Origin: Elusimicrobiota bacterium
Lineage (GTDB): Bacteria; Elusimicrobiota; Elusimicrobia; Elusimicrobiales; UBA9959
Direction of reading: 5' to 3'
Assembly: GCA_029267355.1 (NCBI GenBank)
Contig: JAJUJA010000010.1
Location: 1-33,857, forward strand
DNA: 33,857 nucleotides
Both the position numbers and the translations under genes were made by a program. The notes below the pieces were generated by a model. The model was not told the DNA's origin. It made no database searches and saw only the letters and a program-made list of their open reading frames with translations. Below are positions 1 to 33,857 of the stretch, piece after piece; within the stretch, counting starts at the first letter, position 1, and each line of letters starts with the position of its first letter.

Positions 1-1
1 A

Positions 2-265
2 GTTATTGTTAATGGTATGGATTATATATTGTCTTTTTTTGAAAATGATATAAAAGAATTTTCGGATTATATGTTCTCAAAAATTGAAGAGAAAGAATTC
101 AGAGTTTTAAATAGAGTAAGGAATGAAGACCTGTGTTTGAAACTTTCAAGGATTAGAGGGGAAAAGATTTCAGGAGATGTTTTTTCGAAAATAAATTATT
201 TAATCAAGTTAAACAGCGTAAACAATAGAATGATGGCTGTTATAAGGGAAAAGGTAAAAATCTAA
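2..265 (+). CDS. C-terminal fragment of an unidentified protein (5' end outside window)
   Basis: The reading frame is open from the first bases of the window to a TAA at 263-265, so the Met at 17 is probably internal and the true start lies upstream. The visible 87 or so residues are charged and helix-like (KIEEKEF, NRVRNEDLCLKLSRIRGEKI) and end in KINYLIKLNSVNNRMMAVIREKVKI, with no signal peptide or membrane segment. The tail is faintly reminiscent of the C-terminal helical domain of clamp-loader subunits (a short helix with an Asn before the last residues), but I do not regard that as an identification. It converges on the CNNM-EIIA gene with a 4-nt CTAA stop overlap. Confidence 0.6.
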   Translation, partial: VIVNGMDYILSFFENDIKEFSDYMFSKIEEKEFRVLNRVRNEDLCLKLSRIRGEKISGDVFSKINYLIKLNSVNNRMMAVIREKVKI

Positions 266-1803
266 TTTTTGGGCTGTTCCGGGATTTTATTTTCAAATGC
301 TGAAAAAACATTTGAAACAGCTTCGGAAGTCTTTGCCGATAAAAGCCTTTTTCTTAAAGTCAGGTTAGATATTATTTTAGATAATTTTGAAAGGATGGTA
401 AGCTGAATGCTCGGATCGTTAAAAGGGGTCAGTATCATGAATATCATTTTAACCGGAGAATTATCGGGTGAAGGGAATGAAATGCCTTTGGCGCTTTTGC
501 CGATTACCAGTATCGGTTTTTTTAAATGTTCCAGCCTGGCGTGAGGAAATGCGACTTGATGTCCCATAGCCGTAGAAAAGGCTTTTTCTCGCTCCATTAT
601 TTTTCTGGTTATTTCATCCTTGTCTATAATAGTCTTGTTTTCAAAAAGTTTATCTATCATCTCTTGTATGGCACCGTATCTATCTTCGGACTTTATATCA
701 AAAGAAGATAACTCCTTGTTAAATATGTCATTTAATGTGAAATTGGGCGGCGTTTCAAATTCATCCCTTATTTCCCCAGTCAGTTCCTCTATTATATCTT
801 CTAAAGTCAATATGCCTGTCACCTCTTCTTTTTGTTGCCTGTCACCTTTTACTAAAGCTATTTTTATTCGGTTTTCCTGGAAGAATTTTAGAGCTTTTTC
901 CAGAGACATGTTTTCTTCTATGGTTTTTATATCCCTGATGTATGGGTCCAAATCCAATGTGCCTGACACCTTAACTTGAGAGAGATTGAATATCAGGTCT
1001 TTTACATGGATAAAACCCAGATACTGGCCAGTTTCAGATTTTACCGGGTACCTTGAATACTTTTTTTCCTTGATTATCCTGTTTAAATTTTCAAAGTCTA
1101 CGGGTAAAGTTATTGAAGATATGTTTGAACTGGAAGTCATTACCTCTTTTACTGCGGTTTTTCCGAAGTCAAAAAGGTGTTCAAACATCATAAGTCTTCC
1201 CAAAGAAATCTTTCCCATTTCTTCTGTTTGGCCAAGAATTATCCTCAATTCATCTTCTGAATGAGACATTTCATGCTCATTTGTTTTCAATTTAAAAGGT
1301 TTTATCATCAGATTAGCGGAGCCGTTTATTAAAAGCATGGGATAGTAGGTCAGTTTATAGAATATCTTAAGAGGTATGGCAAATATTAGCGTTATTTTTT
1401 CCGATATTGATATAGCAATGTATTTCGGTACCTGTTCTCCCGCTATTATATGAAGAGCGCTTATTACTGCAAAGGCGAAGCCAAAAGATATTGTGTAAGA
1501 ATATGCCCTTAAAAACTCTATGTTCATGGACTCGAATAACGGCTCTATAAGCTTGGCAAAGGCCGGCTCTCCTATCCAGCCAAGGCCGAGGCTTGCCATT
1601 GTCACCCCAAGTTGTATGGAGGCCAGGTATGAGTTTAAGTTTTGAAGTATTTCCAGCGCTGTTTTAGCGTTTATATTGCCTTTTTGTGCAAGTTCTTCTA
1701 TCCTTGTGTATCTGACTTTAACTATGGCAAATTCTACGAGAACAAAAATCGCATTCATCAACAGAAAACCGGCTGCGATTATCAATTCAGCGAAGTATAT
1801 CAT
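262..1803 (-). CDS. CNNM/CorC-HlyC-like membrane protein with CBS pair fused to a PTS EIIA (fructose/mannitol-type) domain
   Basis: 513 aa. Residues 1 to about 190 form a DUF21/CNNM membrane domain with four hydrophobic segments and the family signature region LGVTMASLGLGWIGEPA plus HIIAGEQVPKYIAI. Residues about 205-345 are a CBS pair (YPVKSETGQYLGFIHVKDL; VTGILTLEDIIEELTGEI). CorC/HlyC proteins normally continue into a small transporter-associated C-terminal domain. Here residues about 370-510 instead read as PTS EIIA type 2, with the phosphoacceptor-type motif AFPHARLEHL (His421) and the helical tail QLTILSKLSKIISN. Known CNNM/CorC proteins act in Mg2+/Co2+ transport or efflux. The inference is a divalent-cation transporter gated or sensed through an EIIA-like module. 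No SD; TAAAAT lies 7 nt before ATG. Three copies of the local GGTGTCAGGCA-type repeat fall inside the gene. Confidence 0.88.
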   Translation of the reverse strand: MIYFAELIIAAGFLLMNAIFVLVEFAIVKVRYTRIEELAQKGNINAKTALEILQNLNSYLASIQLGVTMASLGLGWIGEPAFAKLIEPLFESMNIEFLRAYSYTISFGFAFAVISALHIIAGEQVPKYIAISISEKITLIFAIPLKIFYKLTYYPMLLINGSANLMIKPFKLKTNEHEMSHSEDELRIILGQTEEMGKISLGRLMMFEHLFDFGKTAVKEVMTSSSNISSITLPVDFENLNRIIKEKKYSRYPVKSETGQYLGFIHVKDLIFNLSQVKVSGTLDLDPYIRDIKTIEENMSLEKALKFFQENRIKIALVKGDRQQKEEVTGILTLEDIIEELTGEIRDEFETPPNFTLNDIFNKELSSFDIKSEDRYGAIQEMIDKLFENKTIIDKDEITRKIMEREKAFSTAMGHQVAFPHARLEHLKKPILVIGKSAKGISFPSPDNSPVKMIFMILTPFNDPSIQLTILSKLSKIISNLTLRKRLLSAKTSEAVSNVFSAFENKIPEQPKN

Positions 1804-1810
1804 TTAGACT

Positions 1811-1816
1811 ATTTTA
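1811..1816 (-). promoter_or_regulatory. -10 box of the CNNM-EIIA gene, leaderless arrangement
   Basis: On the minus strand TAAAAT is followed by 7 nt (AGTCTAA) and then ATG. No Shine-Dalgarno fits between them, so transcription would start at or beside the start codon. The -35 is not clear. Confidence 0.5.
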
Positions 1817-1821
1817 TCATT

Positions 1822-1852
1822 TTGAATAGCGTTAAAAAAATGCTAATATAAT
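1822..1852 (+). promoter_or_regulatory. tRNA-Leu promoter
   Basis: A perfect TATAAT at 1847-1852 lies 6 nt before the first base of the mature tRNA. TTGAAT at 1822-1827 is a possible -35 with a long 19-nt spacer. Transcription would begin almost exactly at the mature tRNA 5' end. Confidence 0.55.
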
Positions 1853-1858
1853 AATGTC

Positions 1859-1939
1859 GCGCGGGTGGCGGAACTGGTAGACGCGTACGTTTGAGGGGCG
1901 TATGCCTCTGGCGTAAGGGTTCGAGTCCCTTCCCGCGCA
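1859..1939 (+). tRNA. tRNA-Leu (anticodon GAG)
   Basis: 81 nt, class II. The acceptor stem GCGCGGG pairs with CCCGCGC, discriminator A. The D-arm contains AACTGGTAGAC. The anticodon stem TACGT/GCGTA encloses loop TTGAGGG with anticodon GAG. The long variable arm has a GCC/GGC stem, and the T-arm is AAGGG-TTCGAGT-CCCTT. CCA is not encoded; the next bases are a T run. lysA starts 17 nt downstream. Confidence 0.97.
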
Positions 1940-1944
1940 TTTTT

Positions 1945-1950
1945 TATTAT
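1945..1950 (+). promoter_or_regulatory. possible -10 box of lysA, leaderless arrangement
   Basis: TATTAT followed by 6 nt (GCCGGT) and the lysA ATG. It sits in the short gap after tRNA-Leu; its -35 would have to lie inside the tRNA. Alternatively lysA is read from the tRNA promoter and released by tRNA 3' processing. Confidence 0.35.
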
Positions 1951-1956
1951 GCCGGT

Positions 1957-3159
1957 ATGTTGGACAAAAAAAATAAAATCAACAGTATAATCAGGGCAGC
2001 ATTTGAGTATGGCACCCCCTGTTATGTCTATTTTAAAGACGATCTTGAGTCCAATATTTCCAAATACAAGAAATGTTTTTCAGGTATTGATGTATCCTTC
2101 TGTTATGCGCTTAAAGCCAATTCTAATCCACACATTTTAAAGACTATCGCTCAAAATGGATTTGGAGCAGATGTCGTAAGTCTTGGAGAGCTGCTGCAAG
2201 CTCTGTCTTGCGGATTTAAGCCTGACAAGGTGATATTTTCCGGCGTAGGAAAAACTTATGATGAGCTGTCTGCTGCGATAGAGAAAAAAATAAAATTTGT
2301 AAATGTTGAGTCTTTTGAAGAATTGAAAAAACTTTCAGAAATAGCAGAGTCCAAGAAAAAGAAAGTGCATTTTTCAATAAGAATAAATCCAAATGTTGAT
2401 CCTCACACGCATAAGTATATATCCACAGGCAAATACGGCTCCAAATTTGGTGTTTCTGTTGGTGAAGCTTTAGAAATGTATAAATGGTCAAGACATAACA
2501 AGCTTTTAATCCCTGTAGCAGTGCATTATCATTTAGGATCTCAGATTTTTAGTTCGGCGCCATATATTAAAGCTTTTCAAAAAGTTGAAAAGCTTGTTGA
2601 TATACTTTACAGTATAGGGATACGCATAAATACAATAGATCTTGGCGGGGGATGGGGAGTAAAGGAAGGAGAAAAACTTAATCCTCCGTACGAAATAGCG
2701 TCTTTTCTTAGGACCAAAAAGGATGATTACTCTTTCATTATGGAGCCGGGCAGGTCCATAGTGGCTTCCTGCGGTTTTTTTGTCGTTAAGACATTATACA
2801 GGAAGAAAAGCGGTAATAGGAATATCGTTATAGTAGACGGGGGAATGAACGATTTTATAAGACCCTCCCTGTATGGTGCCAGTCATCCGGTGTTTAATAT
2901 TATGAAAAATGATAAGGCCAGAGAAGTTATTGACATATATGGGCCAGTCTGCGAAAGCGGGGACTTTTTGGCCAAAAATGTAAAAATAAAGGTGCCAGAC
3001 ACCGGAGATCTGCTTTGTTTTATGTCTGCCGGAGCTTATGGCTATTCCATGTCATCAAATTATAACCTTAGGAGAAAACCTGCCGAAGTAATGGTGTCAG
3101 GCAAAAAAATACAACTGGCAAGAAAAAGGCAGGAATATAAGGATTTTACAGGTTTTTAG
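1957..3159 (+). CDS. lysA: diaminopimelate decarboxylase
   Basis: 400 aa, close to the usual length. It decarboxylates meso-diaminopimelate to L-lysine, the last step of lysine synthesis, using PLP in the cytosol. An alanine-racemase-like barrel at the N-terminus carries the PLP lysine in CYALKANSNPHIL (Lys53) and the glycine loop DLGGGWG. EPGRSIVASCG, the substrate motif CESGDFLAKN and GAYGYSMSSNYNLR in the C-terminal part complete the fold-III decarboxylase pattern. The start is set at MLDKKNK because the longer frame runs back into tRNA-Leu. No SD. The gene ends with a 4-nt TTAG stop overlap with the convergent amidase gene. Two copies of the local repeat lie in the coding sequence, encoding VPDT and VSG. 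Confidence 0.95.
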   Translation: MLDKKNKINSIIRAAFEYGTPCYVYFKDDLESNISKYKKCFSGIDVSFCYALKANSNPHILKTIAQNGFGADVVSLGELLQALSCGFKPDKVIFSGVGKTYDELSAAIEKKIKFVNVESFEELKKLSEIAESKKKKVHFSIRINPNVDPHTHKYISTGKYGSKFGVSVGEALEMYKWSRHNKLLIPVAVHYHLGSQIFSSAPYIKAFQKVEKLVDILYSIGIRINTIDLGGGWGVKEGEKLNPPYEIASFLRTKKDDYSFIMEPGRSIVASCGFFVVKTLYRKKSGNRNIVIVDGGMNDFIRPSLYGASHPVFNIMKNDKAREVIDIYGPVCESGDFLAKNVKIKVPDTGDLLCFMSAGAYGYSMSSNYNLRRKPAEVMVSGKKIQLARKRQEYKDFTGF

Positions 3160-4250
3160 TGTTTTCTTTTAAAAACTTCCTTAAAAAAGGTGTCAGGCAG
3201 AAGTTTTTCCACTAAATACGCTGATGTAGAGATATCCAAATCTATGGAAGGTCTTTCAAAGATTTCTTTTTTAAGCTCAGGAATTTTGGCGTAAAGTATA
3301 TCGCCGGGGCAATCAGTGGCTCCTATATCCCTGTGGGCATAAAAACTTGATTTTTGAACCGAGTAGGTGTCAGTCACATAGGAAGCGATAAAAGAAATGG
3401 CTTTCAAAGCTTCCGGCGAAGGTATGTCATTTTTCGACGGATGATAATTGCCCATCAGTGATATCCCTATATTATTTGTATTTTTGAGGTAGACATGTGC
3501 GCCTACAACCTTTAAAGGCCTTCCTTCAAATATGTTTCCCATAGGGTCCACCAAAAAGTGGTAACCTATATCGTTCCAGCCTTTCGCATTTTGATGATAA
3601 TCCTGTATGAACTGAATTTCAGAAATTGACTCATCCAAGGTTTTAGTGAGTTTACCTGACGTGTGGTGTATGGTTATAGCCCTTGGTATATGTTCCACAT
3701 AAGGCTCTTTGGGCGGCGCGGCTTTCCATTGCGCTCTTTTTATCACATTCAGGGTGTCAGGCACGGACATTGAGGGGTCCGGGATATAATTGTATTCGGC
3801 CTTTTGTTTTGTCAGCTCGTATAAAGACTGAACTTCATAAACCGTGATTTTAAATTCAGGAGTTGCTGATATACCCCTAAAAGTGATCTTAAAAGGTTTT
3901 GTGCCTGGCACCTTTGTTTTAAATCTGGCCCAGAAACGGCCGTTTTTGTAAATTTTCATTGTTTCCGGGGATATTTCTGTGGCTGTTTCATCATCATTGA
4001 CCATTTTTAGGGAAATTGAAATGTCCAGACAGCCGGTCTCGCCCTGTATTACAACAAGGTTGTATTTACCGGTTAGAGCGTTAGAAACCGGGGTTTCATA
4101 AAGAACCGCATCCTTTTCGGATGACTTTACCTTTATTTCAAAAGGGTATGATAATCCCTTGAAGATAACATTGCTTTCAGTATCTGAAGCTGATAAAGGT
4201 GTCAGGCAGAAAATGGAGAATAGCATTTTTATCAGATTAGACGATTTCAT
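3156..4250 (-). CDS. secreted N-acetylmuramoyl-L-alanine amidase (amidase_2/PGRP type)
   Basis: 364 aa from the preferred start MKSSNLIKMLFSIFCLTPLSAS, a signal peptide. The N-terminal 150 or so residues are beta-rich with no recognised domain. The C-terminal half is an amidase_2/PGRP fold: ITIHHTSG with the first zinc His, WNDIGYHFLVDPMGNIFEGRP, VGAHVYLKNTNNIGISLMGNY, and AHRDIGATDCPGD with the second His and the Cys ligand. Such enzymes cut the amide between MurNAc and L-Ala in peptidoglycan, here probably in the periplasm. An in-frame ATG six codons upstream is possible, but TATAAT lies 6 nt before the chosen ATG. Five repeat copies fall in the gene. It converges on lysA with a 4-nt overlap. 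Confidence 0.9.
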   Translation of the reverse strand: MKSSNLIKMLFSIFCLTPLSASDTESNVIFKGLSYPFEIKVKSSEKDAVLYETPVSNALTGKYNLVVIQGETGCLDISISLKMVNDDETATEISPETMKIYKNGRFWARFKTKVPGTKPFKITFRGISATPEFKITVYEVQSLYELTKQKAEYNYIPDPSMSVPDTLNVIKRAQWKAAPPKEPYVEHIPRAITIHHTSGKLTKTLDESISEIQFIQDYHQNAKGWNDIGYHFLVDPMGNIFEGRPLKVVGAHVYLKNTNNIGISLMGNYHPSKNDIPSPEALKAISFIASYVTDTYSVQKSSFYAHRDIGATDCPGDILYAKIPELKKEIFERPSIDLDISTSAYLVEKLLPDTFFKEVFKRKH

Positions 4251-4256
4251 ATTATT

Positions 4257-4262
4257 ATTATA
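4257..4262 (-). promoter_or_regulatory. -10 box of the amidase gene, leaderless arrangement
   Basis: Minus-strand TATAAT followed by AATAAT and ATG, with no SD. It supports the shorter of two possible starts (4250 rather than 4268). Confidence 0.5.
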
Positions 4263-4318
4263 CATCAAAAATGCGGTTAATAAGGCCTTTTATACTTTAT
4301 GCCTGGCACCTTATTTTA

Positions 4319-4324
4319 TATCAT
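4319..4324 (+). promoter_or_regulatory. -10 box of the family 2 glycosyltransferase, leaderless arrangement
   Basis: TATCAT (5 of 6 consensus bases), then ATAACT and ATG at 4331. No SD is present. A repeat copy (4300-4310) lies just upstream, where it would overlap the spacer. Confidence 0.4.
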
Positions 4325-4330
4325 ATAACT

Positions 4331-5083
4331 ATGCCGAGGATTTCTGTGTCAATTATAGGCTTTAATGAGGCCTTATTTCTGAAAGAATGCCTTGAAAGCG
4401 TAAAATGGGCCGATGAAATAGTTTATGTGGATTGCGGCAGCTCAGACAACAGTATACAGATAGCAGCCTCATTTAATGCGAAAATTTTCAAAAGAGAGAA
4501 TGATTTTAATATAAACGTAAATAAGCAATTCGCCATAGAACAATGCAGCGGTGACTGGATACTTTATCTGGACCCGGATGAGACAGTGCCTGTGGATTTA
4601 AAAAAAGAAATAATCTCAAAAATGGAAAATGACGGCGGCTTTGCCGCTTTCTTTATACCCAGGAAAAACTATTATTTCGGCAGATGGCTAAAATATGGCG
4701 GCAAGTATCCAGACAGGCAGTTAAGGTTTTTTAAAAAAGGATGCGGTAGATTCCCTTGCGTGAATATTCATGAGCGGCTTGAAATAAAGGGGAAAGTCGG
4801 CTGCTTAAAAAGCGCCATGGCGCATAATGTCGCCGATAATGTGGACTGGTTCATAGACAAAATAAAATCCTATGCCTACAGAAGAGCCATACAGGATATA
4901 AGACTTAATAAAACCTCCAAAAATCCGGTTTTATCCGCTTTTAAGAAATTTTTCAGGGCTTATATTATAAAACTCGGCTTTATGGACGGCCCGGTAGGAT
5001 TCTTCTCAGCTGTTACCGATTGTTTCAATGAGATGATTTTCTGGCTTAAAAGAAAAGAACTTGAAAAATCAAAAAAGTTCTAA
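4331..5083 (+). CDS. family 2 glycosyltransferase (WaaE/KdtX-like)
   Basis: 250 aa, cytosolic GT-A enzyme. It opens with ISVSIIGFNEALFLKECLESVKWADEI and VDCGSSDNS, the nucleotide-sugar-binding start of the family; the metal-binding DXD equivalent is YLDPDE. PRKNYYFGRWLKYGGKYPDRQLRFFKK and an INIHERLE-like stretch (VNIHERLE) are typical of the LPS-core beta-glycosyltransferase subgroup near WaaE/KdtX. The start at MPRISVS fits the family and drops 20 poorly matching residues of a longer frame. The donor and acceptor sugars cannot be read from sequence. It sits beside four genes of a glycan cluster on the other strand and overlaps the convergent glycosyltransferase by 15 nt. Confidence 0.9.
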   Translation: MPRISVSIIGFNEALFLKECLESVKWADEIVYVDCGSSDNSIQIAASFNAKIFKRENDFNINVNKQFAIEQCSGDWILYLDPDETVPVDLKKEIISKMENDGGFAAFFIPRKNYYFGRWLKYGGKYPDRQLRFFKKGCGRFPCVNIHERLEIKGKVGCLKSAMAHNVADNVDWFIDKIKSYAYRRAIQDIRLNKTSKNPVLSAFKKFFRAYIIKLGFMDGPVGFFSAVTDCFNEMIFWLKRKELEKSKKF

Positions 5084-6112
5084 GAAGGCCTTTTCCGTTT
5101 CAATAGCAAATCTTTCAATGGAAAATAATTCCGAGGCGGTTTTGAAATTTTCTTTTGCGGCTTTTTCAAGCTCATTTTTATCCAAAAGCTTTTCCAGTTT
5201 TGAAGCCAAATCCAGATATTTTCCCGGTTTGAATAAGAAATTTTCCGGCACATATTCGCCCAAAGAACCTGCAGTTGAACATACAAGAGGCCTTCCCGCG
5301 GATATCCATTCAAGAGCGGCGCGGGAGACAGCCTCACTTGAAAGAGAAGGTATTACTCCTATATGACAGCTCTCTATGAAAGAGCCGGGATTTTCTGTTT
5401 TCCCGAGATAAATAAACTTTGACTTAAACTTTGAAGGAATGATTTCCTCAAGTTCTTTCCATTTAATGTTCGCTTCGTTTCCGGCAAAAAAGAAAACGCA
5501 ATCCTTGCCTTTTTCCAAAAGAGAAATTGCGGCTTTTATCATAATGCTGTGTCCTTTTACCGGGTCCAGCCTGCCCAGCAGGCCTGCCTTAAACGGCGGC
5601 GCTGGCGGAAGTACGGCAAGTCTTATTTCCCCGCAGCCTTTATATATTGTTTTCAATGGAAGTTTTGAGGATTTCTGTCTGTACATATTTTCTATATGCT
5701 TTGAACCGCATATTATGAGCGAAACACTTTTTGAAATTAAATTTACAGATGGCGTTTTGGCATCGGATTTTGTCCTTACCGTTTTAATTTTCGGCATGAA
5801 AACTTTAGCAGCGGCGGCCGCTGACATAGCCCTTCCTGTATGGGAATTTATAATGTCAATTCCTTCCTTTTTACAAAATGAAACAAGAGAAAAAATATCA
5901 ACCGGGCTGAGAGTTTTTTTTCTGTCAGGAAAATTAAAAAGACCGTATCCGGCTTTTTGAGCGGCCTTGAAACTAAAACTTTCTTTTGAGGCTCCAAAGT
6001 ATATTATATGGCCTTTTTGAGCCATAACAGCGCTTTGAGTCATGGCATAATCTGCCGCAGCGCTGGCCCATGGTATATCAATCAGGTTTAAAATTTTTAA
6101 GCGTTTCTTCAT
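5069..6112 (-). CDS. family 4 glycosyltransferase
   Basis: 347 aa, GT-B fold. The N-terminal domain begins MKKRLKILNLIDIPWASAAADYAM and contains INSHTGRAMSAAAA. The C-terminal donor-binding domain has GLLGRLDPVKGHSIMIKAA, FFFAGNE and the E-x7-E-type region IPSLSSEAVSRAALEWISAGRPLVCSTAGSLGEYV. It probably transfers a sugar to a surface lipid or polysaccharide on the cytosolic face. It starts 35 nt inside the end of the upstream glycosyltransferase gene, so the two are likely translationally coupled. This is the last gene of the minus-strand glycan operon; no terminator hairpin is visible. Confidence 0.9.
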   Translation of the reverse strand: MKKRLKILNLIDIPWASAAADYAMTQSAVMAQKGHIIYFGASKESFSFKAAQKAGYGLFNFPDRKKTLSPVDIFSLVSFCKKEGIDIINSHTGRAMSAAAAAKVFMPKIKTVRTKSDAKTPSVNLISKSVSLIICGSKHIENMYRQKSSKLPLKTIYKGCGEIRLAVLPPAPPFKAGLLGRLDPVKGHSIMIKAAISLLEKGKDCVFFFAGNEANIKWKELEEIIPSKFKSKFIYLGKTENPGSFIESCHIGVIPSLSSEAVSRAALEWISAGRPLVCSTAGSLGEYVPENFLFKPGKYLDLASKLEKLLDKNELEKAAKENFKTASELFSIERFAIETEKAFLELF

Positions 6113-7193
6113 ATACTTTTAATGTTTTTTCAGCCATTTTATCTATTGAAAAATCTTTTGAGAGTTCAAGAGAGGAAGCGGAAAACTTTTTTCTAAGTTC
6201 GCTGTCTTTCCTGATCTTCATTACGGCCTCAGCAAGCTGCACGGGGTTCTCCTTTTGAGCCAGCAGACCGTTTATGCCGTCTTTTACAAGTTCAGTTATG
6301 CCGCCGGCCTTGGTTGCCGCAACAGGCAAACCGCAGGCCATGGCCTCTATGATTGAGCTGCCCAGCCCTTCCTCTTTGGATGGCAGTATGAAAATATCGA
6401 GGGCCTTGAGAAATGATATGTTTTCTTCAATTTGCCCGATAAATTTAAAGCTGTCTGCTATCCCCAACCTTTCTGCCTCATGCTCGCATTCTTTTTTAAG
6501 CGGCCCTTCGCCTGCCCATAAAAAGAAAATATTCCTGTCCTGTTTGAGACATATTTCGGCGGCTTTGATAAGATTAAAAGGGTCCTTATGTGGTTGAAGA
6601 GCCGCCAAGGTACCTGCCAGAAAAGCGTCAGGCGGTATTAAAAATTTTCTGTTCAGCTCTTCTCTCATCGATTTTGCGGACGCGGCATTATTTAATTCAA
6701 AAGCCGAAGGAATCACTATTATCTTGCTTTCATCTATGCCGTAATCAGTCAGAATTGATTTTATCGCATTGGAAAGCGCTATTATTTTTGAGGCGCCGCT
6801 GTATTTTAACCTTGTCAGTGGATTTCTGTTTAAATGAAAATCTACTCTTCTGTGCACTATCACAGGGCATTTCAGGAAAAAAGAGGCCAGGACGGCTACG
6901 GCAGGAGTATGGCCTGTATGGGCATGAAGAACCGGGATATTTTCCTTACCGCATATTCTCCTTACCTTGCGGCAAAGCAAAATGGCCGATATTATATCCC
7001 ATTCAAAAAAATAGGGCAGCGAAAAATTGGGGATAATTTTCAGCTGGGCTTTTTCTTCAAGCGGAGAATTTTTTCTGGCTACTATGTAATTCCTGATGCC
7101 CCTTTTAGACAGGGCGCCGGCAAGATAAATGACTTGTCTTTCTCCGCCTCTGAAATTTTTACTGTCGTCTAAATGAAATATTATTTCACGCAT
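6078..7193 (-). CDS. family 4 glycosyltransferase
   Basis: 371 aa. The N-terminus FRGGERQVIYLAGALSKRG is a glycine-rich acceptor-domain start. VLHAHTGHTPAVAVLASF and VIVHRRVDFHLNRNPLTRLKY follow. The C-terminal domain carries GTLAALQPHKDPFNLIKAA, FLWAGEGPLKKECE and the E-x7-E signature FILPSKEEGLGSSIIEAMACGLPVAATKAGG. The acceptor is unknown; context points to LPS core or another envelope glycan. It overlaps the upstream membrane-protein gene by 8 nt and the next glycosyltransferase by 35 nt. Confidence 0.92.
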   Translation of the reverse strand: MREIIFHLDDSKNFRGGERQVIYLAGALSKRGIRNYIVARKNSPLEEKAQLKIIPNFSLPYFFEWDIISAILLCRKVRRICGKENIPVLHAHTGHTPAVAVLASFFLKCPVIVHRRVDFHLNRNPLTRLKYSGASKIIALSNAIKSILTDYGIDESKIIVIPSAFELNNAASAKSMREELNRKFLIPPDAFLAGTLAALQPHKDPFNLIKAAEICLKQDRNIFFLWAGEGPLKKECEHEAERLGIADSFKFIGQIEENISFLKALDIFILPSKEEGLGSSIIEAMACGLPVAATKAGGITELVKDGINGLLAQKENPVQLAEAVMKIRKDSELRKKFSASSLELSKDFSIDKMAEKTLKVYEETLKNFKPD

Positions 7194-8148
7194 TTTTCCT
7201 TAAATCATTATACTTGTCGAGTATAGAGGGCACAGGTATATCCTCCATGGGCGGAGGCTGCCTGCCTATTTCAAGAGATTTTTTTGCCACCTCTTCCCAT
7301 TTTCTGTACCACATATAGAACTGGGCCATGAAAAGCTGTTCCATATATATGGCATAACTCAGCGCGCATAAAACATATATGGCGAGAAAAACGATATTTC
7401 TTACATGTATTTCTCCATATCCCTGCGACCAGTAAAACAAAGCTGCGGCGGGGGGAAGAAAGATAAAAGCCAGAACAAGGCCTGTTGTAAGAAAACCGCT
7501 GGCAAATTCATTGAATTCGGATTTGACTGCGCGGAAAGCTTTTTTTACAGCGTCATAATAGCCGAGATTATCCCAGGCGATTGCGCAAAAGGACATCATA
7601 ACCATCATTCTCAGCCCCCGCTTTAAAATCTCAAAGAAAACTGTTCCAAGACTCAAACTGAAATTGCCGTTAAAAAATTCAAGGGCTTTATTGATATCGT
7701 CAGCTTCTTCAACAGCGCCGCCGTATCCATATTGAATAGAATCTCTTCTTCTCGCGTTTTCTCTGGCTCTGGAAAGAAGCGATTCAATAAAAGTTATTCC
7801 TGCCCATAGCAGAGCCCAGACGAATATTATCGGAATCATATCGTTTAAATTTTCCCACAGTGTTATTTTTAAAGACCTGAAGAATGAGGGATTTTCCCTG
7901 TTTTCTATCTGTTCTATCATTTCAAGCAGCATTGAGCAGGCGATCGATATAAGAAAGGCAAAAAGAATGTAATATACGAAAAGGGGATAAAGGATGTCAT
8001 AGCTGTTAGTAAAATTCCATTGCACAAAAAACAGGCTCGCTGTTGAAATGATAAAGAACATTATCCAGGCAAAAAAAATAGGCAATATAAGCTTGGGATA
8101 TGCCATGAAAACTCTGAATGAGGAATCTATTATGGTCTTATGAAGCAT
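7186..8148 (-). CDS. polytopic membrane protein of unknown function
   Basis: 320 aa with about six hydrophobic segments: near residues 17-42, 52-75, 98-120, 175-195, 220-245 and 248-272. A cytosolic-type loop between segments 3 and 4 is charged (SRARENARRRDS), and the tail is soluble and proline-containing (RQPPPMEDIPVPSILDKYNDL). I recognise no named family. Being the first gene of a tightly overlapping unit with two glycosyltransferases, it may be a glycan-cluster membrane component, but it lacks recognisable Wzx, Wzy or ligase motifs. GATAAT lies 5 nt before ATG and there is no SD. Confidence 0.8.
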   Translation of the reverse strand: MLHKTIIDSSFRVFMAYPKLILPIFFAWIMFFIISTASLFFVQWNFTNSYDILYPLFVYYILFAFLISIACSMLLEMIEQIENRENPSFFRSLKITLWENLNDMIPIIFVWALLWAGITFIESLLSRARENARRRDSIQYGYGGAVEEADDINKALEFFNGNFSLSLGTVFFEILKRGLRMMVMMSFCAIAWDNLGYYDAVKKAFRAVKSEFNEFASGFLTTGLVLAFIFLPPAAALFYWSQGYGEIHVRNIVFLAIYVLCALSYAIYMEQLFMAQFYMWYRKWEEVAKKSLEIGRQPPPMEDIPVPSILDKYNDLRKNA

Positions 8149-8153
8149 AATTT

Positions 8154-8159
8154 ATTATC
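8154..8159 (-). promoter_or_regulatory. possible -10 box of the membrane-protein/glycosyltransferase operon
   Basis: Minus-strand GATAAT, then AAATT and ATG at 8148; no SD. The 37-nt gap to the upstream glycosyltransferase leaves open that the gene is simply cotranscribed. Confidence 0.35.
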
Positions 8160-8185
8160 CATATTTGGCTTGAAAAATACAAGCC

Positions 8186-9268
8186 TCATATAAAATTTTT
8201 ATAAACACTAAAAATTTCTCCCGCTGTTTTTTCCCATGTCCTTTGCGATATATTCCAGGCATTTTGAGAAAATATTTCTGTTTTGACTTTTCTTTCAAAC
8301 AAGGCTATGGCCTTGTGAATATATTCCTCATCTTTTTCACAAATTGAAAAATCGTATGCCTCTTTGGTCATAAGCTCGCAGGCGCCTATGTGAGGCGAAC
8401 AAAGCACAGGGATTTTAGCCGCCATGGCTTCAGTAAGAGCTATGCCGAACTCTTCTATCTCAGCGGGATAAATGACGCAGTCTCCGCAGGCGTACAAAGT
8501 TGAGACGTTCTTTACAGGCGGCATGATTTTTATTGTTTTCTCCACGCCGAGAGAATGTATCAGCTGTATGTACTCATCAGAGCGCGAGTCTTTTCCGGTT
8601 ATCATAGCCTGAAAATCATACTTTAAGTCTTTAAGGGTTTTAAGAATTTTGATAAATCTTTTTACGCCTCTTTTCTCAAAGTCCCCTGAGGCAGGCAGCA
8701 AAAAACAGAAAAGTTCGGGATCTAAGCCGAATGATTTTTTAGCATCTTTTTTGTCCGGCATATTTCTCACAGCTCTTGCATTGAACGAAGGGTATATTAC
8801 TTTTATCTTCTCTTCTTTTATCGAGAAACGGTTTACCAGATCCTGCTTCATCAAATTGGAGTTTGCTATTAGAAATTTGAAGTTATCCGGAGACGAAAGC
8901 ATCTTGCGGTGAAAATCCCAAAGCCCGTCAGGCTTGCGGTTGAGTTTTTGATATGTCAGATGTATGAGATTGTGTAATGTCAGTATATCCTGTTTTATTA
9001 ACTCGCCGTGACCGTTTACGGCCTTATATTTTTTTGAAATAAAACCTGCGCAGTATGAAAAAGCCGCTCTTTTCCAATAGCCTCTCAAGTTCTTTATTAT
9101 CGGCAAGCTGTTCACTTTAAATGGATAATCAATTTTTTCCTTTCTTGCAGTCAAAATATCCGCCTCAATCCCGTAAGTGTCTTTTAATAAGGGCAAAACC
9201 TCGTTGACATAGTTGATAGCTCCGGAGAGACCTTTAAAATTCATTATGGCGACAAGAATTTTTTTCAT
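8186..9268 (-). CDS. family 4 glycosyltransferase
   Basis: 360 aa, GT-B type. MKKILVAIMNFKGLSGAINYVNEVLPLL starts the acceptor domain; LHNLIHLTYQKLN and FLIANSNLMKQDLVNRFSI are typical of family 4 enzymes. The donor domain shows FLLPASGDFEKRGVKRFIKILK, YPAEIEEFGIALTEAMAAKIPVLCSPHIGACELM (E-x7-E) and ends in SQRTWEKTAGEIFSVYKNF. Substrates are unknown. It is the most upstream gene of the minus-strand glycan cluster and seems to have its own promoter: TAAAAT lies 7 nt before ATG, with no SD. Confidence 0.9.
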   Translation of the reverse strand: MKKILVAIMNFKGLSGAINYVNEVLPLLKDTYGIEADILTARKEKIDYPFKVNSLPIIKNLRGYWKRAAFSYCAGFISKKYKAVNGHGELIKQDILTLHNLIHLTYQKLNRKPDGLWDFHRKMLSSPDNFKFLIANSNLMKQDLVNRFSIKEEKIKVIYPSFNARAVRNMPDKKDAKKSFGLDPELFCFLLPASGDFEKRGVKRFIKILKTLKDLKYDFQAMITGKDSRSDEYIQLIHSLGVEKTIKIMPPVKNVSTLYACGDCVIYPAEIEEFGIALTEAMAAKIPVLCSPHIGACELMTKEAYDFSICEKDEEYIHKAIALFERKVKTEIFSQNAWNISQRTWEKTAGEIFSVYKNFI

Positions 9269-9275
9269 TTAAATA

Positions 9276-9281
9276 ATTTTA
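9276..9281 (-). promoter_or_regulatory. -10 box of the first glycan-cluster glycosyltransferase, leaderless arrangement
   Basis: Minus-strand TAAAAT followed by TATTTAA and ATG, the same layout as the CNNM-EIIA gene. The same bases read on the plus strand give TATAAT at 9280-9285, pointing toward the GC-rich island. Confidence 0.45.
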
Positions 9282-9319
9282 TAATTTTTGCGTCATGAAA
9301 ATGCGGCAAATTAATGTAT

Positions 9320-9384
9320 GGACGGCGGGGTCGCGCAAGGCCGCTGTGCGGACTATGCGTGACAGGGGCTTCCCCGAACGTCGG
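9320..9384. other. GC-rich intergenic island, possible structured RNA
   Basis: About 72 percent G+C over 65 bases, between a glycosyltransferase start and tRNA-Ala, in otherwise AT-rich intergenic DNA. It holds three short inverted repeats: CCGC-TGT-GCGG (9341-9351), GGGG-CTT-CCCC (9365-9375) and CCGA-ACG-TCGG (9374-9384, overlapping the second). A plus-strand TATAAT sits at 9280-9285 and a run of A follows at 9400-9407. No family was recognised; it could also be tRNA-cluster debris. Confidence 0.3.
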
Positions 9385-9407
9385 ATATTTTACAGGAAAT
9401 AAAAAAA

Positions 9408-9481
<74 letters not shown>

Positions 9482-9501
9482 ATGATAAGGGTACAAATTG
9501 A

Positions 9502-9531
9502 ATTATATAAAAAAGAGACTCTTAAAATCAA
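9502..9531 (-). promoter_or_regulatory. tRNA-Ala promoter
   Basis: Minus strand TTGATT (9531-9526), an 18-nt spacer and a perfect TATAAT (9507-9502). The start point would lie about 14 nt before the mature tRNA end. Confidence 0.6.
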
Positions 9532-9591
9532 CATTCATTACTCTCTCTAAAATTTGTAAAATTTATTCGGATAATATTTATAGGAGATAAA

Positions 9592-12144
9592 ATGAAAACA
9601 TACTCTTTTAACGTCATACCGAATTTGCCGGAGAAGCTTAAATCATTGCAGGAATTGTCCACCAATATGTGGTTCACATGGAACTGGGAAGCCATAATGA
9701 TGTTTGTCGGCATTGACGAGGACTTGTGGCACAGATCTCACAGAAATCCCAAATGGATACTTGGCGCTTTGCCTTATGAAAGGCTGGAAGCCTTGGGCAA
9801 TGACGAGAATTTTTTGAGAAAGCTGTCTGAAATAAAAGCCAAGTTTGATTCTTATATGTCTTACTCCGACACCTGGTTTAATAAAAACCGCCAGGAAAGC
9901 GAAAAAGATATGCTTGTGGCCTATTTTTCCATGGAATACGGCATAGGCGAAGGCCTGCCTATTTATTCCGGCGGTCTTGGAATGTTAAGCGGCGACCATC
10001 TCAAATCCGCCTCAGATATGGGTATGCCTGTCATAGGAATGGGCCTTCTTTACAGAAAGGGTTATGTGCAGCAGGTATTAAACAGAGAGAATTGGCAAAC
10101 AGAAAAATATCCGGAGAATGACTGGTACAATATGCCGGTGGAGATAGTTAAAGACAAAGATGGACATCCTCTTAAAGTCTATGTTGACCTGGCCGGCGAA
10201 AATGTGGCGGTAGGGGTATGGCGGGTTCCTGTAGGCAGAACATCTTTATATCTTCTGGATACGAATCTTGTTGAAAATTCTCCCGCGGCAAGGGCTATAA
10301 CCGAGCAGCTCTACGGCGGAGACAGAGACAACAGAATAAGGCAGGAGATAGTTCTTGGCGTCGGCGGATACAGGGCGCTTAAAGCGATGGGATTGAATCC
10401 TCAGGTTTTCCATGTAAATGAAGGCCACTCAGCTTTTTTGCTTCTTGAGAGAATAAGGTCTCTTATTGAAGAAAGAAGTTTTTCCTTTGAACAGGCAAGA
10501 GAGATTGTGTGGGCCAGTTCAGTATTTACAACTCATACTCCTGTCATGGCCGGCAATGAATATTTTGATTTTGAGCTGGTGAGAAAATATTTTGAAAAGT
10601 ATTCGTCCGGTCTGGGCATTTCCTTTCCAGAGCTTCTGGAACTTGGCAAGGAAGAAAGAAATTCAATGGGCTTTTGTATGACCGTGATGGCAATGAAACT
10701 GTGCGCTCATATAAATGCCGTCAGCTGGCTTCATATGGAAACAACAAAGGATATGTGGCGCAAGGTCTGGCCGCAATTGCCGAAATATGAAATGCCCATA
10801 GACTATGTGACAAACGGAGTACATACAAGCTCATGGATAAGCCATGAGCATTATGAGCTTTACAAGAATAACATTCATAATGAGGGCGCTTTTGACAATC
10901 TTTCTTTTGGAAATTGCGACTGGAACAGGATAAAGAATATTGACGACAGAATGTGGTGGGAAACTCATCTGATAAGAAAGAATAAGCTTATAAAACTTGT
11001 GAGGGAAAGGCTGGCCAGGCAGTATCAGCGACTCGGCTATGACCATACAGTGATAGATGAGATAAAAAATATCCTCAACCCGGAATACCTTACCATAGGT
11101 TTTGCCAGAAGATTTGCCACCTACAAGAGAGCCACTCTATTCATGAAGAACATAGAAAGGCTAATGAAGCTTACGAACAATGAAGATAAACCGGTACAGT
11201 TTATAATAGCCGGCAAAGCTCATCAGGCTGATTCCAGCGGCAAGGAATTTATAAAAGCGGTGGCAGCGCTCAGCCTGGATAAGCGTTTCAAGTCCAGAGT
11301 CGTTTTTGTGGAAGATTATAACATGAATGTGGCCAGATATATGGTTCAGGGCGTGGATATATGGCTTAATAACCCCATAAGGCCTCTTGAAGCTTCGGGT
11401 ACAAGCGGGATGAAAGCCGCTATAAATGGAGCTTTAAATCTGTCCATACTGGACGGCTGGTGGGTTGAAGGATACGACAAAGAGGTAGGGTGGGCCATAG
11501 GCGGCAGTGAGAATTACAGAAGCGATGAAGAAAGAGATTATGTGGAGGCAGAATCGCTTTATAATCTGCTTGAAAAAGTGATCGTCCCTATGTATTACAG
11601 GAAGGAGGACGGCCTGCCGAAAGAGTGGATATCAATGATGAAGAAATCCGTGGCCAAGCTTGTGCCTCAGTTCAATACCGACAGAATGCTCAAGGAATAT
11701 TATGAGAAGTTTTACGTTAAAAGCTGCAGGGCCTACAAGAAACTTTTTGAAGAAAACAAGGTTTATGATGTGGCAAAATGGCGGGCGGACATAAGGAAAA
11801 ACTGGGAAAATGTAAAGGTTATAATAGACAACTTCAAGCCCGATATGGAAATAAGAAGCGGGGCCATAGTGCCATTGAGAGCCATAGTATGGCTCGGAGG
11901 GCTCAATCCTCAGGATGTAAAGGTCCAGACGGTTGTCGGAAAAATAGACGGGGAAAGCATATTTAAAAAAGGCGTCGCCTTTGACATGAAATATGAGGGG
12001 AAACTTGGGGATGCCCACATTTATACCGGCGGGGTGAAATGCCATGAGTCAGGACGCCATGATTTTGCTGTCAGGGTTATTCCCAATAATGAGGAGATAC
12101 CGCATTCCCTTATGCCCTTTTACATAAAGTGGAATGATAACTGA
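9592..12144 (+). CDS. glgP: alpha-glucan (glycogen/maltodextrin) phosphorylase, DUF3417 type
   Basis: 850 aa. It releases glucose-1-phosphate from alpha-1,4-glucans with PLP as cofactor, in the cytosol. The N-terminus ELSTNMWFTWNWEAIMMF is the extra DUF3417 region found in the bacterial/archaeal branch of GT35, not in E. coli-type enzymes. VAYFSMEYGIGEGLPIYSGGLGMLSGDHLKSASD and HVNEGHSAFLLLERI follow. The PLP site is EASGTSGMKAAINGALNLS, with the lysine near residue 608. The SD is TAGGAG, with ATG 6 nt later. No other glycogen gene is in the window, so its role (glycogen mobilisation or uptake of oligosaccharides) is not settled. The next gene, csp, has its own promoter. Confidence 0.95.
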   Translation: MKTYSFNVIPNLPEKLKSLQELSTNMWFTWNWEAIMMFVGIDEDLWHRSHRNPKWILGALPYERLEALGNDENFLRKLSEIKAKFDSYMSYSDTWFNKNRQESEKDMLVAYFSMEYGIGEGLPIYSGGLGMLSGDHLKSASDMGMPVIGMGLLYRKGYVQQVLNRENWQTEKYPENDWYNMPVEIVKDKDGHPLKVYVDLAGENVAVGVWRVPVGRTSLYLLDTNLVENSPAARAITEQLYGGDRDNRIRQEIVLGVGGYRALKAMGLNPQVFHVNEGHSAFLLLERIRSLIEERSFSFEQAREIVWASSVFTTHTPVMAGNEYFDFELVRKYFEKYSSGLGISFPELLELGKEERNSMGFCMTVMAMKLCAHINAVSWLHMETTKDMWRKVWPQLPKYEMPIDYVTNGVHTSSWISHEHYELYKNNIHNEGAFDNLSFGNCDWNRIKNIDDRMWWETHLIRKNKLIKLVRERLARQYQRLGYDHTVIDEIKNILNPEYLTIGFARRFATYKRATLFMKNIERLMKLTNNEDKPVQFIIAGKAHQADSSGKEFIKAVAALSLDKRFKSRVVFVEDYNMNVARYMVQGVDIWLNNPIRPLEASGTSGMKAAINGALNLSILDGWWVEGYDKEVGWAIGGSENYRSDEERDYVEAESLYNLLEKVIVPMYYRKEDGLPKEWISMMKKSVAKLVPQFNTDRMLKEYYEKFYVKSCRAYKKLFEENKVYDVAKWRADIRKNWENVKVIIDNFKPDMEIRSGAIVPLRAIVWLGGLNPQDVKVQTVVGKIDGESIFKKGVAFDMKYEGKLGDAHIYTGGVKCHESGRHDFAVRVIPNNEEIPHSLMPFYIKWNDN

Positions 12145-12171
12145 TTAAATGGCATATTTTTAGCCTAAATA

Positions 12172-12180
12172 TGTTATAAT
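12172..12180 (+). promoter_or_regulatory. extended -10 promoter of the cold-shock gene
   Basis: TGTTATAAT is a perfect extended -10 (TG at 12172-12173, TATAAT at 12175-12180). No good -35 precedes it, as is common for extended -10 promoters. The start would be near 12187, leaving a 5' leader of about 43 nt. Confidence 0.65.
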
Positions 12181-12187
12181 GGTTTTA

Positions 12188-12201
12188 GGCCCGAAAGGGC
12201 C
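12188..12201 (+). promoter_or_regulatory. GNRA-capped hairpin at the start of the csp leader
   Basis: GGCCC-GAAA-GGGCC is a 5-bp stem with a GAAA tetraloop right at the predicted transcript 5' end, 28 nt before the start codon. No T run follows, so it is not a terminator. It may stabilise the mRNA or act in temperature control. Confidence 0.5.
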
Positions 12202-12229
12202 AATGAAATAAAGAGAGGTAAAAGTAAAA

Positions 12230-12448
12230 ATGGCAAAAGGTAAAGTTAAATGGTTCAATGACAAGAAAGGTTATGGTTTCATAATCCCGGAAGACGGTTC
12301 CAAGGAACTGTTTGTTCATCACACTTCTATACAGGGAGAAGGATTTAAAACTCTTAAGGAAAATCAGGAAGTGGAATTTGACATTGAAAACAGCGATAAA
12401 GGTCCCAAGGCTGTCAATGTAAAGAAAATGGAAGCTCCCAAGCAGTAA
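12230..12448 (+). CDS. csp: CspA-family cold-shock protein
   Basis: 72 aa, single cold-shock domain that binds single-stranded RNA/DNA and melts RNA structure. RNP1 is KGYGFI (residues 13-18) and RNP2 is LFVHHTSI (about 27-34), after the family start [11 protein letters not shown]. The C-terminus has a short basic, Ala/Pro-containing tail. The AGAGAGG SD lies about 12 nt before ATG. It is a single-gene transcript with an extended -10 promoter, a hairpin leader and a strong terminator. Whether it is cold-induced or constitutive cannot be read from sequence. Confidence 0.96.
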
Positions 12449-12464
12449 TTCATTTTCTTTCAAT

Positions 12465-12494
12465 AAAAAACCCGGCTTTCGGCCGGGTTTTTTT
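12465..12494. terminator. bidirectional Rho-independent terminator after csp
   Basis: CCCGGC-TTTCG-GCCGGG with a 5' A run and a 3' T run of seven. It can also serve the convergent minus-strand gene ending at 12508. Confidence 0.9.
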
Positions 12495-12507
12495 ATTTGT
12501 CACAAAA

Positions 12508-13464
12508 TCAATAATATTTTATTTCTCTGCTGGCTATTTCAGGCGGGATTTCGTCATCCATCTTTTTGCCGTAAACTATTCTTTTCTTGTGTTTAAACAT
12601 TCTTATCCAGTTGGCTTTAGCGTCATATTCGTATGAGTAGGTTATTTCGTAATTAAGATCCCCGTTTTGGTCATACTGCTTTTCGCTCGAAGGAAAGCCT
12701 GAACTGTCGCATTCTGTAATATTTCTGGAGAACACCTGTTCAAGATTGTCATAGGCGATTTCTGTTTGAATCCTTAATGTATTGTCCGCCCTGTACTCTT
12801 TTGTTATTTCCCTTTTTAACAGGTCATTCTCATCAAAATATTTTACTGAAACCGAGAGGGGTTGCCTTGAATACTTGTATACGGTTTTTTCAATCTGTTT
12901 TCCGTCAATGTCCGATTTGATCTCCTGGGAAATCTGATTCTTTCCGTCAGCCTTTCTGGATACCATATATTCAAGGAAAAGGTCTGCATCAAAAACGTAT
13001 TCTTGAGATTTGTCTCCTTTGGAATAATAAATGTAAGTCTTGAACGGTCTGGGGGATTTTTCCTGCGGGGAGGCATTGAATTGCAATTTCATTCTAAGCT
13101 CTTTTCCCTTCAGTTTAAGGCAAATTTTTGAAAAGTCGCTTTCCTGTACCTCGGAAAAAGAGGTGTTCTTTTCGGCTTTTTTTACTGCTTCCCTGCATAT
13201 ATCCTGCGTTTCCTGAGGGTCTTTGTAAATAAAGCTTTTTTGAACCACAATCTGACCGCCGCTTTTTTCTATTTCTTTGGTCAGCTTGCCTTCTCTGTCA
13301 TAGTAGCTCTCAAATTCAGAAACGGGAGGGCCGGGCTGCCATGAATTGTTCTTTTTAATTGCTCTGAGGTAGGTTTTTTTTACCATTGAGGGATTGCCGT
13401 TTATTTTTTCAAAAAGCTGGGCATTGAGTATGGCCGGCAGCATCAGCATTATTATGATTTTCAT
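12508..13464 (-). CDS. secreted protein of unknown function
   Basis: 318 aa from MKIIIMLMLPAILNAQLF, a short signal peptide with a likely cleavage after NA. The rest is beta-rich and hydrophilic, with repeated phrases of the type YDREGKLTKEIEKS, YFDENDLLKREITKEYR, YDQNGDLNYEITYSYEYD, resembling the antiparallel strand repeats of RHS/YD or MORN-like wedge proteins. Residues about 200-310 hold most of these. I cannot name the family. It is probably periplasmic or surface-exposed. A longer frame starts at a GTG 12 codons upstream, but TATAAT lies 9 nt before the chosen ATG, so the short start is preferred. Confidence 0.75.
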   Translation of the reverse strand: MKIIIMLMLPAILNAQLFEKINGNPSMVKKTYLRAIKKNNSWQPGPPVSEFESYYDREGKLTKEIEKSGGQIVVQKSFIYKDPQETQDICREAVKKAEKNTSFSEVQESDFSKICLKLKGKELRMKLQFNASPQEKSPRPFKTYIYYSKGDKSQEYVFDADLFLEYMVSRKADGKNQISQEIKSDIDGKQIEKTVYKYSRQPLSVSVKYFDENDLLKREITKEYRADNTLRIQTEIAYDNLEQVFSRNITECDSSGFPSSEKQYDQNGDLNYEITYSYEYDAKANWIRMFKHKKRIVYGKKMDDEIPPEIASREIKYY

Positions 13465-13473
13465 ACAAAATAT

Positions 13474-13479
13474 ATTATA
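13474..13479 (-). promoter_or_regulatory. -10 box of the secreted-protein gene, near-leaderless arrangement
   Basis: Minus-strand TATAAT followed by 9 nt (ATATTTTGT) and ATG, with no SD. The transcript leader would be 0-3 nt. Confidence 0.5.
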
Positions 13480-13520
13480 CTTATTAAAAATGAATCGCAC
13501 TTATGTCAATGGAGGCATGC

Positions 13521-13817
13521 ATGAAAGAAAATGAAAAACAGCAGCAGCCGGTTCAGCTTGAAATACAGGCAGATGAGCAGACAGCCCAGGGCGTTTATGC
13601 CAACCTTGCCGGAGTCACTCACAGCGAGACAGAATTCATTTTTGATTTTCTTTTTATGCAGCCGAATCAGCCGAAGGCTAAAATAAGAGCCAGAATAATT
13701 TCAAGCCCGATACACACAAAAAGATTCCTTCAAGCTCTTGCGGAGAACGTAAAGAGATATGAGGAAAGGTTTGGAACCATAGCTCAGAGAGACGCCGCTC
13801 CTCACGGCCACAGCTAA
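13521..13817 (+). CDS. DUF3467 family protein
   Basis: 98 aa. The family pattern is clear: QLEIQADEQTAQGVYANLAGVTHSETEFIFDFLFM, QPKAKIRARIISSPIHTKRFLQALAENVKRYEERFG. DUF3467 proteins are small, widespread and of unknown function; no catalytic residues or membrane segment are visible. The N-terminal KENEKQQQPV and the C-terminal DAAPHGHS are low-complexity. An ATG at 13503 is in frame, but GGAGG at 13511-13515 lies 5 nt before the ATG at 13521, which is therefore the likely start. It converges on the REC-MBL gene with a 4-nt CTAA stop overlap. Confidence 0.85.
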   Translation: MKENEKQQQPVQLEIQADEQTAQGVYANLAGVTHSETEFIFDFLFMQPNQPKAKIRARIISSPIHTKRFLQALAENVKRYEERFGTIAQRDAAPHGHS

Positions 13818-15130
13818 ATTCTGCTCACCTTAAAAATATATTCTTTCTTTTCATGCGGCAAAAGGCATTGAGTCTGCGGGTTTTCTTTGGCGGCCGCGGC
13901 TTTGGCCGCTTCAAGCATTTTGTCTATCTGTTCGTCTGAATAATCAGGATTTATATTGTAGAGCATAAAATTTTTTATGCCGTTTTTGGCCGCAAACTCG
14001 GCCGCTATGGATACGCTTGAATGGCCGCGTTTGGCCATCTTTTCATAATCTGAGTCATTGTAGTGGCAGTCATGTATGAATATGTCGCTTCCCTGCGAAA
14101 ATTTTGAAAGACGCTCGTCATAATCCTGAAGCGCAGTGGCGTCGCCCCATATTTCGCTGTCCGGGGCATAGGCGATTTTCAGCCCTCTTACATTTATGAA
14201 ATATATCAGGGTTGAAGTCGGGTGATTGGCATACATTGTGCTTATCTTGAAATCCGGAAGTATTTCGTATGAATCTTCAAAGACCTGATACAGATCTACC
14301 TTGGCCTTGGGCGCGGACCTTATGGGGGAAAAAGAGCTGTAAAAGTTGCTCCTTATTATTTCCTTAAGAGATTTCTCCGGATCGTTCGGACCGGCTATGT
14401 GTATGATGAATCTTGGATCATGTATGGGTTCAAAATAAGGAAGGCCTATGGCATTATCAAGGTGAAAATGGCTCATAAAAAGCCATATTTCCTTGTAATA
14501 CCTTTTCCTTGAAACTATATCTTTTCCAAGATCCACTATTCCGGTTCCTGCGTCAAAAATAAAAATATTTTTATCAGTCTCTATTGAGAGGCACATTGTC
14601 TGGCGGCCGAATTTTGAGGGGGTTTCGGTAAGCTTTGAAGGAAGGCCTCTCAGACCGTAGACAGTCAGCACTATCTCATCAGGTTTCACGGGATTAGGCG
14701 GAATATTTTCCTCTTCTTTCGGGGCAAGCGAAGGAGGGGTTGGCGCCTGGCTGGTAGCGGCTCCCTCCATTATGGACCTGACAGTTTTTGAGAAAGTTTC
14801 AACATTGTAGGGTTTTTGGAGAAAGTAATCCGCGCCCAGCTGAAAGGCTCTTTGCTTTTCAACTTCGTAAGATTTTCCGGAGACTATTATGACCTTTATT
14901 TTTTTTGTGGCCGGATCCGTTTTTATCAGTTTGCATATATCAAGCCCGGTTATGCCCGGCATCATTATGTCGCTTATGACCATTTTAGGCATATGCTGTT
15001 TTATGGCGGGGAAAGCAGCTCTGGAGTCATCTATGAGCATAACCTTCCATCCGTCATCGGTGAGGAGATCTCTTGACAACTGTCCCACCATGGGATCGTC
15101 GTCTACAACTATTATGTCCGGATTATCCAT
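13814..15130 (-). CDS. response-regulator receiver domain fused to a metallo-beta-lactamase-fold hydrolase
   Basis: 438 aa. Residues 1-120 are a receiver domain: acidic pocket VVDDDP, phosphoacceptor Asp54 in VISDIMMPG, Ser/Thr switch IIVSG and Lys106 in LQKPY. A Pro-rich linker (about 126-150) follows. Residues 153-438 are an MBL fold of the ZiPD/PhnP/phosphodiesterase kind: MSHFHLDNAIGLP (His221, His223, Asp225), ANHPTST (His303), YAPDSE (Asp324), FIHDCHYND (His353, His356) and a GHSS tail His370. The usual HxHxDH reads HFHLDN, with Asn226 in place of the second-metal His. Output is probably enzymatic, perhaps hydrolysis of a phosphodiester second messenger, which is inference. A TAGGGG SD lies 6 nt before ATG. 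No cognate kinase is adjacent; the orphan kinase at 17641 is a candidate partner. Confidence 0.9.
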   Translation of the reverse strand: MDNPDIIVVDDDPMVGQLSRDLLTDDGWKVMLIDDSRAAFPAIKQHMPKMVISDIMMPGITGLDICKLIKTDPATKKIKVIIVSGKSYEVEKQRAFQLGADYFLQKPYNVETFSKTVRSIMEGAATSQAPTPPSLAPKEEENIPPNPVKPDEIVLTVYGLRGLPSKLTETPSKFGRQTMCLSIETDKNIFIFDAGTGIVDLGKDIVSRKRYYKEIWLFMSHFHLDNAIGLPYFEPIHDPRFIIHIAGPNDPEKSLKEIIRSNFYSSFSPIRSAPKAKVDLYQVFEDSYEILPDFKISTMYANHPTSTLIYFINVRGLKIAYAPDSEIWGDATALQDYDERLSKFSQGSDIFIHDCHYNDSDYEKMAKRGHSSVSIAAEFAAKNGIKNFMLYNINPDYSDEQIDKMLEAAKAAAAKENPQTQCLLPHEKKEYIFKVSRI

Positions 15131-15237
15131 AAAAGCCCCTATGCCTTGTCAATCTTTGCTTTGTTTCCAATTCAAAGCTATAATAATATTATACATTTTA
15201 GGAAATTATAAAATTATTTCAAAAAGATTTACAGATT

Positions 15238-15816
15238 ATGATAAGAATAATAGCCGGTTCAAGAAGAAGCAGGAGAATATACTCTCTGCCCATGTCGCAT
15301 CATGTCAAGCCGATCTCTGCCAGAATGCGAAAGTCTGTCTTTGATATAATAAGGCCGCATATCACAGGAGCCATATTTTTGGACCTTTATGCCGGAGTCG
15401 GAGTAGTGGGGCTTGAGGCCTTATCAAGAGGGGCGCAAAAGGCGGTTTTTGTCGACAGAGATCCGAAATGCCTTAAGATGATACAGAAAAATGTTGATAA
15501 TCTTGGCTTTTCCGAATCCGCCAAGGTATTAAAGGGCGATATACTCAAAGGCCTTATCTGGCTTAAATATCACAGCCCAGAAGGATATGATATAGTTTAT
15601 ATGGGCCCTCCATACAGGGATCAGGAGAATAATCCTCTATTTTATTCTTCTAAAACTCTTGAACTTATAGCTTCAGAGCAGATACTTTCCGAATACGGCT
15701 TTGTAATAATACAGCATCATAAAAAAGAGCCGCTGTCCGTGCCGGCAGGTTTTGAGCTTTACCGCAGCGAGAAATACGGCGATACCGTAGTGGATTTTAT
15801 AAGGCCTGTTAAATGA
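15238..15816 (+). CDS. rsmD: 16S rRNA (guanine966-N2)-methyltransferase RsmD-like
   Basis: 192 aa, the usual size. The start MIRIIAGSRRSRRIYSLP and RPTS-like region KPISARMRKSVFDII are family hallmarks. The SAM pocket is FLDLYAGVGVVGLEALSRGA with the acidic turn FVDRD. The catalytic (D/N)PPY motif reads GPPY (residues 123-126), so the polar first residue is lost. E. coli RsmD methylates G966 of 16S rRNA; whether this protein does so with Gly123 is uncertain. No SD is visible; a TATAAA/TAAAAT lies about 24 nt before ATG. It overlaps the next gene by ATGA. Confidence 0.88.
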   Translation: MIRIIAGSRRSRRIYSLPMSHHVKPISARMRKSVFDIIRPHITGAIFLDLYAGVGVVGLEALSRGAQKAVFVDRDPKCLKMIQKNVDNLGFSESAKVLKGDILKGLIWLKYHSPEGYDIVYMGPPYRDQENNPLFYSSKTLELIASEQILSEYGFVIIQHHKKEPLSVPAGFELYRSEKYGDTVVDFIRPVK

Positions 15817-16535
15817 GCCTTTTTGAGATAAATTATTCCAAGATAAACGCCTGGCTTTTTTGTCCCTATCTTTATCAGTTTTCCTACATAGAAAAGAAGT
15901 ATCCCCCAAGGACCCCTCCCTCATCTCTGGGAACAAGTTTGCACAGAGCTCTCAGGAGATACGGAGAAAATAAAACAGATTTGGAAGGACTTTTGATAGC
16001 CTACGAAGAATCGTGGGAAAATTCCGGTTATGACACCCCTCAGCTTATGATGGAGTATTACAGAAAAGGAGCCAGAATGCTTGAAGATTTCTGGCTTGCG
16101 GAAAGAGACAATGACAGCCGCATATTGGCGGCTGAAAAGGATTTTGAGTTTATTCTCGGTGATTTTGCCGTAAGAGGCACGATAGACAGGGTGGACAAAC
16201 GCAAAGACGGGACGATAGAGCTCATAGAGTACAAAACAGGCGAGAGCGAAAAATATTCCGAGGAGATCAAAAAAAGCCTTCAGCTTGACATTTACGCCCT
16301 GGCGCTTAAGAGAGCTATGAATTTGGAAGTTTCTGCTGCAAGCTTCTGGCTTCTGGCTTCGGGCAGGAAAATAGAAATAAAATATGATCCTTTGAGATTT
16401 TCTGAAACTGAGAAATTTTTATTGAAGGTCGGCGGGGAAATAAAGGCTCAGGAATATTCCAGAAAAGGCGACTGCAATCTGTGTCAGATATCCGGACTTT
16501 GCAAGTTCAGCGAGATAAAAAAAGAAAAAAACTGA
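15813..16535 (+). CDS. RecB/Cas4-like PD-(D/E)XK nuclease with a four-cysteine cluster
   Basis: 240 aa. PD-(D/E)XK residues follow the RecB-family order: His44 in LGTSLHRAL, Asp125 in RGTIDRVD, Glu139 and Lys141 in IEYKTG, then a QLDIYALAL motif (motif QxxxY). Cys17 (LFCPYLYQF) and the C-terminal CNLCQISGLC (Cys221, 224, 230) match the four-Cys 4Fe-4S arrangement of Cas4 and AddB. It is therefore likely an Fe-S exonuclease domain acting on DNA ends. It is not next to any CRISPR array, cas gene or helicase; it is translationally coupled (ATGA) to rsmD. Function in repair is inference. Confidence 0.88.
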   Translation: MSLFEINYSKINAWLFCPYLYQFSYIEKKYPPRTPPSSLGTSLHRALRRYGENKTDLEGLLIAYEESWENSGYDTPQLMMEYYRKGARMLEDFWLAERDNDSRILAAEKDFEFILGDFAVRGTIDRVDKRKDGTIELIEYKTGESEKYSEEIKKSLQLDIYALALKRAMNLEVSAASFWLLASGRKIEIKYDPLRFSETEKFLLKVGGEIKAQEYSRKGDCNLCQISGLCKFSEIKKEKN

Positions 16536-16554
16536 ATCTTTCGCCGGCGGATTT

Positions 16555-17595
16555 TCAATTCTGAGCTTCTTTGCTTTTTATGTGTTCCCTGTAAATCTGA
16601 AGGAATGTTGCAACCATGGAGACCAGAATCGGTCCGACGAAAAGCCCCATAGGTCCATATATCCTCAAGCCGCCAAAAAGCCCCAGAAATAAGAGAAAAA
16701 AAGGCAGCTTGACTTCCCTGCCTATAAGCAGCGGTCTTAGAAAATTGTCCAAAAGACCGACAACGAGAAAACCCCAGGCGGCCACGAATATCCCTGCGGC
16801 ATGGCCTTTGAAAAAAAACATTATAGCTGCAAGAGGCGCCCATACTACGGAAGTTCCTATGAACGGAATCAAAGCGCCGAATGAGGTTAATGTACCAAGA
16901 AGTATGGGAGAAGGGGCGCCGGCGAGATAATATCCAACTCCGGCAACAAAGCCCTGAGCCGCCGCAGTAAGCAGAAGCCCTTTTGTTATGGCTATTATCG
17001 TAAGGTAAAATTGATTGAGTATCCTGTAAATGTGGGTATTATCCATGGGTATTATTTCAACGCCCCATTTAAGAAACCTGTCCCCTTCTCTAAACAGGAA
17101 AAAAAGCGTAAAAATCATTACAAAAAAATCAACCAGGAAGAAAAATATATTTTTCAAAACTTTTGCTCCGGATTTTATGATCCTGTCCTGTATCTGCTCC
17201 ACATTCTTCAGGGCTATTTCCTTCAGATCCAGAGACTCATTTTTTATAAAACTCGGGAGCTGTATTGTGAGGTTAAGCGAAGAGCCGTCATTGAGATAGG
17301 CAAGTGTTCTGGGATAGATTTGCCGGCTTTCCTTGAAAAGAAGCCAGCCGAATACTATCAGCGGAAGCACCACTGTAAGTATTACCGATGCGGTTGAAAG
17401 AACAGCTGAGAGATTTATATTTCCTGACTTTTCTCTGAAAGCAAGATTAATCGGATAGTAAAGGACCGAAAGCACCACAGCGACAAATATCGGCGAAAGG
17501 AAAGGTGATATTATCTTTATAAGATGATAAAGCAATACGCAGAGTATGCCGATAAAAAAGATGTTGAAAAGATGCCTTTTTTCAAGCTTCAGCAT
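16555..17595 (-). CDS. AI-2E family (PerM-type) membrane transporter
   Basis: 346 aa from MLKLEKRHLFN. About seven or eight hydrophobic segments with the family layout: two N-terminal segments (FIGILCVLLYHLIKIISPFLSPI, then a third near 60), a long periplasmic or cytosolic helical region (about 85-135), and a C-terminal core of GVGYYLAGAPSPILLGTLTSFGALIPFIGTSVVWAPLAA and GFLVVGLLDNFLRPLLIGREVKLPFFLLFLGLFGG. Members export AI-2 or act as Na+/H+ antiporters or other exporters; the substrate here is unknown. The ATG at 17595 has TATACT 6 nt upstream; a longer frame of 5 codons exists. It is divergent from the histidine kinase with 45 bp between start codons. Confidence 0.92.
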   Translation of the reverse strand: MLKLEKRHLFNIFFIGILCVLLYHLIKIISPFLSPIFVAVVLSVLYYPINLAFREKSGNINLSAVLSTASVILTVVLPLIVFGWLLFKESRQIYPRTLAYLNDGSSLNLTIQLPSFIKNESLDLKEIALKNVEQIQDRIIKSGAKVLKNIFFFLVDFFVMIFTLFFLFREGDRFLKWGVEIIPMDNTHIYRILNQFYLTIIAITKGLLLTAAAQGFVAGVGYYLAGAPSPILLGTLTSFGALIPFIGTSVVWAPLAAIMFFFKGHAAGIFVAAWGFLVVGLLDNFLRPLLIGREVKLPFFLLFLGLFGGLRIYGPMGLFVGPILVSMVATFLQIYREHIKSKEAQN

Positions 17596-17601
17596 TCCAA
17601 T

Positions 17602-17607
17602 AGTATA
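17602..17607 (-). promoter_or_regulatory. -10 box of the AI-2E family gene, leaderless arrangement
   Basis: Minus-strand TATACT, then ATTGGA and ATG; no SD. It supports the start at 17595. Confidence 0.5.
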
Positions 17608-17628
17608 CAAATTTTAACGAAAATGTTT

Positions 17629-17634
17629 TAAAAT
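17629..17634 (+). promoter_or_regulatory. -10 box of the histidine kinase, leaderless arrangement
   Basis: TAAAAT, then TAAGGT and ATG at 17641. The AAGG is too close to the start to be a normal SD. It is 22 bp from the opposing -10 box of the AI-2E gene. Confidence 0.45.
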
Positions 17635-17640
17635 TAAGGT

Positions 17641-18909
17641 ATGCCGAAGTTTAAGAATTTTTTTGCTGAGGCGTTAAGGCCCAGGACAATGCCGAACTTT
17701 TCAAGAGGGCGCTATGAAATAGCCCTTTCCATTTTTTCCATTTTCAGTTTCTTTTTCCTTAAAGATTTTCACGGCCAAACCTACTACAGTCTGCTTGTTT
17801 CAATGGCGGCTTTTTTATTCCTGAATCTTGTCTTTAATTTTCTTCTCAAAGAAAAAAGCGAAGTGGATATAAGGTTTTATTTTTTGACAAATGCCGTGAA
17901 TTGTCTGGCAATTTCCTTTGTAATGAACTACTCGGGGGGAAAAGATTCATATCTGTGGTTTTTGCATTTATTGCCGGTTATGGCTATGGCATTGTCCGGC
18001 GAGTTTTTTTATTCCTATATCCTGCTTTTCATTTCTTTCGGCTGCATATCCCTCTTTTATATATTTGATTTTTCCGGAGATTTTAGAGACTATTTTTCGC
18101 TTTTACTTAAAGGGTCGGTTCTGGCCGCTTCATGCGCTTTTATAAGACACTCGGCCGCGGCCAGAAAAGCTCTGGAGGCGGAGCTTGCCTTCAAGAGAAA
18201 ACAGGCGGAAATGCTTCTGGCCGAGGCATCCAGAGTTTCCAGCAAAAAAGAACAGCCTAATCTTGAAGCCGAAAAAAGCGATTTCACCGCGGTCGCAATT
18301 CATGACTTGAAGAATTTAATAAGCGTAATCTACATAATTTCGCAGGTAATAAACAAAGACGAGAATTTTAATAAAAAAGAGGCTGAAAGACTTCTGTCCG
18401 CCGCCTCTTATGCGGCCAAGCTTTCCAAATACGCTCTTTCCGCCAAGAAGGAGTATTCTTTTTCTCCGCAAAAAATTGATTTGGGGGATTTTATTTCAGA
18501 GACCTGCCGTCTTATGGAGTATAAATTCAGCTCAAAGAAGATAAAACTGGATAACAATGTTGAAAACGGTAAATTTTTTATAAATGCCGATAGGCTCAGT
18601 CTTCAGAGAAGTCTGGCCAATATCCTTTTAAATTCTTTCCTTGTTTTGCCTGAGGGCGGGGAAGTAAGTATAAGGGCCGGCGCAGCAAATGGAAAAGTGA
18701 AGTTTGAAATTTGCGATAATGGTCCGGGGTTTCCTCCTCAAATACTTGACGGCATAAAGCCCTATAATACAGGCAGAATAAAGGAAGGGGGAACAGGTCT
18801 CGGCCTTTATTCGGTTTTGAAAGAAGTCGCCAAAAACGGCGGAGAGTTCAGGATATACAACGGCGCTGAAGGCGGAGCCTGCTGCGAATTGACTTTTCCT
18901 GCCGCTTAA
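17641..18909 (+). CDS. membrane-bound orphan sensor histidine kinase
   Basis: 422 aa. Residues about 25-170 hold five or six hydrophobic segments with almost no periplasmic domain, as in intramembrane-type sensors. A coiled linker (RKALEAELAFKRKQAEMLLAEASRV) leads to the dimerisation/phosphoacceptor helix VAIHDLKNLISVI with His221. The ATPase domain has an N-box-type helix (SLQRSLANILLNSF), the G1 box CDNGPGFPP and G2 box GGTGLGLYSVLKEV. No receiver is attached and no response regulator is adjacent. The REC-MBL protein encoded 2.5 kb away is the only receiver in the window. The gene overlaps uppP convergently by 4 nt. Confidence 0.92.
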   Translation: MPKFKNFFAEALRPRTMPNFSRGRYEIALSIFSIFSFFFLKDFHGQTYYSLLVSMAAFLFLNLVFNFLLKEKSEVDIRFYFLTNAVNCLAISFVMNYSGGKDSYLWFLHLLPVMAMALSGEFFYSYILLFISFGCISLFYIFDFSGDFRDYFSLLLKGSVLAASCAFIRHSAAARKALEAELAFKRKQAEMLLAEASRVSSKKEQPNLEAEKSDFTAVAIHDLKNLISVIYIISQVINKDENFNKKEAERLLSAASYAAKLSKYALSAKKEYSFSPQKIDLGDFISETCRLMEYKFSSKKIKLDNNVENGKFFINADRLSLQRSLANILLNSFLVLPEGGEVSIRAGAANGKVKFEICDNGPGFPPQILDGIKPYNTGRIKEGGTGLGLYSVLKEVAKNGGEFRIYNGAEGGACCELTFPAA

Positions 18910-19688
18910 AAGAAAAAATATTTTATTAAGACTAAACTTCCCAGAATGACTCTGTAGTATATGAATATGTTTAGATTTTTGTTCTTCAGGTGATTGAGCA
19001 GAAATTTTATTGATAAAAGTCCGGCTGCCAGTGACGAGGCAAAAGCAATGGCGAGATTCAAGTTTAAATCCGCAAAATTAAGTTTTCTTATCTCCAGGAT
19101 TCCGGCCCCGAGTATTATCGGAGCAGACATAAGAAAAGAAATTCTTGCTGCATCGTATTTTTTATACCCAATGAAAAGGGCTGCCGATATGGTCATGCCT
19201 GACCTTGAGGCGCCTGGTATTATGGCTATGGCCTGAAACAATCCTATTATCAGAGCGTCTTTTATTGAAAAATTTTTTTCTTCCTTTTCTAGGGAAGTTC
19301 TTTTATTTGCGGCGTACAGTACGAACGAAAATAAAATCAATGCCGCCGCTACAACATGGGGGGAGCGGAATGAGGTTTCGGCCTGCTTTTCAAATAAAAC
19401 TCCGATCAATGCTGCCGGCGCAGTAGCAGCGGCCAGCAGCCAGAGTTTTTTCCCTTCAGGCTTTGAGCGGTTCACGATCGCATCCTTCGTAATTGCGGCC
19501 CAGTCGCGCCAGAAATAAATGACTATTGCGAAAAGTGTGCCTATGTGAAGCATTACATCAAAAGCCAGTCCCTGATAATCTTTGCCGATAATGTAGGGAA
19601 ATAATGTCAAATGGGCCGAGCTTGAAATAGGCAGAAATTCTCCTATTCCCTGCAGCAAACCAAGAAAAAAAGCTTCCATTGTACTCAT
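18906..19688 (-). CDS. uppP: undecaprenyl-diphosphatase
   Basis: 260 aa from MSTMEAFFLGLLQGIGEF. It dephosphorylates undecaprenyl pyrophosphate to recycle the lipid carrier for peptidoglycan and surface glycans. The family's two motifs are present: GIGEFLPISSSAHL (residues about 14-27) and the PGASRSG motif in PGASRSGMTISAALFIG. About eight membrane segments are visible. A longer open frame exists, but ATG 19688 overlaps the spoIID stop as ATGA with an AAGGAG SD, so this start is well supported. Last gene of the ferritin-like-sixA-spoIID-uppP unit. Confidence 0.95.
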   Translation of the reverse strand: MSTMEAFFLGLLQGIGEFLPISSSAHLTLFPYIIGKDYQGLAFDVMLHIGTLFAIVIYFWRDWAAITKDAIVNRSKPEGKKLWLLAAATAPAALIGVLFEKQAETSFRSPHVVAAALILFSFVLYAANKRTSLEKEEKNFSIKDALIIGLFQAIAIIPGASRSGMTISAALFIGYKKYDAARISFLMSAPIILGAGILEIRKLNFADLNLNLAIAFASSLAAGLLSIKFLLNHLKNKNLNIFIYYRVILGSLVLIKYFFF

Positions 19689-20818
19689 AATTGTCTCCTT
19701 ACAAGCTTCAAATCCCCGTAATAATGCTGAAGTATTTGAGTATAGTCGTAGCCGAGTTCGGCCATGCCGTCTGCGCCATGCTGGCATAATCCGACGCCAT
19801 GCCCGTGCCCCTTGCCGTAAAAAACTATATAGGCGCCTTCAAAATATATGTCAAACATTGTGCTTCTTACGGCTTCCCAGCCGAAATATCTGCCGGCTAA
19901 ATGATAAAAATCGCTGGCTGATATATTTTTTGAGTATTTACCTGAAATGAATGAGATGTTTTTTGCTCTGCCGCCTGTTGTCCTGGCGTTTATTTTGACT
20001 GAAGTCAGAGGGAGCTTGGCTTTAAAAATTTTGGCGGCGGCAAATTTTTCAAATTTTGAGAGATTTATCCTGGTTCTCCATAAAAATCCTGGAGCTTTAT
20101 AACAGTAAGGCCTTATGGGCGGGCCGTCTTTCACAGATTTCAAATAAGGCTTTTTTTCGTAGGGCCATATCTCAGAGGCGGCGTCGGTAGTACCTCCGCA
20201 TATTGAGTGATAAAATGTCCATGCCGCTCTTCCCCTGTATTCGAGGATTTCTCCTCTGGTTTCCTTTACCGCCTGGGCCGCCTTTTCTTTTATGTTATCA
20301 TAGCCGTTGTAAAGCTGACAATGGGTGCTGTCGCATAGATTGAAACCGTCCCTTTTATGCCTTTCAACGTTGGCCAGAGTATAAGTCCTTGCCACAACCG
20401 CCTGAGCCTTGTAGGCCTGATAATTTTTTAAATCGTAAACCTCTGCCGAGACCACGCTTTCCAGATACTTTTCCAAATCGCAGATATTGATGATCTTAAG
20501 GCCTTTTGCCGAGGGCTCAAAGGAGAGCTTTCCGTAATATTTCCTCTTGTTTCTTAAGTAGGAAAGTTCAATTGGACCCGGGGATTCTACGAGAATTTTT
20601 TTGGCTTTTTCGGTTTTACTTTCATAAACAGCTTCAAGCTGGGTTGCGGAGATTTTTATTGAAGCTTTTGAAAACTTGTTTTTGCCTGAAACGCATTTTT
20701 TTTCGCAGCTTATTTCAGCATTTTGTACGGGCCTGATGACAGAAACGCCTATCCTTATCTCACCGGCGTGAAGAGAAGAAAAGATACTCAATGCCGCAAC
20801 GGCAAAGAAAAAAATCAA
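19685..20818 (-). CDS. spoIID: SpoIID/LytB domain protein (peptidoglycan lytic transglycosylase)
   Basis: 377 aa. It starts with a signal peptide (IFFFAVAALSIFSSLHAGE). The SpoIID domain follows: FEPSAKGLKIINICDLEKYLESVVSAEVYDL, with the catalytic-type Glu in the SAEV motif, and AYKAQAVVARTYTLA, CDSTHCQLYNGY, WTFYHSICGGTTDAASEIW. The C-terminal part GKGHGHGVGLCQHGADGMAELGYDYTQILQHYY is the conserved closing motif. SpoIID cleaves glycan strands lacking stem peptides, which fits an amidase elsewhere in the window. The start codon is TTG, overlapping the sixA stop as TTGA. Confidence 0.95.
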   Translation of the reverse strand: MIFFFAVAALSIFSSLHAGEIRIGVSVIRPVQNAEISCEKKCVSGKNKFSKASIKISATQLEAVYESKTEKAKKILVESPGPIELSYLRNKRKYYGKLSFEPSAKGLKIINICDLEKYLESVVSAEVYDLKNYQAYKAQAVVARTYTLANVERHKRDGFNLCDSTHCQLYNGYDNIKEKAAQAVKETRGEILEYRGRAAWTFYHSICGGTTDAASEIWPYEKKPYLKSVKDGPPIRPYCYKAPGFLWRTRINLSKFEKFAAAKIFKAKLPLTSVKINARTTGGRAKNISFISGKYSKNISASDFYHLAGRYFGWEAVRSTMFDIYFEGAYIVFYGKGHGHGVGLCQHGADGMAELGYDYTQILQHYYGDLKLVRRQL

Positions 20819-21285
20819 TGTTCGCCCCCGAAACCTGCGGCAATCAGTTTGCCGTCATAGTTTTCCTTTCCAGGAAAATCGATCAATGCAAAGCCCGAAG
20901 TGGGAAAACTTAAGTTGTCTGCATTGGAACAGAACGAGGCCATAAGGCCTATCAGCGGCTGATGCCCGACTACCAGCGCGTCATTGCCTTTGGAGATAGA
21001 AAAGATTGCATTGAGGGTTTTGTCGGCATCCGTTTCTATAAGAGAATCCAGTGTTTCAATTCGCGGACAATTCAAGTGTTTGGCCGCTATGGCTGAAGTT
21101 TCCAAAGCCCTTTTGTATGGGCTTGACAGTATTAAAGACGGAGTGAAACCGAGTTCTTTCAACTTTAAAACCGAGTTTTCCGTCTCCTTGCGGCCTTCTT
21201 TTGAAAGAGGCCTTTGGGAATCAGATGAGACTCCGGCTGTAAAAACGTCCAGAGCATGACCATGCCTTAAGAATGCTATTTTCAT
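20815..21285 (-). CDS. sixA: SixA-like phosphohistidine phosphatase
   Basis: 156 aa, a minimal histidine-phosphatase fold. The catalytic start is MKIAFLRHGHALDVF (RHG-type, where SixA usually has RHGEA or RHAEA). SDSQRPLSKEGRKETENS, ILSSPYKRALETS and VVGHQPLIGLMASF with the second catalytic His follow. The C-terminus FPTSGFALIDF matches SixA. E. coli SixA acts on phosphohistidine of PTS proteins; the target here is unknown, though the CNNM-EIIA fusion carries a histidine domain. ATG overlaps the ferritin-like stop as ATGA. A longer frame starts inside that gene and is not preferred. Confidence 0.9.
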   Translation of the reverse strand: MKIAFLRHGHALDVFTAGVSSDSQRPLSKEGRKETENSVLKLKELGFTPSLILSSPYKRALETSAIAAKHLNCPRIETLDSLIETDADKTLNAIFSISKGNDALVVGHQPLIGLMASFCSNADNLSFPTSGFALIDFPGKENYDGKLIAAGFGGEH

Positions 21286-21692
21286 TTTGAACCGCCGGTA
21301 AGATGAAGGTATTTTCTTATCACGGACAGATGTCTGCTTTCCTGTTCGGCTATCGCCAGAAGAATCCTTTTTTTCAGCATATTTTCGCATTTTGAGGCAG
21401 CTTCTTTGTAAAGTCCTACGCTTTCCTCTTCTCTTTTTGCGTGTACAGCCAGAGTTTTTCTCAAGGAAGAATAGGTTTTCACAGCTCTTATATTGAATTT
21501 TATGTTTTTGCCTGAAATTTCAGACAGCGCTTTCAGATGCATTTCTTCTTCAAGAGCCAGTTTATCAAAGATAGCAGAGATCCTTTTTCCAGAAACTATC
21601 TTCTTTGCAAAATCCGCGCTTTCTTTCCTGTAAAGGGATATGTCAGCTATTTCTTCATTGGCCAGATGCTGAATATATGGTATTTCAAGCAT
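21282..21692 (-). CDS. ferritin-like four-helix protein (rubrerythrin-type)
   Basis: 136 aa, all-helical. Two half-repeats each carry an E plus ExxH-type metal motif: HLANEEIADISLY and LALEEEMHLKAL; then HAKREEESVGLYKEA and AEQESRHLSVI. This is the diiron pattern of rubrerythrin/ferritin-like proteins. No C-terminal rubredoxin Cys pairs are present. A role in iron or peroxide handling is inference. It is the first gene of a four-gene coupled unit. TAAAAT lies 6 nt before ATG and there is no SD. Confidence 0.85.
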   Translation of the reverse strand: MLEIPYIQHLANEEIADISLYRKESADFAKKIVSGKRISAIFDKLALEEEMHLKALSEISGKNIKFNIRAVKTYSSLRKTLAVHAKREEESVGLYKEAASKCENMLKKRILLAIAEQESRHLSVIRKYLHLTGGSK

Positions 21693-21698
21693 AGGGAA

Positions 21699-21704
21699 AT
21701 TTTA
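21699..21704 (-). promoter_or_regulatory. -10 box of the ferritin-like operon, leaderless arrangement
   Basis: Minus-strand TAAAAT, then TTCCCT and ATG. No SD. It drives the ferritin-like, sixA, spoIID and uppP unit. Confidence 0.5.
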
Positions 21705-21842
21705 GCATAATAGACGGTTTTTTTTAAAAAAAGGGTATAAGTTTTTCTAATACTTGCGGCAATTAGTTTTTTTAATTACAGCAGCGGCTTCATTTTATAT
21801 AGAATTCTTATCATAAACGGTTGTTTTGAACGGAGGTTTAAA
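21705..21842 (+). promoter_or_regulatory. hydrogenase operon upstream region
   Basis: AT-rich gap before the GTG start of the beta subunit. A TATATAGAAT stretch near 21797-21806 is a candidate -10 but no convincing -35 was found. A short inverted repeat (AATTA, seven bases, TAATT) lies near 21769-21785. GGAGG lies 7 nt before the start codon. Confidence 0.35.
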
Positions 21843-22880
21843 GTGAAATACCATGTGCTTGAAAAAGAACAGCTGGACTGTTTCATAAAGAGCCTGGCCA
21901 AGAAAATGAAGGTGGTCGCTCCTGTTTCAAAAGGAAGCGGCAATTATGCCTTTCAGGAAGTAAAAAGCGCCCAGGACATAGCCGTAGATTATATACCTAC
22001 CATACTTCCTCCAAAGAAGTATTTTATGCCTGTCAGGGAAAAAATGCTGGATTTTGATTTGAGCGGAAAGGAGCCGAAGGAAACGGCCGGCCTTGACGCC
22101 TGCGAAATGGCCATTTTTGCGGTACACACCTGCGATTTGGCTGGTATACAGTGCCTGAACATAGTTTTCAATGAAAGGCCGAGAGATTACAATTACCTTC
22201 TCAGGAAGGAAAATCTTTTCATAATAGGGCTGGAGTGCAATAAATACTGCGATTCCTTTGCCAGCTGCGCGCTGGTCAATTCTCATCTGCCCAACGGCGG
22301 GTACGACCTCTTTTTCACCGATATAGGAAACAAATACCTGATAAACGTGAACACTCAGAAAGGAGAGGATTTTGTTGAAAGCATAGGACTGCCCAAAGCC
22401 GGAGCATCCGAGATGGCTGCGCTTGAAAAGGTCAGAGAATCAAAGAAAGCTTCCTTTAAAAACGAGGTTGATGTCGATGCCAAGAAAATCCCTGAGATGT
22501 TTGAAAAGGTATACAACAGCAAGCTCTGGGAAAAAGTAGGGGAAAAATGCGTTTCCTGCGGAAACTGCACGAATGTTTGTCCGACCTGCTATTGCTTTGA
22601 TATGGACGATTTCATCAACCTTGACCTCAAGACCGGCTCAAGGATAAGAAGCTGGGACTCCTGCCAGTTTGAGACATTCGCGACGGTTGCCGGCGGGGAG
22701 AACTTCAGGGAAGAGCGTTCCATGAGGCAAAGGCACAGAGTTTACAGGAAATTCAAATTCCCGGTGGACAAGTTCAACAGATTTTTCTGTACAGGCTGCG
22801 GCCGCTGTTCAAGAACCTGTATGGCCGGAATAAATCTCAAAGAGATTCTCAAGGAAGTGGCTGAAGAATCCAAATTCTAA
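21843..22880 (+). CDS. hydB: [NiFe] sulfhydrogenase beta subunit (two 4Fe-4S clusters)
   Basis: 345 aa, electron-transfer subunit of the group 3b complex. Two ferredoxin-type 4Fe-4S motifs are clear in the C-terminal half: CVSCGNCTNVCPTCYC and CTGCGRCSRTCMAG. The N-terminal part carries conserved Cys of the family (VHTCDLAGIQCLN; GLECNKYCDSFASCALV). GTG start at 21843, with GGAGG 7 nt upstream. It opens a four-gene operon with gaps of 9 and 15 nt and one overlap. Electrons pass between this subunit, the flavin subunit and the small subunit. Confidence 0.95.
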   Translation: MKYHVLEKEQLDCFIKSLAKKMKVVAPVSKGSGNYAFQEVKSAQDIAVDYIPTILPPKKYFMPVREKMLDFDLSGKEPKETAGLDACEMAIFAVHTCDLAGIQCLNIVFNERPRDYNYLLRKENLFIIGLECNKYCDSFASCALVNSHLPNGGYDLFFTDIGNKYLINVNTQKGEDFVESIGLPKAGASEMAALEKVRESKKASFKNEVDVDAKKIPEMFEKVYNSKLWEKVGEKCVSCGNCTNVCPTCYCFDMDDFINLDLKTGSRIRSWDSCQFETFATVAGGENFREERSMRQRHRVYRKFKFPVDKFNRFFCTGCGRCSRTCMAGINLKEILKEVAEESKF

Positions 22881-22889
22881 GGAGCTTTT

Positions 22890-23720
22890 ATGGACATAAA
22901 GAATTCAAACTGGAGAATAAGAAGAGGCAAAATAATAAATGCCAGACAAATGACGGCCAGCGAGAAATGGTTTGATATACAGCTTGAGGACGGAGAGCTG
23001 GACCATGAGCCTGGACAATTTGTTCAGGTTGAGCTTTTCGGCATAGGCGAAGTTCCTATTTCAGTCTGCTCCTCGCCGACCAAAAAAGGAAGCTTTGAAC
23101 TCACAGTAAGAGCCGCGGGCAGAGTTACCAGAGAAATGCATAAGCTTGAAAAAGGAGACTTTATCGCCATACGCGGGCCTTTCGGCAAGCCTTTCCCGGT
23201 AAGAACCATGGTCGGCAATGACCTGCTTTTTGTCGCCGGAGGACTCGGAATAGCTCCTTTGAGATCGCTTATAAACTATGTGATGGATAACAGGAGAGAG
23301 TTCGGTAAGGTGGATATTCTGCTCGGCTGCAAATCGCCCAAGGATATGCTTTTCTCCGATGAGATAGGCAAGTGGAGCAAGAGACTGGACGTGAATTTTG
23401 CCTGCACTGTGGATAAAGCGGAGCCGGACTGGAAAGGCAATGTGGGCCTTATAACCAGCCTTATACCCGGCGTGAATCTTAATCCTGAGAGAACATACGC
23501 GGTGGTAGTCGGACCGCCGATAATGTACAAATTCGTCATAGCCGAGCTGCTTAAGAAGAATATCCCGGAAAGGCATATAGTTCTTTCTCTGGAAAGGCAT
23601 ATGAAATGCGGCATGGGCAAATGCGGGCATTGCCAGATAGACCATCCCAAGAATTACTATTGCTGCAAGGACGGTCCCACTTTCACTTACGATGAAGTGA
23701 AAGAGGCGAAAAAACTTTAA
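22890..23720 (+). CDS. hydG: [NiFe] sulfhydrogenase gamma subunit (FAD/NAD(P)H-binding)
   Basis: 276 aa, ferredoxin-reductase-like flavin subunit. The FAD part contains HEPGQFVQVELFGIGEVPISVCSSP and the NAD(P)-binding part FVAGGLGIAPLRSLINYVM and VVVGPPIMYKF. The C-terminal CGMGKCGHCQ plus YYCC is the [2Fe-2S] motif of dihydroorotate dehydrogenase K-type and HydG proteins. It couples H2 oxidation or production to NAD(P)H. SD AAGGAG, ATG 9 nt after the hydB stop. Here hydG means the sulfhydrogenase gamma subunit, not the [FeFe]-hydrogenase radical-SAM maturase of the same name. Confidence 0.94.
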   Translation: MDIKNSNWRIRRGKIINARQMTASEKWFDIQLEDGELDHEPGQFVQVELFGIGEVPISVCSSPTKKGSFELTVRAAGRVTREMHKLEKGDFIAIRGPFGKPFPVRTMVGNDLLFVAGGLGIAPLRSLINYVMDNRREFGKVDILLGCKSPKDMLFSDEIGKWSKRLDVNFACTVDKAEPDWKGNVGLITSLIPGVNLNPERTYAVVVGPPIMYKFVIAELLKKNIPERHIVLSLERHMKCGMGKCGHCQIDHPKNYYCCKDGPTFTYDEVKEAKKL

Positions 23721-23735
23721 TAAAGGGAGAATAAA

Positions 23736-24512
23736 ATGGCAAAAGAAAAAAAAGTTTCCAATAAACCCAAGGTGGCGTTTTTTGACTTCGCCTGCTGCGA
23801 GGGCTGTCAGCTTCAGGTCGCCAATTTAGGCGAATCGCTTCTGGATGTTCTGGGCTTAATAGATGTGGTTGAGTTCAGGGAAGTAATGAGCGAGAAATGG
23901 GACAAGGATTATGATGTTTCTATAATAGAGGGCTCAATAACCGACCATCATGCCGAAGAGAGAATAAAAAAGATAAGAGCCAGAAGCAAGGTGCTTATAG
24001 CTTACGGCTCCTGCGCGACTCTCGGCGGCGTGAACGGAATGAAGAATTCCTTTGAGCTTGAAGAAATAAGAAAATATGTCTACGGCGACAAGTATCATTA
24101 CTTTGATTCAACTCCGACCAAGGCGGTTGATCAGGTGGTCAAGGTTGATTACTATGTTCACGGCTGCCCGGTTTATCAGCCGGAGCTGGTTGAGGTGCTT
24201 AAATGCGCTTTAAGAGGCATTCCTTATGCGGTTCCTGATAAGCCGGTTTGCTCAGAATGCAAGCTAAATGAGAATGTCTGTCTCTACGACAAAGGCGTTG
24301 TATGCCTGGGCCCGTGGACGAAAGCCGGCTGCAACTCATGGTGCACAAATAACGGCAATTTCTGTTACGGCTGCAGAGGCCTGGTCAAAAATCCGGCCAA
24401 AAATGCCGCCAAGGATATAATAGCCAGATATAACCTGGACGAGAAACTGATGAAGAACAAGTTTGAGATGTACAATAAGGCCAAGGAGGTTTCAAATGAG
24501 CCCAAAAAATAA
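23736..24512 (+). CDS. hydD: [NiFe] sulfhydrogenase delta (small) subunit
   Basis: 258 aa. The small-subunit signature FDFACCEGCQLQVANLGESL provides the first ligands of the proximal Fe-S cluster, followed by AYGSCATLGGVNG and VHGCPVYQPELVEVL. Later Cys groups (CSECKLNENVC, CLGPWTKAGCNSWC, CYGC) supply further clusters. No Tat signal is present, so the enzyme is cytosolic, as expected for group 3. SD AGGGAG. The 3' end overlaps the alpha-subunit gene by 17 nt. Confidence 0.95.
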   Translation: MAKEKKVSNKPKVAFFDFACCEGCQLQVANLGESLLDVLGLIDVVEFREVMSEKWDKDYDVSIIEGSITDHHAEERIKKIRARSKVLIAYGSCATLGGVNGMKNSFELEEIRKYVYGDKYHYFDSTPTKAVDQVVKVDYYVHGCPVYQPELVEVLKCALRGIPYAVPDKPVCSECKLNENVCLYDKGVVCLGPWTKAGCNSWCTNNGNFCYGCRGLVKNPAKNAAKDIIARYNLDEKLMKNKFEMYNKAKEVSNEPKK

Positions 24513-25827
24513 GGAACTGGATATAAAGGTAGATTACGTTACAAGAGTTGAAGGACACGGCAATATAGTCGTGAATGTCAAGAACGGCAATATTGAGAAA
24601 TGCGAGTTTCATGTGGTTGAATCTCCTAGACTTTTTGAAGGCATGCTTAGAGGCCGCTCAATATTTGAAGCTCAGCATATAACCTCCAGAATCTGCGGAA
24701 TTTGCTCCTGCGGGCATTCTCTAGCCTCAATACAGGCCTCTGAAGACGCCCTCGGCATAACTCCAAGCGAGCAAACTATAAAGTTCAGAAAACTGCTTCT
24801 GGACTATGAATTTCTGGACAGCCATGTGCTTCATATTTATCTTCTTGCCGCCCCTGATGTGCTGGGCGTGCCTTCTTTTGTGCCCCTTATAAAAACGCAT
24901 AATTCCGTGGTCAGAAGGGCTTTGAGGATGAAAAAAGTTTATAATGATGTCTGCGATGTTCTTGTGGGCAGGCATGTTCATCCTATAACCGCCACCATAG
25001 GTGGCTTCACGAAATTGCCATCTGCCAAGGAAATAAATGACATGATAGACATGCTTGAGGGCATAAGAGAAGATATGAATGAAACTCTTTCCCTTGCAGC
25101 CAAGCTGAAATTCCCGGAATTTTACAGGGAAACTGAATATGTCGCTCTTGTCTCTGATGACGGCGAATATCCTTTGCTGATGGGCGACATAGGCTCTTCC
25201 GACGGAAAGAGGTTTGATAAAAAGGATTACAGGAATGCCACAAATGAATTCATAGATCCCAGATCCTCGGCCAAGTTCACAAAGCTTTCTAGGGAATCTT
25301 ATATGGTCGGCGCGCTGGCCAGATTCAATCTCAATTCAGCTAAACTTCATCCCAAGGCCAAGAAAGCGGCCAAGGAACTCGGCTTTAAGGCGCCAAATTA
25401 CAATCCTTTCATGAATACAGTGGCTCAGGTAGTGGAGCTGGTTCATTGCTATGAGCATGCCATTGATATTCTCAAGGATTTCAAGAAAAACGGCGTGGAT
25501 TATTCTCAGGAAATAACGGTCGGCTTGAACGAAAAGAACAGAGTTCCTGTAAGAGCCGGCAATGGCGTCGGGGCTGTGGAAGTGCCGAGAGGAATATTGT
25601 TCCATAACTATGAAACTGATGAGAAAGGCCTTATCAAAAACGCCAATTGCATCATTCCCACGAATCAGAACATAAACAACATAGAATACGACTTCATGAA
25701 GTTTCTGCCGGAGATAATAAATGAGCCGAAGGAAGATATAAGGCTTAAGCTCGAGATGCTTGTCAGAGCCTATGACCCCTGTATTTCCTGCTCGGCGCAT
25801 TATCTCAATGTTGACTTCGTGGAATAA
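24496..25827 (+). CDS. hydA: [NiFe] sulfhydrogenase alpha (large) subunit, catalytic
   Basis: 443 aa from MSPKNKELDIKV. Nickel-iron site ligands are the N-terminal RICGICSCGHS and C-terminal DPCISCSAH. A short tail YLNVDFVE follows, which would be the peptide removed by a maturation protease. VTRVEGHGNIVV and NNVNQ-like INNIEYDFMKF region are typical for group 3. The start at 24496 follows AAGGAGG by 8 nt, inside the hydD end; the longer frame from 24463 lacks this. A strong terminator follows at 25841. Group 3b enzymes produce or consume H2 with NAD(P)H and can reduce polysulfide. Confidence 0.95.
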   Translation: MSPKNKELDIKVDYVTRVEGHGNIVVNVKNGNIEKCEFHVVESPRLFEGMLRGRSIFEAQHITSRICGICSCGHSLASIQASEDALGITPSEQTIKFRKLLLDYEFLDSHVLHIYLLAAPDVLGVPSFVPLIKTHNSVVRRALRMKKVYNDVCDVLVGRHVHPITATIGGFTKLPSAKEINDMIDMLEGIREDMNETLSLAAKLKFPEFYRETEYVALVSDDGEYPLLMGDIGSSDGKRFDKKDYRNATNEFIDPRSSAKFTKLSRESYMVGALARFNLNSAKLHPKAKKAAKELGFKAPNYNPFMNTVAQVVELVHCYEHAIDILKDFKKNGVDYSQEITVGLNEKNRVPVRAGNGVGAVEVPRGILFHNYETDEKGLIKNANCIIPTNQNINNIEYDFMKFLPEIINEPKEDIRLKLEMLVRAYDPCISCSAHYLNVDFVE

Positions 25828-25840
25828 TTATTCCTTCCTC

Positions 25841-25872
25841 AAAAAAAGCCCCGGATTTTTCGGGGCTTTTTT
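25841..25872 (+). terminator. Rho-independent terminator after the hydrogenase operon
   Basis: A-run, GCCCCG (848-853), loop GATTTTT, CGGGGC (861-866), then six T. The T run leads directly into the -10 box of the next gene. Confidence 0.92.
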
Positions 25873-25878
25873 ATTTTA

Positions 25879-25884
25879 TATAAT
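25879..25884 (+). promoter_or_regulatory. -10 box of the maturation protease gene, leaderless arrangement
   Basis: TATAAT, then GTTTAC and ATG at 25891; no SD. The expected -35 position falls within the terminator hairpin of the hydrogenase operon. Confidence 0.5.
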
Positions 25885-25890
25885 GTTTAC

Positions 25891-26364
25891 ATGGACCAGG
25901 CCCTGAAAAAAGAACTGAAATTTAAAGATAAAACTGTTCTGGCCTTTATCGGAAGCGAGCTGAGAGCCGATGACGGACTTGGCCCCTATATCGGAAACAG
26001 ACTGAATCTCAGAAAAGAAGGCCTTAAAGTTATAAACGCTTTCTCTGTTATAGAAAATTATGTGGAAGACATAATATCATGGGCGCCTCAAAAACTGATA
26101 ATAGTTGATGCCGCTTTTTTCGGCGGCTCCGCAGGCGAAATGCGTATTCTGCCTTTTGAGAAGCTTTCATCCTTTAAAATAGTGTCAACGCACAGCTTTC
26201 CGCTTGAAGCGATACTCAAAATAATAAAGCAGGATTTGCCGGATCTTGAAATAAAGGTGCTGGGAGTTCAGCCCCATGATGTCGGCTACAGCGAAGGCCT
26301 CAGCCCTGCCGTAAAAAGGGCGGCGGATGAAATACTGGAATTTTTTAACAGGGAGTTTTTATGA
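25891..26364 (+). CDS. hydrogenase maturation protease (HyaD/HycI/HoxW family)
   Basis: 157 aa. The nickel-binding metalloprotease start is LAFIGSELRADDGLGPYIGNRL, with the acidic residue region of GNx(L/F)xxDDG altered to GSELRADDGLG. IIVDAAFFGGSAGEMRIL and the conserved STHSFPLEAILKII His region follow, and VLGVQPHDVGYSEGLSP contains the late LGIQP-type motif. It would cut the C-terminal tail of HydA after nickel insertion. It lies after the operon terminator and has its own promoter, so it can be set independently of the structural genes. ATGA overlap with the next gene. Confidence 0.9.
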   Translation: MDQALKKELKFKDKTVLAFIGSELRADDGLGPYIGNRLNLRKEGLKVINAFSVIENYVEDIISWAPQKLIIVDAAFFGGSAGEMRILPFEKLSSFKIVSTHSFPLEAILKIIKQDLPDLEIKVLGVQPHDVGYSEGLSPAVKRAADEILEFFNREFL

Positions 26365-27164
26365 AAAAAATCCTTATGCTTCTTTTTATTATGCCTGTTT
26401 CAGTTTGCGCCGCCGATATTGCCGTGATAGGTTTTTACGGCGGAAGGATAAAAGACGATTTTGTATATAAAACAAAAGGCACAACGCTTGAGGACAAAGA
26501 TAATTTTAACGGAATTTATGCGCAATACATAAAGGGAGAAAAATTTCAGGGAAATATATTCGCCTACAAAGCTGATGATATAAATTACGGCGAACTTTCA
26601 GGATGGCATTTCAATTTTGACCATTACTTCCCTGCCGGCGAAAAAACAAAATATGCGGCCGGCCTTGCCGCTGAAAATATAAATGTTGAAATAAACGCGA
26701 TCAACAAAATTCCCGGGCTGGCGGTTTTTAAGGCGGATAAAAAGGTCAATCTTTATCTTCTGAGGGGCGGCCTTAATTACAAGACTGAATGGCGATCAAT
26801 AGAGTTTTCAGCCATGCCTTATGCCGGCGCTGTTATTTCTGACCTTGACGGATATGTCGGAGTCGACCCGGCCGGACCGGCGCCCTATATAAAAACCGAT
26901 ATTTCACAAAAAAGCGGATATTTTGCAGCCGGCGCAAATCTTAGCATAAGGCCGGCCCGTTTTGCTGAGGCGCAGTTTAAGTACGGCGAATATTTCAGGC
27001 ATGAAAACAAAATACGCAATGCCAATTTCACATTAAATCTTTTCTTAAGCCGGAGTCTGGGACTTTCTTACAGGTATAAAAAGGTGAATCTTGATCTGGA
27101 AAAAGTGAAAAATGAGATTTCATATCATATGTTTGGACTTATTTTTGCCTTCAAATTGCAATGA
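26361..27164 (+). CDS. signal-peptide protein, probable outer-membrane beta-barrel, unknown function
   Basis: 267 aa, signal peptide MKKILMLLFIMPVSVCAAD. The mature part shows alternating hydrophobic/polar strands (FQGNIFAYKADDINY, YLLRGGLNYKTEWRSIEFSAMPYAG, GYFAAGANLSIRPARFAEAQFKYGEYF) and ends in a strand with aromatic residues (SYHMFGLIFAFKLQ), as small beta-barrel proteins do. No family name can be given. The SD is AGGGAG, and its ATG overlaps the maturation protease stop, so it is cotranscribed with it; this may be chance. Confidence 0.75.
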   Translation: MKKILMLLFIMPVSVCAADIAVIGFYGGRIKDDFVYKTKGTTLEDKDNFNGIYAQYIKGEKFQGNIFAYKADDINYGELSGWHFNFDHYFPAGEKTKYAAGLAAENINVEINAINKIPGLAVFKADKKVNLYLLRGGLNYKTEWRSIEFSAMPYAGAVISDLDGYVGVDPAGPAPYIKTDISQKSGYFAAGANLSIRPARFAEAQFKYGEYFRHENKIRNANFTLNLFLSRSLGLSYRYKKVNLDLEKVKNEISYHMFGLIFAFKLQ

Positions 27165-27226
27165 CGGACAGCCGGCTTACAGCTATATTTTTGCAGCCGG
27201 CTAGCTAAAATCCTGAGAGGCGATAT

Positions 27227-29029
27227 ATGAATGCCGTGACCATACTCGTTATAGCCCTGTGCGTTTACGCTCTGGCTTACAGGTTTTACGCCGCTTTCAT
27301 AATTTCAAAAGTGCTGGCCTTTGATTCAGCCAGACAGACGCCGGCTTATGCCCTTAAAAACGGATATGATTACAAACCCACAAATAAATGGGTGCTTTTC
27401 GGGCATCATTTCGCCGCCATAGCGGGCGCCGGGCCTCTGGTGGGACCGGTTCTGGCCGCGCAGTTCGGCTACTTGCCGGGTTTTTTGTGGATACTTATAG
27501 GCGCCGTTTTGGCCGGCGCTGTTCATGATATGGTCGTGCTTTTTATGTCGGTCAGATACAAAGGTATTTCCCTTACCGAAATAGCCAAAAATGAGTCGGG
27601 CAAGCTGGCCGGCACTTCCACCGGCATAGCGGTCTTTTTCATAATAATAACGGCTTTGGCCGGCCTGGCCATGGTGGTGGTCAATGCTCTGGCTGAAAGC
27701 GCCTGGGGCACTTTTTCAATTGCGGCGACTATTCCCATAGCCGTTTTTATAGGGATATATATGGAGAAAATAAGGCCCGGCAGAATAACCGAAGCTTCAA
27801 TCATAGGCGTTTTGCTGGTTTTAGCGGCCATAGTGTACGGCGAAAAAATCGCCTCGGGCAGTTACGCTTCATATTTTCTTTACTCAAAAAAAACTATATC
27901 TATCAGTCTGGCAGTTTACGGCATGATGGCCTCAGTTCTTCCTGTATGGCTTTTGCTTGCTCCGAGGGATTACTTGAGCTCGTATATGAAAGTTGGAACT
28001 ATAGGGCTTCTGGCTCTTGGCATAATATGGGTGCATCCTCAGGTTAATTTTCCGGCCTTCACCTCTTTTGTTTCAGGCGGAGGGCCGATAATACCGGGCA
28101 AGGTCTGGCCTTATGTCTGCATAACCATAGCCTGCGGCGCCATCTCCGGCTTCCACAGTCTTATAAGCTCAGGCACTACGCCCAAGATGATAGAAAGCGA
28201 AAGCGAGATAAAGTTTATCGCTTACGGCGCCATGCTTACCGAAGGTTTTGTGGCTTTGATGGCCCTGATAGCAGCAACCGCGCTTCCTATGGGAGACTAT
28301 TTTGCGATAAATGTGCCGCCTGACATTTTTGCCAAAATGGGCTTAAGCGTGACAAATCTGCCTGAGCTTTCTGCTAAAGTGGGCGAAAGTCTTGAAGGCA
28401 GAGCAGGCGGGGCTGTCACTTTGGCGGTCGGCATGGCGCAGATATTTTCAAATATGCCCGGGATGAAGCATCTTTTGTCATACTGGTATCATTTCGCGAT
28501 AATGTTTGAGGCGCTTTTCATACTTACAACTATAGACGCCGGGACAAGGGTTGCGCGCTACATAACTCAGGAGGCTTTGGGCAGAGTATACAGCCCTTTC
28601 GGCAATATAAATTGGTGGCCCGGTGTTCTCATAACAAGCGCGCTGGTCAGTTTTTTATGGGCGGCTATGCTTTTAGCAGGAAATGTAAAGACTATATGGC
28701 CGATGTTCGGCGTGGCTAATCAGCTGCTTTCTGCCATAGCTTTGGCCGTATGCACAACCTATATAATGAAAAGAACCAAAAAAGTTTATTCTCTGGTAAC
28801 ATTGCTGCCTTTTGTTTTTATGCTGTTTACGACTTTCACGGCCGGCTTTATTAATATAAGCGATAATTACCTTCCGATGAGAAATGCGCAGGGATATATA
28901 AATGTGGCACTTACATCGATAATGCTGATGCTGGCCGCTATAATAGCGGCTGTGTCCCTTAGGGACTGGTCAGGAATAATTCTAAGAGGTTCTTCAGGGA
29001 AGGCTGCGCAGGGAGAAGACAATGCATGA
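27227..29029 (+). CDS. cstA: CstA-family peptide/pyruvate transporter
   Basis: 600 aa with about 16 hydrophobic segments. Family landmarks: [81 protein letters not shown] near the start, and [14 protein letters not shown] and [20 protein letters not shown] later. CstA and its relatives import peptides or pyruvate in starvation. GAGAGG SD 7 nt before ATG. It overlaps the metal transporter by 8 nt. A 60-nt gap upstream contains TAAAAT at 27206-27211, a weak -10. Confidence 0.94.
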
Positions 29030-29948
29030 ACATAAAACGAATGAGCATCATGACGGCCATAACCATGCTCATATTGAATTCAAGGAAAGCAAAAAGAGCA
29101 GATTTATATGGGTGATAATACTCAATTTTTCCATTTCGGTTTTTGAAATAATAGCCGGCGTAATTTCCTCAAGCGTCGCCCTCATAGCTGACGCCTTCCA
29201 CAATCTTGAAGACACGGCGTCCGTTATATTAAGTTTTTTTGCCTGGAAAATATCATTTAAGAAGCCGGATAAACATAAAACTTACGGATATAAAAGGGCT
29301 GAAATCGTGGCGGCTTTTCTCAATTCAGTTTTTCTTATATCCGTATGCGTTTTTTTGATAGCTGAATCCGTGAAGAGATTCATTAATCCGAAAGAAATAA
29401 ACTCGGATTTTATGCTTATCGCCGCCTTTATGGCCTTTGCCGTAAATATCGCCTCAGTTTTTCTGCTCAAGGAGGATTCTCGGGAGAGCATTAACTGGAA
29501 AAGCGCATATCTGCATATGCTCGGCGACGCTCTTTTTTCCCTGGCTGTAATGGCCGGCGCTTTAGCCGTAAAATTTTGGCGCCTTTTCTGGATCGACCCC
29601 GCCCTTTCATTTCTTATGAGTTTTTTCATAATAGCCCAAACCGTAAAAGTGTTCAAAAAATCTCTTGATATACTTATGCAGTCCTCTGCAAATCTTGACT
29701 ATGAAGAAATAAAGAGGGATATAGAGTCCATAGATGGAGTAAGCAATATACATCATGTCCATACATGGATGACAAATGAAAACACTGTCTATTTCGAGGC
29801 TCATGTGGAAGTAAGAGAAATGAACGTTTCCGAGACCTGCGGCCTTTCGCAGAAGGTTGAATCAATACTTAAAGAAAAATACGGGATTTATCATACTACG
29901 CTGCAATTTGAAACTGACCGCTGCAGGAAAAAGGAAATGTTTTACTGA
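29022..29948 (+). CDS. cation diffusion facilitator (CzcD-like metal exporter)
   Basis: 308 aa. The N-terminus is His-rich (M-H-E-H, EHHDGHNHAH), typical of zinc-handling CDF proteins. Six membrane segments follow; segment II carries the metal-site motif DAFHNLEDT, and segment V carries HMLGDALFS (the HxxxD pair). The soluble C-terminal domain (NIHHVHTWMTNENTVYFEAHVEV) is the usual ferredoxin-like metal-sensing module. It exports Zn2+, or similar ions, by proton exchange. SD GGAGAAG; overlaps cstA by 8 nt, so they are cotranscribed. Confidence 0.95.
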   Translation: MHEHKTNEHHDGHNHAHIEFKESKKSRFIWVIILNFSISVFEIIAGVISSSVALIADAFHNLEDTASVILSFFAWKISFKKPDKHKTYGYKRAEIVAAFLNSVFLISVCVFLIAESVKRFINPKEINSDFMLIAAFMAFAVNIASVFLLKEDSRESINWKSAYLHMLGDALFSLAVMAGALAVKFWRLFWIDPALSFLMSFFIIAQTVKVFKKSLDILMQSSANLDYEEIKRDIESIDGVSNIHHVHTWMTNENTVYFEAHVEVREMNVSETCGLSQKVESILKEKYGIYHTTLQFETDRCRKKEMFY

Positions 29949-29995
29949 AATTTTTTTAAATACAAACCTCTATTTATTACATCGGCCATTATTTA

Positions 29996-30001
29996 TATAA
30001 T
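29996..30001 (+). promoter_or_regulatory. -10 box of the amino-acid permease operon, leaderless arrangement
   Basis: TATAAT, then TTCTACT and ATG at 30009; no SD. Confidence 0.55.
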
Positions 30002-30008
30002 TTCTACT

Positions 30009-31472
30009 ATGCTTAAAAATCTTTTTATGACCAAGTCAGTTGAAGGCATAATCGCCGAGACGCAAGAGAGCGGACACAAGCTGGCAAAGGTTCTGGGAGC
30101 ATTTGACGTCACTATGATAGGAATAGGCGCTGTCATAGGCGCCGGCATTTTTGCCATGGTTGGAGAGGCTGCAGTCAAAGGAGGCGCCGGCCCTTCTCTT
30201 GTAATTTCATTTATCATAACAGCCATTGCCTGCGGCTTTGCCGCATTGTGCTACGCGGAGCTTGCATCCATGGTGCCGATATCGGGAAGCGCCTATGCCT
30301 ACTCTTATGCTACTTTGGGCGAATTGACAGCCTGGATAATAGGCTGGGACCTGATAATAGAGTATGCCATAGGCAATGTGGCGGTGGCTATAAGCTGGGC
30401 CGGTTATTTCAACGATTTTTTATTCAGCGTTTTCGGCGTAAATGTTCCCGTATGGCTTAGAACCGATTACCGCACTTTTGTGCAGAAGGGGCTGGACCTG
30501 GCTTCAGTGCCTCATATCTTCGGCATTCCGGTTGTGTTTAATTTCCTGGCTATGGTCATAGTCGGCCTTTTAACTTATCTTCTTGTAAGGGGGATAAAGG
30601 AAAGCGCCTCTTTCAACAGTTTTATGGTTTTGCTTAAGATAGCAATACTTTTGCTTTTCATAGGCATAGGCTTTTATTATTTCAATGCGGATAACTGGAA
30701 GCCCTTTGCTCCGGGCGGGTGGAAGGGAATACATATAGGGGCGGCCACGATTTTCTTTGCTTATATAGGCTTTGACGCGGTATCCACGGTTGCGGAGGAG
30801 ACCAAAAATCCAAAGCGGGATATGCCTATAGGTATAATAGGATCTCTGCTGATCTGCACATTGATTTATATACTGGTGACCATGGCTCTTACCGGAATGA
30901 TGCCTTACGAGAACCTCAGAGATAAAATATCCGAGCCTCTTGTAGCGGGGCTTCAATATAACGGCGTCGGCAATTGGGCCGTAGCAATAATATCCTTCGG
31001 AGCGGTAATATCAACCACGGCCGTGCTGCTTGTCTTTCAGATGGGGCAGCCGAGAATATTTTTTTCAATGTCAAGGGACGGACTTTTGCCCAAGTCCTTC
31101 GCCAAAGTCCATGATAAATACAAAACTCCACATATCACCACGGTATGGACCGGCGTTTTCGTGGGGGGGCTTGCCGCCGTAAGCAATATAGACGAAATGG
31201 CCAATCTTTGCAATATAGGGACTCTTTTTGCCTTTATAATAGTATGCGCCGGCGTCATAGTTTTGAGAATTAAAGATCCGTCAAGAGAAAGGCCGTTCAA
31301 GGCGCCGGGCGGATTTGTCACTCCAGCCCTGGGCATTGCTTTCTGTCTCTATCTTATAATGGGGCTTGATAAAATAACCTGGCTGAGATTTCTGGTATGG
31401 CTTTTAATCGGCATTGTCATATATATTTTTTACGGCTACAAAAACAGCCGTTTGAGGAATGAAGGAATTTAA
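30009..31472 (+). CDS. APC-family amino-acid permease (CAT-like)
   Basis: 487 aa, about 12 hydrophobic segments. The substrate-site start is VTMIGIGAVIGAGIFAMVG in segment I, followed by CYAELASMVPISGSAYAYSYATLGELTAWIIGWDLIIEY and FFAYIGFDAVSTVAEETKNPKRDMPIGI, which are hallmarks of the cationic-amino-acid-transporter branch of the APC superfamily. Substrate is not deducible. It is followed 9 nt later by ybaB and msrA, which have SD sites, suggesting one transcript. Confidence 0.93.
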   Translation: MLKNLFMTKSVEGIIAETQESGHKLAKVLGAFDVTMIGIGAVIGAGIFAMVGEAAVKGGAGPSLVISFIITAIACGFAALCYAELASMVPISGSAYAYSYATLGELTAWIIGWDLIIEYAIGNVAVAISWAGYFNDFLFSVFGVNVPVWLRTDYRTFVQKGLDLASVPHIFGIPVVFNFLAMVIVGLLTYLLVRGIKESASFNSFMVLLKIAILLLFIGIGFYYFNADNWKPFAPGGWKGIHIGAATIFFAYIGFDAVSTVAEETKNPKRDMPIGIIGSLLICTLIYILVTMALTGMMPYENLRDKISEPLVAGLQYNGVGNWAVAIISFGAVISTTAVLLVFQMGQPRIFFSMSRDGLLPKSFAKVHDKYKTPHITTVWTGVFVGGLAAVSNIDEMANLCNIGTLFAFIIVCAGVIVLRIKDPSRERPFKAPGGFVTPALGIAFCLYLIMGLDKITWLRFLVWLLIGIVIYIFYGYKNSRLRNEGI

Positions 31473-31481
31473 GGAGGCCCT

Positions 31482-31742
31482 ATGTTTGATAAAATGAAAG
31501 ATTTGTGGGAGTTAAAAAAGAAAGCTGAAGAAATCAAGAAAAAGCTGGATGCTTTAAAGTTCGCTTCTGAGGACAATTACTCCAAGATTGAAGTGAACGC
31601 CTCAATGGAAGTTTTATCGGTTTCAATAAAAGAGATGTCGGACAGAGAAAAACTGGAAAACTCTATTCTGGAAAATTTAAATAAAGCCATGAAGAACGCC
31701 AAAAATGAAGCGGCCAAGGCGGCTATGGGCATGGGTTTTTGA
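31482..31742 (+). CDS. ybaB: YbaB/EbfC-type nucleoid-associated protein
   Basis: 86 aa, shorter than E. coli YbaB (109 aa). It starts MFDKMKDLWELKKKAEEIKKKLDAL, a coiled-coil helix, then a short strand pair (KIEVNASMEVLSVSI) and a C-terminal helix ending in MGMGF, as in the family. It binds DNA as a dimer. In many bacteria ybaB pairs with dnaX and recR; here it is next to an amino-acid permease and msrA instead. SD AAGGAGG, ATG 10 nt after the permease stop. Confidence 0.85.
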   Translation: MFDKMKDLWELKKKAEEIKKKLDALKFASEDNYSKIEVNASMEVLSVSIKEMSDREKLENSILENLNKAMKNAKNEAAKAAMGMGF

Positions 31743-31743
31743 T

Positions 31744-32235
31744 ATGAAAGAAGAAACAGCTGTTCTGGCTGGGGGATGTTTCTGGGGGATGGAGGAGCTT
31801 TTTTCCCGTCTTGACGGAGTTATCTCTTTAAAAGCCGGCTATTGCGGCGGACAAAAGGAAAATCCTGCATACAGCGAAGTTAAAACCGGCGAGACAGGCC
31901 ATGCCGAGAGCGTAATGATAGTTTTTGACGCCGAAAAAATATCTTACGGCGAGATACTTGATTATTTTTTCAGCATACATGACCCCACCACCTTGAACAG
32001 GCAGATGGGCGATATAGGTACACAATACCGTTCGGCTATATTTTACATTGGCGATGAGCAGAGAAAGGAAGCTTTTGCGGCAATTTCAAGGGCTCAAAAA
32101 AACTGGAAGGATAAGATAATTACAGCAGTTGAGCCGTTTGTAAAATTTTGGGAAGCTGAAGAATATCATCAAAAATACCTCAAGAAAAATCCGGGCGGCT
32201 ATATCTGCCATTTCCAGAGAAAATTCCCCAAATAA
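31744..32235 (+). CDS. msrA: peptide methionine-(S)-sulfoxide reductase
   Basis: 163 aa. The catalytic Cys12 lies in LAGGCFWGMEELF. YCGG, HAESVMIVFD, HDPTTLNRQMGDIGTQYRSAIFY and EEYHQKYL are the other family marks. It ends at HFQRKFPK, with no fused MsrB domain and no obvious C-terminal resolving Cys pair. The chosen start ATG 31744 lies 1 nt after the ybaB stop (TGATATG); a longer frame overlaps ybaB and adds a non-family leader. A bidirectional terminator follows. Confidence 0.95.
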   Translation: MKEETAVLAGGCFWGMEELFSRLDGVISLKAGYCGGQKENPAYSEVKTGETGHAESVMIVFDAEKISYGEILDYFFSIHDPTTLNRQMGDIGTQYRSAIFYIGDEQRKEAFAAISRAQKNWKDKIITAVEPFVKFWEAEEYHQKYLKKNPGGYICHFQRKFPK

Positions 32236-32266
32236 AAAACTCCGGCGTTTGCTGCCGGAGTTTTTT
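32233..32266. terminator. bidirectional Rho-independent terminator between msrA and the TapB-like gene
   Basis: CTCCGGC (32240-32246), loop GTTTGCT, GCCGGAG (32254-32260), six T on the plus strand and an A run on the 5' side that gives T on the minus strand. Confidence 0.9.
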
Positions 32267-32284
32267 AAAAAGATGTTTTGCCTT

Positions 32285-32998
32285 TTATTTCTTGGAAAAG
32301 GAAACAAGCTTCAATGTCTCCTGCTTGTCTTCGGCATTGACGCTTTCAAGAACCAGGCCTACATTGGGAGCATAATATCTTTCAGCTACGCCGGCGTCTC
32401 CTCCGCCTATCTTTGTGATTATCTTAAGGCAGTTTTCAAAGCTTCCGGCAGGTACAGATGCCTTTGCTGAGAAAGTTGAGACTCTGTTTTTATCGGCATT
32501 TTCAGTCCATTCCTTGCCTTTGAAAAGAGGGAAAGGGATTTCAACTCTGGCTCCGGCCAGTATGGTGTCTGAAACTATAAGGCCGTTATTGGCTATCTTT
32601 ATTGTAAAGTCATAAGTCTTCTGACCGTTTCTGTTGTAATAGGTTATCGAAGCTGCGGTAAGAGAATCCTTTTCAGAATAGCCCTTATACTCTACGACGA
32701 CTTTTTTTGCGCCCTGAAATTCGCTTGAGGTATATTCGTATTCATAGACGGCCTTTACGGATATGGGCAGATAAAGATAGGGATCTGCGGTTTCCGATGA
32801 ATTTTTGGAAGGATCCGCAGAAAAACCCGCGGGAGAAGGTATTTCAAACCCTTTGTAATTTTCAAGGGATATGAAAGGAGCCATCTGTCCGTCAGTGGCT
32901 GAAAAGGTCTTTCTTATGGCATTTTCGGCGAAATCCTGAGCTGAGACCGAAAAGGCCAGGGATACTGTTATTGATAACAACTTAGCAGCTTTAAGCAT
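32285..32998 (-). CDS. secreted TapB/DUF3108-like protein
   Basis: 237 aa from MLKAAKLLSITVSLAFSVSAQDF, a signal peptide. The mature part is beta-rich; VPAGSFENCLKIITKIGGG and AERYYAPNVGLVLESVN resemble the tail of TapB-like/DUF3108 beta-sandwich proteins. Function is unknown; it is probably periplasmic. GGAGG lies 8 nt before ATG; upstream Met codons in frame are not preferred. The transcript seems to carry a long structured leader and starts from a promoter that overlaps that of htrA. Confidence 0.75.
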   Translation of the reverse strand: MLKAAKLLSITVSLAFSVSAQDFAENAIRKTFSATDGQMAPFISLENYKGFEIPSPAGFSADPSKNSSETADPYLYLPISVKAVYEYEYTSSEFQGAKKVVVEYKGYSEKDSLTAASITYYNRNGQKTYDFTIKIANNGLIVSDTILAGARVEIPFPLFKGKEWTENADKNRVSTFSAKASVPAGSFENCLKIITKIGGGDAGVAERYYAPNVGLVLESVNAEDKQETLKLVSFSKK

Positions 32999-33010
32999 AC
33001 TTCTTTGCCT

Positions 33011-33037
33011 CCGAAATATAATTTTAGTTATATTTCC
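33011..33037 (-). promoter_or_regulatory. hairpin next to the ribosome-binding site of the TapB-like gene
   Basis: GAAATATAA (33035-33027) and TTATATTTC (33021-33013) form a 9-bp stem with a 5-nt loop on the minus strand. The G bases just after the stem begin the GGAGG site, so folding could hinder initiation. Confidence 0.45.
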
Positions 33038-33049
33038 GATACTTTGTGC

Positions 33050-33200
33050 TAAGTTCCGAAAGGGTGGGTGAAACTTAACGCGCCCCGCCGACCGCAACTA
33101 ATTTAGCGGGGACATCATCTGACAGATAGCTTTTGGACTTTAAGGATATCCGCCAGACTTGTAAGATACGGAAACTTCTTAAGGGATCAACCCTTAAGAA
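33050..33200 (-). ncRNA. structured 5' leader of the TapB-like gene, unidentified
   Basis: About 150 nt of unusually GC-patchy, non-coding sequence upstream of the TapB-like gene. Inverted repeats: TTCTTAAGGG/CCCTTAAGAA (33176-33200, 10 bp, 5-nt loop), CCCCGC/GCGGGG (33083-33111) and TAAGTT/AACTTA (33050-33077). A longer pairing AAGTTCCG (33051-33058) with CGGAAACTT (33169-33177) would close a larger domain. It matched no riboswitch, tmRNA, SRP, RNase P or 6S consensus that I can recall with confidence. Confidence 0.4.
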
Positions 33201-33230
33201 ATGTTACCAAAAAATACCGGTTCTTGTCAA
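33201..33230 (-). promoter_or_regulatory. promoter of the TapB-like gene
   Basis: Minus strand TTGACA (33230-33225), an 18-nt spacer, then TAACAT (33206-33201). The start would be near 33194, inside the 10-bp inverted repeat 33176-33200, which is therefore also an operator candidate. Confidence 0.5.
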
Positions 33231-33233
33231 GAA
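33221..33233. promoter_or_regulatory. 13-bp palindrome shared by two divergent -35 boxes
   Basis: TTCTTGTCAAGAA, a perfect 6-1-6 inverted repeat, holds TTGTCA for htrA and TTGACA for the TapB-like gene, offset by one base. A protein bound here would cover both -35 boxes. Confidence 0.55.
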
Positions 33234-33253
33234 AAAATGCAAAAAAGTATAAT
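33224..33253 (+). promoter_or_regulatory. htrA promoter
   Basis: TTGTCA (33224-33229), an 18-nt spacer, TATAAT (33248-33253). The start near 33260 gives a 5' leader of about 17 nt with GGAGAAGGAGG. Confidence 0.75.
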
Positions 33254-33276
33254 TTTTCTATGGAGAAGGAGGTTTT

Positions 33277-33857
33277 ATGAAGATATTTTTCCTTATAATT
33301 GCGGCGGCTTCCTCCCTTAAAGCCTCTCTGCCGCGCGAGCTTCAGGAACAATTTAATGCCATAGCTGCCGCGGCTTCCAAGGCCGTAGTCAATGTAAAAA
33401 TAGAGAAAGAAAAGGAGGCCAGAGTTGTAGAGCCGGAGTTTTTTTTCGGCTATGTCATACCAGATGAAAGGATATATAAGTACAAAGTAGCCGGCGCAGG
33501 TTCCGGGGTAATAGTTACAGATAACGGCTATGTGCTGACCAATTATCATGTTGTGGAAGAAAGCGATGAGATAAGAATTAAAGTCAAGACAGATTCCGGC
33601 GAAAAAACTTACAAGGCGGACTATATCGGCGGAGATGCGACCATGGATTTGGCGGTATTGAAGATAAAATCCGGCGAAAAGTTTTCTTTTCTGACATTTT
33701 CCAGAGAGCTGCCGAAAGCGGGGGATATAGTGTTTGCTGCAGGATATCCATTCGGCTATTCTCAGACCATTACTCAGGGCATAATTTCCGGCCTCGACGC
33801 CTCTCTTAAGGTGGAGGGGCGGTCTTATCGTTCTTTGATTCAAACTGATGCAGCCAT
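33277..33857 (+). CDS. htrA: HtrA/DegP-type serine protease (3' end outside window)
   Basis: The visible 193 residues start with a signal peptide MKIFFLIIAAASSLKA, directing it to the periplasm. The trypsin-like core shows GSGVIVTDNGYVLTNYHVVE with catalytic His91, and ATMDLAVLKI with catalytic Asp124. FAAGYPFGYSQTITQGIISGL precedes the GNSGG Ser site, which lies beyond the window together with any PDZ domains. HtrA degrades or refolds misfolded envelope proteins. GGAGAAGGAGG gives a strong SD. Its divergent promoter overlaps that of the TapB-like gene. Confidence 0.95.
   Translation, partial: MKIFFLIIAAASSLKASLPRELQEQFNAIAAAASKAVVNVKIEKEKEARVVEPEFFFGYVIPDERIYKYKVAGAGSGVIVTDNGYVLTNYHVVEESDEIRIKVKTDSGEKTYKADYIGGDATMDLAVLKIKSGEKFSFLTFSRELPKAGDIVFAAGYPFGYSQTITQGIISGLDASLKVEGRSYRSLIQTDAA

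Follow-up and report, generated by a model that had tools for sequence, protein, structure and literature searches.

What do the two inverted repeats between an htrA/degP-like gene and the gene opposite it do: are they control sites in the DNA, or do they mark something carried in the transcript? The region lies near the end of the window, by which we mean the whole 33,857-nucleotide stretch of Elusimicrobiota DNA that was analysed. An initial annotation had proposed that a palindrome supplies overlapping -35 elements to two divergent promoters, that a second inverted repeat covers the predicted minus-strand start, and that TTCTT/AAGAA half-sites in both repeats hint at one regulator of envelope-stress genes. 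We assign the following features to the locus, taking the ATG at 32998, and not the TTG of the longest frame, as the start of the minus-strand gene.

33221-33233, both strands: 13-bp palindrome TTCTTGTCAAGAA, containing both -35 hexamers
33224-33253, plus strand: htrA promoter, TTGTCA (33224-33229), 18-nt spacer, TATAAT (33248-33253); 11/12
33201-33230, minus strand: leader-RNA promoter, TTGACA (33230-33225), 18-nt spacer, TAACAT (33206-33201), TG-extended -10; 10/12
33176-33200, minus strand: P0, predicted optional 5' hairpin, the second inverted repeat of the initial annotation (repeat search, folding, relatives)
33035-33173, minus strand: leader RNA core of about 140 nt, four-way junction of P1-P4; 129.2 bits to covariance model R1
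33171-33163 with 33044-33036, minus strand: P1, a helix of the core
33013-33036, minus strand: P5 hairpin (GAAATATAA/TTATATTTC), its foot directly before the Shine-Dalgarno sequence
33008-33012, minus strand: Shine-Dalgarno GGAGG, from the sequence
32285-32998, minus strand: type A gene, 237 aa, ATG at 32998, N-terminal signal peptide by eye
33277-33857, plus strand: htrA/degP-like serine protease, truncated where the contig ends (193 aa present)

The proposed promoter arrangement was confirmed at 33221-33233, where the two -35 hexamers within the palindrome, TTGTCA for htrA and TTGACA for the gene opposite, are offset by one base. Three promoter-like sites were found at the locus against 0.6 expected. 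Among 1000 dinucleotide shuffles of 33001-33276, one produced a divergent pair with a common -35 in which each promoter scored 10/12 or better; the coincidence is partly built in, since TTGACA followed by A gives TTGTCA (5/6) when read from the opposite strand. G001 (86% identical) retains the two promoters, with one outer half-site base lost, and G008 keeps the htrA promoter as TTGTCA-17-TATAAT. Exactly 3 of the 62 related loci, those of G000, G001 and G008 from two genera, have a common -35, and htrA is divergent in all three, which bears out the overlapping promoters. Three further loci (G016, G018 and G019) also have a divergent htrA, and there the two -35 hexamers are adjacent and not shared; in this neighbour count of 6/62, five loci had fewer than 400 bases upstream.

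A bidirectional promoter consists of two promoters that point away from each other and overlap in their core elements, and this is what was found at the 3/62 loci. In E. coli such promoters likewise have a pseudo-symmetric core at which RNA polymerase is accommodated in only one of two orientations (PMC12825309; PMC10268837). They share the -10 element and exclude simultaneous binding (PMC12825309), whereas in the window it is the -35 that is shared, with the two -10 elements outside it. By analogy with that exclusion, it is plausible that both promoters of the window cannot be used at once. The two-way promoter is a separate layer, seen only at loci with htrA as neighbour, where htrA and the type A gene may compete for RNA polymerase.

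The second repeat is real, with arms of 10 + 10 bp (TTCTTAAGGG/CCCTTAAGAA at 33176-33185/33191-33200), and a start near 33194, at the usual distance from the -10, falls in its 5' arm as had been proposed. TTCTT/AAGAA is also present in both repeats of the window, and together with the divergent htrA at six loci this would fit a pair of DNA operators through which one envelope-stress regulator acts on htrA and the opposite gene. The shared -35 does recur next to htrA in the relatives G001 and G008, but the half-sites were altered in G001 and absent in G003. The 13-mer has a single occurrence in the source genome, the link to envelope stress comes solely from htrA, which adjoins only 6 of 62 copies of the RNA described below, and it is this RNA, not the repeats, that is conserved. 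We therefore find the operator model scarcely credible. In folding and in relatives, the second repeat behaves as a predicted RNA hairpin, P0, an optional 5' part of a larger leader RNA. The window, G001, G023, G035 and G045 all have a hairpin in the stretch that separates the -10 from the conserved RNA, with differing stem sequences and energies of -5.7 to -10 kcal/mol. Since the predicted start near 33194 lies inside the 5' arm, the outer part of the repeat may still have a role as DNA; with such a start the window transcript would retain just the inner P0, as a shortened GGG/CCC stem.

The minus-strand leader of the window folds far below its shuffles (z -5.3). In G001 the leader differs little over the stretch between about 33175 and the ATG, where changes in P2 come in pairs, whereas the promoter region drifts. 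The consensus RNA reads ..CCGUAuCUUACAAG (P2) ..GAUGUcC (P3) gCGCGUUAAGUUuC.CCCACC..GgAACUUAGCACAAAGUAUCGG.., in which P1 consists of CCG/CGG and CUU/AAG with a UAU internal loop between them, the P2 loop of about 19 nt is conserved, P3 is variable and the P4 loop is C-rich (CCCACC). A hand-drawn structure was paired in 98.2% of pair cells across 47 aligned copies, and 19 of its 33 pairs showed double changes (75 cells); none of 500 shuffles reached any of these measures, and slid controls paired in 31-47%. The alignment and model R1 (A4) used 47 of 52 rows, leaving out the near-duplicates L010, L022, L023, L048 and L060; an alignment A2 held 28 of 30 loci, without L030 (incomplete) and L032 (a paralog without the RNA). 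When 62 copies were aligned by the covariance model, which fits the alignment to the structure, 98.0% of cells were paired and 22/33 pairs had double changes. Structure-free measures agreed: the top seven scores of APC-corrected mutual information over the 62 copies were all pairs of the structure, and RNAalifold, unaided, returned 32 pairs, 19 of them with compensatory changes. The same mutual information gave no consistent further helix when pseudoknots were sought, and an extension of P2 (columns 21-23 with 51-53) pairs in some copies only. The coding test took in 60 of the 62 copies. The mRNA leader thus contains a conserved, structured, aptamer-like domain, as riboswitches do.

Homologous genes were gathered by protein search of 59 genomes of the window's own family, and the RNA was found upstream of most. 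The covariance model recovered 62 copies in 47 of these 59 genomes, all of one Elusimicrobiota family. Searches of the order (47/149 genomes with the RNA) and of the phylum (47/340) placed every match within this family, and a filtered covariance search of the phylum outside it gave 0/281 genomes; these searches scored, under strict filters, no more than the 22 or 9 best candidates in each genome and could have overlooked distant forms. A genome collection scanned for the exact pattern yielded 44 stretches, 36 after eight chance matches (L034, L035, L038, L052, L053, L055, L061 and L066) were set aside by eye, and every remaining stretch with a phylum in its title was from Elusimicrobia or Elusimicrobiota. 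Two of the chance matches, L034 and L055 (Bacteroidetes MedPE-SWsnd-G2), belong to a repeat family of their own, with three near-identical intergenic repeats in a single genome. Viral contigs gave no pattern match.

At Rfam 15 gathering thresholds the window contained two tRNAs only and 10 relatives contained nothing, and permissive searches with one copy each returned nothing sensible (best RefA5, 25.5 bits against 91 needed). Among the titles and abstracts listed by literature searches on riboswitches and structured or noncoding RNAs of Elusimicrobia or Elusimicrobiota, none concerned such a leader, and PMC11109978 makes no mention of Elusimicrob, signal peptide, secreted protein or barstar. 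Judged by these searches of Rfam and the literature, the leader RNA is a previously undescribed, new family.

All 62 copies precede, in the same direction, one of three gene types: type A, the window type (31 copies), type B, barstar-like (15), and type C (16). A signal peptide was seen by eye at the start of all three types, and in the genomes searched the RNA was found before these exported-protein genes and nowhere else. A free-standing small RNA that lies upstream of a gene by chance would have its own promoter and a compact fold, as this RNA does, but the constancy of the following gene in 62/62 copies, and a search of 32900-33500 that found no terminator-like site in the window, make it highly improbable. 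Mapped on a tree of the RNA copies, gene type changed 7 times, whereas none of 500 shuffles gave fewer than 20 changes, which indicates a long-standing association of RNA and gene types.

The type A protein had no Pfam match above threshold, only a weak DUF3108-like one (E 0.043), and prediction of its structure gave a poor model (mean pLDDT 46). The RNA was not detected at a paralog of this gene (G000:C33:8927-9406, minus strand), and most genomes of the family have a second copy of this kind. Barstar is a cytoplasmic inhibitor. Type B genes (L040, L056, L045 and 12 further loci) encode Barstar-family proteins that are apparently exported: one member matched PF01337 (Barstar) over residues 88-174 (E 1e-15), and the type adds to the known family a signal peptide, seen by eye, and the leader RNA. 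One type B copy reaches the contig end after 41 codons. For type C, no sequence match was found in Pfam, NCBIfam or the PDB, and a PDB fold search gave none with E below 0.47; the C-terminal model of L049:3421-4047 (minus strand) and its relatives was good (mean pLDDT 75.5, mostly above 90 from residue 70).

Profiles of the first 75 residues aligned types A and C over 61 columns (98.9%, E 2.6e-17), from which we conclude that these two types have a common head and are otherwise different. Type B had 34 aligned columns in common with C (96.7%) and 35 with A (about 90%), in both cases mostly the signal peptide; the C profile also matched one B gene over its first 59 positions. The RNA is present at 16 of 19 type C genes; of the others, the gene of G039 has lost its start to a contig end, and the two of G020 align with the profile only beyond its first part, from position 18 or 27. 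RNA and N-terminus together look like one cassette with exchanged C-terminal domains in types A and C. A broader version is put forward tentatively: a new riboswitch-like class, restricted to one Elusimicrobiota family, and a shared export N-terminus would form a cassette in which one RNA signal governs exported proteins with exchanged C-terminal domains of the window type, barstar and type C.

The 5' end of the leader varies with gene type. The distance from -10 to P1 is 9-37 nt, being short in 20 of 31 type A copies and long in all 16 type C and 11 of 15 type B copies. A promoter score was obtained for 62/62 copies, and TG precedes the chosen -10 in 54 of them. In many copies of types B and C (e.g. 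L114 and L094) the extension carries a recurring GTAAG or GTCAG between -10 and P1; the core has an invariant CUUAC that could pair with the GTAAG form but not with GTCAG.

At its 3' end the RNA approaches the ribosome site. The start codon lies 31-40 nt past the core in 59/62 copies, with 49, 74 and 102 nt in the remaining three. A P5 hairpin below -3 kcal/mol was found in 56 of the 58 copies folded (58/62 taken in) and mostly ends directly at the Shine-Dalgarno sequence. It is lost in G007 and G008, and this loss, together with the three longer spacings, indicates that a fixed geometry is not essential. In the minimum-energy fold of the window GUUUCC pairs with the Shine-Dalgarno sequence. 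Anti-Shine-Dalgarno pairing by the P1 5' strand was considered and rejected (xTCCG in 44/62 copies, A replacing U in 15/62), and a second conformation thus finds no support in these copies. Early codons of the window (GCTAAGTT, 32977-32984) are complementary to the P4 3' strand (AACTTAGC, 33045-33052), a pairing that is perfect in G000 and similar in about ten relatives. The mean energy of this duplex was -8.68, against -7.93 (sd 0.26) for synonymous shuffles, a value reached by 0/100 of them; the genes are related and not independent, and the pairing is therefore kept only as an idea.

The leader resembles translational riboswitches and other structured bacterial 5' leaders in its covarying core, conserved junction bases, short distance to the Shine-Dalgarno sequence and several genes per leader; it differs from the known ones in having no Rfam match, exported-protein targets and no conserved alternative pairing among those sought. 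It may be a new riboswitch class, in which the junction and P2 loop would bind a small molecule or ion and formation of P1 would gate the ribosome site. The aptamer-like pattern of variable helices with invariant junction and loop bases, the placing of P5 against the Shine-Dalgarno sequence and the several gene types under one RNA speak for this. Against it, the targets are neither enzymes nor transporters but exported proteins whose kind is unknown or non-metabolic, and the 62 copies gave no conserved pairings that exclude one another. With regard to an expression platform, the analysis showed P5 beside the Shine-Dalgarno sequence, an anti-Shine-Dalgarno pairing that 15/62 copies do not keep and a P4-codon pairing only weakly above synonymous shuffles. 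We regard this reading as possible and hold it loosely.

The fold might instead serve a constitutive leader that senses nothing and protects the message, boosts its translation or directs it to the membrane. Only signal-peptide genes follow the RNA, the promoters are strong and TG-extended, the Shine-Dalgarno sequence is of consensus form and the N-terminal export segment common to the proteins of types A and C accompanies the RNA; a constitutive role in mRNA stability, high expression or localisation fits the same data. But it is rare for the junction and loop bases of constitutive leaders to stay the same from genus to genus, and the roughly 29 columns invariant in the 47 copies would be unusual for one. 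This role appears rather unlikely to us.

We consider it likely that the minus-strand transcript opens with a conserved, structured, cis-acting leader RNA of a new family that controls translation of an exported-protein message. This reading is based on the covarying P1-P4 junction with its invariant junction and loop bases, the promoter just upstream, P5 touching the Shine-Dalgarno sequence, the nearly constant spacing of 31-40 nt to the start codon and the restriction, among the genomes searched, to three types of exported-protein genes, all of them computed. The RNA is probably a switch or control element. It would act in cis at translation initiation: the core would bind a partner, whether small molecule, protein or RNA, and binding would be relayed through P1 and P5 to the ribosome site.

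The locus illustrates how a structured RNA can go unnoticed just downstream of what is first seen as a promoter feature. Exchange of domains behind a constant RNA and signal peptide would be an unusual route to new targets of a regulatory RNA. If the RNA senses something, it would unite exported proteins in an RNA regulon, in a phylum that has been little studied, and 62 natural variants of it are ready at hand.
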